NCBI RefSeq assembly: GCF_030056795.1
Contig: NZ_JASHKQ010000016.1
Coordinates: 1-64,000 of the forward strand
Reading direction: 5' to 3'
DNA length: 64,000 nt
DNA from: Rhodococcus sp. IEGM 1381
GTDB lineage: Bacteria > Actinomycetota > Actinomycetes > Mycobacteriales > Mycobacteriaceae
The translations under genes were made by a program, and so were the position numbers. Below are positions 1 to 64,000 of the stretch, piece by piece (the first letter of the stretch is position 1; the number at the start of each line of letters is the position of its first letter). The notes under the pieces were generated by a model. The model did not search any database, was not told the DNA's origin, and was given only the letters and a program-made list of their open reading frames with translations.

Positions 1-559
1 CGTAGACGTTGGCCGGGATCTCGGTGGGGAGCAGTTCGTCGCCGGTTTTGGCGAGGACGCGTGCGACGTCGAGGGCGACGTTTCCGACGCCGAGGACGGC
101 GACTTTCTCGGCGTCGAGGGGCCAGGTGCGGGGGACGTCGGGGTGGCCGTCGTACCAGGAGACGAAGTCTGCGGCGCCGTAGCTGCCGTCGAGGTCGATG
201 CCGGGGATGTTCAGGGCGCGGTCGGCGTTGGCTCCGGTGGAGAAGATGACGGCGTCGTAGAAGCGGCGTAGGTCGTCGAGGTTGATGTCGGTGCCGTAGT
301 CGATGTTGCCGAGGAGGCGGACCTGTGGCTTGTCGAGGACCTTGTGCAGGGCGGTGATGATGCCTTTGATGCGGGGGTGGTCGGGGGCGACGCCGTAGCG
401 GATGAGTCCGAACGGGGCGGGCATCCGTTCGAAGAGGTCGATGCTCACGCCCGGTCCGCTGACATTGTGGTCGGACTTCATGAGCGCGTCGGCGGCGTAG
501 ATGCCTGCCGGTCCGGCACCGACGATGGCGACGCGGAGAGGACGAGTCTGATCAGTCAT
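1..559 (-). CDS. Ferredoxin-NADP+ reductase, FprA-like (5' part only)
   Basis: The gene begins with ATG at 557-559 on the minus strand and runs off the left edge, leaving about 186 N-terminal residues. Translation by hand gives MTDQTRPLRVAIVGAGPAGI, an FAD-binding GxGxxG fold, followed by FERMPAPFGLIRYGVAPDHP, a signature of adrenodoxin-reductase-like FprA/FprB enzymes. A second nucleotide-binding stretch, VAVLGVGNVALDVARVL, fits the NADP site. These flavoproteins pass electrons from NADPH to ferredoxin in the cytoplasm. A purine-rich stretch (GAAGGTAG) lies about 13 nt upstream of the start. The missing C-terminus prevents a choice between FprA and FprB subtypes. Confidence 0.9.
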   Translation of the reverse strand, partial: MTDQTRPLRVAIVGAGPAGIYAADALMKSDHNVSGPGVSIDLFERMPAPFGLIRYGVAPDHPRIKGIITALHKVLDKPQVRLLGNIDYGTDINLDDLRRFYDAVIFSTGANADRALNIPGIDLDGSYGAADFVSWYDGHPDVPRTWPLDAEKVAVLGVGNVALDVARVLAKTGDELLPTEIPANVY

Positions 560-677
560 GTGCAGCGAGCTACCTTCTTCGAGGGAAGTGCGGACACCCC
601 AGCATAAATTAAGCATCACCTGAGCTGGGGCAGTGGGCAACTTGCCGTATTTCCCGGTTTCCGGTAGGAATTGACCC

Positions 678-752
678 GTGCAGACGACATACCTGGTCCG
701 ACGGTTCACCGTCGACTTCTGTCGTACCTGCACCAACATGTGTTGTCGGTGA
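678..752 (+). CDS. Cys-rich leader peptide upstream of a TauD-type dioxygenase
   Basis: This 24-codon GTG-start ORF encodes a basic peptide containing LVRRFTVDF and ending CRTCTNMCCR: four Cys, with a CC pair two codons before the stop. The RR-x-x-VD-x-x-R arrangement with C-terminal Cys matches leader peptides known upstream of sulfur genes in actinobacteria, where ribosome stalling at Cys codons when cysteine is scarce relieves attenuation (established for mycobacterial examples). AGGAA lies about 7 nt upstream. The stop is 102 nt before the dioxygenase ATG. Between them a CU-rich stretch (770-778) could pair with the downstream ribosome binding site. Peptide and spacing are seen; the stalling mechanism is inferred. 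Confidence 0.75.
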   Translation: MQTTYLVRRFTVDFCRTCTNMCCR

Positions 753-854
753 CCTGACCCGACGCCCATCCCCTCCCTGAACAGGACGGGAACCCCTCTA
801 TCGACGGCAGCGCTGCCTGAATCAGCCCTTCGCCGTGTACAGATCCGAGGACAC

Positions 855-1715
855 ATGACCACCCTGGAACAGACCGCCACCCTCACGCTCGACAAGCTCG
901 GTCCGTCGTTCGGTGCCGAGGTCATCGGCCTCGACGTCGCCTCGGCGTCCGATGCGCAGATTCACGCCGTGTGCCGAGCGCTCGTCGAGCACAAGGTTCT
1001 GGTGCTGCGCGGGCAGACTCTCGACGACGCCGCACACGTCGAATTCGGCCGTCGTCTCGGCGACCTCACGGCCGGTCACCCGGTGCACGACAGTGGGCAC
1101 GTCGCCCCCGAGGTCTACGCGCTCGACAGTCAGGACAACGGTTTCGCCGACGTCTGGCACACCGACGTGACGTTCATGGAGCGTCCACCGATGGGTTCGA
1201 TCCTGCGGCCCGTCGTCCTGCCACCACACGGCGGCGACACCAACTGGGCCGACAGCCAGCTCGCCTACGAGTCCCTCTCGGCGCCGGTACGTCGAATGAT
1301 CGATGGGCTCAACGCAATTCACGACGGCAACCGCGAGTTCGGCTACTACCTCGCGCAGAAGCGCGGCGGTAAGGGCAACGTGTGGGACGGCAAGGAAGTC
1401 ACAGCGCTGGTCCCCGTCGAACATCCCGTCGTGCGGGTGCATCCGGAAACCGGCCGCAAGGGGCTGTTCGTCAATCCGGGTTTCACCTCCCACATCGTGG
1501 GCGTGTCGGAGGCCGAGAGCCGCGGAATCCTGGATTTGTTGTATGCGCACCTCACCAAGCCCGAACACGTCGTGCGACACCGCTGGCGTCTCGGCGATCT
1601 GGTGCTGTGGGACAACCGCAGCACCTCGCACTACGCCAATCGTGATTACGGCACCGAGCACCGCAAGATGCACCGCATCACGTTGCGAGGAGACATTCCC
1701 GTCGGACCCCGATAG
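855..1715 (+). CDS. TauD/TfdA-family Fe(II)/2-oxoglutarate dioxygenase
   Basis: This 286-residue protein has the full TauD fold signature: the iron-binding HxD at H102-T-D104 (VWHTDVTF), distal His259 (LWDNRSTSHY), and the basic 2-oxoglutarate-binding region near R274/R278 (HRITLRGD). Family members hydroxylate the carbon next to a sulfonate or sulfate ester, releasing sulfite or sulfate from taurine-like compounds or alkyl sulfates; some members act on non-sulfur substrates. The Cys-rich leader upstream argues for a sulfur-scavenging role here. No transporter adjoins the gene, so the exact substrate is open. Start ATG with GAGGA a few bases upstream. Confidence 0.88.
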   Translation: MTTLEQTATLTLDKLGPSFGAEVIGLDVASASDAQIHAVCRALVEHKVLVLRGQTLDDAAHVEFGRRLGDLTAGHPVHDSGHVAPEVYALDSQDNGFADVWHTDVTFMERPPMGSILRPVVLPPHGGDTNWADSQLAYESLSAPVRRMIDGLNAIHDGNREFGYYLAQKRGGKGNVWDGKEVTALVPVEHPVVRVHPETGRKGLFVNPGFTSHIVGVSEAESRGILDLLYAHLTKPEHVVRHRWRLGDLVLWDNRSTSHYANRDYGTEHRKMHRITLRGDIPVGPR

Positions 1716-1749
1716 TGCCGGGCCCGTCGGATCGAGGAAGATTGGCCGC

Positions 1750-2277
1750 ATGGCGTCGTGGAGTGAACGTAGGCAGCAGTGGGTCGACAGTCGTGAGGAA
1801 GCACGCAACAACGCTTCCCAAGCGGCCGCAGACTCCGGTGAGCAGCGTCCGCCCAATGCGTGGCCGTTCATCATCGCTGCGGGCATCGTCGTCGTTGTGC
1901 TCGTCGGCATTTTCGCGGCGTCGAAGTTCGCCCCCGCCGAGAACAACGTGACGCAGGCCCAGCTGCTCACCGACGCCGTCGACGGATTCCTCGAGGCACA
2001 GAACTCCGGCGATGCGGATCTGTTGCGCGAGAACACGTGCTTCGACCAGGTTGCGCTCCTCATTACCGGCGACGACGCGCAGTACCGAACCGATCGCGCA
2101 AGCGAGGTCGATAGCAACGGCGAGACGTCCATCGACGGGGTGCCGTCGGAGTACGAGGTCAACGGCGACCGCGGTGTGGTGAAGGTCCCGCTGAAGGAAG
2201 AGAAGTCCGGAGTGCAGACCGACGACCAGTGGAAGTTCGTCCGCGTCGACGACAAGTGGCTGGTGTGCAATGTCTGA
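1750..2277 (+). CDS. Single-pass membrane protein with extracytoplasmic NTF2-like domain
   Basis: From ATG 1750 the product is 175 residues: a charged cytoplasmic N-terminus (WSERRQQWVDSREEARNN), one transmembrane helix (WPFIIAAGIVVVVLVGIFAA, about residues 38-57), then an outer domain of about 110 residues (LLTDAVDGFLEAQNSGDADL ... WKFVRVDDKWLVCNV). The alternating helix and strand pattern ending in a W-K-F/D-x-W-L-V motif is typical of DUF4878/NTF2-like domains of actinobacterial membrane proteins. The frame is open far upstream, but that part is antisense-like noise over the dioxygenase gene; the ATG sits 34 nt after the dioxygenase stop. Function unknown. Confidence 0.75.
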   Translation: MASWSERRQQWVDSREEARNNASQAAADSGEQRPPNAWPFIIAAGIVVVVLVGIFAASKFAPAENNVTQAQLLTDAVDGFLEAQNSGDADLLRENTCFDQVALLITGDDAQYRTDRASEVDSNGETSIDGVPSEYEVNGDRGVVKVPLKEEKSGVQTDDQWKFVRVDDKWLVCNV

Positions 2278-2322
2278 TCTTGGTATGTGTGACGTAACGG
2301 CAAGTGACGGAAGGCTGATCCA

Positions 2323-2736
2323 GTGACCTATGCAGGCGACATAACCCCGGAAGCGGCCTGGGAGTTGTTGCAGAGCAACCCCGAGGCCGTGCTCGTGGAC
2401 GTTCGGACGCGCGCCGAGTGGCAGTACGTCGGCGTCCCGGACACCTCGGACATCGACCGCCCGACGCACCTGATCGAGTGGGTCAGCTACCCCGACGGTG
2501 CCCGCAACACCGACTTCGTCGATGACCTGAAAGCCGCAGGCGTGGAAGGCGATCGGCCGGTGGTCTTCCTGTGCCGCTCCGGTCAGCGGTCCATCGGTGC
2601 CGCCGAAGCCGCGACGGCAGCGGGCATCGGTCCGTCCTACAACGTGCTCGACGGCTTCGAAGGTGCCACCGACGCCGACGGCCACCGCGGAGCCACGGGT
2701 TGGCGTGCGGTCGGGTTGCCCTGGAGGCAGTCGTGA
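2323..2736 (+). CDS. Rhodanese-like sulfurtransferase
   Basis: This single-domain rhodanese has 137 residues. It carries the N-terminal signature VLVDVRTRAEWQYVGVP and the active-site loop VVFLCRSGQRS, whose Cys would hold the persulfide. GTG start with GGAAGG about 8 nt upstream. Its stop overlaps the metZ start (GTGA, 4 nt), so the two are translationally coupled. The same rhodanese-metZ pair occurs in mycobacteria (Rv0390-Rv0391), which suggests that it supplies or handles sulfide or sulfane sulfur for homocysteine synthesis. The direct role is inferred from context. Confidence 0.88.
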   Translation: MTYAGDITPEAAWELLQSNPEAVLVDVRTRAEWQYVGVPDTSDIDRPTHLIEWVSYPDGARNTDFVDDLKAAGVEGDRPVVFLCRSGQRSIGAAEAATAAGIGPSYNVLDGFEGATDADGHRGATGWRAVGLPWRQS

Positions 2737-3956
2737 CGAACCTTCCCAAAGGTGGGGGTTTCGAGAAGCCGCTGCCCGACGGGGTGGGTCAGGCAACGCT
2801 GGGAGTACGCGGCGGCCTGATGCGATCCGGGTTCGACGAGAACGCCGAAGCGCTCTATCTCTCTTCGGGTTTCGTGTACGAGAGTGCCGGTGCGGCCGAG
2901 CAGGCGTTCACCGGCGACATCGATCATTTCGTGTACTCGCGTTACGGCAACCCGACAGTGAAGATGTTCGAAGAGCGGCTGCGGTTGATCGAGGGTGCCG
3001 AGGCATGCTTCGGGACGTCCAGTGGCATGTCCGCGGTGTTCACCGCGCTCGGCGCACTCCTGAAGGCCGGTGACCGATTGGTCGCTGCGCGTAGCCTTTT
3101 CGGGTCGTGCTTCGTGGTGTGCAACGAGATTCTGCCGCGCTGGGGAGTCGAGACCGTCTTCGTCGACGGCGAAGACCTCGAGCAGTGGGAGCAGGCGCTG
3201 TCGGTGCCGACGACGGCGGTGTTCTTCGAGACCCCGTCCAACCCGATGCAGTCGTTGGTCGATGTCAGGCGCGTTTCCGAGCTGGCGCATGCTGCCGGAG
3301 CAACGGTGGTGCTGGACAACGTGTTCGCGACGCCGCTGCTGCAGCGCAGTCTCGAACTCGGGGCCGACGTGGTCGTGTACTCGGGCACCAAGCACATCGA
3401 CGGTCAGGGCCGGGTACTCGGCGGGGCAATCCTGGGCTCGAAGGAATACATCGAAGGCCCGGTGCAGACGCTGATGCGGCACACCGGCCCGGCTTTGAGC
3501 CCGTTCAATGCCTGGACGCTGCTCAAGGGACTGGAGACGATGCCGGTGCGGGTGCGGCATTCGGTGAACTCGGCGCTGCAGATCGCCGAGTTCCTCGAAG
3601 CTCACCCTGCGGTGCGCTGGGTGAAATACCCGTTCCTGCAATCTCATCCGCAGTACGAGTTGGCGAAGTCTCAGATGTCGGGCGGCGGTACCGTCGTGAC
3701 CTTCGAGCTCGAAGCGACTGAGGGGGAGGGCAAGAAGCGCGCCTTCGAGGTGCTCGACGCGTTGCGCATCGTCGACATCTCCAACAACCTGGGCGACGCG
3801 AAGTCGCTCATCACTCACCCGGCCACCACCACGCACCGCGCCATGGGGCCGGAAGGTCGTGCAGCAGTGGGCATCACCGACGGCGTCGTGCGCATTTCCA
3901 TCGGCCTCGAGGACGTTGAGGATCTGATCGGAGACCTGGACCAGGCACTGAAGTAG
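2733..3956 (+). CDS. metZ: O-succinylhomoserine sulfhydrylase
   Basis: This 407-residue PLP enzyme of the Cys/Met metabolism family makes homocysteine from O-succinylhomoserine and sulfide. The PLP lysine is K220 in VVVYSGTKHIDGQGR; the phosphate-binding GTSSGMSAVF (about 94-103) and SRYGNPTVKMFEERL are conserved. I start at GTG 2733, which overlaps the rhodanese stop by 4 nt; a longer open frame upstream only reads through the rhodanese gene. Length and motifs match mycobacterial MetZ. No riboswitch is seen in front of the pair. Confidence 0.93.
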   Translation: MTNLPKGGGFEKPLPDGVGQATLGVRGGLMRSGFDENAEALYLSSGFVYESAGAAEQAFTGDIDHFVYSRYGNPTVKMFEERLRLIEGAEACFGTSSGMSAVFTALGALLKAGDRLVAARSLFGSCFVVCNEILPRWGVETVFVDGEDLEQWEQALSVPTTAVFFETPSNPMQSLVDVRRVSELAHAAGATVVLDNVFATPLLQRSLELGADVVVYSGTKHIDGQGRVLGGAILGSKEYIEGPVQTLMRHTGPALSPFNAWTLLKGLETMPVRVRHSVNSALQIAEFLEAHPAVRWVKYPFLQSHPQYELAKSQMSGGGTVVTFELEATEGEGKKRAFEVLDALRIVDISNNLGDAKSLITHPATTTHRAMGPEGRAAVGITDGVVRISIGLEDVEDLIGDLDQALK

Positions 3957-3992
3957 CGGGGCCGAGGGTCTGGCTGCTCGGCCTGGTCCGGG

Positions 3993-5066
3993 TCAGGGCT
4001 CGAAGACGCTGAGCACGGTCCTGAATTTGGCTGTCGTTTCGTCGAGTTCGGCGTCGGGGTCGGAATCTTCGACGATGCCGCCACCTGCGGTGGCCGTTCC
4101 GGTCAGCCCATCCGCCGAGAGTTCGATGCAGCGAATCGTAACCATCCATTCGCCGTCGCCGCTGCCGTCGGTCCACCCGACGGCACCGGCGTAGAAGCCG
4201 CGTGAGCCCTCGACGTTTGCGATCGCAGCCATGGCCGCGGCTCGGGGAACGCCGGCGACGGCAGCGGTGGGATGTAGTGCCAGCGCGAGGTCGAGTGCAG
4301 TGGTCGCGGGATCGGCCAAGGTGCCGACGATGGGCGTCGACAGGTGCCATAGCTGTGGAGTGCTGCTGAGTTGGGGTGACTCGGGCACATCGAGCGTCTC
4401 GCAGTACGGCTCCAACGCAGCACGGATCTCGTCGACGACGAATCGGTGCTCGGCCTGATCCTTGGCGCTGGCTGCCAACGCCGCGGAGATGCGTACTTCT
4501 TCGTCTGGATCGGTGGAACGCGCAGCCGTTCCGGCAAACGGATGGCAGCTGACGATGTTGCCGCGCTTGCGAACCAGCAACTCGGGACTCGAGCCGACGA
4601 TGTGCCCACCCGAGTCGCCAGTGGGAGAAAGGTCCGCCAGAAAGCCGTTGCCCATCGGATCGCGGGAAACCAAAGCGCTCAACATCGAGGCGGGATCGAT
4701 CGGTGAATCCGCGGCCAATTCGATGGCCCGCGCCAGCACGATCTTATCGGCCACACCGGCTTTCACTTGCTCGATGACATCCCGCACTCGCTGCACATGG
4801 ACGTCAGGATCGGGAATCTGACGTGCGACGGTGACCATCGGCAACGGCGGCAGTTCGTCCGATGTCGACCAGGGGCCGTCGAGTCGGTAGAACTCCTCCG
4901 GTTCGATCAGCGCGGTGGCGTCGGACATGTCGAAAGGCAGTGCGCCGACGACGTTTCGGCCCTTGCGGACCGCGGCCACCGCGTCGGAGATATCGGGAAA
5001 AGCGTGCCGGACGCCCAGTCCGACGACATGGTGATCCTGGCGGGAGAGTACGAATTCGAGTGTCAT
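3993..5066 (-). CDS. entC: Isochorismate synthase (MenF/EntC type)
   Basis: This 357-residue chorismate-utilising enzyme converts chorismate to isochorismate for menaquinone or siderophore synthesis. The signature GTAARSTDPDEEVRISAALA and the C-terminal ATAGGGIVEDSDPDAELDET, which carries the Mg-binding acidic residues, are both present. Its ATG overlaps the TGA of the HAD gene by one base (TGATG), so the two are coupled. It converges on metZ with 36 nt between the stops. No menaquinone or siderophore genes lie nearby to decide the pathway. Confidence 0.88.
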   Translation of the reverse strand: MTLEFVLSRQDHHVVGLGVRHAFPDISDAVAAVRKGRNVVGALPFDMSDATALIEPEEFYRLDGPWSTSDELPPLPMVTVARQIPDPDVHVQRVRDVIEQVKAGVADKIVLARAIELAADSPIDPASMLSALVSRDPMGNGFLADLSPTGDSGGHIVGSSPELLVRKRGNIVSCHPFAGTAARSTDPDEEVRISAALAASAKDQAEHRFVVDEIRAALEPYCETLDVPESPQLSSTPQLWHLSTPIVGTLADPATTALDLALALHPTAAVAGVPRAAAMAAIANVEGSRGFYAGAVGWTDGSGDGEWMVTIRCIELSADGLTGTATAGGGIVEDSDPDAELDETTAKFRTVLSVFEP

Positions 5067-5863
5067 CAGAACGGGTTCTGAGTGCGGCCCACCAGGTCTG
5101 CGACGGAATCGAGGACCTTGGTGGGGCGGTACGGATACTGCTCGACGGATTGGACGGTCGAGATCCCGGTGAGGACCAGGATGGTCTGCAGCCCGGCTTC
5201 GAGACCGGAGAGCACGTCGGTGTCCATCCGGTCGCCGATCATCAGCGTGTTCTCGGAATGTCCGCCGATCGCGCGCAACGCCGAACGCATCATCAACGCG
5301 TTGGGCTTGCCCACGTAGTACGGCTCTTTGCCGGTTGCCTTGGTGATGAGAGCGGCCACCGATCCGGTCGCCGGCAGCGAGCCTTCGCGGGACGGTCCGG
5401 TGGCGTCGGGGTTGGTGGCGATGAAGCGCGAGCCCTTTTCGACGAGACGAATGGCGGTGGTGATGGCCTCGAACGAGTAGGTGCGGGTCTCACCGAGCAC
5501 CACGTAGTCGGGGCTCGAGTCGGTGAGCGTGTAGCCGATGTCGTGCAGGGCCGTGGTCAGACCCGACTCGCCGACGACGTACGCGCTGCCCCCGGGCCGC
5601 TGATTTCCGAGGAACGTCGCGGTGGCGAGAGCGGAGGTCCAGATGGACTTCTCCGGAATGTCCAGACCGGTGAATGCTAGACGGGCCCGCAGGTCACGTG
5701 GGGTACGGATGGAATTGTTCGTCAGCACGATGAACGGGATCTCGTTGGCCTGCAGCTCGGCGAGGAACGTGTCGGCACCGGGGATCAGGTGATCCTCGTG
5801 GACGAGCACGCCGTCCATGTCCATCAGGTACGTCCACTGCTGGGGCTTCTCGGTTTCGCTCAC
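5066..5863 (-). CDS. HAD-IIA (NagD-like) phosphatase
   Basis: This 265-residue protein carries all four HAD motifs: DMDGVL (nucleophile D15, acid/base D17), IVLTNNS, VGKPNALMM with the lysine, and MIGDRMDTDV. The NagD-like cap lies in the middle. Relatives dephosphorylate small phosphometabolites such as nucleotides or glycerol 3-phosphate; the substrate cannot be read from sequence. GTG start at 5863. It is the first gene of a two-gene unit with isochorismate synthase, which may be only a transcriptional association. Confidence 0.85.
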   Translation of the reverse strand: MSETEKPQQWTYLMDMDGVLVHEDHLIPGADTFLAELQANEIPFIVLTNNSIRTPRDLRARLAFTGLDIPEKSIWTSALATATFLGNQRPGGSAYVVGESGLTTALHDIGYTLTDSSPDYVVLGETRTYSFEAITTAIRLVEKGSRFIATNPDATGPSREGSLPATGSVAALITKATGKEPYYVGKPNALMMRSALRAIGGHSENTLMIGDRMDTDVLSGLEAGLQTILVLTGISTVQSVEQYPYRPTKVLDSVADLVGRTQNPF

Positions 5864-5911
5864 CCGTCCATTGTGAACTACCGGGTCGTTCCGCCGGCTG
5901 CGCTCCTGCTA

Positions 5912-6250
5912 CTAGCTCGCCTGCCGCTCGTCGGTACGTCGTGAATTAGCGCGGTGCACCAGCCGTTCGCGGGCCGTCGTGCCACCCCACACTCCGAACG
6001 GTTCGTTGGCTGCCAACGCGAACCGCTTGCATGCGTCGAGCACTCCGCAGCCGGCGCACACCTGCTTGGCGCGATCCTCGCGTTGGCGACGCGCCGTTCG
6101 CCCCTCACCCGACGGGGAGAAGAAGATCTCCGAGTCCTGACCTCGGCACAGTGCATCGATCTGCCAGTTCCAGGTTTCGGCGGTGGAGGAGATTCTGCGT
6201 TCGATCATGGCGATTGCGGTGTTCTTCGACGTGGCAGAGCTGTTCGGCAT
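5912..6250 (-). CDS. WhiB-family iron-sulfur regulator
   Basis: The 112-residue protein has the four cluster ligands C35, C65, C68 and C74 (C-x29-C-x2-C-x5-C) and the turn motif EPFGVWGGTTARERL, followed by a basic tail. WhiB-like proteins bind a redox- or NO-sensitive [4Fe-4S] cluster and act with the primary sigma factor. The N-terminus has about 25 extra residues before the conserved W-N-W; an internal ATG at residue 15 is an alternative start. It is divergent from the monooxygenase gene at 6455 and leaves a 204-bp shared promoter region. The subtype is not clear. Confidence 0.88.
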   Translation of the reverse strand: MPNSSATSKNTAIAMIERRISSTAETWNWQIDALCRGQDSEIFFSPSGEGRTARRQREDRAKQVCAGCGVLDACKRFALAANEPFGVWGGTTARERLVHRANSRRTDERQAS

Positions 6251-6454
6251 CGTGGCGACCCATTCCTTTCGTCGACGCTGCGCGAGACCCAGCCCGCACA
6301 GAACGATTCGCTACCGAAAAGGCTCGCCGCGTCGAGGGCGCGACGCAATGGTTGAAATCAGGCTGATTCGAGGGGCCTATGCTCGGTGCGCTGCTGACGT
6401 CCGCGGTGTGTTCCAGCATCGTCGGGTCGTGAGTGTTCGTGGCATGGTGGCGGT

Positions 6455-7810
6455 ATGACTCGGCCGCTCAGGTTTTCCGCATTCGTCATGAACACCACGT
6501 CTCATATCGTGCACGGTGCGTGGCGCAAGCCGGAGGCGGAGCAGACCGATTTCTCCTCGTTGGAGCATTGGGTGTCGTTGGCGAAAGAACTCGAGCGCGG
6601 CAAGTTCGATTTCATATTCTTTGCCGATGTCGTGGGACTGTACGACGACTATCAGGGTTCGTGGGAGAAGTTCGTCGAATCCGGATTGCAGATTCCCAGC
6701 AACGATCCCACCGTGATCGCGTCGGCGATCGCTTATGCGACAGAGCATCTCGGTATCGCGTTGACGTCGTCGATTCTGCAGGAGCATCCGTTCAACTTCG
6801 CGCGGAAGATGTCCACGCTCGATCACGCGTCGGGTGGCCGCATCGCCTGGAACATCGTGACGAGTCTGTCGCCCAACGCCTGGCGCAACTTCGGCTTCGG
6901 AGATATGGCTCTCCACGAGGATCGATATGCCTGGGCGGACGAGTACGTCGATGTTGTGTACAAGCTGTGGGAAGGGTCGTGGGACGACGGAGCGTTGTTG
7001 CAGGACAAAGAATCCGGTCGGCACGGCGACTTCTCGAAGGTGCACAAGATCGATCATGTCGGCGCGCGCTACAGCGTCGAGGGCCCGCATCTCGTGGCTC
7101 CGTCTCCGCAGCGGACGCCGTTGTTGTTCCAGGCCGGATCATCTCCGACAGGCCGACGCTTCGCCGCGCGTAACGCCGAGGCCCAGTTCATTGCTTCTCC
7201 GACACCCGAGGCCGCGCGCTCGCTCATCTCCGACACGCGCCGTCTGGTCGTCGAGGCCGGTAGGTCCGCGGAGGACCTCGAATTCTTCCAGGGTCTGTCG
7301 TTCGTCATCGGGAGCACCGAGGCCGAAGCGGCACGTAAAGCCGCCGAGCTGGACGAGTACGTCGACGAGTCCGCGATCATCGCGCACGCTGCAGGCGGGA
7401 TCGGCGTGGACCTCGGTTTCTACGATCTCGATACGCCGATCGGGGAGGTCGAGGCACAAGGTTCACTGAGTACATTGCAGTGGCTCCGAGAGGCCATACC
7501 CGACCGGGAACCCACCGTCCGAGATCTTGCCCGGATGCGGAGTCGTAGCGGCCGTGTCGTGGGAACGCCGGAATCCATCGCAGACCGGCTCGAGCAGTGG
7601 CGCGCCGTCGGGGTCGACGGGATCAACGTCATCAACTCGACGATCCCGGGCAGCTACCTGGAGTTCATCGAGCATCTGACGCCGGTTCTTCAGCAGCGCG
7701 GGCTTGCGCAACGCGAGTACGGACAGGGCACCGTTCGAGGCAAACTCACCGGACGGGACAGGCTGCCCGCGTCGCATCCGGCGGCCCGATACCGGGGTGC
7801 CTTCAGCTGA
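6455..7810 (+). CDS. NtaA/SnaA/DszA-type FMN-dependent monooxygenase
   Basis: This 451-residue luciferase-like monooxygenase is close to the second NtaA-type gene in the window (18799-20154): both show FFxD/E near residue 55, EHPFNFARKMSTLDHASGGR, AWNIVTS and SPQRTPLLFQAGSS. The family uses reduced flavin from a separate reductase to oxidise S- or N-containing organics such as dibenzothiophene sulfone or nitrilotriacetate. No reductase is adjacent. It stands alone, and about 70 bp downstream lie a promoter and a broken SAM riboswitch, so it may be a leftover of a second sulfur locus. Start ATG 6455. Confidence 0.87.
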   Translation: MTRPLRFSAFVMNTTSHIVHGAWRKPEAEQTDFSSLEHWVSLAKELERGKFDFIFFADVVGLYDDYQGSWEKFVESGLQIPSNDPTVIASAIAYATEHLGIALTSSILQEHPFNFARKMSTLDHASGGRIAWNIVTSLSPNAWRNFGFGDMALHEDRYAWADEYVDVVYKLWEGSWDDGALLQDKESGRHGDFSKVHKIDHVGARYSVEGPHLVAPSPQRTPLLFQAGSSPTGRRFAARNAEAQFIASPTPEAARSLISDTRRLVVEAGRSAEDLEFFQGLSFVIGSTEAEAARKAAELDEYVDESAIIAHAAGGIGVDLGFYDLDTPIGEVEAQGSLSTLQWLREAIPDREPTVRDLARMRSRSGRVVGTPESIADRLEQWRAVGVDGINVINSTIPGSYLEFIEHLTPVLQQRGLAQREYGQGTVRGKLTGRDRLPASHPAARYRGAFS

Positions 7811-7880
7811 CACCAGGCCGATCAGGCGGGTGGCATGGGTTGAAATCATCGTGAATGCAAACCCGAAGTAACACTCGCAC

Positions 7881-7908
7881 TTGACTTTTCAATCTGAAGT
7901 TCTATAGA
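7881..7908 (+). promoter_or_regulatory. Putative promoter of the broken SAM riboswitch
   Basis: TTGACT (7881-7886), a 16-nt spacer and TATAGA (7903-7908) form a near-consensus housekeeping promoter. Predicted transcription would begin about 7915, just where the riboswitch fragment starts. No plus-strand gene follows. Confidence 0.5.
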
Positions 7909-7914
7909 TTCCTG

Positions 7915-7960
7915 GCACCATCCAGAGCGACCGAGAGACCTTGGCTCGATGACGTCGCAG
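7915..7960 (+). pseudogene. Truncated SAM-I riboswitch remnant
   Basis: The stretch 7917-7960 repeats the first half of the riboswitch at 12338: ACCATCCAGAGCGACCGAGA, then the GGCTCGATGA kink-turn partner and GTCGCAG. One extra T (about 7941) lies in the bulge. The identity ends abruptly after GTCGCAG, so the CAACC core, P3, P4 and the 3' strand of P1 are missing. The P2 stem halves GCGAC/GTCGC are intact. Without P1 closure it should not switch. It is read as a decayed copy, not a functional element. Confidence 0.75.
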
Positions 7961-7976
7961 GGGCGTGTCGTCGTCG

Positions 7977-8310
7977 TCAGCCTTTCGCGTTGGTGTTGTG
8001 ATTGAGCGCCGCGGCGATCCAGAATTCCAGCGCCGATTCGCCCGTCAGTGCCATTACGTCGACGGTGATCCACCTTTGGCCGATCGAGCGATTGCGGCCC
8101 ATGACAGCGTGGTGGGCTCCGTCGCGCTGGAGGTATTCGGGTTCACGGACCCCATCAACCCGAACCAGTAGCGCACTGCCTCTGCCGACACAAACCACCA
8201 TCTTGTCCCGCACCAGGAATGCCAGACCGCCGAACATCTTCTGCTCGCGCAGACTTTACTGATCAGAGAGGATCCCGACAACGCGCTCTGAGAAGCTCGT
8301 CGTACGCCAT
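7977..8310 (-). pseudogene. TfoX N-terminal-domain protein, frameshifted
   Basis: The family's usual opening, MAYDELLRARCRD, is encoded from ATG 8310. The rest (LREQKMFGGLAFLVRDKMVV ... WITVDVMALTGESALEFW) lies in another frame that is open only from about 8255; its first ATG is 8237. The offset of 73 nt, plus a TAA just before SLREQK in the second frame, breaks the gene near 8255-8280. Joined, it would be about 110 residues, normal for stand-alone TfoX_N proteins. It lies directly next to the riboswitch remnant, in an apparently eroding patch. A short product from ATG 8237 lacks the first strand and is unlikely to fold. Confidence 0.75.
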
Positions 8311-8459
8311 GTGCTTGCGCCCCTCCGATGGTCGTTGCCCTCATCGAAGACTTGAGCGGTATTGGGCGCAACCGTGGATCTCCCGATGTGCGGCATTCCG
8401 TTGGCTTAAGCGCAGGGTCGACTGCAGACAGGGCTGTGCCCTGATACTGGTGTGGGTCG

Positions 8460-10319
8460 CTAGGCGGGTTGTCGTGGTTCCTCGTCGCCTGCATCGCCGG
8501 TCTCGGTGAAGTCGTTGTGCTGGTCGGGTGGGTACAGCACTTCTTCTGGATGGTGTGCGTGATTGATCAGCCCGCGGCGCCTGGGGTCCATTCCTGTGGG
8601 TGGGTGCCACAGCGTGCGGCCCGGATATCGATGTCCTGCTCCGGTTTTGGTCGTCGCCCACTTGCCGGGCCCGGTGCCGACGAGTGCGTGGTGCATGTCG
8701 CAGCCGAAGGTCAGGGAGTCGATGTCGGTGGGTCCGCCCTCGACCCAGTCGGTGACGTGGTGGGCTTGGCACCAGGTCGCCGGGCGGGTGCACGAGGGGA
8801 AGCTGCAGCCACGATCGCGGGCGATGAGCACGATGCGTTGGTCGGCGGAGGCGATGCGTTTGGATCGGCCCAGGTACAGGGCTCTGCCGTCGTCGTCGAA
8901 AATGGTCAGGTAATGGTGGGCGTGCGAGGCCATTCGGATCGCGTCGCGAATCGAGACGCGGGATCCGGTGGCGGTCATGGCGTAACCGCAGCCGGCTTCG
9001 AGGTCCTTCAGAGTCATGGTGACGATAGCGGTGACAGGCAGGCCACGGTGTGTCCCGAGAGTCCCGGAGGCGAGTGTGTGCCGAAGTGCCATCTTCAGGG
9101 CGTCGTGTCGGCGTTCGTTCTGGGTGCGCATATCCCGCGCGGCAGCAGCGTCCCGCACTGCGGTGTCCGGTGCATCATCGTCAAGGTCATCGTCGCCGCC
9201 GGCGTCGGATGCGGAGTGGCCGCCGGGTTCAGCAGTGTCTGCAGCGTCGTCGGAGCCGTCGGAGTCGTCGGAGTCGTCGGAGTCGTCGGAGTCGAGCATG
9301 TCTTCGGGCTCTGTGCCGCAACCACAGTCGAGACCACCTTCGCAGTCGCAGCGTCCGCCTTCACTCTCGTTGGCCGTGTCACGGCCGGGCCGCCCGCCAT
9401 CGTTACCATCGCAACCCGACTCACTCCACAGGCCTGCATCGCTCGACCCTGCATCGCGGGACGTCGGCTCGGGCTGCGGCGCGCCGGACTTGCTGTCGTC
9501 TTCGGTCTCGTGGACGACCGACGTCGGGTCTGCAGGGTTGTTCACTCCCGGCTTCGCGGCCTTGGAGAACAAAGCCTCGAGGTAGGCGCGTAGTTCGGGG
9601 TCGACGCAGAAGCTTCCTTCCGACATCCCGTCGGCACCCTGCTCACCGAGATAGAAGAACGCATCGCGTCGTTTGCGTGGCTTGGCCTTACCGTCTTCGT
9701 CCTCGTCGTAGTCGCCGTCGGGGTTGAGGATCGAGTCCAGGTTCGCCACCAACGGAGCGAAGTCGTCGGGGCGTCTGGTCGATGCGTACCCCACCAATTG
9801 CTCTTCGGCGAGGTCCCGCGTCTGCGGATCGACACTCGAGGGCAGATGGCGGAAGAATTCGCGGATCATCTGTACATGCTTGGCATCGAGCAACCCCGCC
9901 CGCAACGCGTCCGCGGTCCTCGGCAACAGGGGCGGGAGGACCTCACCGGAGAACGCGGTTCGGTCACCCAATTCCGCAGCCAGACGCACCCGAGCGCCCG
10001 CTGTTCGTGGGGTGATCCGCAGCATCCACGCCACCGAGCACGGCACCGAGCCTGGATACACATCGAGACCGTGTTGAGCGATCAATTCGTTGAGCCAGGT
10101 GTGCGAGTAGGCAGTGACAGACCTGGTGAGGGCGTCCATGCGTTGGATCACCGCACGTCGGTCGGCGTTCGTCCACGACACCGACCCCTGCCCGGCCAGC
10201 TCGGCGACCGCGGACTCGACCCGATCCACCAGCACCGACAATTCTGGATCGGACACCTCAGGGGCGGGCGGCACCGTCTCGATGCCGTCCACCCCTGATC
10301 CGCCGTCCCCCGAAAGCAT
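8460..10319 (-). CDS. DUF222/13E12-family HNH endonuclease, DNA-damage promoter
   Basis: The 619-residue protein has an N-terminal DUF222 (13E12) region up to about residue 240, a long acidic low-complexity linker (about 250-390, including DSDDSDDSDDSDGSDD), and a C-terminal HNH domain (about 505-555: RDRGCSFPSCTRPATWCQAH then HHVTDW and FGCDMHHALV). The zinc Cys residues and HNH histidines are present, so it is probably an active nuclease. Its physiological role is not established. The ATG lies 6 nt after a predicted -10 element, so the mRNA may be leaderless. See the regulatory entries at 10326 and 10353. Confidence 0.88.
   Translation of the reverse strand: MLSGDGGSGVDGIETVPPAPEVSDPELSVLVDRVESAVAELAGQGSVSWTNADRRAVIQRMDALTRSVTAYSHTWLNELIAQHGLDVYPGSVPCSVAWMLRITPRTAGARVRLAAELGDRTAFSGEVLPPLLPRTADALRAGLLDAKHVQMIREFFRHLPSSVDPQTRDLAEEQLVGYASTRRPDDFAPLVANLDSILNPDGDYDEDEDGKAKPRKRRDAFFYLGEQGADGMSEGSFCVDPELRAYLEALFSKAAKPGVNNPADPTSVVHETEDDSKSGAPQPEPTSRDAGSSDAGLWSESGCDGNDGGRPGRDTANESEGGRCDCEGGLDCGCGTEPEDMLDSDDSDDSDDSDGSDDAADTAEPGGHSASDAGGDDDLDDDAPDTAVRDAAAARDMRTQNERRHDALKMALRHTLASGTLGTHRGLPVTAIVTMTLKDLEAGCGYAMTATGSRVSIRDAIRMASHAHHYLTIFDDDGRALYLGRSKRIASADQRIVLIARDRGCSFPSCTRPATWCQAHHVTDWVEGGPTDIDSLTFGCDMHHALVGTGPGKWATTKTGAGHRYPGRTLWHPPTGMDPRRRGLINHAHHPEEVLYPPDQHNDFTETGDAGDEEPRQPA
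9246..9290. repeat. Nine-base tandem repeat inside the HNH gene
   Basis: Five consecutive 9-nt units of GTCGTCGGA (one with GCC in place of GTC) encode the Ser/Asp-rich stretch of the linker on the minus strand. The unit is a multiple of three, so copy-number change would alter linker length and keep the frame. Confidence 0.85.
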
Positions 10320-10325
10320 GTAGAG

Positions 10326-10348
10326 AATCTATCGCGACCCACCGACAA
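10326..10348 (-). promoter_or_regulatory. RecA-independent DNA-damage promoter (PafBC type)
   Basis: On the minus strand TTGTCGGTG (10348-10340), exactly 8 nt, then TAGATT (10331-10326) match the published mycobacterial RecA-NDp consensus TTGTCRGTG-N8-TANNNT at every defined position. This promoter class is activated by PafBC after DNA damage. The predicted start point falls on or next to the ATG at 10319. Confidence 0.75.
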
Positions 10349-10352
10349 GTTT

Positions 10353-10368
10353 TCGAACATGCGTTCCC
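10353..10368 (-). promoter_or_regulatory. LexA (SOS) box
   Basis: TCGAAC-ATGC-GTTC follows the mycobacterial/actinobacterial SOS box pattern TCGAAC-N4-GTTCGA, with the last two bases (CC) off consensus. It lies 5 nt upstream of the -35-like TTGTCGGTG of the HNH gene, where LexA could block RNA polymerase. Several 13E12 genes of M. tuberculosis are known LexA targets. Confidence 0.65.
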
Positions 10369-10636
10369 GCTCGCACTCGGCTGTCGAAACGGCCGAGTCG
10401 TAGCACCGCACTATGTGGCGGATTACACATCGGCCACAAGTGTGACGTTGTCGATTTTTCGTAACGACGAGTCGCGTAAATGCTGGTGGCGGCGTTCAAT
10501 ATCCCCCAAGGCGGACGTAGCGACCACAGCATCGTTGCTTGCATCGGTGACGAAAGCCACTGCTTGGCTGTATCTCCGAACTCGAGTGTCGAGCCGGTGT
10601 CCGATGTTGTGTGTTGACCCAGTGGGGATGATCGAC
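10369..10636. other. Gene-free stretch with one hairpin
   Basis: A 7-bp inverted repeat (ACTCGGC at 10375-10381, GCCGAGT at 10392-10398) is the only structure I can point to. Open frames here extend the next gene upstream but have poor codon character and no ribosome binding site. Confidence 0.4.
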
Positions 10637-11191
10637 ATGAACGACGCATTTCGTTTCGCCGCTTCGTGCAGTTCACCGAAGGAACTGATCACTCGACTCC
10701 AGTTCGGTACGACGGACCTGTGGCCGGAGGATGTTGCCCTTCCGGCCCGTTGGCGCTACATGGCCGACCTCATCGATTCCGATCGGGGCATACTCGTCGA
10801 ACTCGACGGTGCACTGTCGACGCCGGTTGTGGACGCGCTCGTTGCGACGGCAGAATTGTGCAGGCAATCGGCCGCCGAGTCTGTGCCCGCGGCCGATTGG
10901 GAGTATCTCCGAAGGGCTTTGGGATGGCTCGAGCGCGGTAGTTCCGGTGTCGATCGAGCTCTCATCGCCGTGGGGGACGAGTTGGCACTCATGGGGCTCG
11001 ACGGGGTGGAACAGGACTTCTCGGTCGCGACCTGGCTGTGCATGGACGTGCTGGATAGGTTTGCCGCCGCTGGCGACACAGTCGGGTATTGGGTTGAGTA
11101 TGTGAACAGATGCGAGTCGAATTTAGCTGAGCAGCATACTGATTCAGGTCATGTCGGCAGCGAGAGCGCTGAACTGTCGGTAGCCGTTTGA
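10637..11191 (+). CDS. Hypothetical protein
   Basis: I do not recognise this 184-residue protein. I start at ATG 10637, where GGGG lies 9 nt upstream; ATG 10628 in the same frame is possible. It is acidic and mostly helical in character (PARWRYMADLIDSDRGILVE, LVATAELCRQSAAESVPAAD), with no transmembrane segment or known catalytic motif; it ends in a polar tail. It sits in the accessory patch between the HNH gene and an APH-like gene. Codon usage supports coding from about 10640 to 11100. Confidence 0.6.
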   Translation: MNDAFRFAASCSSPKELITRLQFGTTDLWPEDVALPARWRYMADLIDSDRGILVELDGALSTPVVDALVATAELCRQSAAESVPAADWEYLRRALGWLERGSSGVDRALIAVGDELALMGLDGVEQDFSVATWLCMDVLDRFAAAGDTVGYWVEYVNRCESNLAEQHTDSGHVGSESAELSVAV

Positions 11192-11444
11192 TTGACAGTC
11201 GCGGAACAGTCGTTGCCGAACGCGCGGATTCAGCGGATTTCGATGGCGATTTTCCGTTCACATGCCGGCTGCGTTGATGCGCAATTGCTTGCTGGAATTG
11301 ATCGAGCAGATAGCGAGCCGTCGGCGGCCGCGACCTGTCCGTTCGAAGCACGACGAACGCCATGTTCGAGGTCGGAGCCGTATTCGACCGGGACAGCATC
11401 ACGCCGATGTTGGAGGTCAGCAGTTCACTCGGACGAGGTATTCC

Positions 11445-12233
11445 TCAAAGCGTGCAGTCGGATCCGGGGACAGCTTTCGCCGCGGCGACAATGGCGTCGA
11501 CTATTCGGTCTCGGTTCCGATCGATGAACAGTTGATCTCGCGAATACAGGGCACCGTGCTCGTGGTTCGGCCCGTCCCTGACTGCGAGTTTCAATGCCCC
11601 GAGTCTGGCGATGACGATGTCGGAGAGTTCGTCGGCCCGAGGGTCGGGACAGATCGTGAAGATTCGGCGCAGCCTGTCCCATCGATCGGTGTTCGGGGAC
11701 CATCCTCCGTCGGAGAAGTTGTCGGCACTGCAGAGTGGCGCGAATCGATAGGCGAAATAGGCCAGATCGTCGATGCGTCGCCCCGGCCCGGCTTCGTCGA
11801 AATCGATCAACGCGACGGCTCTGGATCCCTCGAAGACGAAGTTGTACGGAGATGCATCCCAGTGGCAGACCACCTCGGGTTCGACGCCGTCGGGCAGATG
11901 TCGGGCGTGGCCGACGGGCAACCGCAGACCGACGGTGAGGTGGTGCAATCGACTTAAGATCCGGACAGCGCTCTCCAAAGCGTCGACGCTGCGAATGGCG
12001 GCCGGCATCGGGTAGTTCCCCGCAGTCCCATGCCGATACGTGAGTATTTCTCGGCCCTGACCATCCACTCCCAGAAAGCGCGGAGCGTAGGGATAACCCT
12101 TGTGCTCCAACTCTTTCAGGAGATCGTGTACGGCAGCCGAGTGGTCTCCCGTTACTCGACGCACCGTCTCGGCCACCCGGTGAACGACGGTGCTGTTGCC
12201 TCCCGACAACGGCATTTCCGTCTCGTCCTTCAT
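11445..12233 (-). CDS. Aminoglycoside phosphotransferase-family kinase
   Basis: The 262-residue protein has the APH/choline-kinase catalytic loop VVCHWDASPYNFVFEG (HxDxxxxN) and the metal-binding IDFDEAGPGRRIDDLAYF. The N-lobe is short, with VRRVTGDHSAAVHDLLKELE ahead of the hinge GREILTYRHG. Such proteins phosphorylate small hydroxylated compounds, and many are not resistance enzymes, so no drug substrate should be assumed. Alternative ATG at residue 7. It diverges from the SAM riboswitch operon with about 100 bp between start and riboswitch. Confidence 0.8.
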   Translation of the reverse strand: MKDETEMPLSGGNSTVVHRVAETVRRVTGDHSAAVHDLLKELEHKGYPYAPRFLGVDGQGREILTYRHGTAGNYPMPAAIRSVDALESAVRILSRLHHLTVGLRLPVGHARHLPDGVEPEVVCHWDASPYNFVFEGSRAVALIDFDEAGPGRRIDDLAYFAYRFAPLCSADNFSDGGWSPNTDRWDRLRRIFTICPDPRADELSDIVIARLGALKLAVRDGPNHEHGALYSRDQLFIDRNRDRIVDAIVAAAKAVPGSDCTL

Positions 12234-12296
12234 GCTTCTACGTTCTCATGTCGATGTAGGAGTGCACGCGGGAAACCGCGCCGATCCTCACCCAAG

Positions 12297-12326
12297 TTGG
12301 CAACTGCGCGGACCCTCTCGTAGTAT
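12297..12326 (+). promoter_or_regulatory. Putative promoter of the organosulfur operon
   Basis: TTGGCA (12297-12302), an 18-nt spacer and TAGTAT (12321-12326) resemble a housekeeping promoter. The predicted start near 12333 lies a few bases before the riboswitch P1 helix, as expected for a riboswitch leader. Confidence 0.5.
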
Positions 12327-12337
12327 CGGGAACGTAG

Positions 12338-12430
12338 GACCATCCAGAGCGACCGAGAGACCTGGCTCGATGACGTCGCAGCAACCCCCCGCTTGTCGGG
12401 TGAGGGTGCTACCGCCGGGACCGATGGAGG
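12338..12430 (+). promoter_or_regulatory. SAM-I (S-box) riboswitch
   Basis: The element shows P1 (CCATC 12340-12344 with GATGG 12423-12427), P2 (GCGAC/GTCGC) with the kink-turn CGAGAGACC and GGCTCGATGA, the GCAACC core at about 12380, P3 (CCCGCTTGTCGGG) and P4 after GGTGCTACCGCC. This is the S-box family layout, which binds S-adenosylmethionine. The 3' strand of P1 runs directly into GGAGG (12426-12430), the ribosome binding site of the leader peptide at 12439. SAM-stabilised P1 should therefore hide that site: translational control with no separate terminator. The last step is inference. Confidence 0.85.
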
Positions 12431-12438
12431 AAACGCAC

Positions 12439-12531
12439 GTGAATACTCGAGTCGCCTCAGGTTTCGTCGACGGATGTCGCCGGATTCATGTCGATCTGTG
12501 CCGTCTGAACGGTTCGACCTGTCTTAGCTGA
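12439..12531 (+). CDS. Cys-rich leader peptide of the organosulfur operon
   Basis: This 30-codon ORF starts at GTG, 8 nt after GGAGG. It encodes a peptide with DGCRRIHVDLCRLNGSTCLS at its C-terminus: three Cys and the RR-x-HVDL-x-R core typical of actinobacterial cysteine-attenuation leaders. It shares that core with the leader at 678-752. The first gene of the operon begins 119 nt downstream. Between them TTCTCCTTCC (12578-12587) could pair with that gene's GGAGA site, giving a switch that opens when ribosomes stall at Cys codons. Its own ribosome binding site is part of riboswitch P1. Confidence 0.8.
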   Translation: MNTRVASGFVDGCRRIHVDLCRLNGSTCLS

Positions 12532-12650
12532 CATTTCGGCACCGTACTTTTCGACACCACACCTCATCATCTGCACGTTCTCCTTCCTGGGCACACATGG
12601 CTCGGACGCGGGAGTTCTCGTGCGATCGACCAGATACCGGAGACACCCAC

Positions 12651-14267
12651 GTGTCCACTCGCCCTGTTCTTTTGGTGGCCGGAGTAATCGCCGCCACCGC
12701 CACACTGCTCGCCGGGTGCGCAGGTAGCGCCAACACCTCGGCCGCCGACGCGGGCCCACCGCAGTCCGGAGGGACGCTGCGTTACGGCCTGTCCGGGGCT
12801 CCTACCTGCTCCGACCCGGCTCAGGCGGGTACAAATCAAACCATCTACGTCACCCGGCAGGTGGTCGATTCGCTTACCGACCAGAACCCTGAAACCGGAG
12901 AAGTAGAGCCATGGTTGGCTGAGAGTTGGGAGGTCGGCGCCGACGCGAAGTCCTTCACCTTCCAGCTGAAAGACGGTGTGACGTTCAGTGACGGCACCCC
13001 GCTCGATGCCACCGCCGTAAAGGACAATTTCGACGCCATCACCGGTGCTCTCGGTGCCGCCAAGGCACCGCTCGCTGCCAGTTACCTGACCGGATATCAA
13101 GGTGCCACGGTCGTCGACCCGCTCACGGTCCGCATCGACTTCTCGGCACCCAATGCGCAGTTCCTGCAGGCGAGTTCGACGCCTCAGCTCGGAATTCAGT
13201 CCACTGCAACGTCGGCACAGTCGGCCGAGTCGCGGTGCTTGGGTACCAACATCGGATCGGGACCGTTCACCTACGCGGACTACCAGCAGGACCGTTCCGT
13301 CATCTTGGCCAAGCGCACCGGATACAACTGGGGCTCTGCGGTATTCGGTCACGAGGGCGAGGCGTACCTGGACCGTATCGAGTTCACCATCGTGCCCGAA
13401 TCGGGTGTACGTACCGGCAGTCTTTCGTCTGACCAGCTCGATGCCGTCAGCGACGCGCTACCGCAGGACGCTCCACAGATCGAGGCGACCGGTGGCCGGA
13501 TCCTGACGGCATCCAATCCGGGCGTTCCGTTCGGCATTCAGCCCAACGTCACTCGCGGTGCGCTACAGGACCCCGCCGTCCGGACGGCCTTGGTGCCGGC
13601 GATCAACCGTCAGGAACTCGTCGATACGGTCCTCGGACCCGACTTCCGAACAGCGACAAGCACGTTGGCCAGCGCCACCCCGGGTTACGTCGAGCTCGCC
13701 GATGTCACCTACGATCCCGAGAAGGCGAAGTCGCTACTCGACGCGGCCGGATGGGTTCCCGGTGGAGGCGGCATCCGTGAAAAGGACGGGCAGAGGCTGA
13801 GTTTCAAGGTCATGTATTCAGCGGTGTTCGCCGGCAACCAGGCGATTCTGGAGCTGACCCAGCAGCAATTGCGCGCGGTGGGTGTCGACCTACAGCTCGA
13901 GCTGGTCTCCAATTCGGAGGCGACGGCACGGCAGGGCACGAAGGACTACGACTCCACGTACTACAACAGCACACGCGCCGACGGTGACATTCTGCGCACC
14001 TCGTTTGCCGTGGACGGACGGAACTTGAACGCGCGCGGCCCGATTCCGGATCTGGACGCCTCGTTGACCGATCAGCTCTCGACCACCGACGTTGCGGCGC
14101 GCAACGAGATCCTCGCAACCGCGCAGCAGCAGGTGCTCGACAATGGATTGTGGATTCCCACGATCGAGCTGTCGCAGGCCGTCGGCGCGGCGTCGACATT
14201 GCAGGATCTGAAGTTCGAGGCGTCCGCTCGCCTGCAGTTCTTCGACACTTGGCTGAGCGGGCAGTAG
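12651..14267 (+). CDS. ABC transporter substrate-binding lipoprotein (dipeptide/SBP_bac_5 family)
   Basis: The 538-residue product starts at GTG 12651 with GGAG 8 nt upstream. It begins with a signal peptide whose lipobox LLAG-C puts the lipidated Cys at about residue 23. The family signature GGTLRYGLSGAP and the later NVTRGALQDPAVRTALVPAI region mark it as a cluster C (oligopeptide/nickel-type) binding protein. In this operon it probably captures an organosulfur compound, since the genes behind it are flavin monooxygenases under SAM and cysteine control. The ligand is unknown. First structural gene of the nine-gene operon; the next start is 4 nt after its stop. Confidence 0.9.
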   Translation: MSTRPVLLVAGVIAATATLLAGCAGSANTSAADAGPPQSGGTLRYGLSGAPTCSDPAQAGTNQTIYVTRQVVDSLTDQNPETGEVEPWLAESWEVGADAKSFTFQLKDGVTFSDGTPLDATAVKDNFDAITGALGAAKAPLAASYLTGYQGATVVDPLTVRIDFSAPNAQFLQASSTPQLGIQSTATSAQSAESRCLGTNIGSGPFTYADYQQDRSVILAKRTGYNWGSAVFGHEGEAYLDRIEFTIVPESGVRTGSLSSDQLDAVSDALPQDAPQIEATGGRILTASNPGVPFGIQPNVTRGALQDPAVRTALVPAINRQELVDTVLGPDFRTATSTLASATPGYVELADVTYDPEKAKSLLDAAGWVPGGGGIREKDGQRLSFKVMYSAVFAGNQAILELTQQQLRAVGVDLQLELVSNSEATARQGTKDYDSTYYNSTRADGDILRTSFAVDGRNLNARGPIPDLDASLTDQLSTTDVAARNEILATAQQQVLDNGLWIPTIELSQAVGAASTLQDLKFEASARLQFFDTWLSGQ

Positions 14268-14271
14268 AGCC

Positions 14272-15252
14272 ATGACCCGCTACATCGGACAGCGAGTACT
14301 GCAGGCACTGGCGGTGCTGTGGGCTGCGTTCACGATCTCGTTCATCGTGCTGTTCCTCCTTCCCTCGGACCCGGTCAGTCTTGCCGTGGACTCGGCCGGC
14401 TCGGGAACCCCGGCAGATGCTGCGGCGATCGCTGAACTGCAGGCTCGTTACGGTCTCGATCAGCCGGTGCTGGTGCAGTACTGGCACTCGCTGGTTGGGG
14501 CCGTGCAGGGTGATTTCGGATTGTCCATCGCCACCGGCCAGCCGGTGACGACGGCCATTCTCGACGCGGTGCCCAGCACACTCGGCTTGGCGGGGACGGC
14601 CCTGGTGCTGGCCGTCGTATTCGGATCAGCGGTGGCCTACGCAGCCACGTACACCCAGATCGTATGGCTGAAGAACCTGCTGCTCGCGCTCCCACCGCTC
14701 GGGGTGGCGGTGCCGACGTTCTGGGTAGGACTACTGCTGCTGCAACTGTTCTCGTTCCGACTGCGCTGGTTCCCGGCGTTCGGTGACGACGGGGCAGCGT
14801 CGTTGGTGCTGCCTGCGGTGACACTGGCACTGCCGACCGGTGCTGTCATCGCTCAGGTCTTGGCTACCAGCATGGCCACCACGTGGAAGCAGCCGTTCGT
14901 GGATGTGGCTCGCGCCAAGGGGGTCTCACGCCTTCGTGTGCAGACGCGACACGTTCTGCGACTGTCCTCGATCCCGGCCTTCACGATTGCCGGAGTCTTG
15001 GTGGGCACCCTGCTGGCCGGATCGGTGGTGGTCGAGACGGTGTTCTCGCGCGCCGGAGTCGGACGGCTGACCCAGACATCGGTGCTGGCCCAGGACATTC
15101 CGGTGGTGCAAGGCATCGTCGTTCTGACCTCGCTGGTCTTCGTCCTGGTCAATCTCGCAGTCGACCTGCTCTATCCGCTGATCGATCCGCGCATCGTGCG
15201 CGAGTACCGGCCCGCGCAGGCCAGTACAGAACCGGAGAAAGCCCATGTCTGA
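14272..15252 (+). CDS. ABC transporter permease (DppB-like)
   Basis: The 326-residue inner-membrane protein has about six transmembrane helices: an N-terminal one (LAVLWAAFTISFIVLFLLPS), a long extracytoplasmic loop with the family motif ARYGLDQPVLVQYW, then the inner-membrane component domain. The ATPase-contact loop reads QPFVDVARAKGVSRLRVQTR, the EAA-type motif of DppB. It overlaps the next permease by 8 nt. Confidence 0.9.
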   Translation: MTRYIGQRVLQALAVLWAAFTISFIVLFLLPSDPVSLAVDSAGSGTPADAAAIAELQARYGLDQPVLVQYWHSLVGAVQGDFGLSIATGQPVTTAILDAVPSTLGLAGTALVLAVVFGSAVAYAATYTQIVWLKNLLLALPPLGVAVPTFWVGLLLLQLFSFRLRWFPAFGDDGAASLVLPAVTLALPTGAVIAQVLATSMATTWKQPFVDVARAKGVSRLRVQTRHVLRLSSIPAFTIAGVLVGTLLAGSVVVETVFSRAGVGRLTQTSVLAQDIPVVQGIVVLTSLVFVLVNLAVDLLYPLIDPRIVREYRPAQASTEPEKAHV

Positions 15253-16138
15253 CATTTTGATTCGTGAACCTGCCGCCCAATCGGCAATTCCTGTGGCAGG
15301 CGAAGAAGCACCGGCACCCACGCGGCGACGGGGTCCGCGGGATGTGTTGAAACACATCTGGCTCGGTGCCTCCGTGATCGTGCTGTTGCTGGCGCTCGGG
15401 TTCGCGCTGTTCCCGTCTGTCTTCGCAAGCGGCGACCCGCTGGTGGGTACACCGGCGGACAAGCTCCAGGCACCCAGCGCGTCGCATTGGTTCGGCACCG
15501 ACAACATCGGCCGTGACGTATTCACCCGAGTGGTCCATGGTTCCGGACTGTCTCTGACGGCAACGCTATTGGCAGTCGGTATCGCCCTGGTGGTCGGCTC
15601 GATCATCGGTCTGGTTTCGGGGGCCGTCGGCGGAATCGTCGACGCGGTGCTGATGCGAATTGTCGATGTGTTGCTGTCGATTCCAACGTTGTTGCTCTCG
15701 TTGGCGCTGGTGACCGCTCTGGGCTTCGGCACCGTCAACGTCGCTATCGCCGTCGGCGTCACGCTGATTGCCAATTTCGCCAGAGTGATGCGCTCGGAGG
15801 TACTGCGGGTGCGCAGATCGCTGTACGTCGAAGCGGCTTACGCCTCGGGTGTGCGGTGGTTCGATGTCTTCCGCAGGCACATCCTCAGAAACTCGTGCGG
15901 CCCTGTGATCGCACTCGCTGCAGTCGAATTCGGTATGGCGGTTCTTGCGGTATCGGCGCTGAGCTTCCTCGGTTTCGGCGCTGCTCCGCCCACCCCGGAG
16001 TGGGGATCGCTGATTTCCGAGGGCCGCAACTTCCTGGCCACGGCCTGGTGGATGACCACACTGCCGGGATTGGTGATCGTGGCCGTCGTCGTGTCCGCGC
16101 ACCGCCTAGGGCATGCACTCGAGAGGCGATCACAATGA
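15245..16138 (+). CDS. ABC transporter permease (DppC-like)
   Basis: The 297-residue partner permease has the DppC hallmark [20 protein letters not shown] after the first membrane helix and the coupling loop [20 protein letters not shown]. It likely forms a heterodimer with the preceding permease. Its stop overlaps the ATPase start (ATGA). The proline- and arginine-rich first 40 residues are cytoplasmic. Confidence 0.9.
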
Positions 16139-17733
16139 GCCCCATTCTCGAAGTAGAGAATCTGCACGTGAATTACGGTGAGACGACCGCAGTCTCCGGC
16201 ATCGGGTTCACCGTCGACCGCGGTGAAGTGGTGGCCGTGGTCGGTGAGTCGGGGTCCGGAAAGTCGACGATTGCCCACGCCCTCATCGGTCTGCTCGCGG
16301 GTTCCGGCCGCATCGTGGGCGGATCGGTGACGTTCGACGGGCAGCGGCTCGACACAGCCTTGGACAAGACGTTGAACCGGTTGCGCGGCCGTCATATCGG
16401 GCTCGTCCCGCAGGATCCGACCACCTCACTGAACCCGGTGGTTCGCGTCGGCGACCAGGTTGCCGAGGTGCTGCGGGTGCACGGCCTCGCAGATCGCCGG
16501 TCCGCGAAGGTCGAGGCAATTCGCATCCTCACCGAAGCCGGTCTGGACAACCCCGAGGTGCGGGCGCGGCAGTATCCGCAGGACCTGTCCGGTGGGCAGC
16601 GTCAGCGCGTGTTGATCGGAATCGCTCTCGCGTGCCGCCCGGAACTGGTGATCGCCGACGAGCCGACCAGCGCCCTGGACGTCACCGTGCAGCGACGCAT
16701 CCTCGACCATCTCGACGCCAGGATCGCCGAAACCGGTGCCGCTGTCCTGCTGATCACTCATGACCTGGGTGTCGCTGCGGATAGAGCCGATCGCCTCATC
16801 GTCATGAGCGCGGGCCGGATTGTCGAAACCGGCCCCACCGCAGAGGTACTGGCATATCCGACGCACGCATATACGCGTCAACTGTTGGCCGCGGCACCGT
16901 CGCTGAACACAACCGTACGACCCACGCGTACCACGGTCGGCGAGCCGATACTGACGGTCAGCGACGTCTCGAAGCGGTTCACCATAGGCCGCGGCGTCCA
17001 CCTCGATGCGGTCAAGGGAGCCACGTTGACCGTCGAACGTGGGCGCACCGTGTCGCTCGTCGGCGAATCCGGTTCCGGCAAGTCTACTTTGGCGCGCATC
17101 GCGATCGGTCTCGAGACCGCGTCGTCGGGTTCGGTCACGTTCGACGGTGTGGACATCACCGGTCTGCGTGGCAAGGCCAGGCGCGAACTGCGGCGGCGTG
17201 TTCAGATCGTCTATCAGAACCCGTACGCCTCACTGAACCCGAAGTTGCGGGTCGGCGAGATCGTGCGAGAACCGTTGGACGCGTTCACGGTCGGTTCCTC
17301 GCGTGAGCGTTCCGAGCGTGCCCGGACGCTGCTCGATCAGGTGGCGCTCACCGGCGATTACCTGGCCCGCCGGCCGGCCGAGCTCTCCGGCGGGCAGCGC
17401 CAGCGCGTAGCCATCGCCCGAGCGTTGGCTCTCGCACCGGAACTGGTGGTGCTCGACGAGCCGGTCTCGGCCCTCGACGTATCGGTGCAAGCACAGATCC
17501 TGACGCTGCTCGACGACTTGCAGTCCGAGCTGGGTCTGAGCTACCTCTTCATCTCGCACGATCTGGCCGTGGTACGTCAAATCAGCGACACCGTGGCCGT
17601 CATGCAATCCGGCGCCATCGTGGAATACGGCGACACCGCAGCACTGTTCGACAATCCACAGCAGGACTACACCCGCGAGCTACTCGGGGCCATACCCGGA
17701 AGCGCGCACGAGAAAGCGAGCACCAGTGTCTGA
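16135..17733 (+). CDS. Fused dual-ATPase ABC subunit (DppD-DppF)
   Basis: The 532-residue protein contains two complete nucleotide-binding domains. Each has a Walker A (GESGSGKST, about residues 38-46 and 312-320), the signature LSGGQRQRV and a Walker B ([22 protein letters not shown]). It therefore supplies both ATPases for the two permeases. I start at ATG 16135, which overlaps the previous stop; a longer frame upstream lies inside the permease gene. It overlaps the next gene by 8 nt. Confidence 0.92.
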
Positions 17734-18802
17734 CAAGCTGTTCCTGACCGCGATAGAGCTGAAAGGCACCGGCGCACATCCGCAGGCCTGGCGTCGTCCC
17801 GATTCTCGCGCCGAAGACCTGTACACAGCAGGGTTCTGGGTCGACCAGCTCCAGGCTGCAGACCGAGCGGGTGTCGATCTCGCGTTCCTGGGCGATTCGT
17901 TCGCCAGTCGTACTCTCGAGGCCGCAGCCATCGCGGCGCGGGTAGCCGCCCTCACCGAGAAGATCGGGCTGGTGCCCACGATCACCGTTACGCACACCGA
18001 GCCGTTCCACATCTCGAAGCAGATCGCGAGCCTCGATTTCGCTTCCCACGGTCGGGCCGGATGGCAGGTCGAGGTGAGTCCGGGTGCCGAGCAGGCAGCG
18101 CTGTTCGGTCGGAAAGCGGAGCAGGACAACGACAGCCTGTGGCGCGAAGCGGACGAGGCAATCGAGGTCGTCACCAGGCTCTGGGACAGCTGGGAAGACG
18201 ACGCGGAGATCCGTGATGTCGAGTCGGGGCGGTTCATCGACCGAGACAAGCTGCACTACATCGACTTCGAGGGTGAGAACTTCTCGGTCAAGGGTCCGTC
18301 GATCACTCCGAGGTCTCCTCAGGGACAGCCGCTGGTCGTAATTCGTGGCGACTCCACGGAGTCCGTGTCGGTGGCCGCTGCGCGTGCCGGCATCGTCCGA
18401 ATCGTCGCCGACACGGTCGATGATGCGGCAACGACCGCCGCCCGCATTCGACGGGCCGTCGTTGCCGAAGGCCGGGACCCGGCCGACGTGTTCGTTCTGC
18501 TGGACGTGGAGACCTTGGTATCCAATTATGCCGCTGAAGAACTCGCTCAGCTCGACAACTGGGCGGGGAACGTCAGGGCCGCTGAGAGCGTGTCGCATAT
18601 CGGCGATCTCGCCGGGCTGCATCTGCTCTTGGGTTCCATCGAAGCAGCCGGTCTGGACGGTGTGACGCTGGTACCGCTCGCGTTGCCGTCGGGAATCCGA
18701 TCACTACCGGCCACCGACAACCGCAGCGGATCGACTCTGCGCGAGCGTCTCGGCCTGACGCGTCCCGCCAATCGCTATGCACTCGAAGGGAAGAGCCTGT
18801 GA
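17726..18802 (+). CDS. LLM-class flavin monooxygenase 1 of the operon
   Basis: This 358-residue luciferase-like TIM-barrel protein starts at GTG and overlaps the ATPase stop by 8 nt. The pattern [36 protein letters not shown] and [16 protein letters not shown] matches FMNH2-dependent monooxygenases of the NtaA/SsuD superfamily. No flavin reductase is encoded in the operon, so reduced flavin must come from elsewhere. The exact reaction is unknown; C-S bond oxidation is inferred from the sulfur-type regulation. Confidence 0.85.
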
Positions 18803-20154
18803 CGAAGAAGCAGATACATCTGGGTGCCCATTTCCCCGGCGTCAACAACACGACCGTCTGGGCAGATCCGGAATCGAAGAGCCAGATCGAGTTCGATTCG
18901 TTCGTGCACCTCGCGGAATCGGCCGAGCGCGGCCTGTTCGACTTCTTCTTCCTCGCCGAGGGACTGCGACTTCGCGAGCATCGCAACAAGATCCATGACC
19001 TCGATGTCGTCGGAAGACCCGACACCCTCACCGTCCTCAACGCTCTTGCATCGGTGACGACCAAGCTCGGACTGGCCGGGACGATCAACACCACGTTCAA
19101 CGAACCGTTCGAGCTTGCTAAACAATTCTCGTCGCTGGACCATCTGTCCGACGGTAGGGCGGCATGGAACATGGTGACGTCCTCGGATGCGTTCACCGGC
19201 GAGAACTTCAGGCGAGGCGGCTATCTCGATCGTGCCGACCGTTACGTGCGGGCCAACGAAATCATCGACGTTGCGCGAAGGCTCTGGGATTCTTGGCAGT
19301 CCGACGCGTTCGTCGTCGATCGGGAGCGGGGAATCTTCGGTCGCGAGTCCGAGATCCGAACCGTGAGGCATACCGGGCCGCAGTTCGAGGTCGAGGGCCG
19401 CTTCACACTGCCGCGTAGTCCGCAGGGGCATCCAGTTCTGTTGCAGGCAGGCGATTCCGACCAGGGCCGCGAATTCGGTGCGGCGAAGGCTGACGCCATC
19501 TTCACCATCCACGGCACGCTAGAGGACGGACAGAAGTTCTACTCCGACGTCAAGGGTCGGCTCGCCAAGTACGGCCGCGAGCACGACGACCTGAAAGTGC
19601 TGCCCGCCGCGACGTTCGTGCTCGGTGATTCGGCGCAGGACGCCGCCGAGAAGGCGGACCACATCCGGCATCAGCAGGTGAGCGGTAAGACGGCTATTTC
19701 GTTCCTCGAACAGGTGTGGGGACAGGACCTGTCCGCGTACGACCCGGACGGTCCGTTGCCCGATATCGAACCCAACGGTGACGTGTCCATCACCCGTGGG
19801 CGTGCGAGACACGGCGACCCCAGAACCATCGCCCAGCGGTACCGCGAGCGCGCGGAAGCAGACAACCTGAGCATTCGTGAACTGATCATCGCGATGACGA
19901 CGCGGCAGCAGTTCGTCGGAACCCCTGCGCACGTGGCCGAGGAAATCGACAGCTACGTGCAGAACAACGCGAGCGACGGCTTCATCCTCGTCCCGCACAT
20001 CACCCCAGCCGGCCTCGATGAATTCGTCGATAGAGTGATTCCGGAACTTCAGGACCGCGGTAGCTTCCGCACCGAATACGCCGGAACCACCTTGCGCGAC
20101 CATCTCGGTCTGCGGCACCCGTACGAACAGCGTGAAGGAGTGCGAGCATCATGA
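18799..20154 (+). CDS. NtaA/DszA-type FMN-dependent monooxygenase 2 of the operon
   Basis: The 451-residue protein shows the NtaA/SnaA/DszA family motifs: FDFFFLAEGLRLRE, EPFELAKQFSSLDHLSDGRA, AWNMVTSSDA and SPQGHPVLLQAGDSDQGREF. It is the same length as the solitary gene at 6455-7810. DszA acts on dibenzothiophene sulfone and NtaA on nitrilotriacetate, so an S- or N-containing substrate is likely. GTG start, 4-nt overlaps on both sides. It lies between monooxygenase 1 and DUF1684, a run that suggests sequential oxidation of an imported compound. Confidence 0.88.
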   Translation: MTKKQIHLGAHFPGVNNTTVWADPESKSQIEFDSFVHLAESAERGLFDFFFLAEGLRLREHRNKIHDLDVVGRPDTLTVLNALASVTTKLGLAGTINTTFNEPFELAKQFSSLDHLSDGRAAWNMVTSSDAFTGENFRRGGYLDRADRYVRANEIIDVARRLWDSWQSDAFVVDRERGIFGRESEIRTVRHTGPQFEVEGRFTLPRSPQGHPVLLQAGDSDQGREFGAAKADAIFTIHGTLEDGQKFYSDVKGRLAKYGREHDDLKVLPAATFVLGDSAQDAAEKADHIRHQQVSGKTAISFLEQVWGQDLSAYDPDGPLPDIEPNGDVSITRGRARHGDPRTIAQRYRERAEADNLSIRELIIAMTTRQQFVGTPAHVAEEIDSYVQNNASDGFILVPHITPAGLDEFVDRVIPELQDRGSFRTEYAGTTLRDHLGLRHPYEQREGVRAS

Positions 20155-20891
20155 GCGATTTCGAGCAGGACTGGAAGCAATGGCATGCCGACCGAGAGGC
20201 GTCCTACGGTGATCCTCTGGGTTGGGTGTCCTTGACCGGTTTGTACTGGTTGACGGATGAATTCGAGACCGTCGCGGACCTTCCCGGCCGTTGGAAGGCC
20301 AATGCCGACTCGGTGACCGTCGAGGGGTTCGACGGCGTGACGGCGCTGAATCCGGTGGAGGGAGCCCCGGGCATCCTGGTCGAGGACGGCGATCGGCGGA
20401 TCGAGGTGATCCGTCGGACCGGTTCCGTCGCGCTGCGGGTACACGACCCGAGAGCACAAACCCTGCAGTCCTACGACGGTATCCCGGCCTACGAGCCGAA
20501 CGAGAAGTTCCTTGCCACCGGGACGTTCACCCCGTACGACTCGCCGGTCACCGTCACGACCGGGGCCGTGGTGGAAGGACTCGAACACCACCACTCGGCC
20601 GTGGGCACTCTGGACTTCGAGCTGGCCGGCACCGCGCAGCGGCTGATTGCGTTCGGGGGCACCGGCAATGGTCTGAAGGTCCTGTTCACCGATGCCACGA
20701 GCGGGGTGACCACCTATCCGGCTGCGCGGATCCTGGCAGTGCCCGCTCCGGTAGACGGCACCGTCGTTCTCGATTTCAACCGGGCATCCAACCTTCCGTG
20801 CGCGTTCACCGACTACGCCACGTGCCCGGTCGCGCCTGCCGAGAACAGGCTGACTGTCGCTGTCGAGGCAGGGGAGAAGAACCCGAGATGA
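20151..20891 (+). CDS. DUF1684 protein
   Basis: This 246-residue protein has the DUF1684 opening DWKQWHADREASYGDPLGWV, followed by SLTGLYWL, the central WKANADSVTVEGF region, and the C-terminal block LDFNRASNLPCAFTDYATCP with conserved Asn, Pro and two Cys. The biochemical function of the family is not established; it is often found beside flavin monooxygenases. No signal peptide, so cytoplasmic. ATGA overlaps on both ends make it an integral part of the operon. Confidence 0.82.
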   Translation: MSDFEQDWKQWHADREASYGDPLGWVSLTGLYWLTDEFETVADLPGRWKANADSVTVEGFDGVTALNPVEGAPGILVEDGDRRIEVIRRTGSVALRVHDPRAQTLQSYDGIPAYEPNEKFLATGTFTPYDSPVTVTTGAVVEGLEHHHSAVGTLDFELAGTAQRLIAFGGTGNGLKVLFTDATSGVTTYPAARILAVPAPVDGTVVLDFNRASNLPCAFTDYATCPVAPAENRLTVAVEAGEKNPR

Positions 20892-22012
20892 CGCGAGTTC
20901 CGTTGTCCGTTCTCGATCTGTCCCCGATCAGCGAGGGGTCGACCGTCCAGCACGCGCTGCGAAACACGGTCGACCTTGCACGCCAGACCGAGGAGTGGGG
21001 TTACGAGCGCTATTGGGTGGCCGAGCACCACTTTGTGGCGGCGGCCAGTTCTTCACCCGCAGTGTTGATCGGTCTGATTGCCGCTGCCACCAATTGGATT
21101 CGCGTCGGATCGGCCGCGGTCCAGCTCGGTTTCACAACAGCTGCTGCCGTCGTCGAATCCTTCGGGACAGTTGACGCTCTGTATCCGGGACGCATCGATC
21201 TGGGTGTCGGTCGATCCGGGCAGCGCAGAGCAGCAGCCCTGGCCGGTGCGCAACAGGCTGCGCCCGAACGCGCGGTGGCTTCGGAGCCCGGTGGACTGTT
21301 CCCGGTTGCCCCCGCTGCGGCGACCCCGCGCAAGACCCCGCTGCTGGCTGCGTCTTTGGCTGCGTTGCAGCAACCCCACGCTCAGGCCCCAGATTTCCAT
21401 GAGCAACTCGACGACCTCGCTGCGTTGCTTGCCGGTAGCTACGAGCGCGACGGGGTGCCGTTGACGGCACGCCCGGGTGTCGGGGCCGACGTGGCGCTGT
21501 GGCTGTTCGGCAGCAGTGCTGGGCCGACTGCCCGTGAGGCAGGTGCCCGTGGTCTGCCGTTCGCGGCGAGCTATCACTTCAGCCCGGGTACGACTCTCGA
21601 GGCGATCGACGAGTATCGCCGTGCTTTCGTGCCGTCGGCTCGGCTGTCCTCGCCGTACGTGGCGGTGTCGGCCGATGTGGTTGTCGCAGAAACGGATTCG
21701 CGGGCCCGAGAGCTTGCAGCGTCTTTCCCGCAATGGGTACACAGCATTCGCAGCGGTAGAGGTGCGATCGAGTATCCGAATCCGAAAAATGTGACACCCC
21801 TGACCGACAAGGAGTATCAGCTCGTCGCGGATCGAGTGGGCACACAGGTCGTCGGGTCTGCTGCGACAGTCGCCGAAAAGCTCGATGGTCTACAGCGAGC
21901 CACCGGAGCCGACGAACTGGTGATCACCTCGGCCACGCACGACCATGCGGACCGGCTGCGCTCGTACGAATTGCTCGGTAAAGAATGGGGACTGCCGCGC
22001 CTGCGGGTCTGA
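20888..22012 (+). CDS. LLM-class flavin monooxygenase 3 of the operon
   Basis: The 374-residue product from ATG 20888 belongs to the luciferase-like family of the type opening LSVLDLSPISEGSTVQHALR. It has YERYWVAEHHFVAAASSSPA, RVGSAAVQLGFTTAAAVVES and LYPGRIDLGVGRSG, all standard for FMN-binding members. It is the third monooxygenase of the operon and distinct from the NtaA type. A longer open frame upstream belongs to the overlapping DUF1684 gene. Substrate unknown. Confidence 0.86.
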   Translation: MTRVPLSVLDLSPISEGSTVQHALRNTVDLARQTEEWGYERYWVAEHHFVAAASSSPAVLIGLIAAATNWIRVGSAAVQLGFTTAAAVVESFGTVDALYPGRIDLGVGRSGQRRAAALAGAQQAAPERAVASEPGGLFPVAPAAATPRKTPLLAASLAALQQPHAQAPDFHEQLDDLAALLAGSYERDGVPLTARPGVGADVALWLFGSSAGPTAREAGARGLPFAASYHFSPGTTLEAIDEYRRAFVPSARLSSPYVAVSADVVVAETDSRARELAASFPQWVHSIRSGRGAIEYPNPKNVTPLTDKEYQLVADRVGTQVVGSAATVAEKLDGLQRATGADELVITSATHDHADRLRSYELLGKEWGLPRLRV

Positions 22013-22049
22013 GCGGAACATTTGCGTCGTGGTGACCGTTGTACCGCGC

Positions 22050-22985
22050 ATGACACAAGTTGCAGTTGCAGCGTCCTACGGCGGACCGGACGCCATCGAG
22101 ATCGTCGAACGTGAGCTGCCCGAACCATCCGAAGGCGAAGTTCTGGTCGAGGTCAAGGCAATCGGCGTCAACCCCTTCGATTACAAGAGCTACAGCGGTG
22201 CATTCGGCACCGACGCGTCGAAGCTTCCGATAGCGTTGGGCAGTGAGGCGTCGGGCATCGTGGTTGCTGTCGGCGGAGCCGTCGAGGGCCCGGGCGGGAC
22301 TATCGCCGTCGGCGACGCGGTGGTCGTGTCCGGCCAGAACGGTACGTACGCCGAGCGGATTCTGGTTCCCGCGCGGTTCGTGCTTTCGAAGCCGGAAGCC
22401 TTGGACTGGAAAATTGCCGCGGGTGTACTGGCCGTGGCTGGAACTGCTTACGACGCACTGGAATCCGTCGGTATCAAGAGCGGAGACACTGTTCTCGTGC
22501 ACGGCGCGGCAGGCGGCGTCGGGTCCGTGGTGGCTCAGCTCGCTCTGGAGCGCGGCGCCACCGTCATCGGGACTGCGCGCCGACAGAACCACGATGCACT
22601 CCGGGCCTACGGTGCCGAGCCCGTCGAATACGGCGACGGACTGATCGACCGTGTACGAGCAGCCGCACCCAATGGGGTCGATGCGGCAATCGACACGGTG
22701 GGTACCGACGAGGCCGTCGACGTGTCTCTCGAATTACTCACGGACAGATCGAGATTGGTGAGCACTGCAGCCTTCGGGCGGGCCTCGGCGGACGGGTTTC
22801 TCACCGTTGGTGGGCCGGCGAGCATGGAGCGTCGACGCCTCGCATCACCGGTGCTGCTGGAGCAGGCAGGGGCAGGCGTGTTCGAGGTGACGGTTGCCAA
22901 GACGTTCCCGCTCGCCGACGCGGCGAAGGCGCATGCTGAATTGCAGTCGACGCACCCACGCGGAAAGTTCGTTCTGATTCCCTGA
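22050..22985 (+). CDS. Zinc-type alcohol dehydrogenase-like NADP oxidoreductase
   Basis: From ATG 22050 the protein has 311 residues, typical of quinone-oxidoreductase-like MDR proteins. It has an N-terminal GroES-like domain (EVLVEVKAIGVNPFDYKSYS) and a Rossmann fold with VLVHGAAGGVGSVVAQLALE. Catalytic-zinc Cys residues are absent, consistent with the QOR subgroup. It lies 37 nt after monooxygenase 3 on the same strand and is probably the last operon gene; it could reduce an enone or aldehyde left after desulfurisation (inference). Confidence 0.87.
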   Translation: MTQVAVAASYGGPDAIEIVERELPEPSEGEVLVEVKAIGVNPFDYKSYSGAFGTDASKLPIALGSEASGIVVAVGGAVEGPGGTIAVGDAVVVSGQNGTYAERILVPARFVLSKPEALDWKIAAGVLAVAGTAYDALESVGIKSGDTVLVHGAAGGVGSVVAQLALERGATVIGTARRQNHDALRAYGAEPVEYGDGLIDRVRAAAPNGVDAAIDTVGTDEAVDVSLELLTDRSRLVSTAAFGRASADGFLTVGGPASMERRRLASPVLLEQAGAGVFEVTVAKTFPLADAAKAHAELQSTHPRGKFVLIP

Positions 22986-23016
22986 CGTGTCCGGGCGCAA
23001 CTTCACACCTGTTTTC

Positions 23017-23062
23017 CCGACCGATCACCCCGACTCAGGTCTGAGTGGGGGTGATCGGTCGG
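23017..23062 (+). terminator. Long hairpin closing the organosulfur operon
   Basis: CCGACCGATCACCCC-G-ACTCAG (23017-23038) pairs with its complement at 23041-23062: 22 positions with a single G-G mismatch and a nominal 2-nt loop. It starts 31 nt after the last stop codon. There is no clear U-tract, as is common for actinobacterial terminators. Confidence 0.7.
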
Positions 23063-23161
23063 TACCAGGGGTGTGAGGTCTCGGCAGGCCGGCACCTGGC
23101 TTTCGAATCAGCGTGATCGCAAGGGGTGCACAATCATGTCGTGGTGCCTAGCGTCACGTGC

Positions 23162-23260
23162 ATGAACTGGCTGAAAGAGCGACTGGCGGCGATCATCGAT
23201 CACCTCGGGTCGCAGCCTGCGTGCACCCACGCTGCCGTCGACTTCGGCATCCGCGGCTGA
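23162..23260 (+). CDS. Small ORF of 32 codons, doubtful
   Basis: An ATG frame encodes a 32-residue peptide beginning MNWLKERLAAIIDHLGSQPA and ending VDFGIRG. It has an amphipathic helix-like start, one Cys and good codon bias for its size, but no convincing ribosome binding site. It sits alone between the operon hairpin and the operator of the CGNR gene. Confidence 0.3.
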   Translation: MNWLKERLAAIIDHLGSQPACTHAAVDFGIRG

Positions 23261-23273
23261 CTACCCGCGTAAG

Positions 23274-23302
23274 GTAAGCGTTGAATTGAAGTAGACGCTT
23301 AC
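23274..23302. promoter_or_regulatory. Inverted-repeat operator candidate before the CGNR-MATE unit
   Basis: GTAAGCGT (23274-23281) and ACGCTTAC (23295-23302) form a perfect 8-bp inverted repeat with a 13-nt spacer, ending 14 nt before the ATG of the CGNR gene. Its position suits repression or autoregulation by the gene product. Confidence 0.6.
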
Positions 23303-23316
23303 TGCAGACTGGCGTC

Positions 23317-23850
23317 ATGACCGTTCACAGACCTGCCGCCGAGTTGGCGGCCGAGATTGTCAACGCCTGGAAGTCTCACACTCTGGACCATGATTGGGTC
23401 GCTGCGTTGCTGGTGCGGGAATCGCTGCCCATAAGACATCGTGGGGTCGCCGGAGCTGCTGCAATCGCGCATGCCCACGCGGTCCTCGAACGGTGTGCCC
23501 GCGAAATCTCGCCGGTGTTCGAGGCCGAGACTCCGACGTCAGCCGCCGAGCGGCTCAACGACGTGTTGGCATCGGTCGATGTTCGTGTCACCGTATCGAT
23601 TTCGCACGACTTCGCTCCGCACCTGCACTACGACGATGCGACGACGGGAATCGCCGAACGATTGCGGACCAACTGTCTGGTCGCGCTCGCGACCGTGTTG
23701 GCCGACCCGTCCGGTGCACTGCGGTTGGGAGTGTGCGACTCGTGCGAACGTGCATTCGTGGACTTCAGTCGCTCTGCGCGCCAACGCTTCTGCACTCGCC
23801 GGTGCGCTACTCGTACTCATGTGCGTCAGCATCGACGAAAGGTGTCGTGA
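23317..23850 (+). CDS. CGNR zinc-finger (ABATE-type) transcription regulator
   Basis: The 177-residue protein has an N-terminal stress-sensing-like ABATE region and a C-terminal zinc finger with C140-x2-C143 ... C159-x3-C163 (CDSCERAFVDFSRSARQRFC, then RRCATRTHVRQHR). The usual CGNR tetrapeptide is CATR here. Such proteins are thought to bind DNA and sense a small molecule. Its stop overlaps the exporter start (GTGA), so regulator and MATE transporter are co-translated, and the inverted repeat upstream is a plausible binding site. Confidence 0.82.
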   Translation: MTVHRPAAELAAEIVNAWKSHTLDHDWVAALLVRESLPIRHRGVAGAAAIAHAHAVLERCAREISPVFEAETPTSAAERLNDVLASVDVRVTVSISHDFAPHLHYDDATTGIAERLRTNCLVALATVLADPSGALRLGVCDSCERAFVDFSRSARQRFCTRRCATRTHVRQHRRKVS

Positions 23851-25262
23851 ACACGGCAATCCTCCGCTCGGCATTGCGACTGGCAGGACTGGCCGGCTTG
23901 GCCCTGCTCGCGGAGCCGCTGAGCGGTCTCGCCGACACTGCAGCGGCCGGGTACCTAGGAGTGTCCGAGCAGAGTGCGCTTGCCCTCGGGGCCGGTGTGG
24001 TGACCACGACGACGTGGCTGCTCACTCCGTTGATGTTTGCGCAGACGACCCAGATTGCGCGGTTCCGGGTAGCAGGAGACCGAGCGGGGCTACAGGCGGC
24101 TGTACGAAGATCGGCCGCTCTCGCGGCGGTGTGGGGCCTCGTGCTCGCCTGCGGCGTCACGCTGTTCGCGTTGTCGACCGTCGCCGAGGGTGATGCCCGC
24201 GCCTACCTGCTGGTGCGGGCCGCAGGGTTGCCGGTGTCGGCAGTGGTACTCGCCGGCTACGGCGCGCTTCGCGGGGCCGGGCACGTCTCCGACGTCACCG
24301 CACTTGCGTTGGGCGGGGCGGTGATACACGTGGGAATCGTCGTTGTCTCTGTCTCGATGGATCTCGGGATCCCGGGCGTCGGTGCCGCATCGGGTCTGGC
24401 GCAGTTGGCCGTTGCTGCGGTCGGATGGCGGATGTTGGCACGCCGCGGATTGTGGTTGCGAACGGCGTCATCCGGCAGCGGACGGGATCGATGGCAATCT
24501 TCTGTTGCCGCAGCGGGTTTGCTCGCGGTACGTTCGGGGCTTCTCGGCGCCGCGACGCTGGCGATGACTGCAGCCGCAGTGCGATCCTCGGCGGTGGACG
24601 CGGCCGCGCATCTGGTGGTGTATCAGGTGTGGTTGCTGGTGGTGCTGGCCGTCGAAGGGTGGAAGTCTGCGGCTCAGATTCTGGTGTCGTCGTCTCGATC
24701 GGACGCGGAGCGGGCGGCGGTGGAGAGGACCGTGCTGATCGGATCTATCGGGCTCGGAAGTGGCTCGGCAGCAGTTGTTTTCGCAATCGGTCCACTGACG
24801 ATGCAGATGCTCGCGGCATCGGGGGAGGTCGAGTCCGCGGCACGAACGATCTGGTGGCTGTCGGCTCTGAGCTTCATCGTCGGTGCGGTTGCGTTCACCC
24901 GTGACGGAGTCGAATTCGGTCGAGGTACGTTCGGGGTGAATCTGATTCGTATCGGGCTCGGCACTTGCATCACCGTGGTCGGTGCTGGTGCATCGTGGTC
25001 GACGGGCGATCTGAGGTGGATGTGGATCGGGTTGCCAGTGGGTCTGCTGGTGCGAGCGTTGTGGCCCTATCGCTCACGCCGCGGGCCGGGGCACGCAAGC
25101 ACGATCAGCGGTAGTAGAAATCCCACCACGTCAGCACTCGGGCTGCGATCAATGTCAGCCACTTCGAGCGTTCGCCCTCTGGTGCGTCGATATCGAACCA
25201 CACCTGACCTGGATGTGGACGACCCTGCAACCACGTTCCATCGCTCTGGCGGGCGGCCCTGA
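23847..25262 (+). CDS. MATE-family efflux transporter
   Basis: The 471-residue membrane protein from GTG 23847 has about 12 hydrophobic segments and MATE-like features near the N-terminus (LAEPLSGLADTAAAGYLGVS) and in the loop GALRGAGHVSDVTALALGGA. MATE proteins export cationic drugs or metabolites with Na+ or H+. The last 55 or so residues (from about GHASTISGSRNPTTS) are polar, unlike the family, and are read antisense through the 3' end of the cyclase-like gene for 158 nt. This suggests loss of the original stop. Confidence 0.85.
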   Translation: MNTAILRSALRLAGLAGLALLAEPLSGLADTAAAGYLGVSEQSALALGAGVVTTTTWLLTPLMFAQTTQIARFRVAGDRAGLQAAVRRSAALAAVWGLVLACGVTLFALSTVAEGDARAYLLVRAAGLPVSAVVLAGYGALRGAGHVSDVTALALGGAVIHVGIVVVSVSMDLGIPGVGAASGLAQLAVAAVGWRMLARRGLWLRTASSGSGRDRWQSSVAAAGLLAVRSGLLGAATLAMTAAAVRSSAVDAAAHLVVYQVWLLVVLAVEGWKSAAQILVSSSRSDAERAAVERTVLIGSIGLGSGSAAVVFAIGPLTMQMLAASGEVESAARTIWWLSALSFIVGAVAFTRDGVEFGRGTFGVNLIRIGLGTCITVVGAGASWSTGDLRWMWIGLPVGLLVRALWPYRSRRGPGHASTISGSRNPTTSALGLRSMSATSSVRPLVRRYRTTPDLDVDDPATTFHRSGGRP

Positions 25263-26072
25263 CGACTCCTATTGCCTCCTCCATGCGGGGATCCGGCGCC
25301 GTCCCATCGAGCAGGGAGGCCTGCCGAAAGTAGTCGGCGGCATCGAGGGCGCTGTAGGTCCAACGGGATGGGTGGAAGAATTGATCCACCCATGGCCCGA
25401 CGTGCTTGCCCGTGGACAGGGTGTACAGAAGTTTTCGCCTCAGCAAGTATTCTTCACCGGTTTGCCGGGCAGCTCGAGTCTCGTCGGTGCCGCCGAAGGC
25501 TATGTCGTACTGCAGCAATCCTTTCAACGAGTTCAGTGTCGAGTGAAACGAGGAGCGGGTGGATCCCTCGACCCACTCACAGTTCCATCCACCGTCCGGT
25601 AGCTGGTGTTCGAGAAACCATTGAACGATGCCCTCGACGTCTGCACCCAGCCACGCCCCGTTGGCGACCGTCCACGCATTGATGCAGCAGTCCACCTCTC
25701 CGCCCCAGTAAGGAAGGTTGTCGTACTCCCAGCGACTGTTCTCGTCGAGCAACTCGACCGTGCGGCGCGCGCTCGCAGGACAGCGGGGTCGAGACCCCAC
25801 TCGCGCAGCGAATTCAGCGACCAAGTGGTCGCAGTCCAGGGTTGCCCCGGAGCCGCAGAACTATCGAAATCCGCAGGGAAGAATGCGCCGCCGGCCCATT
25901 GCCCGTCCGGATCCTGCAGCGCAAGAAGCCTTGCACCGAAACCTTCGGTGGCAACTCGGGCGCGAGTTGCTTCCCAAACTCCGGACGGTTCGTCCAAGAG
26001 ATCGCGCTCCACCTGCCAACGCAGCGCTGGATCCGAGTCGACTAGCCAATCGCGCAGGGAAACGGCCACCAT
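25105..26072 (-). pseudogene. Squalene-cyclase/prenyltransferase-like alpha-toroid protein, frameshifted
   Basis: Two overlapping minus-strand frames together make one protein of about 320 residues. The N-terminal part from ATG 26072 (MVAVSLRDWLVDSDPALRWQ ... QDPDGQWAGGAFFP ... WSLNSLREWGLDPAVLRARA) continues in another frame as ARRTVELLDENSRWEYDNLP ... HQLPDGGWNCEW ... VLTWWDFYYR. QW-type repeats mark the terpene-cyclase toroid fold, though the usual cyclase DxDD motif is not evident. The break is at the alternating GC tract 25765-25772 and is explained by a change of one dinucleotide. Function unknown. Sequencing error, slippage or true decay cannot be separated here. Confidence 0.75.
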
Positions 26073-26308
26073 GACGAGGCAGCCTATCGTCGTTCGGCCA
26101 TTCGTCACGGTGTTTACCTGCGTACGACGACCTCGCTACCGCGAACTGGCACTCGGAATCTCGCCTGAGTCCCGATTCCATTCCGGAACGCCTGGGGCAC
26201 TGGCCGATCGATGGGCCGAACTGGTGCGGCACCGGGTGGTCGACGGATTCGACGTCAACCCCTATCACTTGGGTGATGCCATCGAGTCGGGTCGAGGGAC
26301 GAGCTCGG

Positions 26309-26785
26309 TCAGCTCAACTCTGCGCGCGACCATTCGTTCACGAACTCCAGGCCACTGCGCACGAAGAGCTGGGTCACCGGGCAACGGCGCGCGACCTCGG
26401 AGACGAACTTGTCGAAGGTCTCCTCGTCGGCGTCGGTCTGAACCGTGGCCTCGACCTTCACGGCGTCGAAGTTCGCATTTCCTTCGTCACCGTTGACCAG
26501 TACCGCAGTGTCGAGATCGCCCTGGATGCGAAACGTGAACTCGCCGAGGGTGATTCCCAGATCCTTGGCGACGAGGGCCGCTGTCACCTGGTTGCACGAG
26601 GTCAGCGCGCCGAGCGCGTAGAACAACGGGCTGGGTGCCTCGTCCTTGCCGCCGAATGCGGGATAGGCATCGGTGTCGAACTGGTGGCCTGCATCGCCCT
26701 CGGCGACGAGGTGCTGGGCGACCCCGGTACCACTGGCATTGATCACGAAGGGAACGACGGACGTTCGGATAGAGCTAGTTGTCAT
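26309..26785 (-). CDS. OsmC/Ohr-family peroxide-handling protein
   Basis: From ATG 26785 the protein has 158 residues, with the two redox Cys of the family at C64 (ALTSCNQVTAALVAKDLGI) and C135 (VARRCPVTQLFV). OsmC-type proteins reduce organic hydroperoxides using a dithiol. The frame is open to 26860, but the extra 25 residues have no homology-like character. Monocistronic; it faces the frameshifted cyclase gene. Confidence 0.87.
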   Translation of the reverse strand: MTTSSIRTSVVPFVINASGTGVAQHLVAEGDAGHQFDTDAYPAFGGKDEAPSPLFYALGALTSCNQVTAALVAKDLGITLGEFTFRIQGDLDTAVLVNGDEGNANFDAVKVEATVQTDADEETFDKFVSEVARRCPVTQLFVRSGLEFVNEWSRAELS

Positions 26786-26951
26786 GAAGTCTGACGATGG
26801 CCCCCTGTCGAACGAAACGGAATGGTTCGGCTCATCGTGATTCGAACTCGGCACGAGCACGGAGCTGTCCGGGACGCGCGTCGACGATGGAAGCTAACGA
26901 TCGGGTCTCGACTCGAGTGAGGTACAGCTCTGCACGATCTACGATGTCCTC

Positions 26952-27476
26952 ATGACTGCCGATCCGACTACGCCCGCACCGTCGACCAGCTCGGCGAACT
27001 GGAAGAGGCGGGGCATCCTCGTCGGAGGCGGCATCGTTGTGTTGTTGATCGCCTACTTCGTCCTGGCGGCGTTTCTTCCGCGCTGGTGGAGTCTTCGGGT
27101 CGAAGAACTGGCCGACCGTACGTTCACCAAGGGCATTCTGTGGGGTCTGTTGTTCGGCATCGTCTGCACGTTCGCGCCGCTGGTGTTTTTCTGGAGCGCC
27201 TGGTCGGTCCGCAAGGGTAGGGCGGGCAAGCCATTGGCCGTCGTATCTGTGATCCTGGCTGTCGTTACCGCCATCCCGAACCTGTTGACGCTCACGATCG
27301 TCCTCGGCACCAGCAACGCGGCCCATGCTGGTGAACGCACCCTCGACACCAGCGCGCCGGGCTTCCGCGGCGCGACAGCACTCGGTGCAGTGATCGCCGT
27401 GGTTCTGGTTGCTCTGCTCGTGTTCGTGGTGGTTCGGCGAAACCGTCGGCGCAGAACTGCTGCTCTGCCGCAGTAA
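26952..27476 (+). CDS. Four-helix integral membrane protein, unknown function
   Basis: This 174-residue protein has four hydrophobic segments: GILVGGGIVVLLIAYFVLAA, ILWGLLFGIVCTFAPLVFFW, PLAVVSVILAVVTAIPNLLT and ALGAVIAVVLVALLVFVVVR. A Pro/Thr-rich start precedes the first, and a basic end follows the last. Not a known transporter class. It converges on the winged-helix gene with 3 nt between stops. Confidence 0.7.
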   Translation: MTADPTTPAPSTSSANWKRRGILVGGGIVVLLIAYFVLAAFLPRWWSLRVEELADRTFTKGILWGLLFGIVCTFAPLVFFWSAWSVRKGRAGKPLAVVSVILAVVTAIPNLLTLTIVLGTSNAAHAGERTLDTSAPGFRGATALGAVIAVVLVALLVFVVVRRNRRRRTAALPQ

Positions 27477-27479
27477 CGG

Positions 27480-27959
27480 TCAGGCGCTACGCAATACCGT
27501 CGGCTCGGTGATGACGCGTATTCCCGGTTCCGGATCGAAGCGGTATCCGGTTCCTCTGACTGTGGTGATCAGTCGACCGAACTGGCCGAGTTTGGTTCGA
27601 ACCCGCGACAGGTGGACGTCGACGCTGCGTCCGCCGTCGGATGTGTTGAGTTCGGATCTCGCAACGACGACGCGTGGATGCCGCGCCAAATACGCGAAAA
27701 TCTCGAACTCGGTATGACTGAGTCGAACGCTCTTGCCGCCGAGGATCACGTCGCGGGCGGGGATGTCGATGACCAGGGGAGCGTTCAGATCGTTGACCCG
27801 CACATCGAATCGCGTGAGGATCTTCGCATGCGGCGCATAGCTTTTGGCGGCGATGCGGAGAGCGTCGGCGAGCGCGTGCAACTGCGGTCGGGTCAATCCT
27901 TGCAGGGATGATGTGCCGGAATCGGAGATGTGGACAACGACGGTGGCTTCGGTGGTCAT
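27480..27959 (-). CDS. Winged-helix (OmpR/PhoB-type DNA-binding domain) regulator
   Basis: The 159-residue product starts at ATG 27959, with CAGGAG 10 nt upstream. The C-terminal half has the OmpR-type wHTH: LSHTEFEIFAYLARHPRVVV, RSVDVHLSRVRTKLG and TVRGTGYRFDPEPG. The N-terminal 60 residues (LTRPQLHALADALRIAAKSY) are not a phosphoreceiver domain, so it is not a classical response regulator. A Cys-rich leader candidate ends 49 nt upstream, which would couple its expression to cysteine supply and hints at a sulfur regulon. Targets unknown. Confidence 0.82.
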   Translation of the reverse strand: MTTEATVVVHISDSGTSSLQGLTRPQLHALADALRIAAKSYAPHAKILTRFDVRVNDLNAPLVIDIPARDVILGGKSVRLSHTEFEIFAYLARHPRVVVARSELNTSDGGRSVDVHLSRVRTKLGQFGRLITTVRGTGYRFDPEPGIRVITEPTVLRSA

Positions 27960-28008
27960 GGCGGGAGGCTCCTGAGACAAGGGTGTGCTGCGGATACCGG
28001 GCGGTTGG

Positions 28009-28086
28009 TCAGCGTGGGCAGCAACAGTTCTTGTTCACCGTCACAGGGTGATCGACGGCGGGCTCGGGCACCAGGGATCTGCTCAC
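28009..28086 (-). CDS. Candidate Cys-rich leader peptide before the winged-helix gene
   Basis: A 25-codon GTG frame on the minus strand encodes a peptide containing VPEPAVDHPVTVNKNCCCPR: three consecutive Cys codons, then Pro-Arg and the stop. Polycysteine tracts at the end of short ORFs mark cysteine-responsive leader peptides in mycobacteria. The stop lies 49 nt before the ATG of the winged-helix regulator. The frame is also open upstream and the start has no strong ribosome binding site, so the exact start is uncertain; the position and the CCC near the stop are the main evidence. Confidence 0.55.
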   Translation of the reverse strand: MSRSLVPEPAVDHPVTVNKNCCCPR

Positions 28087-28127
28087 CGTGATCGGAACAG
28101 TTGACCGGTGATCGTCGACGTGTTGCG

Positions 28128-28143
28128 ATCGGTTGTGACCGAT
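28128..28143. promoter_or_regulatory. Inverted repeat between divergent GNAT and leader-peptide units
   Basis: ATCGGT-TGTG-ACCGAT is a perfect 6-bp inverted repeat with a 4-nt spacer. It lies at the start of the GNAT gene and upstream of the Cys-rich leader on the opposite strand, so it could be an operator for either. No binding protein can be named. Confidence 0.35.
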
Positions 28144-28635
28144 GTATGCCGACCCCGCGCCGTTCTGTTCACCCGTGCCGTCGACTGGGATCATCCCGAC
28201 GCCGAAACCCTTCGCGCAGCGATGGCCGCCGAGGTGGGTCCCCGTTACGCAGACCGCCTCGCTCTGATGTCGAAGACCCAGGCCAACGCCGTCGACGAGA
28301 GCACTGTGCACCGGACGTTCGTCGTGTATCTCCGTGACTCGGAAGGTGTGGAGTATCCCGTCGGACACGCAGCGCTGCGCTGGAACGGCTCCGACCTCGA
28401 GCTCAAGCGGATGTTCGTTCATCCCGACCATCGCGGCACGGGAGTGTCGGCTGCCCTGCTGCAGGCGTCGGAGAGTGCCGCCCGTGAACAGGGCCTGTCG
28501 CGATTGATACTGCAGACCGGGGACAGGCAGCCCGACGCAGTTCGGCTGTACGAGAAGAGCGGTTACACCCGAATCCCGGTGTTTCCTCCCTACGAGGTCC
28601 TGCCGTTCTCGAACACCTTCGAGAAGCGCCTGTAG
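28135..28635 (+). CDS. GNAT-family N-acetyltransferase
   Basis: The 166-residue protein (from GTG 28135; GTG 28108 is also in frame) has the GNAT acetyl-CoA loop RMFVHPDHRGTGVSAALLQA and the C-terminal RLILQTGDRQPDAVRLYEKS followed by GYTRIP. The likely activity is acetylation of a small molecule or protein N-terminus. Relatives usually begin shortly before the AVDWDHPDAETLRAAM block, which favours the shorter start. Its stop directly abuts that of map on the other strand. Confidence 0.8.
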   Translation: MTDVCRPRAVLFTRAVDWDHPDAETLRAAMAAEVGPRYADRLALMSKTQANAVDESTVHRTFVVYLRDSEGVEYPVGHAALRWNGSDLELKRMFVHPDHRGTGVSAALLQASESAAREQGLSRLILQTGDRQPDAVRLYEKSGYTRIPVFPPYEVLPFSNTFEKRL

Positions 28636-29403
28636 TCAGGCCCGCATGGTCATGATCTCGGCACCGTCGTCGGTGATGACCACCGTGTGCTCGCTGTGCG
28701 CAGTGCGGCATCCCGTCGTACTGCGCAGAGTCCAGCCGTCGTCATCGGTGACGAGTTCATCGGTGTCTTCCATGATCCAGGGCTCCAGTGCCAGCATCAG
28801 GCCGGGGCGAAGGCCGTAGCCGCGGCCCGGCCGCCCGTTGTTGGACACATGTGGGTCCTGATGCATCGTGGACCCGATGCCGTGGCCGCCGAATTGCATG
28901 TTGATCGGGTAGCCCGCCGCGCCGAGGACCGCGCCGATGGCATGCGAGATGTCGCCTATCTTGTTTCCCGGCCGAGCCGCAGCAATTCCTGCGGCCAGAG
29001 CCCGCTCGGTGGCGTCGATCATGGCGGTGTCTTCTTTTCGCGGCTCGCCGACTACGAAGCTGATGGCAGAGTCCGCGGCCACGCCGCCGAGGACCACGGC
29101 GAGATCGAGAGTCAGCAGATCGCCGTCGACCAACGCGTAGTCATGCGGAAGGCCATGCAGCACAGCATCGTTGACGGAGGTGCAGATGTAGTGGCCGAAC
29201 GGACCGCGGCCGAAGGACGGCGCATAGTCGACATAGCAGGACGTTGCCCCGGCCCCGAGGATGATGTCTTTGGTCCACTCGTCGATCTCGAGCAGGTTGG
29301 TGCCGACGGTGGCACGCTGGCGGACGGTCCCGAGAATCTCGGCGACCAGAGCGCCGGATTTGCGTGCGAGGGGGATCTTGCTGGGTGGGAGAATCTCGAT
29401 CAT
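28636..29403 (-). CDS. map: Type I methionine aminopeptidase
   Basis: The 255-residue enzyme removes initiator Met from nascent proteins. All five dinuclear-metal ligands are present: D100 (LLTLD), D111 (AADSA), H174 (GGHGIG), E207 (ALEPW) and E238 (HSEHT). It lacks the N-terminal SH3-binding extension of the longer mycobacterial paralogue. The start is followed upstream by a 24-bp palindrome shared with the divergent GNAT gene. High-GC actinobacteria usually have more than one map; which copy this is cannot be decided. Confidence 0.92.
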   Translation of the reverse strand: MIEILPPSKIPLARKSGALVAEILGTVRQRATVGTNLLEIDEWTKDIILGAGATSCYVDYAPSFGRGPFGHYICTSVNDAVLHGLPHDYALVDGDLLTLDLAVVLGGVAADSAISFVVGEPRKEDTAMIDATERALAAGIAAARPGNKIGDISHAIGAVLGAAGYPINMQFGGHGIGSTMHQDPHVSNNGRPGRGYGLRPGLMLALEPWIMEDTDELVTDDDGWTLRSTTGCRTAHSEHTVVITDDGAEIMTMRA

Positions 29404-29426
29404 GTGATGCCTTTCGTCGTGTGACG

Positions 29427-29450
29427 AATAACTATACCGGTATAAGTATT
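29427..29450. promoter_or_regulatory. 24-bp palindromic operator between map and GNAT
   Basis: TATACCGGTATA (29433-29444) is a perfect 12-bp palindrome. The symmetry extends to 29427-29450, with 10 of 12 pairs matching. It is AT-rich against the local background and lies in the short divergent promoter region. This is the form expected of a TetR, PadR or MarR-type binding site; no such regulator is encoded nearby. Confidence 0.6.
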
Positions 29451-29505
29451 GGTGTCAGAACTATCGGTGCGTTGCCCGTCGACCGTTCGTGCGACTCTAT
29501 TTGCT

Positions 29506-30207
29506 GTGTCCGCTCATCCCCTCGACGACCCCGTCCGCAATTCCCTCGACGGCGCGCTCTCGCGCTTTGCTGTCAGTCGCGGACGGGTCATGCGGGCGGA
29601 TCCCGACGTGTCGCCGTTCCTCGTGCACCCTGACGTTCTCGATCCGCAGGACTGGGACGACATCGAGGCCCTGTTCGGTCCGCGAACCGTGGTGGCGCTG
29701 AACGGGCCGGAACGCGCACTGCCCGAGGGGTGGTCGCACGTTGAGACCTTCGGTTTGGTGCAGCTGATCGGCACGCACCTCGAGACGCAGCCTTTCGCTG
29801 AGGCCGTGGAGCTCACGGCAGCAGACGTCCCCGAGATGCTCGATCTGGTCCGCCGTACCGAGCCCGGGCCGTTCCTGCCCCGGACCATCGAGCTCGGCAC
29901 GTACCTCGGAGTTCGACGCGACGGTGCGCTGATCGCGATGGCCGGTGAGCGCATGCACCCGCCGGGGTGGACGGAAATCAGCGCGGTGTGCACCGACCCG
30001 GCATTCCGAGGGCAGGGTTTGGCCACGGACCTGGTGCGCGCGGTCGGTCACGGTATCCGCGCCCGTGGCGAGGAGCCGTTCCTGCACGTATCGGCTGCGA
30101 ACGTGCGCGCCATCGACCTCTACCTGTCCATCGGATTCGAGCTACGGCGGACATCGCACCTCACGTTGGTCCGAACACCCGCACCGAACACGGGGCATGC
30201 CGACTGA
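29506..30207 (+). CDS. GNAT-family N-acetyltransferase
   Basis: From GTG 29506 the protein has 233 residues, opening with HPLDDPVRNSLDGALSRFAV as in a common actinobacterial GNAT group. The acetyl-CoA site is VCTDPAFRGQGLATDLVRAV, and VSAANVRAIDLYLSIGFELR forms the end of the fold. The frame is open back to TTG 29449, but those 19 residues are unlike the family. Substrate unknown. Confidence 0.82.
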   Translation: MSAHPLDDPVRNSLDGALSRFAVSRGRVMRADPDVSPFLVHPDVLDPQDWDDIEALFGPRTVVALNGPERALPEGWSHVETFGLVQLIGTHLETQPFAEAVELTAADVPEMLDLVRRTEPGPFLPRTIELGTYLGVRRDGALIAMAGERMHPPGWTEISAVCTDPAFRGQGLATDLVRAVGHGIRARGEEPFLHVSAANVRAIDLYLSIGFELRRTSHLTLVRTPAPNTGHAD

Positions 30208-30218
30208 GGAGCGCACAC

Positions 30219-32549
30219 CTAGAAGGGCGGTTCGTCTGTGTCGTCGGCAGCTGCTTCTGGTTCGTCGGTTTCGGGTGGGTCGGGGTAGGCGATGATGCCG
30301 GATCGTTTGGGTTTGGTAGGGATGTGTGGCCTCAGGTCGTTGCCGAGGATGGGTACGGCTGTGCCGTTGGCGGGCAGGGTGATTCGGGTGGTCTTCGAGG
30401 TGGAGGTCCATAGGATGGCGCCGCCGGGGAGCATGACGGCTTTCCAGTAGCCGGCGGTTTTGACGGTGTGGTGGTATTCGCAGAGGCATTGGAGGTTGTT
30501 GACGGTGGTCCAGCCGCCGCCGAGGGGGTTGGTGTGGTCGAAGGGGATCACGTGGTCGAGTTGGCAGCGGTCGGCGGGGCGGTGGCAGCCGGGGAAGCGG
30601 CAGTGTCGGTCGCGGAGTCGGACTGCGGCGGTGGTGAGGGCGTCGGGTCGGTAGATCAGGGCGCGGTCGGTCAGTGGGTCGCGTGCGACGGATTTTCCGA
30701 GGGTGGGGTCGGCGGCGATGGCGGCTTCGAGTGCCGCGGCGAGGGATGCGTTGCTGAGGTAGATGCCTGCCAGAGTGTGGTTTGTGGGTGTGCGGTGTGC
30801 TGTGTGGATCGTCCGGTTGTTGCGGTGAATCGCGGAGGGCAGGTCGAGGGCAGAGCTGTGCCGTGTGCCCTTGCCGACGGGTGTGTGGGTGCAGAACAGG
30901 GCTGCAGCTGAGGTCAGTGATCCCAGGCGACACTGGTGTCGGTTGGTGGCAGCGGCGGCCGCGTCTGTTCCTGGTGCCGGGCCTTGGGCTGACGTCGAAC
31001 CGGATGTGGCGGAGTCGGATGGTGTTGTGGAAGAGCGTGACTCCGAAGAGTTCGGTGCGATATCGGGTGCCGGCGATGTCTGTTCCGCAGGTGATCGTGA
31101 AGCTGACGCGGGTTCGGGCGATGCAGCTGCATCAGCACCGGTGGCTGACGGTGCCTCCGCCCGCGGGTCGGTCACCGGTGCCGAAGCGGGTGTCGCTGCG
31201 TGTTTCCGGACAGGATCGGTTGCGTCTGGGTCCGGAGTTGTCGGCGGGTCGGTCACAGGTACGGGTGTGGACTCGTCGTTCTGCTCGGTCTCGTCGACCT
31301 CGTCTGCGGGTGACTCCGGTGCCTCCCCTGCCTCGGGTGCCGGTGCCGAGGTGTTCCCCGGTGCACGCGCAGGAGCGGGTGCAGGTGCAGGTGAATTGTC
31401 CGAGGTCGGTTCGGTCGAGGAATCAGCCTCCCTACCTGAATCCGTGGCCGACCCCATTCCTCCATCAGCATGAGCAGTCGTAGCGGTATCGGTAGCCGAG
31501 TCCGCGTCTCTGTCGGCGTCCGCATCGGCAGCCGCGTCTACGTCTACGTCTGCGCGCGCGTCGGCGTCTGTTCCCGTCTCGGGTCCTGTTGCTGCCCCTG
31601 CCTTCTCGCTGTGTAGGCGTCGTTCCCATTCCCCGGTTGCCGGGTTCTGCACGGCCAGCCCGAGTTTCTCGGCGAGGGTGACTGCGTCGGTGAGCAGGAT
31701 CTGCCACTGACTGTTGCGCGCCAACTCCCGCGCGAGATCGGGGTCGATGGAACCGTGCCCGGCCAGGTACGCCGGGTTCGCGATTAGTGCGATGAGGGTG
31801 GCGATGTCGACGGTGATCATCGTCAACGGCACCCGGCGATCCGGCAGCTTTGCATCTGTTTTAGGGCAGTTCTCTCGTTGGCACAGGCATGTCAGGCGGG
31901 GTTCTCCGTGCATGCGGGCCATGAATGCATCGCACAGGCGTTCTTTCTTACCGCGGGGGTCTTTCGGGCAGAGCGTGTCGGCCATCTCTTCGAGGAGCTG
32001 CCATGCGGCGGCGGCTTCGGGTGCTGTCAGCTCTGCTCGGATGCGGGCCAGTTCCCCGGCGGGGCTGTAGGTGACGGTGCGGAATCTCTTCGCGAATTCC
32101 CGTAGTGCTGCTGCTTCTTCCGGGGCGACCCGCAGCAGGATGTCCCAGATCTCCTTCTCCAGCGGACCCGGTGACGACCGGCGGGCAGCCTCGACGATCT
32201 CATCCTCGACCAATGTGACGATCTCGTCGGAGAGGTTGTCGAGGATCCGGCACACCGTCCGTACGCGAGGGAGGTCGAGCTCCCCGGCCTCGAACGCGGT
32301 CTTCACCAACGGAAGCCGGGTATGCAAAGCAACGCCGACGGACACATACGATTCGGCGACGGTGGCAGAACAACCCAACGCGACGGCCATTTCGGTGCGT
32401 CCGTATCGGCTGTAGTGCTTGTGCTTGACATCGAGTGTGATCCAGTCGCAGTGCACGGTATAGCAGGCGTTGATCTTACGGGCCGCCTGACGATTTTCTG
32501 CCTGTGCGGCAGCAGTCAACGCCTCCAACGACACGATCGGTACAGCCAT
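30219..32549 (-). CDS. DUF222/13E12-family HNH endonuclease with long low-complexity linker
   Basis: The 776-residue protein has an N-terminal DUF222 region (to about 315; KINACYTVHCDWITLDVKHK, CLCQRENCPK zinc-like Cys cluster). A linker of roughly 240 residues (about 318-560) is built from Ala, Asp, Thr, Pro and Ser. The C-terminal HNH domain (about 665-720) reads RDRHCRFPGCHRPADRCQLD, HVIPFDHTNP and CEYHHTVKTAGYW. Length is well above the usual 400-550 residues because of the linker. GGGGGGTGAAAAGGG precedes the ATG. It carries the same damage-promoter and LexA-box pair as the gene at 8460-10319, though in a different order. Confidence 0.88.
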   Translation of the reverse strand: MAVPIVSLEALTAAAQAENRQAARKINACYTVHCDWITLDVKHKHYSRYGRTEMAVALGCSATVAESYVSVGVALHTRLPLVKTAFEAGELDLPRVRTVCRILDNLSDEIVTLVEDEIVEAARRSSPGPLEKEIWDILLRVAPEEAAALREFAKRFRTVTYSPAGELARIRAELTAPEAAAAWQLLEEMADTLCPKDPRGKKERLCDAFMARMHGEPRLTCLCQRENCPKTDAKLPDRRVPLTMITVDIATLIALIANPAYLAGHGSIDPDLARELARNSQWQILLTDAVTLAEKLGLAVQNPATGEWERRLHSEKAGAATGPETGTDADARADVDVDAAADADADRDADSATDTATTAHADGGMGSATDSGREADSSTEPTSDNSPAPAPAPARAPGNTSAPAPEAGEAPESPADEVDETEQNDESTPVPVTDPPTTPDPDATDPVRKHAATPASAPVTDPRAEAPSATGADAAASPEPASASRSPAEQTSPAPDIAPNSSESRSSTTPSDSATSGSTSAQGPAPGTDAAAAATNRHQCRLGSLTSAAALFCTHTPVGKGTRHSSALDLPSAIHRNNRTIHTAHRTPTNHTLAGIYLSNASLAAALEAAIAADPTLGKSVARDPLTDRALIYRPDALTTAAVRLRDRHCRFPGCHRPADRCQLDHVIPFDHTNPLGGGWTTVNNLQCLCEYHHTVKTAGYWKAVMLPGGAILWTSTSKTTRITLPANGTAVPILGNDLRPHIPTKPKRSGIIAYPDPPETDEPEAAADDTDEPPF

Positions 32550-32577
32550 CCCTTTTCACCCCCCGGTGACCCGAAAC

Positions 32578-32593
32578 AAGAACGCATGTTCGA
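32578..32593 (-). promoter_or_regulatory. LexA (SOS) box
   Basis: AAGAAC-GCAT-GTTCGA matches the SOS pattern TCGAAC-N4-GTTCGA with one perfect half-site and two mismatches at the outer edge of the other. It lies just downstream of the predicted transcription start of the second HNH gene, where bound LexA would block initiation. Confidence 0.65.
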
Positions 32594-32602
32594 ACAAAAC
32601 GA

Positions 32603-32625
32603 ACTCTATCGGTGGACACCGACAA
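32603..32625 (-). promoter_or_regulatory. RecA-independent DNA-damage promoter (PafBC type)
   Basis: TTGTCGGTG (32625-32617), exactly 8 nt, then TAGAGT (32608-32603) on the minus strand fit the RecA-NDp consensus TTGTCRGTG-N8-TANNNT at all fixed positions. The predicted start near 32596 gives a leader of about 47 nt before the ATG. Confidence 0.75.
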
Positions 32626-32682
32626 GTTCTGAAATCTGCCGTTGCGAACCTGTCCCCGCGAGACGTATCGTTACCTGTGCGA

Positions 32683-33015
32683 ATGAATGTGGGCGTCATC
32701 TACGACGACGGACTGATCCTTCTCGACCAGTTCGGCGTCACGCTGCGGTACTACTACTTTCCCGTCGCCACGAAGAAGTTCGTTCCGTACGACCGGATTC
32801 GCGCCGTCGACACCGCCGTTCTCGGTAACTGGAACGGTCGGTGGCGATTGTGGGGAGCGCCATGGATCGATCAGTGGCTTCCGCTGGACGTGATGCGCCC
32901 CAAGAAGGACACTGCAGTGGTGCTGACTATCCGCCGCATCTCGCCGGTTTTCACCCCCGACGATCCTGAACTCGTCGCCCATCTGATTCGCGAGCGCATG
33001 ACCGCACGCGCGTGA
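32683..33015 (+). CDS. Small PH-like domain protein, unknown function
   Basis: From ATG 32683 (GTG 32677 possible) the protein has 110 residues, with a beta-rich pattern: VGVIYDDGLILLDQFGVTLR, YYYFPVATKKFVPYDRIRAV and WLPLDVMRPKKDTAVVLTIR. This resembles bacterial PH-domain proteins without membrane helices. It overlaps the DUF202 gene by 4 nt (GTGA) and probably works with that membrane protein. The longer open frame upstream lies over the HNH promoter and was not used. Confidence 0.7.
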   Translation: MNVGVIYDDGLILLDQFGVTLRYYYFPVATKKFVPYDRIRAVDTAVLGNWNGRWRLWGAPWIDQWLPLDVMRPKKDTAVVLTIRRISPVFTPDDPELVAHLIRERMTARA

Positions 33016-33344
33016 CGCGCCCCGACGAGCGGTTCACGCTCGCCAGCGAACGCACCTTTCTCGCGTGGCTGCGGACCTCGCTCGGGCTACTCGCAGGGGG
33101 AATCGCGATCGTCCACCTCGTTCCGGATTTCAGTACCGGATGGGTGCGGACGGCACTCGGTCTGGTTCTGATCGGACTCGCCGCCGCGGCACCGGTCATC
33201 GGCCTGCGGCGGTGGATGCGTGTTCGCGATGCCCTGGAGAACGGTGCACCGATGCCGCAGTCTCGAGACCTGTGGATCTTCGCGGTCGGCATAGCAGTTG
33301 TCGCGGTATTGGCTGCAGTGGTCACCGTTCTGGGGATCCAGTAG
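33012..33344 (+). CDS. DUF202 (YidH-like) membrane protein
   Basis: The 110-residue protein opens with the DUF202 signature LASERTFLAWLRTSLGLLAG. It has three hydrophobic segments, the last at the C-terminus (IFAVGIAVVAVLAAVVTVLG). The family's function is unknown. GTG start, overlapping the preceding small gene by 4 nt. Confidence 0.82.
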   Translation: MTRPDERFTLASERTFLAWLRTSLGLLAGGIAIVHLVPDFSTGWVRTALGLVLIGLAAAAPVIGLRRWMRVRDALENGAPMPQSRDLWIFAVGIAVVAVLAAVVTVLGIQ

Positions 33345-33349
33345 CAGCA

Positions 33350-33404
33350 GGAGTGGAGCCTGCGGAACGACCCGCGAGGCGGAGTGGAGCCTGCGGAACG
33401 ACCC
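33350..33404. repeat. Duplicated 24-bp block before fgd
   Basis: GGAGTGGAGCCTGCGGAACG plus ACCC occurs twice, at 33350-33373 and 33381-33404, identical over 24 bp with a 31-bp period. It starts 6 bp after the DUF202 stop and lies upstream of fgd. It could be a duplicated protein-binding site or a small replication-slippage product. Confidence 0.8.
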
Positions 33405-33473
33405 TTGGGGTAAGCCGCAACCACCGCGGGTGCACAATCGAAGAACTAGGAAGACCAACGACAGGAGTTCGGC

Positions 33474-34487
33474 GTGGCGCAGGGTCTCAAGCTTGGATAC
33501 AAGGCATCGGCGGAGCAGTTCGGGCCGCGTGAGTTGGTCGAGCTCGGTGTTCTCGCCGAGCAGCACGGTATGGACTCCGCGACGGTCAGCGACCATTTTC
33601 AGCCGTGGCGGCACGAGGGCGGGCATGCGCCGTTCTCGCTCGCCTGGATGACTGCCGTCGGTGAGCGGACGAACACGATTCAGCTCGGTACCTCGGTGCT
33701 CACGCCGACGTTCCGCTACAACCCGTCGGTCATCGCCCAGGCATTCGCGACGATGGGCTGCCTGTATCCCGGACGCATCATGCTGGGTGTGGGTACCGGT
33801 GAGGCCCTCAATGAGATCGCCACCGGATTCACCGGCGAATGGCCCGAGTTCAAGGAGCGTTTCGCTCGGCTGCGTGAGTCGGTACGGCTGATGCGCGAGC
33901 TGTGGCTCGGCGATCGCGTCGACTTCGAGGGCGAGTACTTCACGACCAAGGGCGCGTCGATCTACGACGTCCCCGAGGGCGGCATCCCGGTGTACATCGC
34001 GGCCGGCGGACCCGTCGTCGCGCGGTATGCAGGACGCGCGGGCGACGGTTTCATCTGCACCTCGGGCAAGGGCATGGAGCTCTACACCGACAAGCTGCTT
34101 CCGGCCGTGGAAGAGGGCGCGGGCAAGGCCGAGCGCGACGCCGGTGAGATCGACAAGATGATCGAGATCAAGATCAGCTACGACACCGATCCCGAACTGG
34201 CGCTGGAGAACTGCCGCTTCTGGGCACCGTTGTCGCTGACGCCCGAGCAGAAGCATTCGATCGACGACCCGATCGAGATGGAGAAGGCCGCAGACGAACT
34301 GCCGATCGAGCAGGTTGCCAAGCGGTGGATCGTGGCATCGGACCCGGACGAGGCCGTGGAGAAGGTCAAGCAGTACACCGACGCCGGCCTGAACCACTTG
34401 GTGTTCCACGCTCCGGGTCACGATCAGAAGCGGTTCTTGGAACTCTTCGAGAAGGACCTCGCGCCGCGCCTGCGCAAGCTCGGTTAG
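33474..34487 (+). CDS. fgd: F420-dependent glucose-6-phosphate dehydrogenase
   Basis: The 337-residue LLM-fold enzyme oxidises glucose 6-phosphate to 6-phosphogluconolactone and reduces coenzyme F420. The N-terminus [40 protein letters not shown] and [20 protein letters not shown] follow mycobacterial Fgd1 closely, and the length matches (336). GTG start with AGGAG upstream. It heads the conserved fgd-pta-ackA-pknG order. A predicted F420-using oxidoreductase lies next to it on the other strand. Confidence 0.95.
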
Positions 34488-35012
34488 TTACGAGGAACCA
34501 CCGAGATCGGCCGTGAGTGCGAACAGTCGCATGTCGCGGTCGGTCCGGGTCTCGTACTCGCCGTACACCTCGACCATCGCGTCGAACTGTCGGTAGATGC
34601 GGGCCTTCTCCTCGCCGGTGATTCGGGTGGCCGTCACCGGAATCTTCTTGCCGCCGATGGCCACCACGGCCTTCGGATCGGCGAGGAGGTTGGACGTCCA
34701 TGCCGGGTGATGTTGCTGACCGAAATTGGAGCCCACGACATAGATCTTGTCGGCCTCCCGGTAGTACAGCAGCGGGCTCGTCCTCGGCTTGCCGGATTTG
34801 CGGCCGGTGGTGGTCAGCAACACCACCGGTGCCGCGATGGGGCCGAGGACGGTGAACCGGCCGTCGGATTTGGTCAACAACCAGCGGTCGACGCCCGCAA
34901 GGTTCCTGATCACCCAGGAACCGGGCTTGGTCGACGCGAACTTGACGGCGGGATTGCGGATGAACGAGGTCTCGCTGCCCCAGCGAACATCCGGAAACGG
35001 TGATTCGGCCAT
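34488..35012 (-). CDS. Deazaflavin (F420)-dependent nitroreductase-family oxidoreductase
   Basis: The 174-residue protein belongs to the Ddn-like split-barrel family: VVLLTTTGRKSGKPRTSPLL (F420-contact region), KIYVVGSNFGQQHHPAWTSN and VVAIGGKKIPVTATRI. Members use F420H2 to reduce quinones, nitroimidazoles or other small molecules. Its stop codon abuts that of fgd, the F420H2 source; M. tuberculosis has no gene at this position between fgd1 and pta. Substrate unknown. Confidence 0.9.
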   Translation of the reverse strand: MAESPFPDVRWGSETSFIRNPAVKFASTKPGSWVIRNLAGVDRWLLTKSDGRFTVLGPIAAPVVLLTTTGRKSGKPRTSPLLYYREADKIYVVGSNFGQQHHPAWTSNLLADPKAVVAIGGKKIPVTATRITGEEKARIYRQFDAMVEVYGEYETRTDRDMRLFALTADLGGSS

Positions 35013-35076
35013 GGTTCATGGGACAACCCGACTGCACCCGGTGTCAACACCCCACCCCACTACTAGGCTAGCGACC

Positions 35077-37199
35077 ATGGCTGAGCCCACCAGTGCCGAG
35101 ACGGCCGGAATGTATCCCTCCAGCATCTATGTCGCGTCACCGGAAGGAGACTCCGGCAAATCCACCATTGCGTTGGGTGTGCTGCAGATGCTCGCCGCGA
35201 CGGCCGCCCGAGTAGGGGTGTTTCGGCCCATCGCTCGCTCCACGGACGAACCCGATTACATTCTGGAACTTCTCGTCGAGCACACCACCGCCGATCTGAC
35301 GTACGAGCAGTCGCTCGGCGTCACGTACGAGCAGGTGCACGCCGATCAGGATGCAGCGCTCAGTGAGATCGTCAATCGCTATCACGAGGTGGCCGCTCAG
35401 TGCGACGCCGTGGTGATCGTGGGCAGCGACTACACCGATGTCGGCAGCCCCAGTGAGCTCGGCTTCAACGCCCGGATCGCCGTCAACCTCGGTGCCCCGG
35501 TGCTGCTCGCACTGCGTGGATCCGACCGCACACCCGACGAGATCGCACAGTTGGCTGCCCTGTGCCAGGCCGAACTACGCCAGCATCACGCTCATCTGGC
35601 CGCGATCGTGGCAAATCGCTGTGCCCCCGACGATCTCGATGCGGTCACCGATGCGTTGGCCTCGGTTGGGGTGCCTGCCTGGAGCCTGCCGGAGATCCCC
35701 CTCCTCGTGGCCCCGACCATGGCCGAGCTGCTCGACGCTGTCGACGGCACTCTCTACAGTGGTGACTCATCGCTGCTGCAGCGAGAAGCGTTGCGGGTCA
35801 TGGTCGGTGGCATGACGGCCGAGCACATCCTCGAGCGCCTCACCGAAGGCGTCGTCGTCATCGCGCCTGCGGATCGATCGGACGTGCTGCTCGCATTGGT
35901 CAATGCCCATGAGGCCGAGGGCTTTCCGTCACTGGCCGGCATCATCATGAACGGCGGCATCGAGCCCCATCCGGCCATCGCACGTCTGGTGGCGGGACTC
36001 GGCCCCCGGCTGCCGATCCTCACCACCGACCTCGGCACGTTCGACACCGCCTCTGCCGCGGCGCAGACCCGAGGCCGCGTCGCGGTGGGATCGCAGCGCA
36101 AGGTCGACACCGCACTGGGGTTGATGGAACAGCGAGTGGACGCGAAAACCCTTCTGGGACGGCTCGACATCGCCATCCCCACCATCACGACGCCGCAGAT
36201 GTTCGAGTACCAGCTGATCCACCGGGCACGCGCCGACCGCAAGCACATCGTCCTCCCCGAGGGCGGCGACGATCGCATCCTTCGGGCTGCCGGCCGTCTG
36301 CTGCAGCGTCAGGTTGCAGACCTCACGATCCTCGGCGAGGAGGGTCCTGTTCGCCGACGTGCGTCGGAACTGGGTGTCGACCTCGACAAAGCCACTGTCC
36401 TCGATCCCAACAACTGCGAGTACACCGAGGACTTCGCGGCCGAATACACCGAACTGCGCAAGCACAAGGGCATGACGATCGAACGCGCCCGCGAGATCAT
36501 GGCCGACATCTCGTACTTCGGAACGATGATGGTGCACAAGGGAATCGCCGACGGCATGGTCTCGGGCGCAGCGCACACCACCGCGCACACCATCAAGCCG
36601 TCGTTCGAGATCATCAAGACCACCGAGGGAGTGTCGACGGTGTCGTCGATCTTCCTGATGTGCCTGTCCGATCGAGTACTCGCCTACGGTGACTGCGCCG
36701 TCGTGCCGGACCCGACGGCCGAGCAGCTCGCCGACATCGCGGTGTCCTCGGCGCAGACGGCGGCCCAGTTCGGCGTCGAGCCGCGGGTGGCCATGCTGTC
36801 CTACTCCACCGGAGAATCCGGTTCCGGAGCCGATGTGGACAAGGTCCGACAGGCCACTGCGATTGTGCGCGAACGAAATCCGGAACTCCTCGTAGAAGGT
36901 CCGATCCAGTACGACGCGGCGATCGAGCCGTCCGTCGCCGCGTCGAAGCTGCCCGACTCCGAGGTGGCCGGCCGCGCCACGGTATTCATCTTCCCGGACC
37001 TCAACACCGGTAACAACACCTACAAGGCCGTCCAGCGCAGCGCCGGTGCGGTTGCCGTCGGACCCGTTCTGCAGGGCCTACGCAAGCCCGTCAACGATCT
37101 CTCGCGCGGTGCGCTGGTCGAGGACATCGTCAACACCGTTGCCATCACGGCTATTCAGGCACAAGGTATTGCCAACGCAGCCAAGGAGAGCAGCGAATC

Positions 37200-37203
<4 letters not shown>
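35077..37203 (+). CDS. pta: Phosphate acetyltransferase
   Basis: The 708-residue long-form Pta interconverts acetyl-CoA and acetyl phosphate. It has an N-terminal BioD-like P-loop domain ([20 protein letters not shown]), a central DRTGG domain (about 210-340) and the C-terminal catalytic domain (from about 370: [40 protein letters not shown]). I start at ATG 35077; the open frame further upstream is antisense to the nitroreductase gene. It overlaps ackA by 4 nt. Confidence 0.95.
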
Positions 37204-41812
<4,609 letters not shown>

Positions 41813-41816
<4 letters not shown>

Positions 41817-43171
41817 AGGTACTCACGCAGCCTCGGGAACAGGCCGACACCGAACGCCACCGAGGCGACGACGGTGAGCACGTACGCGCCGTTGGACAAG
41901 CCCGACAACACGCCGACGGAGCGGTCGATGTTGGACCGTAGTTCGGCTCGCGCATTCTCTATTCCGTCGACCAGAACACTGTCCAATGCGGTGAAGGCGG
42001 CGGCCGAATCGGATTCTGCTGTTCCGGTGGCGATGGCGACCGCGCCGTTGAAGTCGCCGACTTCGAGGGCGGAATCGATTCGCGCATGCGAGCCGGACCA
42101 CGTGTTCAGCGCGTCGATCACCGCGGTATCACCCTGAAACATCTCCGACATGCGAGAGACGTTGGCGTCGAACGACTGTCCGTAATCCTGACTGCCGCCG
42201 CGGCGCGCCAGATCGAGGGTCTCGTCCGCTCTGGCCTGTTGAGCCATGATGAAACCCGTCGTGTACGACTTCAGCGGAGTGACGCCGCGATCGAGCGCGC
42301 GGTCGGTAGCGATCGAGGAGATCAGCCCCACCACCAGCATCCAGCCGAGCAGGCCGACGACAGCGGCTGTGGCACCGAGGAATCCGACGTTCAACGTTCG
42401 ACGCGTCGTTCGCGAGAGGTACCACTGAGCCAGGCCGGTCATCATCAGCAGGAACACCACCGACCCGATCGCGAAGTACGGCGGGCTGGTGAACCGTTCC
42501 TGATCGGCGGACACCCGTGATGCCTGCTCGGTGTACAACTTCTCGGCCAGCGGCAGCAGACTCGTCTGCATCATGGTCGAGGCCTCACCGAGATACGCCG
42601 CCCCCACCGGGTTCCCGCTCCGGTTGTTGGCTCTGGCCGTCTCGACCAGACCGCTGTACACCGGTAGTCCGGCGGCGATCTGCGTCAGCACCGCGCTGGT
42701 GGCCTCGTCGTTCTCGGTCACTCCGGCCGAGGCTGCGATCAGTTCGGACGACGCCTCGCCGAGCGCCTGCGAGTAACGCTCGCGTACCTGTGCCGGTTCG
42801 AGACCGCCGGCGATGAACGCGGTTGCGGCAGCGGAATCGGCCACCGACAGTGCCCCGTACAGATTCTGCGCCGAGTTCGCGAACGGTTCGGTCCGCACCA
42901 GCAGCGTGCCCAAGGTGTCCACCCGCTCGGTGACGGCCGTGGACGCGAGATTTCCGACCGTCAACGCCAACACCACCAGCGCGGTTCCCATCGCGACCAA
43001 CCGCGCAGGCGTCGAACGCATCGTGTAGCGAACCGGTGGCTTGCCGGCAACGGCACCGACGGGAGTGGCCGTTGTCGGAGGCACGGCAGCGGAGGGGGTA
43101 ATGCCGGCCGCGATCACGTCACCGAGCATATAAGCAGGCGGACCGTACTGCAGCCAGTACAGCACAGTCAC
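41813..43171 (-). CDS. glnX: GlnX-type transmembrane signalling protein
   Basis: The 452-residue protein has about four membrane helices: ARLVAMGTALVVLALTVGNL near residue 55, FAIGSVVFLLMMTGLAQWYL and VGFLGATAAVVGLLGWMLVV in the middle, and GAYVLTVVASVAFGVGLF at the end. Large helical outer loops separate them, as in M. tuberculosis Rv0412c. It likely couples GlnH ligand binding to PknG. GTG 43171 is used; ATG 43129 is an alternative that drops 14 residues. Gene order glnX-glnH-pknG is conserved. Confidence 0.88.
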
Positions 43172-43203
43172 TACCGGCGGACGATTCCCCTAGGGTGGTG
43201 AGC

Positions 43204-44055
43204 ATGCGAGGTGACGGGGACGGGTGGGTCATCGGTGACGACGGTTCTCGGCACTGGGGAAAGCACGGGGCCGCCGGACTGTTGCTCCGCGCACCGTCGA
43301 ACACCGGAGAACCACTCGTACTGCTACAGCACCGCGCACTGTGGAGCCACCAGGGCGGAACGTGGGCGCTGCCCGGCGGGGCCCGTGACTCTCACGAAAG
43401 CACGGAGCACGCGGCCGTACGCGAGGCCCACGAGGAAGCCGGTATCGCTGCCGAACAGTTGTGCGTTCGGAGCGAACGGATCACTGCGAGCGTCGCGAGC
43501 GGTTGGTCGTACACCACCGTCGTCGCCGATACCGATCATCCACTGACCACCGTGCCCAACGGCGAGAGCACCGAACTGCGCTGGGTACCGGAATCGACCG
43601 TTGCCGACCTCCCGTTGCACCCGGGGTTCGCGTCGAGCTGGTCGGCGCTGCGCACCGTGCCGCTCCGGGTACTGCTGGACACCGCCAACGTGCTCGGTTC
43701 ACGACCGAACGGCTGGTGGAAGGACCGCGCCGGATCGACCGGCGCACTGCTCACCTCGCTCGCCGAGACGCTGCCACGCACCGTCGAACTGCCCAGCGGC
43801 CAGTACGGCTGGCTCACCCGCATCGAAGCCGTCCTCGAAGGCCAGGCACGCGACGCAGTGGTGAACGACCCACGCACCCGGACGATTCTCGCCGCCGGCA
43901 GCGGCGACGACACCTTGGCCGATCAGGCCCAACTCGACGGAGATCTGACGGCGCTGGTCACCGCCGACCGCGGACTGCGCGACCGGCTACCCGAGTCGGT
44001 GCAGGTGTTGACGCCGTCGACCGTCCTCGGCTGGTTGTACAGAACTGGGTTGTAG
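43204..44055 (+). CDS. mutT3: NUDIX hydrolase, MutT3-like
   Basis: The 283-residue protein (ATG 43204; GTG 43195 also possible) has a full Nudix box, GGARDSHESTEHAAVREAHE followed by EAGIA, inside a pyrophosphohydrolase fold. A C-terminal extension (about 165-283, LDTANVLGSRPNGWWKDRAG) resembles an NYN/PIN-like nuclease domain and is common in the MutT3 group of this position. MutT-type enzymes clear oxidised nucleotides. It is divergent from glnX, with only about 32 bp between starts. Confidence 0.87.
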   Translation: MRGDGDGWVIGDDGSRHWGKHGAAGLLLRAPSNTGEPLVLLQHRALWSHQGGTWALPGGARDSHESTEHAAVREAHEEAGIAAEQLCVRSERITASVASGWSYTTVVADTDHPLTTVPNGESTELRWVPESTVADLPLHPGFASSWSALRTVPLRVLLDTANVLGSRPNGWWKDRAGSTGALLTSLAETLPRTVELPSGQYGWLTRIEAVLEGQARDAVVNDPRTRTILAAGSGDDTLADQAQLDGDLTALVTADRGLRDRLPESVQVLTPSTVLGWLYRTGL

Positions 44056-44128
44056 AGAATCTGGCGCTCGACGGCTGCTGGGTTCTGCTCACATGCAGCA
44101 CACCGGGTACGTCCGTACCGTCGAGTAG

Positions 44129-45220
44129 GTGCGTGACAAGTGGCGGTGGCTGGCGGTGGTGCTCGGCATCGCCGTGCTCGTCGCAACCCCCTCGGTGATC
44201 GAGCGCTGGCCCGTCGCCGCGTCGAACATCGCCGCGGCCGAACTGCTCTCCCGAGTCCAGTCCTCCACCGCGACGCCGTACTCGGGCTACGCCCAGGCGG
44301 TCGGCGGTGTCACTCTGCCCGTGACCGACGGACTCGGCGGCCTTCCGGATCTGCTGGGCGACACCACGACCCTGCGCGCCTGGTACCGCAGCCCGGACAG
44401 CTGGCGCGTCGACACCGTGCGCCTCGCCGGTGAGCGCGGTCTCTATCGCAGTCCGGCTCGGCTGTGGAGTTGGGACTACGAACAGAACACGGCGGTGGTG
44501 ACACCTGTACCCGAGCCGAACCTGCGCCTACCTCGCGAAGCCGACCTGCTGCCCCCGGAGCTCGGGCAGCGGTTGCTCAGCGAAGCGAGCGCCGATGAGG
44601 TCACCCGGCTGCCGGATCGCCGAATCGCCGGTCGGGACGCCCCTGGCCTCCGGCTGATCCCCAGCGAGCCGCAGAGCACCGTCACCGAGGTCGACGTGTG
44701 GGTCGACCCCGACAGTGGGTTGCCGCTGCAGGTCGACGTGCTGGGCGACGGGGCTACTCGCCCTATCGTCAGCACCGCGTTCCTCGACTTCTCCTCCAGG
44801 ACCCCCGACGCCGACACCGTCCGTTTCGTCCCACCGCCGGGAACCGATGTGCAGCAGCAGGACGGGCTCGACATCGCCTCGTTTGCCGACGGGATCGACT
44901 CCGCCCGTCTTCCGGCAACTCTGTCCGGACTCGACCTGATGGACCGCGGCGGCCAAGGTGCGGTGGGAATCTACGGCCGCGGAGTGACCGAGTTGATCGC
45001 CGCTCCGCTGCCGCGCCGCGCTGCGCGCGGGCTCGTCGACCAGCTGCGGGAAGCCCCGGGCGCAGTCGTCACCGGCAACAGCGTCGCGCTGTCGATCGGG
45101 CCGCTCAACGTCCTGATCACCGAGCCCACCGCCGACCGGCGTCGCTACCTGCTCTCCGGCACCGTCACCGCAGAAACCCTGGCCACCGCCGCCCAGCAGC
45201 TCGAAGGAGCAGCCACATGA
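44129..45220 (+). CDS. Membrane-anchored LolA/RseB-like extracytoplasmic protein
   Basis: The 363-residue product has one N-terminal membrane segment (WLAVVLGIAVLVATPSVIER) and an outer domain with the beta-sheet pattern of LolA/MucB-RseB proteins (YSGYAQAVGGVTLPVTDGLG, LRAWYRSPDSWRVDTVRLAG, VDVWVDPDSGLPLQVDVLGD). It overlaps the ABC ATPase gene by 4 nt, so it probably works with that exporter, perhaps as a lipid- or peptide-handling partner. GTG start. Confidence 0.75.
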   Translation: MRDKWRWLAVVLGIAVLVATPSVIERWPVAASNIAAAELLSRVQSSTATPYSGYAQAVGGVTLPVTDGLGGLPDLLGDTTTLRAWYRSPDSWRVDTVRLAGERGLYRSPARLWSWDYEQNTAVVTPVPEPNLRLPREADLLPPELGQRLLSEASADEVTRLPDRRIAGRDAPGLRLIPSEPQSTVTEVDVWVDPDSGLPLQVDVLGDGATRPIVSTAFLDFSSRTPDADTVRFVPPPGTDVQQQDGLDIASFADGIDSARLPATLSGLDLMDRGGQGAVGIYGRGVTELIAAPLPRRAARGLVDQLREAPGAVVTGNSVALSIGPLNVLITEPTADRRRYLLSGTVTAETLATAAQQLEGAAT

Positions 45221-46158
45221 TCCGCACGACCGGCCTGACCAAGAGCTACGGATCGGTGCGAGCAGTCGACGGCGTCGACCTCGACGTGCGCGCCGGAGAC
45301 ATCTACGGCTTCGTCGGTGCCAACGGCTCCGGCAAGACGACGACAGTGCGGATGCTGCTCGGCCTGGTCCTGGCCACCTCCGGGCAGATGCAGGTGCTGG
45401 GCGAGGAGATGCCGCGGCGACGCAGGAGCGTGCTGCCGCGGGTGGGGGCCCTGATCGAGAACCCCGCCGCCTACCCCAACCTCTCCGGACGCCGGAACCT
45501 CACGCTGCTCGACGCGGCCGGGCCGGGTGGTTCCCGGCGCACCCGGACCGCCCGCGTCGGCGAGGCCCTCGAGCAGGTAGGGCTCGCCGGGGTGGGACGC
45601 AGGCCGGTCAAGCAGTACTCGCTCGGTATGCGGCAGCGCCTCGGCTTGGCCGCGGCGCTGATGCGCACCCCCGAGCTGCTGATACTCGACGAGCCGACCA
45701 ACGGTCTCGACCCACAGGGAATCCTCGAGATTCGAGAGTTGCTCCTGGGCCTGCATGCGAAGGGCACCACGGTGTTCCTCTCCAGCCACCTGCTGGCCGA
45801 GGTGGAGCAACTGTGCGACCGAGTGGGAGTGCTCGATCGGGGTCGCCTCGTTCTGCAGGATCAGCTCTCCGCGTTCCAGCAGCCCACCGGCCGAGTGCTC
45901 GTGGGCACCCCGGATCCGGCTGAGGCCGTCACCGTGCTCTCCGGAGTCCAGAACGCCACCGTGCTCCACCGTGAAGGGCAGCAGCTCGTGATCGAACACC
46001 CCGACTCGGCCCTGCTCAATCGACTGCTCGTCGAAGGTGGGGTGCGGGTGAGCGAGCTGGCGACGCAGCAGATGAGTCTGGAGCAGTCCGTGCTCGCCGT
46101 CACCGGCAGCAGCGCCGACCGAGTCGAAGGTCCCGTTCGGAAGAAGGTGACCGCATGA
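45217..46158 (+). CDS. ABC-2 type transporter ATPase
   Basis: The 313-residue protein has Walker A GANGSGKTT, signature YSLGMRQRLGLA, Walker B LLILDEPTNGLD and the switch His (FLSSH). The C-terminal DUF4162-like tail is usual for exporter ATPases of the drug/bacteriocin type. AAGGAG lies 8 nt upstream of the ATG. It forms a three-gene unit with the LolA-like protein and the permease. Confidence 0.9.
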   Translation: MIRTTGLTKSYGSVRAVDGVDLDVRAGDIYGFVGANGSGKTTTVRMLLGLVLATSGQMQVLGEEMPRRRRSVLPRVGALIENPAAYPNLSGRRNLTLLDAAGPGGSRRTRTARVGEALEQVGLAGVGRRPVKQYSLGMRQRLGLAAALMRTPELLILDEPTNGLDPQGILEIRELLLGLHAKGTTVFLSSHLLAEVEQLCDRVGVLDRGRLVLQDQLSAFQQPTGRVLVGTPDPAEAVTVLSGVQNATVLHREGQQLVIEHPDSALLNRLLVEGGVRVSELATQQMSLEQSVLAVTGSSADRVEGPVRKKVTA

Positions 46159-46967
46159 TCGGCGTCGAGTTGCGCGCGATGCTGAGTCGACCCCGCACCT
46201 GGGTCGTCATCCTTCTGCTCAACCTGTTGCCCACCATCGTCGCGGGCCTGTTGGCACTCACCGACATCGGTCCGCGGCCCGGCGAAGGCCCTGCCTTCCT
46301 GTCTGCAGTGACCACCAACGGCCAGCTCTTCCCGCTCGCCGCGCTCGCCATCGTGCTGCCGTTGTTCCTGCCCGTCGCGGTGTCGGTCATCGCCGGCGAT
46401 GCCGTTGCCGGGGAGGCCCAGGCCGGCACCCTGCGCTACCTGCTGGCCCGCCCGGTGGGACGGACCAAGCTGCTGGTGGCGAAGCTGATCTCGGTGGCCG
46501 CCTTCGTACTGCTGGCCGTGGTCATCGTGGCCGCCGTCGCGTATTTCGTCGGTACGACGCTGTTCGACACCACGTCGTTGGCCGGCGTCTCCAGCGTGTC
46601 CGGCACGGTGTTGACCGATCAACAGGTCGCCGTACGCACCGTCATCGCTGTGCTCTACGTGACGCTGTCCATGCTCGGAGTCGCTGCCATGGGGTTGTTT
46701 CTCTCGACCCTGACCGACTCCCCGCTCGCCGCGACGCTGGGCGCGTTGGCCTTCCTCATCGCCAGCTCGTTGCTGCTGACCCTTGACGCGGCCGACGCCC
46801 TCGCGCCGTACCTGCCGACGCGGTATTGGCTGGCTTTCGTCGATCTGTTCCGCGATCCGGTGCCGATGCGCGACCTGGTCCGCGGCGTCGGTCTGCAGGC
46901 CGTCTACGTTTTCGTACTTCTCGGTGCGGCATGGGCGAACTTCACGACCAAGGACATCACCAGCTGA
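46155..46967 (+). CDS. ABC-2 type transporter permease
   Basis: The 270-residue membrane protein has six hydrophobic segments and the ABC-2 features VSVIAGDAVAGEAQAGTLRY and LLARPVGRTKLLVAKLISV after the second helix. It pairs with the preceding ATPase (ATGA overlap). Exported substrate unknown. It converges on the esterase gene with 17 nt between stops. Confidence 0.88.
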   Translation: MIGVELRAMLSRPRTWVVILLLNLLPTIVAGLLALTDIGPRPGEGPAFLSAVTTNGQLFPLAALAIVLPLFLPVAVSVIAGDAVAGEAQAGTLRYLLARPVGRTKLLVAKLISVAAFVLLAVVIVAAVAYFVGTTLFDTTSLAGVSSVSGTVLTDQQVAVRTVIAVLYVTLSMLGVAAMGLFLSTLTDSPLAATLGALAFLIASSLLLTLDAADALAPYLPTRYWLAFVDLFRDPVPMRDLVRGVGLQAVYVFVLLGAAWANFTTKDITS

Positions 46968-46984
46968 GAGTTAGCTGCCGGCCC

Positions 46985-47794
46985 TCACTCGCGCAGCCGC
47001 GCACAATCACCTGCACCGAGTGGCACGGTGGAGTTGCCGTCCAGCTGGGCGGAGACCATCGCGGCGACCAGAGGATCACGGGGCAAGTTTCCGTGATCGA
47101 CGGTGGAGTCCGCACACACGCTCTGGACGGGGATGTCGATCGCCCCGTCGAGTTCGGCCGAGGTAGGCGGGGTCACCACCTGATCCACGTCGGTCCAGAT
47201 CGACACCCACTGCGGCCCCTCGGGGGTCTCGTCGCCGGAGTTCAGGGCGGCGAGCACGGAGCTGTCCGGGGCGAGCTGCTGACAGGCCGTCGGGCACTGG
47301 TCGGGTAGTACCTGGGCAGCCAGCCCCGCCACCTGGGTGCCGTGGTGCGGGGAGCCGAGAGTCACGATGCGCCGGGCTTGCTCGGTGCCGCCCAGGTCGG
47401 CTGCCCAGATCCGGGCCACCACCCCGCCGGCGGAATACCCCACGACGTCGACCGAGGTTGCTCCCGTCCGAGTCAGAGCTGCGTCGGCGGCGTCACGCAA
47501 GGTGCCCGCCTGCGCGGTCAGATCGCCGACACCACCGTCCGGCAGGGCCACCACGGTGGCGTCGCGACCGTCTTCCCGCAGCCCGGCTGCGAGTACGTCG
47601 AGCGCATCGGTGGAACCGCCGAAACCGGGGACCAGCAGCACCGGACCGGGCACCGACTGGTCGACGCTGGCAACGGGGTCATCGGTACGGAGCGACGTCG
47701 CAACAACCGCTGCGACCGCGACGACCCCGACCGCAACCAGGACGAGGAGAGCGAGGACGAACCGGCGACGGGCCGGGGCGAGGGAGGAGAACAC
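46985..47794 (-). CDS. Membrane-anchored alpha/beta-hydrolase (lipase-like)
   Basis: I start at GTG 47794, giving 269 residues: a basic N-terminus, one membrane helix (FVLALLVLVAVGVVAVAAVV) and an outer alpha/beta-hydrolase domain. The oxyanion region is VLLVPGFGGSTDAL; the nucleophile elbow GYSAG holds the catalytic Ser, and RRIVTLGSPHHGTQ is typical of secreted lipases/PGAP1-like esterases. The longer open frame to 47905 would overlap thiE. The C-terminal His is likely in DHGNLPRDP. Substrate unknown. Confidence 0.85.
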   Translation of the reverse strand: MFSSLAPARRRFVLALLVLVAVGVVAVAAVVATSLRTDDPVASVDQSVPGPVLLVPGFGGSTDALDVLAAGLREDGRDATVVALPDGGVGDLTAQAGTLRDAADAALTRTGATSVDVVGYSAGGVVARIWAADLGGTEQARRIVTLGSPHHGTQVAGLAAQVLPDQCPTACQQLAPDSSVLAALNSGDETPEGPQWVSIWTDVDQVVTPPTSAELDGAIDIPVQSVCADSTVDHGNLPRDPLVAAMVSAQLDGNSTVPLGAGDCARLRE

Positions 47795-47813
47795 TCCGTC
47801 CAGTGTGCCCCGG

Positions 47814-48506
47814 CTAGGCCTGCAGAGCCTGGACCAGCGCGCGAGCGGCCGCCTGTGGGTCACGGGCCTCGGTGATGGCGCGGACCACCACGATGCGGTC
47901 GGCACCGGCTGCCCGAACTTGATCCACGTTGGTGGCGTCGACTCCGCCGATCGCGAACCACGGCCGCTCCGGCGACGCGTCCGCGGTGGCCCGCAGAGTC
48001 TCGAGCCCAGCGGCAGATCTGTTGGGCTTGGTGGGCGTAGGCCAGACCGGCCCGACGGCGAAGTAGTCGACGCCGTCCTCGATCGCGGCGAGCGAGGACT
48101 GGGCCCGGTTCTGCGTCGAGCGGCCGATCACCACGTCCGGACCGAGGATCTGGCGGGCGTAGTGCACGGGCAGATCGCCCTGACCGAGATGCAGCACGTC
48201 CGCACCGGAGGCCAGCGCCAGGTCCGCGCGGTCGTTGACCGCCAGCAGTGCACCGTGACGCTTGGTCGCGCCGAGCAGAATCGCCAGTGCAGCGAGCTCG
48301 TCCTTGGCCTCGAGCGGCCCGAACTGGCGCTCACCGGCAGAGTTCTTGTCGCGCAGCTGAATGATGTCGACGCCACCGGACAGCGCGGCCTCGGCGAACT
48401 GCGCGAGATCGCCCTTGTCGCGCCTGGCATCGGTACACAGGTACAGGCGAGCGGACGCAAGACGCTCACGGGGAGTCTGGTTGCGGGCGGTCTGAGATGG
48501 ATGCAC
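47814..48506 (-). CDS. thiE: Thiamin-phosphate synthase
   Basis: The 230-residue TIM-barrel enzyme joins HMP-pyrophosphate and thiazole phosphate. Motifs: [49 protein letters not shown] and [23 protein letters not shown] 48506 is chosen because the frame further upstream runs into the divergent riboswitch. It is divergent from thiO; the TPP riboswitch covers only the thiO side. Confidence 0.93.
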
Positions 48507-48565
48507 AAAGCGAACTGTATTCTCATGGTGGCCGCTGCCGACGACGGAGTGGCCGAGATATCGCG

Positions 48566-48655
48566 GGAGTCCCGAGGATCGTGGGGCTGAGAGTGGGTTC
48601 GCCGCCCTTACCGTCAATACCTGAACCCGATCATGCGGGCGCAGGGAGTGAGGAC
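48566..48655 (+). promoter_or_regulatory. TPP riboswitch (THI box)
   Basis: The element has the conserved GGGGCTGAGAG (48584-48593), ACCTGAACCCGATC (about 48620-48632), TGCGGGCGCAGGGAGTG and the P1 closure GTCC/GGAC (48569-48572 with 48652-48655). This is the thiamin pyrophosphate aptamer. Its 3' end, GGGAGTGAGGAC, doubles as the ribosome binding region of thiO, so TPP binding should block translation initiation of the thiO-thiS-thiG unit. Confidence 0.9.
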
Positions 48656-49728
48656 GTGAATCGCGTGCACATCGTCGTTATCGGCGGAGGCGTCATCGGG
48701 CTGTCGACGGCGCTGCGCCTGAGCCAGGACGGCCACCGGGTCGTCGTTCACGATCCAGCTCTGGGTAAGGGCGCGTCCTGGGTGGCCGGCGGCATGCTGG
48801 CACCGCTGTCCGAGGGGTGGCCGGGCGAACACGAACTCCTGCATCTCGGTGCTGCATCGCTGGCGCGGTGGCCGGACTTTGCCCGACGCCTCCCCGGCCC
48901 GTCCGTGTTCTCCGCGACCGGATCGGTGACCGTCGCCCTCGACTCCGCCGATGCCGCCGACTTGCGGACCGTGGCCGAGTGGGTGGGCGAACAGGGACAC
49001 GAACTGGAGATCCTCGGTCGCGCACAGCTGCGTGAGCTCGAACCTGCTCTGGCGCAGAACATTCGACTCGGCTTGCTGGCACCGACCGAGCTGTCCGTCG
49101 ACAATCGGGCACTGGTCGCCGCGCTCGAGCAGGGGTGCATCGATGCCGGGGTGGAGTTCTCCACAGAATCGGTCGACACCATCCCCGACGCCGATCAGGT
49201 GGTCCTGGCCGCCGGGGCGCAGTCGGCCGCGCTGTGGCCCACACTGCCCGTCCGGCCGGTCAAGGGCGAAATCCTGCGGCTGCGTCGTCGACCGAGCGCC
49301 GCGCCCCCGCCGCACCGCACGGTTCGCGGAACCGTCCACGGACGGGCGATCTACCTGGTGCCACGCGGCGACGGATTGGTCGTCGGCGCAACACAATACG
49401 AATCCGGGCAGGACACCCAGGTGACCGTCGCCGGGGTACGAGACCTGATAGCCGACGCCGAACGGCTCATGCCGAGTATCGGCGAATACGAGCTGTACGA
49501 AACAGCCGCCGGATTGCGGCCCATGAGCCCGGACGGACTACCGATCATCGGCAGACTCTCCGACAACGTGATCGTCGCTACCGGCCACGGCCGCAATGGC
49601 ATCCTGCTCGCCCCCATCACCGCCGATGCGGTAGCCGCGCTGATTACCGGCGAAGAGATCTCCGAGGCGAAAGCCGCCACTCCTGAACGCTTTTTGCACA
49701 TTCACAACCCGCAGATCGAAAGGACACC

Positions 49729-49732
<4 letters not shown>
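48656..49732 (+). CDS. thiO: Glycine oxidase ThiO
   Basis: The 358-residue FAD enzyme makes dehydroglycine for the thiazole ring. N-terminal [20 protein letters not shown] holds the dinucleotide motif; [12 protein letters not shown] and the C-terminal [11 protein letters not shown] are family blocks. GTG 48656 directly follows the riboswitch; GTG 48665 is an alternative. It overlaps thiS by 4 nt. Confidence 0.92.
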
Positions 49733-50713
<981 letters not shown>

Positions 50714-50884
50714 GCGACTGCGTTGTCGTATCCGGCAAACGCGCGCGCATTTGCGGGCGCGACTATGTGGCCGCGTGCCGCCCATGTGCCCGACTGTCTC
50801 AGGGTGTGTGTCATCCGAAAGGATGATTCGATCGGCGACTGTAGGTCGATGTGCGGACGCGTTCGATCGGGGAAGGTTGACCCC

Positions 50885-51838
50885 ATGATCGAAGTGGCAG
50901 GATTGACCAAGCAATACGGCGCGGTGACGGCGGTCGACAACCTCACCTTCACCATCAAACCTGGCATCGTGACCGGCTTCCTCGGCCCCAACGGCGCAGG
51001 CAAGTCGACCACCATGCGGATGATCCTCGGGCTCGACCGACCCACATCGGGCTCGGCGACCATCGAGGGCAAGAGCTACAGCCACCTGAAGCAGCCACTG
51101 CGGACCGTCGGCGCTCTGCTCGACGCCAAGTGGGTGCACCCCAATCGTTCGGCACGTGCTCATCTCGAGTGGATGGCTGCGTCCAACGGCATCCCCAAGT
51201 CCCGCGTCGACGAGGTGCTGCGTCTGGTGGGACTGTCCGAGGTCGCGAAGAAGAATGCGGGCGGCTTCTCGCTCGGCATGTCGCAGCGGCTCGGTCTCGC
51301 CGGCGCTCTGCTGGGCGATCCCAAGGTGTTGCTGTTCGACGAGCCGGTCAACGGCCTGGACCCCGAGGGCATCGTCTGGATCCGAAAGTTCATGCAGCGC
51401 TTGGCAGCCGAGGGCCGCACGGTGCTGGTCTCGAGCCATCTGCTTTCGGAGATGGCCCAAACTGCAGAGCACCTCATCGTCATCGGACGCGGCAAGCTGA
51501 TCTCGGATTCCTCGGTGCAGGAATTCATCGACCACGCCTCCGAGGCGTCGGTGCGCGTGCGCAGCCCGCAGCTCGACGGGCTCCGACAGGCTCTGACCAC
51601 GGCCGGTCTCACCGTGCGTGAGCCGGACAAGACCGACGAGCTTCAGCCCTCGCTCGTGGTGCTCAACTCCACGACCGACACGATCGGCGATATCGCCGGA
51701 CGCGCCGGAATCACCCTGCACGAGTTGGCCTCTCAGCGAGGCTCGCTCGAGGAAGCATTCATGAAACTCACCGGAGACACAGTCGAATACCACGGCGAAG
51801 AAGCCAATTCTCAGCAAGCGATGGGTGGGTCACTCTGA
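50885..51838 (+). CDS. ABC-2 type transporter ATPase
   Basis: The 317-residue protein has Walker A GPNGAGKST, signature FSLGMSQRLGLA, Walker B VLLFDEPVNGLD and a switch His (VSSHL), with an exporter-type C-terminal tail. It is distinct from the ATPase at 45217. Its stop shares a base with the next ATG (TGATG). The 171 bp upstream hold no gene, only GC-rich sequence. Confidence 0.9.
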   Translation: MIEVAGLTKQYGAVTAVDNLTFTIKPGIVTGFLGPNGAGKSTTMRMILGLDRPTSGSATIEGKSYSHLKQPLRTVGALLDAKWVHPNRSARAHLEWMAASNGIPKSRVDEVLRLVGLSEVAKKNAGGFSLGMSQRLGLAGALLGDPKVLLFDEPVNGLDPEGIVWIRKFMQRLAAEGRTVLVSSHLLSEMAQTAEHLIVIGRGKLISDSSVQEFIDHASEASVRVRSPQLDGLRQALTTAGLTVREPDKTDELQPSLVVLNSTTDTIGDIAGRAGITLHELASQRGSLEEAFMKLTGDTVEYHGEEANSQQAMGGSL

Positions 51839-52623
51839 TGGGCGTCTTGGCAGCAGAAAGAATCAAGTTCACCTCGACCAAATCGCCGTGGTGGTGCAGC
51901 GCGATCATCGTGGTGCTCGGTCTCGGGTTCGCGGCACTTTTCGGCTGGGGAGCGTCGAGCGGCGTTCAGTCGGAGGCGGCCGCGAACGGCCAAGCCTCCG
52001 ATATCGGACCGGTGACGGCGTTCACGATCGTCGGATTCGGCGTCACCACGTTCGGAGGGCTCGTATTGATGATTCTCGCGGCCCTGACGGTAACCAGCGA
52101 GTACAGGTTCGGATCGATACGGACCACATTTCAGGCCGTGACCAGTCGTGCAGGTGTGCTCGGCGCGAAGACCGTGTTGGTCGGCGCGTACGGAGCACTG
52201 CTGTCGCTCGTGCTGGCATTCGGAGCCCTCTACATCGGAAGAGCGTTGGCCGGCGACGAGGCCGGAGCATTACTGACCTTCGATGCCGACGGGACCTGGC
52301 GCGTCATCTACGGGACGGCGATCCTGGCGTTCCTGAAGGTCGCTCTTGCCATCGCGGTAGGCACTTTGCTCCGTCAGTCGGCCGCTGCAATTGCAATCCT
52401 GCTGATTTGGCCGTTGCTGCTCGAAATGCTCGTCGGCATCATCCCGAACGTCGGCGCGAAGATCCAGCCGTTCCTGCCGTTCGCGAACGCAGATCATTTT
52501 CTCGGCTCGTCGGGCGGAATCGATTTTCACTGGGGTCCCATCGGTAGCCTGATTTATTTCGTCGCCTTCGTGGCGGTATTTTTCGGTGCCGCAGTGTTCG
52601 TCGTCAATCGCCGCGACGCCTGA
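51838..52623 (+). CDS. ABC-2 type transporter permease
   Basis: The 261-residue membrane protein has six hydrophobic segments. The first follows AERIKFTSTKSPWWCSAIIV, and the family block ALTVTSEYRFGSIRTTFQAV lies after the second. It pairs with the preceding ATPase. Substrate unknown. Confidence 0.87.
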   Translation: MGVLAAERIKFTSTKSPWWCSAIIVVLGLGFAALFGWGASSGVQSEAAANGQASDIGPVTAFTIVGFGVTTFGGLVLMILAALTVTSEYRFGSIRTTFQAVTSRAGVLGAKTVLVGAYGALLSLVLAFGALYIGRALAGDEAGALLTFDADGTWRVIYGTAILAFLKVALAIAVGTLLRQSAAAIAILLIWPLLLEMLVGIIPNVGAKIQPFLPFANADHFLGSSGGIDFHWGPIGSLIYFVAFVAVFFGAAVFVVNRRDA

Positions 52624-52656
52624 CACCCTGCGATTTGTCTGGGTAGGGTGTCCGCT

Positions 52657-54123
52657 ATGCGGATTTCCTTGCTTGCAGGTAGCGCCGTCGCAGTACTGAT
52701 TCTGGCCGGTTGCTCGTCCTCCTCCGATGCAGGGGACGAGGAACCGGCCAGAGTTTTCGCTACACCCGATGGGCCGGGACTGTCGGCCGCGGTCACCGAG
52801 GACGCTCTTGTCCGGCACCTCCAGGAATTGGAAACGATCGCCGCCGCGCACGACGGAAACCGTGCCGCCGGTACCGCCGGATACGACGCGAGTGTCGATT
52901 ACGTTGTCTCGCAACTCGAATCGGCCGGTTTCGACGTCACCACTCCGGAGTTCGAGTTCGAGACCTTCGAGGCGCAGACCCAGACCCTGTCGCTCGCGGG
53001 CACCGAGATTCCGGTGTTCGCGCTCAGCTATTCGCCGACCACACCTGCAGAGGGCATCACCGCACGCGTCGTCGGGGCCCCCGCCGGTGCAGACGGATGC
53101 GAGGCGGCCGATTACGCCGGCCTCGATCTGGCCGGTGCCGTCGCCGTCGTGCCGCGCGGCGTGTGCCCGTTCGGTGCGAAGCAGACCGTCGCCGCCGAAT
53201 TGGGTGCGGCAGCCGCGATCATCGTCAACAACGAACCGGGACCGCTGGATTCGGGGACACTCGGCGATTCCGAGACCGCGAAGATTCCGACCGGCGGCGT
53301 CAGCCAGGAGGACGGCGCAGCGGTCCTCGCGGCACCCGAGGTCACGTTGACGCTCGTCACGACGACCGACACGACCACGAGCCGCAACATCATCGCCCAG
53401 ACCACCACCGGCTCGACCGAGAACGTTGTGGTGGCGGGTGCTCACCTCGACAGCGTGCCCGAGGGCCCCGGCATCAACGACAACGGCACCGGCACATCGG
53501 CAGTGCTCGAGACGGCGCTGCAGATGGGCAGTGCGCCCGAGGTGACCAACGCGGTCCGCTTCGCGTTCTGGGGTGCCGAGGAGGACGGGCTCGTCGGCTC
53601 CACCAAGTACGTCGAGGGCCTGTCCGACGACGACAAGCGAAACATCGCTCTGTACTTGAACTTCGACATGATCGGCTCACACAACGCCGGCTACCTCGCG
53701 TACGACGGCGACGACTCCGACAAGGTCGGTGAGCCCGCGGGACCGGCCGGATCCGACGCCATCGAGCGCACCTTCGTCGAGCGGCTCGCCGCCGACGATG
53801 TCGCCGTCGACGGCACCGATTTCGACGGTCGATCCGACTACGGCCCGTTCATCGAGGCCGGCATCCCGGCGGGCGGCGTGTTCAGTGGCGCGGACGAGAA
53901 CAAGACCGCCGAGCAGGCCGAGAAGTGGGGCGGTACCGCCGATCAGACCTTCGACGAGAATTACCACACCGATCAGGACACCCTGGCGAATGTCGACCGC
54001 GCCGCACTGGCGAAGAACGGCGGCGCCGTCGCCTACGGAATCGGCGTCTACGCACAGTCGGTCGAGGGCCCCAACGGAGTGCCGGTCGGTGCTGCGCGCG
54101 AGGCCGCACGCGCCGAAGGGTAA
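52657..54123 (+). CDS. lpqL: M28-family aminopeptidase lipoprotein, LpqL-like
   Basis: From ATG 52657 the product has 488 residues, with lipobox LILAGC (Cys19), a Ser/Asp linker, a PA-domain insert (VPRGVCPFGAKQTVAAELGA) and an M28 peptidase core. The zinc ligands are visible: GAHLDSVPEGPGINDNGTGT, FWGAEEDGLVGS, LNFDMIGS and the late NYHTDQDT. It is expected on the outer face of the cell membrane, cleaving peptides. M. tuberculosis lpqL holds the same place after thiG. Confidence 0.9.
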   Translation: MRISLLAGSAVAVLILAGCSSSSDAGDEEPARVFATPDGPGLSAAVTEDALVRHLQELETIAAAHDGNRAAGTAGYDASVDYVVSQLESAGFDVTTPEFEFETFEAQTQTLSLAGTEIPVFALSYSPTTPAEGITARVVGAPAGADGCEAADYAGLDLAGAVAVVPRGVCPFGAKQTVAAELGAAAAIIVNNEPGPLDSGTLGDSETAKIPTGGVSQEDGAAVLAAPEVTLTLVTTTDTTTSRNIIAQTTTGSTENVVVAGAHLDSVPEGPGINDNGTGTSAVLETALQMGSAPEVTNAVRFAFWGAEEDGLVGSTKYVEGLSDDDKRNIALYLNFDMIGSHNAGYLAYDGDDSDKVGEPAGPAGSDAIERTFVERLAADDVAVDGTDFDGRSDYGPFIEAGIPAGGVFSGADENKTAEQAEKWGGTADQTFDENYHTDQDTLANVDRAALAKNGGAVAYGIGVYAQSVEGPNGVPVGAAREAARAEG

Positions 54124-54160
54124 GGCTAAGTATGTGTAACCGTGGGTTACGCTCGATGCT

Positions 54161-54982
54161 GTGAACGCAGTCGTTTCCTCGGTGGTGGAGTGGGTCCGCA
54201 CCACCAATCGAGCGCCCACGGTGGTCGGGGCGGTTCGGCGTGTGCGTCGCGCACTACCCGGCGACCCCACGTTCGGCGATCCGATGTCGATCGACGGCCC
54301 AGGACGAGCACTGGCCGTCGCCCGCGTTGCGGATCGGTTTCTGGCCGCCAACGGACTCGACGACGAACCCGGTGCCTCCCGTGAAGTCGGCCTCGGTGCC
54401 CTGCAGGTGTGGCAGGCGATCCTCGAGCGGGCCGGTCGCGGCCGCGGCGAAGCGGATGTCACGATCGTTTTCACCGATCTCGTCGGATTCTCGTCGTGGT
54501 CGCTTCGTGCGGGCGATACCGCCACCCTGACTTTGCTTCGCCAGGTCTCGAAAGCCGTCGAACCCGAGGTCGCGTTCCGCGGCGGTCACGTCGTGAAAAG
54601 ATTGGGCGACGGCATCATGGCCGTGTTCTACGATGCGGACAAAGCCGTCGAGGCCGTGTTCGCAGCACGAAGTGCCCTCAACAGCGTGAATGTCGATGGA
54701 TACACCCCGACCATGCGAGTCGGTATCCACACCGGCAGTCCGCGTCAGGTGGGATCGGACTGGCTCGGCGTCGACGTCACCGTCGCCGCCCGCGTGATGC
54801 AGACCGGCGGAAACGGCAACGTCATGATCTCCGCAGCGGCCCTAGAGGCGGTCCCGCCGGAGGTGCTCGACGCCTTGGGCGTGGTCGCCAAGCCCTATCG
54901 CCGCAGCTTCTTTGCTCCCAAGATCAAGGGCGCGCCCGACGACCTACGCATTCTCCGACTCGTGCAGTCGCCACAGCGGTGA
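54161..54982 (+). CDS. Class III adenylate/guanylate cyclase-domain protein
   Basis: The 273-residue protein has an N-terminal helical region (about 1-95) and one cyclase domain. Metal-binding Asp residues are D106 (TIVFTDLVGFSSW) and D150 (VVKRLGDGIMAVF), with K146 in the substrate-contact position. The transition-state region reads WLGVDVTVAARVM: Arg211 is kept, but the usual Asn four residues before it is Thr207. Soluble and single-domain, so a homodimer would be needed for activity. GTG start. Its last 39 nt overlap thiD tail to tail. Confidence 0.85.
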   Translation: MNAVVSSVVEWVRTTNRAPTVVGAVRRVRRALPGDPTFGDPMSIDGPGRALAVARVADRFLAANGLDDEPGASREVGLGALQVWQAILERAGRGRGEADVTIVFTDLVGFSSWSLRAGDTATLTLLRQVSKAVEPEVAFRGGHVVKRLGDGIMAVFYDADKAVEAVFAARSALNSVNVDGYTPTMRVGIHTGSPRQVGSDWLGVDVTVAARVMQTGGNGNVMISAAALEAVPPEVLDALGVVAKPYRRSFFAPKIKGAPDDLRILRLVQSPQR

Positions 54983-55798
54983 CACCGGGCCGTGGCCCGC
55001 ACCCAGGTCGTAGGACGCGGCCAGGCAACGGGTGACCCACTCCTTGCCGAACGCCACCGCGTCGGGCATCGAGTATCCGTGTGCGAGCGCCGACGCGATG
55101 GACGCGGCGAGGGTGTCGCCGCCGCCGTGATCGTTGCCGGTGTCGATGCGGTCGCTGGTGAATTCGAGGAACGTGTCGCCGTCGAACAGCAGGTCGGTGC
55201 TGTGGGTGGATGTGCGCAGATGTCCGCCCTTGACCAGCGCCCACTGCGCGCCCAAGCCGTGCAGGGCCTCCGCGGCGCGGTGTGCGGACGCGTCGTCGAC
55301 CACGTCGATGCCGGTGATCAACCGGACCTCGTCGAGGTTGGGGGTCACCAGCGACGCGATGGGAAACAGGGTGTGGCGGATGGCGTCGAGCGCTTCTGCG
55401 TGCAGTAGCGGATCGCCGTGCATCGATGCGCATACCGGGTCGACGACCAGCGGCACCGGCTGATCGCGGCCGATGCCCACCTCGGTGCACACGGCCGTGA
55501 CCGCCTCGATGATGGCAGTGGACGCCAGCATCCCGGTCTTCGCTGCGCCGACGCCGATGTCCGAGACCACCGAGCGAACCTGGGCCGCGACGATCTCGGG
55601 CGGGATCTCGTGGAAGCCCGTCACGCCGACGGTGTTCTGGACCGTCACCGCTGCGACGGCAACGCATGCGTGGACGCCCAACATGGCCATCGTGCGGCTG
55701 TCCGCCTGGATTCCGGCCCCGCCGCCGGAGTCGGTTCCGGCGATCGTCAGCGCGCGGACGGGAGTTTCGCCGTTGGGCGTGAGCGGTAGGAACTTCAC
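54944..55798 (-). CDS. thiD: Hydroxymethylpyrimidine (phosphate) kinase
   Basis: The 284-residue ribokinase-fold enzyme phosphorylates HMP and HMP phosphate for thiamin. Motifs: ALTIAGTDSGGGAGIQADSR, VVDPVCASMHGDPLL, VTPNLDEVRLITG and the ATP/anion-hole region HGGGDTLAASIA (the usual GTGC is GGGD here). GTG start. thiC, its usual neighbour in mycobacteria, is absent from this window. Confidence 0.92.
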   Translation of the reverse strand: MKFLPLTPNGETPVRALTIAGTDSGGGAGIQADSRTMAMLGVHACVAVAAVTVQNTVGVTGFHEIPPEIVAAQVRSVVSDIGVGAAKTGMLASTAIIEAVTAVCTEVGIGRDQPVPLVVDPVCASMHGDPLLHAEALDAIRHTLFPIASLVTPNLDEVRLITGIDVVDDASAHRAAEALHGLGAQWALVKGGHLRTSTHSTDLLFDGDTFLEFTSDRIDTGNDHGGGDTLAASIASALAHGYSMPDAVAFGKEWVTRCLAASYDLGAGHGPVSPLWRLHESENA

Positions 55799-56088
55799 GA
55801 GAGACGACAGTACCGGCGGGCCGGAGACGACCGTCTCGGCGGCCGAATCCGAACCTGTAAATAACGGTGAAAACGTGGCCCCGCTTCGAATGTTGTTGTA
55901 TCACAACGTCGAACAGGGCAGCTTATGACCGATACCAGCATTCGACTCGTGACCGACGAACAAACCTACGCATCCGAAGGTTTGTTGGTAGAAAAGGTGA
56001 CAGGGCCACCGGACGCATGTTTAATAGTGGTGCACGTCACATCGGATTCATTCGTTCACCACTCAACACACAGCGAAGGAGGCGTCCC
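55799..56088. other. Promoter region between thiD and a GNAT gene
   Basis: The 290 bp hold a GAGACG-AC-CGTCTC palindrome (55824-55837), a GTTGT-ATC-ACAAC palindrome (55895-55907) and an AT-rich TTAATAG (about 56022) that may be the -10 of the downstream gene. A 77-codon ORF here (55925-56158) overlaps the GNAT start and lacks support. Confidence 0.45.
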
Positions 56089-56415
56089 ATGCTTGCGAGT
56101 TCTCCTAGCGCTGATGTCTCGATCAACAATGACCAGAACCGTTTCGAGCTTCGATTGAACGGCGATCTCGTCGGGATCGTCGGATTCTTCGAGGTGGAGG
56201 GAAACGGTACGCGCGCCACCCGTACGCACGTCGTGTCCTTCATGCACACCGTCGTCACCGAGGACTTCGGTCATCAGGGTTTGGCCGGAATCTTGGTACG
56301 TCGCGCGCTGGACAGCGCCCGTTCCTACGGTTGGAAGGTCAGGCCGGTCTGCAGCTACGTGCAGCGATTCGCCGCCGCGAATCCGGAGTACAACGACATG
56401 CTCGTCGCTCTCTGA
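56089..56415 (+). CDS. Small GNAT-like (NATD1/YjdJ-type) protein 1
   Basis: The 108-residue protein has the short N-acetyltransferase fold: RFELRLNGDLVGIVGFFEVE, FMHTVVTEDFGHQGLAGILV and VCSYVQRFAAANPEYNDML. GAAGGAGG lies 6 nt upstream of the ATG, a strong site. It is a clear paralogue of the gene at 56535. Catalytic activity and target unknown. Confidence 0.85.
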   Translation: MLASSPSADVSINNDQNRFELRLNGDLVGIVGFFEVEGNGTRATRTHVVSFMHTVVTEDFGHQGLAGILVRRALDSARSYGWKVRPVCSYVQRFAAANPEYNDMLVAL

Positions 56416-56534
56416 CCGCTACTCGGTTCGGTATCGCTCGGTCACGGTAGGGCTGGTCACATTCAGGACTCGACTCGGCGACGATCGAGGCACTCGCCTC
56501 GCGTCACACGGGTAACACTGGTCTCATAAGTGAC

Positions 56535-56885
56535 ATGAGTCACATCATCTCTCGTCGCTCCGTCCCGTCGACACCTGTCGAGCGACCCGTCGTCCGCATC
56601 GAGGACGACGTCGATCACAGCAGATTCGATCTCTTCGTCGACGACGAGCTCGTCGGCATTCTCGGCTACCGCTTCGGCGACGGGGACGTGGGTGACGGCC
56701 GCGTCGTCGCACTCATGCATACCGTCGTCAAGGAGGAGTACGGCGATCGCGGGTGGGCCGGCGTGCTGGTGCGAGCCTCGCTCAACACCGCGCGCGATCG
56801 ACAGTGGCGCATCGTCCCGATCTGCACGTACGTCCGGCGCTATCTGGCGCAGCACGAGGAATTCCTGGACCTGATCGCCGAATAG
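56535..56885 (+). CDS. Small GNAT-like (NATD1/YjdJ-type) protein 2
   Basis: The 116-residue protein aligns with its neighbour through RFDLFVDDELVGILGYR, LMHTVVKEEYGDRGWAGVLV and ICTYVRRYLAQHEEFLDL. The ATG has no clear ribosome binding site, in contrast to copy 1, so expression may be lower or from a leaderless mRNA. The stop codon region merges with the first of two palindromes (56884). Confidence 0.83.
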   Translation: MSHIISRRSVPSTPVERPVVRIEDDVDHSRFDLFVDDELVGILGYRFGDGDVGDGRVVALMHTVVKEEYGDRGWAGVLVRASLNTARDRQWRIVPICTYVRRYLAQHEEFLDLIAE

Positions 56886-56951
56886 AGAGCACTGCTCTTG
56901 CCTAGAGTGCATCTAGGGTGAATACTGCTTCCTGTAGAGAGCGCCGCTCTC
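56884..56951. promoter_or_regulatory. Pair of AGAGAGC-N3-GCTCT palindromes
   Basis: AGAGAGC-ACT-GCTCTT (56884-56899) and AGAGAGC-GCC-GCTCTC (56936-56951) are two copies of one palindromic design, with centres 52 bp apart (about five helical turns). They flank the putative promoter of the membrane gene at 56971. The arrangement suggests a repressor or MerR-like protein that binds both sites on the same DNA face; the protein is not encoded next to it. Confidence 0.6.
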
Positions 56952-56970
56952 GAAAGGTTGGTATTCCCCG

Positions 56971-57567
56971 ATGCGTGCAGCTCTGTACCTCTTCGTCGGC
57001 CTCATGTTCGCCCTCTACCCCGCAGTGCGTCCCTACTCGGACGAGGTGGGCAGTGCAGGCGCGGAGGCCTTCGCATCCCCGAGCTGGGTGCTGGCCCACA
57101 CCTTCGCGATGCTCGGCTTCATCGCGCTCGGACTGGCCGTGCTAATCGGCGGTCGACGGTCCGATCCCGCAGTGGTCACCACCTGGATCGGCGTCGGCCT
57201 GGTTCTGCCGTACTACGGCGCAGAGACATTCGCGCTGCATGCCTTGGGTGTCGACGCCGCCGCGAATTCGAACCCCGGCCTGATCGATCTTGCCGATCCG
57301 ATTCGCTACTCGCTTGTGCAGTCGACGATGTTCGCTCTCGGGCTCGTCTCGATCGCCGTCGGGCTGGTGCTGTTCGCTCTACGGAACCGCTACGCGATGG
57401 TGCTGGCCGCCGGATTCGTGCTGTTTCTCCCGCAGTTCTACACCCCGCCGGCCGTGCGGATCGCGCACGGAATCCTGATTGCCGTGGGAGCGATCATCGC
57501 CGCGCGAGCGGTGGCCGGCAGTTCGGTCCGGCCTGCTCAGCCGATCTCGACGACCACCGGAGCGTGA
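56971..57567 (+). CDS. Six-helix integral membrane protein, unknown function
   Basis: The 198-residue protein has about six hydrophobic segments (ALYLFVGLMFALYPAVRPYS, WVLAHTFAMLGFIALGLAVL, TTWIGVGLVLPYYGAETFAL and three more). A conserved-looking YYGAETFALHALG lies after the third. I do not recognise the family. AAAGG lies 15-19 nt upstream of the ATG. The palindrome pair upstream suggests ligand-controlled expression. Its 3' end overlaps xthA tail to tail by 31 nt. Confidence 0.75.
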   Translation: MRAALYLFVGLMFALYPAVRPYSDEVGSAGAEAFASPSWVLAHTFAMLGFIALGLAVLIGGRRSDPAVVTTWIGVGLVLPYYGAETFALHALGVDAAANSNPGLIDLADPIRYSLVQSTMFALGLVSIAVGLVLFALRNRYAMVLAAGFVLFLPQFYTPPAVRIAHGILIAVGAIIAARAVAGSSVRPAQPISTTTGA

Positions 57568-58337
57568 TCGCTGGCTCCCTTGCCCTTGCGTTCCTCGCGG
57601 TCGATCGACGCACCGGTGATTCGGGCGGACAGGGCGGGCGAGGTCAGCGCCATATCGATGCGGAGACCTTGCTTCTTGGGAAACCGCAGCTGTGTGTAGT
57701 CCCAGTAGGTATACGTTCTGGGCTCGGGTGTGAACTGCCGAGTGACCTCGGAGAACCCGGCGTCGGCGAACGCGGCGAAGGCATCGCGCTCGGCCTGGGA
57801 GGTGTGGGTCTTGCCCTCGAACAGGGCCGGATCCCAGACGTCGTCGTCGGTGGGCGCGATGTTCCAGTCGCCCACGAGCGCGATCTGGGCCTCCGGATCG
57901 GCCGCAACCCACGCCTGAGCGTCGGCCTTCAGCGCGGCGAGCCATTCGAGTTTGTAGGTGTAGTGCGGGTCGGCGAGCTCGCGGCCGTTCGGCACGTAGA
58001 GGCTCCAGACGCGCACACCGTCGCACGTGGCTCCGATGGCGCGGGCTTCCTGCGCGGGATCGATCTCGGGATCCTTGCTGAAGCCGGGCTGATCCTCGAA
58101 CCCGATCTGCACGTCGTCGAGACCGACCCGGGACGCGATCGCGACGCCGTTCCACTGACTCAGTCCGACGTGGGCCACCTCGTAGCCGATATCGGTGAAC
58201 CGCTGATACGGAAACTGTGCGTCCTTGCACTTGGTTTCCTGCATCGCGAGCACATCGACATCGGACCGCTGCAGCCAATCGACGATTCGATCCTGACGAG
58301 AGCGGACGGAGTTCACATTCCAAGTAGCCAAGCGCAC
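57537..58337 (-). CDS. xthA: Exodeoxyribonuclease III / AP endonuclease
   Basis: The 266-residue enzyme cuts DNA at abasic sites and trims 3' ends in base-excision repair. The family blocks are intact: MRLATWNVNSVRSR, LAMQETKCKD (metal Glu), SLYVPNGRELADPHYTYKLE, VGDWNIAPTDDD and KGASDHAPVVVEI. GTG start. A promoter resembling the RecA-independent damage class ends about 8 nt before the GTG. In M. tuberculosis the same gene order xthA-GNAT-def is seen. Confidence 0.94.
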   Translation of the reverse strand: MRLATWNVNSVRSRQDRIVDWLQRSDVDVLAMQETKCKDAQFPYQRFTDIGYEVAHVGLSQWNGVAIASRVGLDDVQIGFEDQPGFSKDPEIDPAQEARAIGATCDGVRVWSLYVPNGRELADPHYTYKLEWLAALKADAQAWVAADPEAQIALVGDWNIAPTDDDVWDPALFEGKTHTSQAERDAFAAFADAGFSEVTRQFTPEPRTYTYWDYTQLRFPKKQGLRIDMALTSPALSARITGASIDREERKGKGASDHAPVVVEIG

Positions 58338-58345
58338 GGGAAGGA

Positions 58346-58368
58346 ACCCTATAGAACGCCTCCGACAG
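58346..58368 (-). promoter_or_regulatory. Possible PafBC-type damage promoter of xthA
   Basis: On the minus strand CTGTCGGAG (58368-58360), exactly 8 nt and TAGGGT (58351-58346) fit TTGTCRGTG-N8-TANNNT, with two mismatches in the first element and the TGTCG core intact. The predicted start point is within a few bases of the xthA GTG. Confidence 0.4.
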
Positions 58369-58389
58369 AGTGTTCAACCGATCGAGCCA

Positions 58390-59316
58390 TCATGAATCCG
58401 GTCGCGCGTAGCGATAGTGGTGATGGTCGGCGAAGCCCAGGTCTCGGTACAGGGCGAGCGCGACGGTGTTGTCGACGGCCACCTGCAGGTAGGCGTGGGT
58501 TGCGCCGTGCTCGCGTCCCCACCGCACCAATTCGCCGCACATCAGTGTGCCCAGACCGTTACGGCGATGTTCGGGGGAGACCCAGAGCGAGGTCAGCCCC
58601 ACCCAGTGACGACCGTCCGGGGCGGTGGTGACCGCCGCTCGCCCGACCGCGATCTCTGAACCGAGCGTGCCGAACCCGAGGGTGCCCTCGTGGATCGCCG
58701 ACGCCACTTCCGCAGCGCCGTATGGTGCAGCGCGGCCCTGGTAGTGCAGTGACGTCAGCCATTCTGCGGTCGGCTCCGCGGTGACGGTGACTGCCGAGTC
58801 TCCTTCGCGCAGAACGAGATTGGATATTTCTGCAGCCATGACGGCCGTCTCGTTGTACGACGTCCATCCGGCCGGAGCAGCGCCGAGGCGATCGGGAAGC
58901 GACAGCGTCGGCGTCAAACCCCGTGCGGTGTACCGGTCGGAGATTCTCGCCAGCGTCTCGGGCGTCGTCGACGCCCCGGGCTCGAGCGGTGCCGCCGAAT
59001 TGGCGCGACCGGTGAAACCGTGACCGAAGCGCAGCTGCCAACCGTCGATCCATTCTCGCTCGACGCCCGGCCATCCGTCGGCGGCGGCAGCTTCGAGAGC
59101 CCTGATCTCCGACGTCCGAATCGGCTTCGGGCCCAGGGGTTTCAAGGCTACGACGCGCTCGGCCGCAACCTGCACCAAGGTGCCGTCCCGGCCGCGGACC
59201 GAGACGGCATCGGCGTCGAGCGCCACCAGTTCGCCGATCACGTCCGTCATCGGATGGGTGTGCCCGGGCGGCAGCCGATAGCGGAGCATCACCCGGGTAC
59301 CCACCGGAATGCTCAC
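58390..59316 (-). CDS. GNAT acetyltransferase, Rv0428c-like
   Basis: The 308-residue protein has an N-terminal SH3-like beta domain (VGTRVMLRYRLPPGHTHPMT, DVIGELVALDADAVSVRGRD) fused to a GNAT domain (SLWVSPEHRRNGLGTLMCGE, YLQVAVDNTVALALYRDLGF). Position between xthA and def and this domain order match M. tuberculosis Rv0428c. Substrate unknown. Confidence 0.88.
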   Translation of the reverse strand: MSIPVGTRVMLRYRLPPGHTHPMTDVIGELVALDADAVSVRGRDGTLVQVAAERVVALKPLGPKPIRTSEIRALEAAAADGWPGVEREWIDGWQLRFGHGFTGRANSAAPLEPGASTTPETLARISDRYTARGLTPTLSLPDRLGAAPAGWTSYNETAVMAAEISNLVLREGDSAVTVTAEPTAEWLTSLHYQGRAAPYGAAEVASAIHEGTLGFGTLGSEIAVGRAAVTTAPDGRHWVGLTSLWVSPEHRRNGLGTLMCGELVRWGREHGATHAYLQVAVDNTVALALYRDLGFADHHHYRYARPDS

Positions 59317-59338
59317 TGGTCGACGATCATCGGTTCGG

Positions 59339-59956
59339 TCAGTCTTCGTCGTTGTGGTTGTCGTCGTCGTCGTCGTGCCCGAACGGATCGTCGACGGTGC
59401 CGGGCGTCCAGCTCAGCCCCGGCACGCCCCAGCCGGCGCGCTTGATGGCCTTCTTGGCTGCCCGTGCGTGTCGTCCGATGAGTACGTCGGTGTAGAGGAA
59501 ACCGTCGAGATGACCCACTTCGTGTTGGAGCATCCGGGCGAAGAAGCCGCGGCCCTCGATGTCGACGGGATCGCCCTTCGCGTCGGTGCCGGTCACCCGA
59601 GCCCAGTCGGCGCGGCCGGTGGGGTGCTGCTCGCCGGGAACCGACAGGCAGCCCTCGTCATCGTCGTCGGGATCGGGCATCGTTTCGGGAATCTCGGACG
59701 TCTCGAGGACGGGGTTGACGACCTCTCCGCGTCGCCGGAAAACCTTGCCGTCCGAGCCTTGGTCGGGGCAGTCGTAGATGAACAGTCGTTTGCCGACGCC
59801 CACCTGATTCGCCGCGAGACCGACGCCGTTCGCGACGGCCAGGGTCTCGTACATGTCGGCGATCAGCTCGGCCAGCTCGGCGGGTGACTCGGTGACGGGA
59901 GCGGTTGCGGTGTGCAGCACCGGATCGCCGACGATCCGGATGGGAAGAATTGCCAT
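59339..59956 (-). CDS. def: Peptide deformylase
   Basis: The 205-residue metalloenzyme removes formyl from nascent chains. All motifs are present: I ([10 protein letters not shown], about 44-53), II (EGCLSVPG with C103) and III (QHEVGHLDG with H145 and H149). ATG 59956 is used; a long open frame upstream has no def-like sequence. The C-terminus ends in an acidic tail of Asp, Asn, His and Glu ([12 protein letters not shown]) encoded by a GTC/GTT-rich simple repeat, unlike the plain ends of most relatives. Confidence 0.94.
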
Positions 59957-60214
59957 GGTCGACAAGGATAGTGGGTGGTGCATGGGGTCATGTGCGCTGC
60001 CGGTCCCCATCGAACACGCCACGCGCCGGTACCTCGCGGGAGCCGTGCCCCGGGCGTCGAGCATGGTTGAATGACTCTCGAAACACAACTGTGTAATTCG
60101 GTCGGTGCGCGTACGGGTGCCGGCAGTACTGGGGGAAGCAGATTTCCCCAGGGTCTGTGGTCTCACGAGTTGGTGATCGCACAGGCCCAGGGAGTCGAGA
60201 AGTCGAGGAGTGGG

Positions 60215-60553
60215 ATGGACGGCGCAGCAGCGCGTGACTCGAACCAGGCTCAGCAACCGGGAAGTTCGGACGGCTCGCAGGATCCGAACGAGGTCGGTGC
60301 AGACGGCTTGAGTCGACGAGAGCACGACATCCTGTCCTTCGAGCGGCAGTGGTGGAAGTACGCCGGAGCGAAGGAAGAGGCCATCAAGGAACTCTTCTCC
60401 ATGTCGGCCACCCGCTACTACCAGATTCTGAACGCATTGGTCGATCGGCCGGAATCGCTCGCCGCGGATCCGATGCTGGTCAAGCGCCTGCGCCGCCTGC
60501 GGGCGAGTCGGCAGAAGGCTCGCGCGGCGCGTCGGCTCGGTTTCGACGTCTGA
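60215..60553 (+). CDS. DUF3263 protein (Rv0430-like)
   Basis: From ATG 60215 (GAGGAG just upstream) the protein has 112 residues: a polar, disordered start and the DUF3263 core [40 protein letters not shown] and a basic end [18 protein letters not shown]. The core looks like a helix-turn-helix, so DNA binding is possible but unproven. It is next to the LytR_C gene as in mycobacteria. The 258 bp upstream hold no other feature I can support. Confidence 0.82.
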
Positions 60554-60612
60554 GCAGGTCCGACTATCGGCGTGTTCCGAGCCGCCGTCGACGGTCGGCT
60601 AGGGTCGAGTAC

Positions 60613-61146
60613 GTGAGCAGCCCCAACCCGGAACAGACCGGGCCACCACTCCGCGCTCTGGCCATGGTGTTGATTTCGCTCGCGATCCTGTTCGCGGCGA
60701 TCGGTGCACTCTCGCTCACCGGTTCCGATTCCGACGAGGCGGCCGCCGAGCCCTCCGCAGCCGAGACGACGAGCGCGCCGGCTGCGGTCGCACCGACGAC
60801 GCAGGCCCCGGCAGCGCAGGTACCGGCAGGTGACGCGTCGACCAGCTCCGCGGCCCCCACCACCTCGGGTACTTCCGGCGACGTCGAAGTGCGGGTGCTC
60901 AACAACTCCAACGTTTCCGGTCTCGCGGCCGGTACCGCGAGCACCTTGACCGCCGGGGGATGGAACGTCGCCGAGACCGGCAACTTCAGCGAGGCCCAGT
61001 TCGCCCAGACGGCGGTGTACTACGGGACTGCTGCAGGCGAGGAACAAGCCGCGCAGTCGATCGCCACGGAACTCGGCGTCCCGGCCGAGCCCAAGCCGAC
61101 CTCGCTCGAATCCACGGTCGGCGTCGTCGTCATCGTGACGCAATAG
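60613..61146 (+). CDS. LytR_C-domain membrane protein (Rv0431-like)
   Basis: From GTG 60613 the product has 177 residues: a short cytoplasmic start, one membrane helix (LRALAMVLISLAILFAAIGA), an Ala/Thr/Pro-rich linker and a C-terminal LytR_C domain (VEVRVLNNSNVSGLAAGTAS, VYYGTAAGEEQAAQSIATEL). M. tuberculosis Rv0431 (VirR) at the same place affects vesicle release and the cell wall; a similar envelope role here is inferred from position and domain. Confidence 0.86.
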   Translation: MSSPNPEQTGPPLRALAMVLISLAILFAAIGALSLTGSDSDEAAAEPSAAETTSAPAAVAPTTQAPAAQVPAGDASTSSAAPTTSGTSGDVEVRVLNNSNVSGLAAGTASTLTAGGWNVAETGNFSEAQFAQTAVYYGTAAGEEQAAQSIATELGVPAEPKPTSLESTVGVVVIVTQ

Positions 61147-61260
61147 GTTTTCGAGACCCGAGAGTTCATTACATCGACGACGTGCCCGGTTCGGTCGAAT
61201 CGGGCGGCACGTTATTATTTCCGAGCCCGGCGAAACTGCCTGAAAGAGGAGCGATTTCCG

Positions 61261-61977
61261 ATGGACATGTTCAAGCGACGCACTGCGGCGACCCGATCGT
61301 TGCGTTATGCGGTGCCGGTCCTCGCGATCGCAGCGCTCGGTCTCTCTGCCTGCAGCAACGGCGAGGTTGCCTCCGATACCCCCGGCACGGTTCCGCCGGT
61401 CTGGACCGGCGAGTCCGATCCGTCGGCGGCCGCTACGGCAGGCGACGGCCGGGCCGAGTCCGAGTCGGGCTCCGAGGAGACCATCGAGGGCACCCTCCGC
61501 AACGCGTCCGGTGCCGAGGTGGGCACAGTGACGTTCGCGGCCGAGGGTGAGAAGCTCACCGTCACCGCCGAGGTCGAGAACATGACTCCCGGATTCCACG
61601 CCTTCCACGTTCACACCGTGGCCGCCTGCGAGCCGAACTCGGTGGCACCCACCGGCGGAGAACCGGGAGCGTTCCTGTCTGCGGGCGGCCACCTTCAGGT
61701 CGGCGGCCGCACCGAGCATCCGTCCAGCGGTGATCTCACGTCCATCCAGGTCGGTGAGGACGGCACCGGGCGACTCGTCACCACGACCGACACGATCACG
61801 CTCGACGATCTGCGCGCGGGCGGTGCCGGAACCTCGGTGCTCGTACACGAGGGTGCCGACAACTTTGCGAACATTCCGCCGCGGTACACACTGCCCGACG
61901 GTGCCGCTGTGCCCGACATGACGACCCTGATGACCGGCGACGCCGGTGCTCGGGCTGCGTGCGCGGTACTGCAGTAG
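61261..61977 (+). CDS. sodC: Cu-type superoxide dismutase lipoprotein
   Basis: The 238-residue protein has a lipobox LSAC (Cys31), a low-complexity spacer and the SodC fold. Copper-site histidines are in GFHAFHVHTVAAC (H116, H118), with further His at 144 (SAGGHLQVGG) and 196 (SVLVHEGAD). C123 and C234 fit the structural disulfide. The zinc loop is shortened compared with classical Cu,Zn enzymes, as in mycobacterial SodC, which lacks zinc. It acts outside the membrane against superoxide. AAAGAGGAG lies 8 nt upstream of the ATG. Confidence 0.9.
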   Translation: MDMFKRRTAATRSLRYAVPVLAIAALGLSACSNGEVASDTPGTVPPVWTGESDPSAAATAGDGRAESESGSEETIEGTLRNASGAEVGTVTFAAEGEKLTVTAEVENMTPGFHAFHVHTVAACEPNSVAPTGGEPGAFLSAGGHLQVGGRTEHPSSGDLTSIQVGEDGTGRLVTTTDTITLDDLRAGGAGTSVLVHEGADNFANIPPRYTLPDGAAVPDMTTLMTGDAGARAACAVLQ

Positions 61978-61978
61978 T

Positions 61979-63109
61979 TTGAGCGCTCCCCGGATCGACT
62001 TTGCGAGTTCACCTCGCCCGACGCTCGGCGTCGAGTGGGAGATCGCACTGGTCGACAAGAACACGCGAGACCTGGTCAACTCCGCCGAAGCGGTCATGGA
62101 CGGCGTTCGCGATCTCGCCGGGGACACCCCGCGGGTGACGAAGGAACTGCTGCGCAACACCGTCGAGCTCGTCACCGGAGTGTGCGAGAACGTCGGGGAG
62201 GCCATGGAGGACCTCGGCGGCTCGTTGGACCTGGTGCGCCGCGCCGCGGATCCACTGGGAATCGACCTGTTCTCGGCGGGCACGCACCCGTTTGCCGAGT
62301 GGTCCACCCAGCAGCTCACCAGCTCGCCGAGCTACGACGAGCTGATCGCGCGCACCCAGTGGTGGGGTCGGCAGATGCTGATCTGGGGAGTGCACGTGCA
62401 CGTGGGAGTCTCGTCGCCCCACAAGGTCTTTCCCATTCTCAACTCGCTGCTCCTGCAATACCCGCACCTGTTGGCGTTGTCGGCCTCCTCGCCGATCTGG
62501 GCTGGAAACGACACCGGATACGCCAGCAATCGGGCGCTGATGTTCCAGCAACTGCCGACGGCCGGTCTGCCGTTCCAGTTCGAGGACTGGTCGCAGTTCG
62601 AGGGATTCGTTCGCGATCAGCTCAAGACCGGCGTCATCGAGCAACTCGGCGGCATGCACTGGGACATCCGGCCGGCACCGAAGTGGGGAACCATCGAGGT
62701 CCGAGTGTGTGACGGCGCGTCGACCAAGCGGGAGCTGGCAGCCCTCGTCGCGTTGACGCACTGCCTCATCGTCCACCTCGACGAGCGACTCGAAGCGGGG
62801 GAGACACTGCCGTCCATCCCACCGTGGCACGTGCAGGAGAACAAGTGGCGAGCGGCCCGGTACGGCCTCGACGCCGAGATCATCCTGGACTCGAGCAGCA
62901 ACGAACGCCTGGTCACCGACGACTTGCACGACCTGCTCGAAAAGTTGACGCCGACGGCCGTGCGATTGAACTGCGTCGACGAGTTGGCCGCGGTGGCCGA
63001 CATTCCCCGGCGCGGGGCGTCGTACCAACGCCAGCGTGCGGTGGCTGCGCAGAACGGCGGCGATCTGCGAGCCGTCGTGGAGTCGTTGGTCACCGAGCTC
63101 CAATTGTGA
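61979..63109 (+). CDS. Glutamate-cysteine ligase family 2 (YbdK-type carboxylate-amine ligase)
   Basis: The 376-residue product starts at TTG 61979, one base after the sodC stop, since LSAPRIDFASSPRPTLGVEW is the family N-terminus; ATG options further upstream lie inside sodC. Core motifs: TLGVEWEIALVDKNTRDLVN, WGVHVHVGVSSPHKVFPILN, MHWDIRPAPKWGTIEVRVCD. Family members have weak gamma-glutamylcysteine synthetase activity; here mycothiol is the expected main thiol, so the true substrate is unclear. M. tuberculosis Rv0433 is the counterpart. Confidence 0.9.
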   Translation: MSAPRIDFASSPRPTLGVEWEIALVDKNTRDLVNSAEAVMDGVRDLAGDTPRVTKELLRNTVELVTGVCENVGEAMEDLGGSLDLVRRAADPLGIDLFSAGTHPFAEWSTQQLTSSPSYDELIARTQWWGRQMLIWGVHVHVGVSSPHKVFPILNSLLLQYPHLLALSASSPIWAGNDTGYASNRALMFQQLPTAGLPFQFEDWSQFEGFVRDQLKTGVIEQLGGMHWDIRPAPKWGTIEVRVCDGASTKRELAALVALTHCLIVHLDERLEAGETLPSIPPWHVQENKWRAARYGLDAEIILDSSSNERLVTDDLHDLLEKLTPTAVRLNCVDELAAVADIPRRGASYQRQRAVAAQNGGDLRAVVESLVTELQL

Positions 63110-63155
63110 CCGTTTGTATTTAACTTTGTGTTCACTCACCGTTTACGATCAACGG

Positions 63156-64000
63156 CGTGCTGCAGGGGGACGTCGGAAGCGTCGAGGTCGATTCGACACG
63201 TGAGAACTCTGTTCGTCCCCTGATCGTCGGCGCTGCCTTCGTTGCCGCGTTCTTGGTGTTGCTGCAGGTCATCGCGACGATCTGGAACTTTCCCGGCCCG
63301 TTGCCGAGCGTGTGGAACGACCTGTTCGGCACCCCGAAGTCGATGTCACTGCCGTGGGCTGCGCTGATCCTGGCCACTGTCGGTCTGAACACTGCGCTCC
63401 GGCTGCGCACCCTGGCCATCGCCGCGCTGATCGATGCTGCTGTGCTCGGTGCCCGATTGGTGCTCGACGCCACCCTGACGGTCGGCAACGGCCCGTCTCT
63501 CGTGTTGGTCGGGCTCGGGGTCTACGTCGCCCGGCGGGGTGAGACTCGGGCGATGCGCGGCGTTGCTCTGGGAGCACTGTTGTTGCTCGCGACCAAGGCG
63601 GGCGACGCCTGGTTGCACATCACCACCATTGTCCGGCCCTACGTTCTCGACGACTACGCATACGCCGCCGATCATGCGCTGGGGAATCCGTCCTGGGTGC
63701 TCGGCAACATCCTGGACCGCCTCGGCCCGGTCGCCGAAGGAACGCTGCACTGGATCTACATCCAGTTGCCCGTCGCGGCGATCGTCGTTGCGCTGTACCA
63801 GCTACGCGGAGTGGCCGCGGGTGCAGCCTGGCCGAGGCACTTCCTGTTCCGCACGTTCCTGCTCATCGGACTCGTCGGACCGGTGTTCTATCTGCTGTTC
63901 CCGGTGGTGGGACCGATGTTCGCGTTCGATTCGTGGCCGTCGCAGGTCATGCCGCTCTCTGGCGCGCTCGGCGAGATCCCCTTCGACTCGGAGACTCCGC
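63156..64000 (+). CDS. PAP2-like (AUR1-type) integral membrane protein, 3' truncated
   Basis: A GTG frame from 63156 stays open to the right edge (about 281 residues). Hand translation shows at least five membrane segments (PLIVGAAFVAAFLVLLQVIA, WAALILATVGLNTALRLRTL, SLVLVGLGVYVARRG and others) and LIGLVGPVFYLLFPVVGPMF, a feature of the PAP2/inositolphosphotransferase-like family. The catalytic His motifs would lie beyond the window. It may act on lipid phosphates. Opposite-strand ORFs here are shadows. Confidence 0.75.

Follow-up and report, generated by a model that had tools for sequence, protein, structure and literature searches.

Introduction

Attenuators built on short cysteine-containing leader ORFs were reportedly described in actinobacteria by Canestrari in 2020. 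Riboswitches that act through small upstream ORFs (uORFs) have been demonstrated only lately, for B12 and Mg. In Mycobacterium tuberculosis, B12 riboswitches exert such uORF control (PMC11260477), and the Mbox riboswitch combines it with Rho (PMC12810186). According to the accessible passages of the latter paper, the pe20 Mbox arrangement has a Shine-Dalgarno (SD) sequence at the end of the aptamer, small uORFs and Rho-dependent termination, and its uORF1 contains four Cys codons, which the authors treat as rare codons and not as a sensor. The switch senses Mg, however, and the conserved uORF2 is not described in those passages as a Cys leader. In the M. tuberculosis metE/ppe2 B12 riboswitches the output of the switch also interacts with uORF translation, yet the available text reports stop-start coupling for ppe2 and mentions no amino-acid-sensing leader (PMC11260477).

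Mycobacterial Cys leaders are likewise known (PMC4633059, PMC9094748, in the parts available). The actinobacterial Cys leader attenuators, as presented in the accessible text of PMC1262725 and PMC4633059, are short ORFs with Cys codons near the stop, located before sulfur genes, but no riboswitch gating is described there and the M. smegmatis ones are leaderless. For their mode of action, the 2005 study (PMC1262725, accessible part) weakly predicted Rho attenuation with pyrimidine tracts for the mycobacterial Cys leaders, and a 2026 study summarises those of M. smegmatis, in its available portion, as translation attenuators that are not Rho-dependent (PMC13236596). The Xanthomonas SAM-I riboswitch unites two related inputs in one translational SAM-I element, which senses uncharged initiator tRNA; its second input, however, is a tRNA binding the expression platform and not ribosome stalling (PMC7270179). 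In some Bacillota ssu-type operons, T-box and SAM elements in tandem read SAM and aminoacyl-tRNA status in series on one mRNA, but do so by two RNA aptamers, with no leader peptide in the passages available (PMC12452182).

Here we describe a locus of Rhodococcus sp. IEGM 1381 in which the small ORF behind a SAM riboswitch is a member of a putative amino-acid-sensing leader family, a pairing that recurs in dozens of genomes. The original prediction for this DNA had named no described precedent for the arrangement. We found no report of a Cys leader behind an S-box in the titles, abstract beginnings and passages of the open-access literature, and the exact pairing appears new; the claim has to be narrowed in that riboswitch control of a uORF is already in print for B12 and Mg.

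Organisation of the locus

We analysed a window of 64,000 nt (contig NZ_JASHKQ010000016.1, positions 1 to 64,000); all features given below lie on its forward strand. Scanning the whole window with cmscan yielded a single Rfam match above cut-off, a full-length match (model positions 1-108) to the SAM riboswitch (S-box, RF00162) at 12337-12430, which with 54.6 bits exceeds the gathering score of 44.4. The covariance model thus bears out the predicted S-box aptamer, which by its sequence is a SAM-I riboswitch with predicted SAM binding. One further RF00162 match, at 7915-7996, reached 28 bits, below the cut-off, lacks the P1-SD unit described next, and was taken as a chance hit. A sigma-70-like promoter-like site, TTGGCA-18-TAGTAT, was found at 12297-12326 (one in the scan vs. 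0.1 expected in shuffles), both hexamers are kept in nine sequences of the window's clade, and a transcript from this site would start just upstream of the aptamer.

Alignment to the RF00162 model places the 5′ strand of helix P1, CCATC, at 12340-12344 and its 3′ strand, GATGG, at 12423-12427; the outermost three P1 pairs of the model are non-standard in the window. The SD sequence of the leader ORF, GGAGG, occupies 12426-12430 and ends 8 nt upstream of the GTG start codon at 12439. Two of its five bases (12426-12427) are therefore common to P1 and the SD, exactly the overlap that had been proposed, and the coordinates given in the original prediction proved correct. The leader ORF itself (12439-12531) has 30 codons, and its product is MNTRVASGFVDGCRRIHVDLCRLNGSTCLS.

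Downstream lies an operon that encodes an ABC importer and FMN monooxygenases. Gene 1, a family 5 ABC solute-binding protein (12651-14267; PF00496, 241.4 bits), most likely starts at GTG 12651, judging from the SD sequence GGAG at 12639-12642 and a lipoprotein-type start, and not at ATG 12597. CGGAG is present at this SD in 16 of 17 aligned relatives as well, the one without it there being G016. Two ABC permeases follow (14272-15252 and 15245-16138; both PF00528), then a fused double ABC ATPase (16138-17733; PF00005 in two stretches), a luciferase-like FMN monooxygenase (17726-18802; PF00296, with 222.3 bits in the NtaA/DmoA model, below its cut-off of 279.7) and an NtaA/DmoA family FMN monooxygenase (18799-20154; TIGR03860, 437.8 bits, cut-off 279.7), with more ORFs closely downstream. 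From the family names and the riboswitch, the operon most likely serves uptake and cleavage, that is scavenging, of organosulfur compounds.

Recurrence of the arrangement and natural controls

RF00162 was searched in 61 genomes, of which 45 had a match, and in 251 genomes of the family, of which 69 had one, the two sets overlapping. We read 138 S-box sites (49 of the genus, two in the window and 87 elsewhere in the family), a set that excludes the weak match G273:C26:247-354 (37.2 bits) and 22 order-level sites. A leader ORF follows at 77 of them, an ordinary gene directly at 45, and neither at 16. For the 124 sites, from 75 genomes, that reach the gathering score, the counts are 76, 35 and 13, respectively. 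Leaders with an H-x-D motif, starting 1-12 nt past the aptamer, account for 69 of these 124 sites; they comprise 55 distinct peptides from 51 genomes in eight genus groups. When the motif was tested on the same 124 sites, 70 cases were observed vs. an average of 0.35 after mononucleotide shuffling. The series of S-box and H-x-D leader exceeds chance and recurs in dozens of genomes.

Some assignments need qualification. The seven leaders outside the 69 are five nine-codon Cys leaders and those of G099 and G223, which lack the H-x-D motif and are possibly spurious. Within the 69, those of G162 and G273 (L198 and L235) run on for at least 70 codons and are leader-like at their start only. Three sites filed as neither, G032:5668498 and two in G007, have apparent degenerate or nine-codon leaders that were not counted. 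In G007:C1 the S-box operon start occurs twice (L049 and L055), in opposite orientation and about 72 kb apart; the copies are identical in the printed stretch and carry the nine-codon reading frame MNTCIRTPA. By the genomes matched, the genus groups contain R. fascians and its kin (g1), R. wratislaviensis and R. opacus (g44), R. zopfii and R. aetherivorans (g48), R. triatomae (g42), Williamsia (g31) and Nocardia (g43). The Nocardia group has seven direct sites, two of the remaining kind and no leader site. At two sites of g42 (L112 and L161) P1 is followed, by eye, by a GC-rich inverted repeat and no clear ribosome site, which suggests another expression platform for these S-boxes. Outside the family, the H-x-D motif was absent from the small ORFs listed at one S-box each in 22 genomes of the same order, a reading that omits two further sites, in G049 and G053; many of these order-level S-boxes precede what we take to be threonine synthase.

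Related loci also provided natural controls in which the switch and the leader stand apart. The P1/SD unit is the same whether a leader or an ordinary gene lies downstream: GATGGAGG is found exactly at 57 of 77 leader sites and at 26 of 45 direct sites. One direct site precedes what is presumably a GNAT-like ORF and then a monooxygenase-like ORF. The permease operon at G016:C1:527884 (L052, 3885-3978), which has a leader in most of the genus relatives read, stands directly behind its S-box and is a naturally leaderless version. For the best 80 of 152 gene-1 relatives, a pattern scan of about 800 nt of upstream sequence detected an S-box at 27; of these, 21 have the leader, all in Rhodococcus or Rhodococcoides, and six lack it, all in Nocardia. 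Carriers of the S-box-leader unit include R. jostii NBRC 16295, R. opacus ATCC 51881 and R. wratislaviensis NCTC 13229. None of the other 53 has the leader, though the S-box count is limited to that distance, cmscan having placed S-boxes beyond about 800 nt in at least three of them (L201, L204 and L206). An Rfam check of 35 of the 80 loci confirmed 20 of 20 pattern S-boxes. The entry L206, titled Kitasatospora arboriphila NRRL B-24581, looks mislabelled or contaminated: one of its contigs equals G160:C2 in length (1421547), and G160:C2 is grouped with Williamsia in g31.

Conversely, the leader family NF042934 has matches in 36 of 37 genomes, also without an S-box and including genomes of the same genus that lack any RF00162 match. 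In the window's own genome, a leader that we assign to this family, MAPVTDSGIRLVARRHVDLGRVCSASCRHTTGC (L060, about 1474-1575), precedes what is presumably a sulfite reductase-like ORF; it scores below the NF042934 cut-off, and there is no S-box in that locus. Since the leader family occurs without S-boxes and S-boxes sit directly on genes, switch and leader are separable modules.

P1 and initiation of the leader ORF

CCATC/GATGG is present at 117 of the 138 S-box sites; this 5-bp helix is nearly invariant, with two-sided change at the outer pair alone (U-A at 9 of 138), a point that counts against the scheme. GATGG forms the 3′ strand of P1 at all 69 above-cut-off H-x-D leader sites, where the P1/SD sequence reads GATGGAGG at 52 and GATGGAAG at 13. 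In plain folding of 70 leader sites, P1 was barely formed without ligand (mean probability 0.09), which is the behaviour expected of a SAM-dependent helix. In the free RNA the leader SD did not gain accessibility (unpaired 0.38 vs. 0.43 with P1 forced), and it was more open without forced P1 at just 27 of the 70 sites. The SD of the window's own leader followed the same trend. Because the energy model excludes SAM and tertiary contacts, so that plain folding is ligand-blind, we base the gating step on the conservation of the overlap between P1 and SD and on the copies placed directly before genes. Gating of the leader by SAM through P1, as first proposed, is thus backed by comparison, but the SD opening it implies does not appear in folding. 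On this comparative evidence we consider it very likely that the S-box controls initiation of the leader.

Coding constraint and Cys codons of the leader

The 30-codon leader carries an HVDLCR motif and Cys codons at 12475, 12499 and 12520, the last of which, TGT (12520-12522), lies two codons ahead of the stop codon. The fraction of synonymous changes reached 0.71 vs. a null of 0.28 in nine sequences of the window's clade, and 0.63 vs. 0.24 in eight sequences of a second clade; in each, none of 300 column permutations attained the observed value. By this measure the leader is evolving as coding sequence, under selection in both clades. The predicted ORF is accordingly present and constrained, but its description as Cys-rich is generous for three Cys in 30 codons, two of which are kept in the sister clade. 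The NCBIfam model NF042934 (cis_reg_atten, 'putative leader peptide'), a putative Cys-sensing family, matched the leader marginally, with 27.4 bits at a cut-off of 27, and in the genome-wide search the same leader scored 24.1 bits, below the cut-off.

The placement of Cys codons recurs among relatives. They are few (two or three), and at 63 of 75 distinct leader sites the last of them lies 0-3 codons ahead of the stop. The length and N-terminus of the leader vary freely, down to a minimum of nine codons, and even nine-codon leaders such as MNICTCTHA retain Cys codons close to the stop. Where S-box leaders have the HxDL motif, the next residue is nearly always Cys, the exceptions seen being those of G016 and G125 and that of the weak G232 site. 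A Cys stands there in one of seven leaders without an S-box, a small comparison in which nine of 22 loci were read, seven without an S-box and two flagged as having one, one of the flags (L271) resting on a loose pattern. We consider it likely that the leader responds to Cys. As the conservation of HVDL.R extends beyond the Cys residue, the nascent peptide might be what determines stalling.

Composition of the spacer between leader and operon

The spacer behind the leader (12532-12595) is C-rich and G-poor and constitutes a candidate Rho-loading (rut) site; the CU-rich stretch at 12578-12587 pointed out originally is indeed present in it. The C/G ratio is about 2.6 in the 60-nt segments 12513-12572 and 12543-12602, the highest over 12333-13442. 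Across 75 distinct spacers, the 60 nt past the leader stop have a C content of 0.397 and a G content of 0.232, vs. 0.320 and 0.283 in 89 control stretches that precede ORFs, both in the window and in 27 fetched loci. C minus G amounts to 0.018 in the 60 nt before the leader stop and to 0.170 in the 60 nt after it; from 90 nt past the stop onward it stays within the range of -0.05 to 0.08. Comparison of the peak after the stop with the region at 300-360 nt gave a Wilcoxon p of 0.0015 over 12 clusters (65 sites with leaders of up to 60 codons, clustered because the sequences are related). Groups other than g1 show less of this bias (0.058 in g42, 0.10 in g34 and 0.11 in g48); a C-rich composition is common to clades whose spacers cannot be aligned.

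No terminator-like site was found in 12200-12750, and a classical transcription attenuator was ruled out, there being no intrinsic terminator between leader and gene 1. The excess of C over G, which peaks at the leader stop, suggests attenuation by Rho. In a tna-like design the ribosome has to halt at the last Cys codon and abut the start of the Rho-loading site. A last Cys codon near the stop, with the C-rich stretch beginning there, fits these needs. Provided that the rest of the scheme holds, we regard it as fairly probable that the second step works through Rho and not through translation of gene 1.

Discussion

The explanation that we consider best, while rating it somewhat below an even chance, is a two-input attenuator in series with a Rho-dependent second step. 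At high SAM, P1 of the S-box would close and take up part of the leader SD, a step that the comparison of sites supports; the leader ORF would then stay untranslated and its RNA prone to Rho. When SAM is low, ribosomes would translate the leader. With plentiful Cys-tRNA the ribosome would finish and leave, exposing a Rho-loading site from the stop codon on, and transcription would end before gene 1. When Cys is scarce, the ribosome would wait at the last Cys codon and shield the Rho site, and the operon would be transcribed. Full output would be reached solely when SAM and Cys are both low. Our estimate for the Rho model was lowered because opening of the leader SD is absent in folding and because the accessible text of PMC13236596 calls such leaders translational.

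A second step of the latter kind, in which the ribosome site of gene 1 is sequestered by leader RNA until a stalled ribosome releases it, shares the first step and appears rather unlikely to us. The M. smegmatis summary in that paper's available portion speaks for it, as does a column scan for helices of at least four pairs between the leader region (about 12458-12552, which leaves the CU-rich stretch outside) and the gene-1 SD; performed on 17 sequences with G016 dropped, it returned one 5-bp candidate, also found cut to 4 bp, which joins the leader GFV codons to the gene-1 SD in 98% of cells. We give this helix little weight because both strands lie in conserved sequence. Against masking, the mean accessibility of the gene-1 SD was 0.30 each time when a ribosome footprint was forced at the final Cys codon, at the Cys of HVDLC or at the stop, vs. 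0.29 unmasked (17 sequences, G016 left out; folding alone being weak evidence). Individual sequences varied, G003 and G027 rising at the last Cys and some others falling, and in single-sequence folds the partners of this SD differ between orthologues. The CU-rich stretch had been proposed as the mask itself. This idea fails: its expected pairs with the gene-1 SD are at most 0.006 in each of nine sequences of the window's clade, and RNAalifold pairs it with G-rich sequence around 12604-12614, upstream of that SD.

Compared with such a translational step, a role for SAM alone seems still less probable. Here the S-box would control a uORF whose translation keeps the operon on, as in M. tuberculosis ppe2, and Cys would play no part. 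Couples of riboswitch and uORF with this logic exist (PMC11260477, PMC12810186, accessible passages), but the gap from the leader stop to the gene-1 SD, 65-133 nt in 17 sequences, is long enough for stop-start coupling to be judged unlikely, and the retention of Cys codons near the stop down to nine-codon leaders also argues against it. Strong amino-acid conservation would suit a functional small protein that is co-regulated with the operon and regulates nothing itself. Yet the leader fits a leader-peptide family with other matches in the same genomes, shows free variation in length and N-terminus, and is missing from the six Nocardia gene-1 loci that have an S-box; we hold this possibility to be very improbable.

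Setting aside whether a Rho block or a freed gene-1 start carries the second step, we regard the chances as evenly balanced that the locus works as an AND gate, opening the operon only when levels are low at both ends of the pathway that leads from Cys to SAM. Under the same evenly weighted reading, a Cys attenuator that already existed as a module would have been inserted during evolution at the position which, behind other copies of the riboswitch, is taken by the start of a gene. Nature offers the controls for such a scheme: copies of the switch placed immediately before genes, members of the leader family that lack the switch, and related operons in which one element or both are missing. 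Together with the recurrence of the pairing, they make the integration of a metabolite signal and an aminoacyl-tRNA signal on one nascent RNA directly testable in a laboratory strain of Rhodococcus, a genus in which, as in some related bacteria, one likely sulfur-scavenging operon probably reads two sulfur signals in series.
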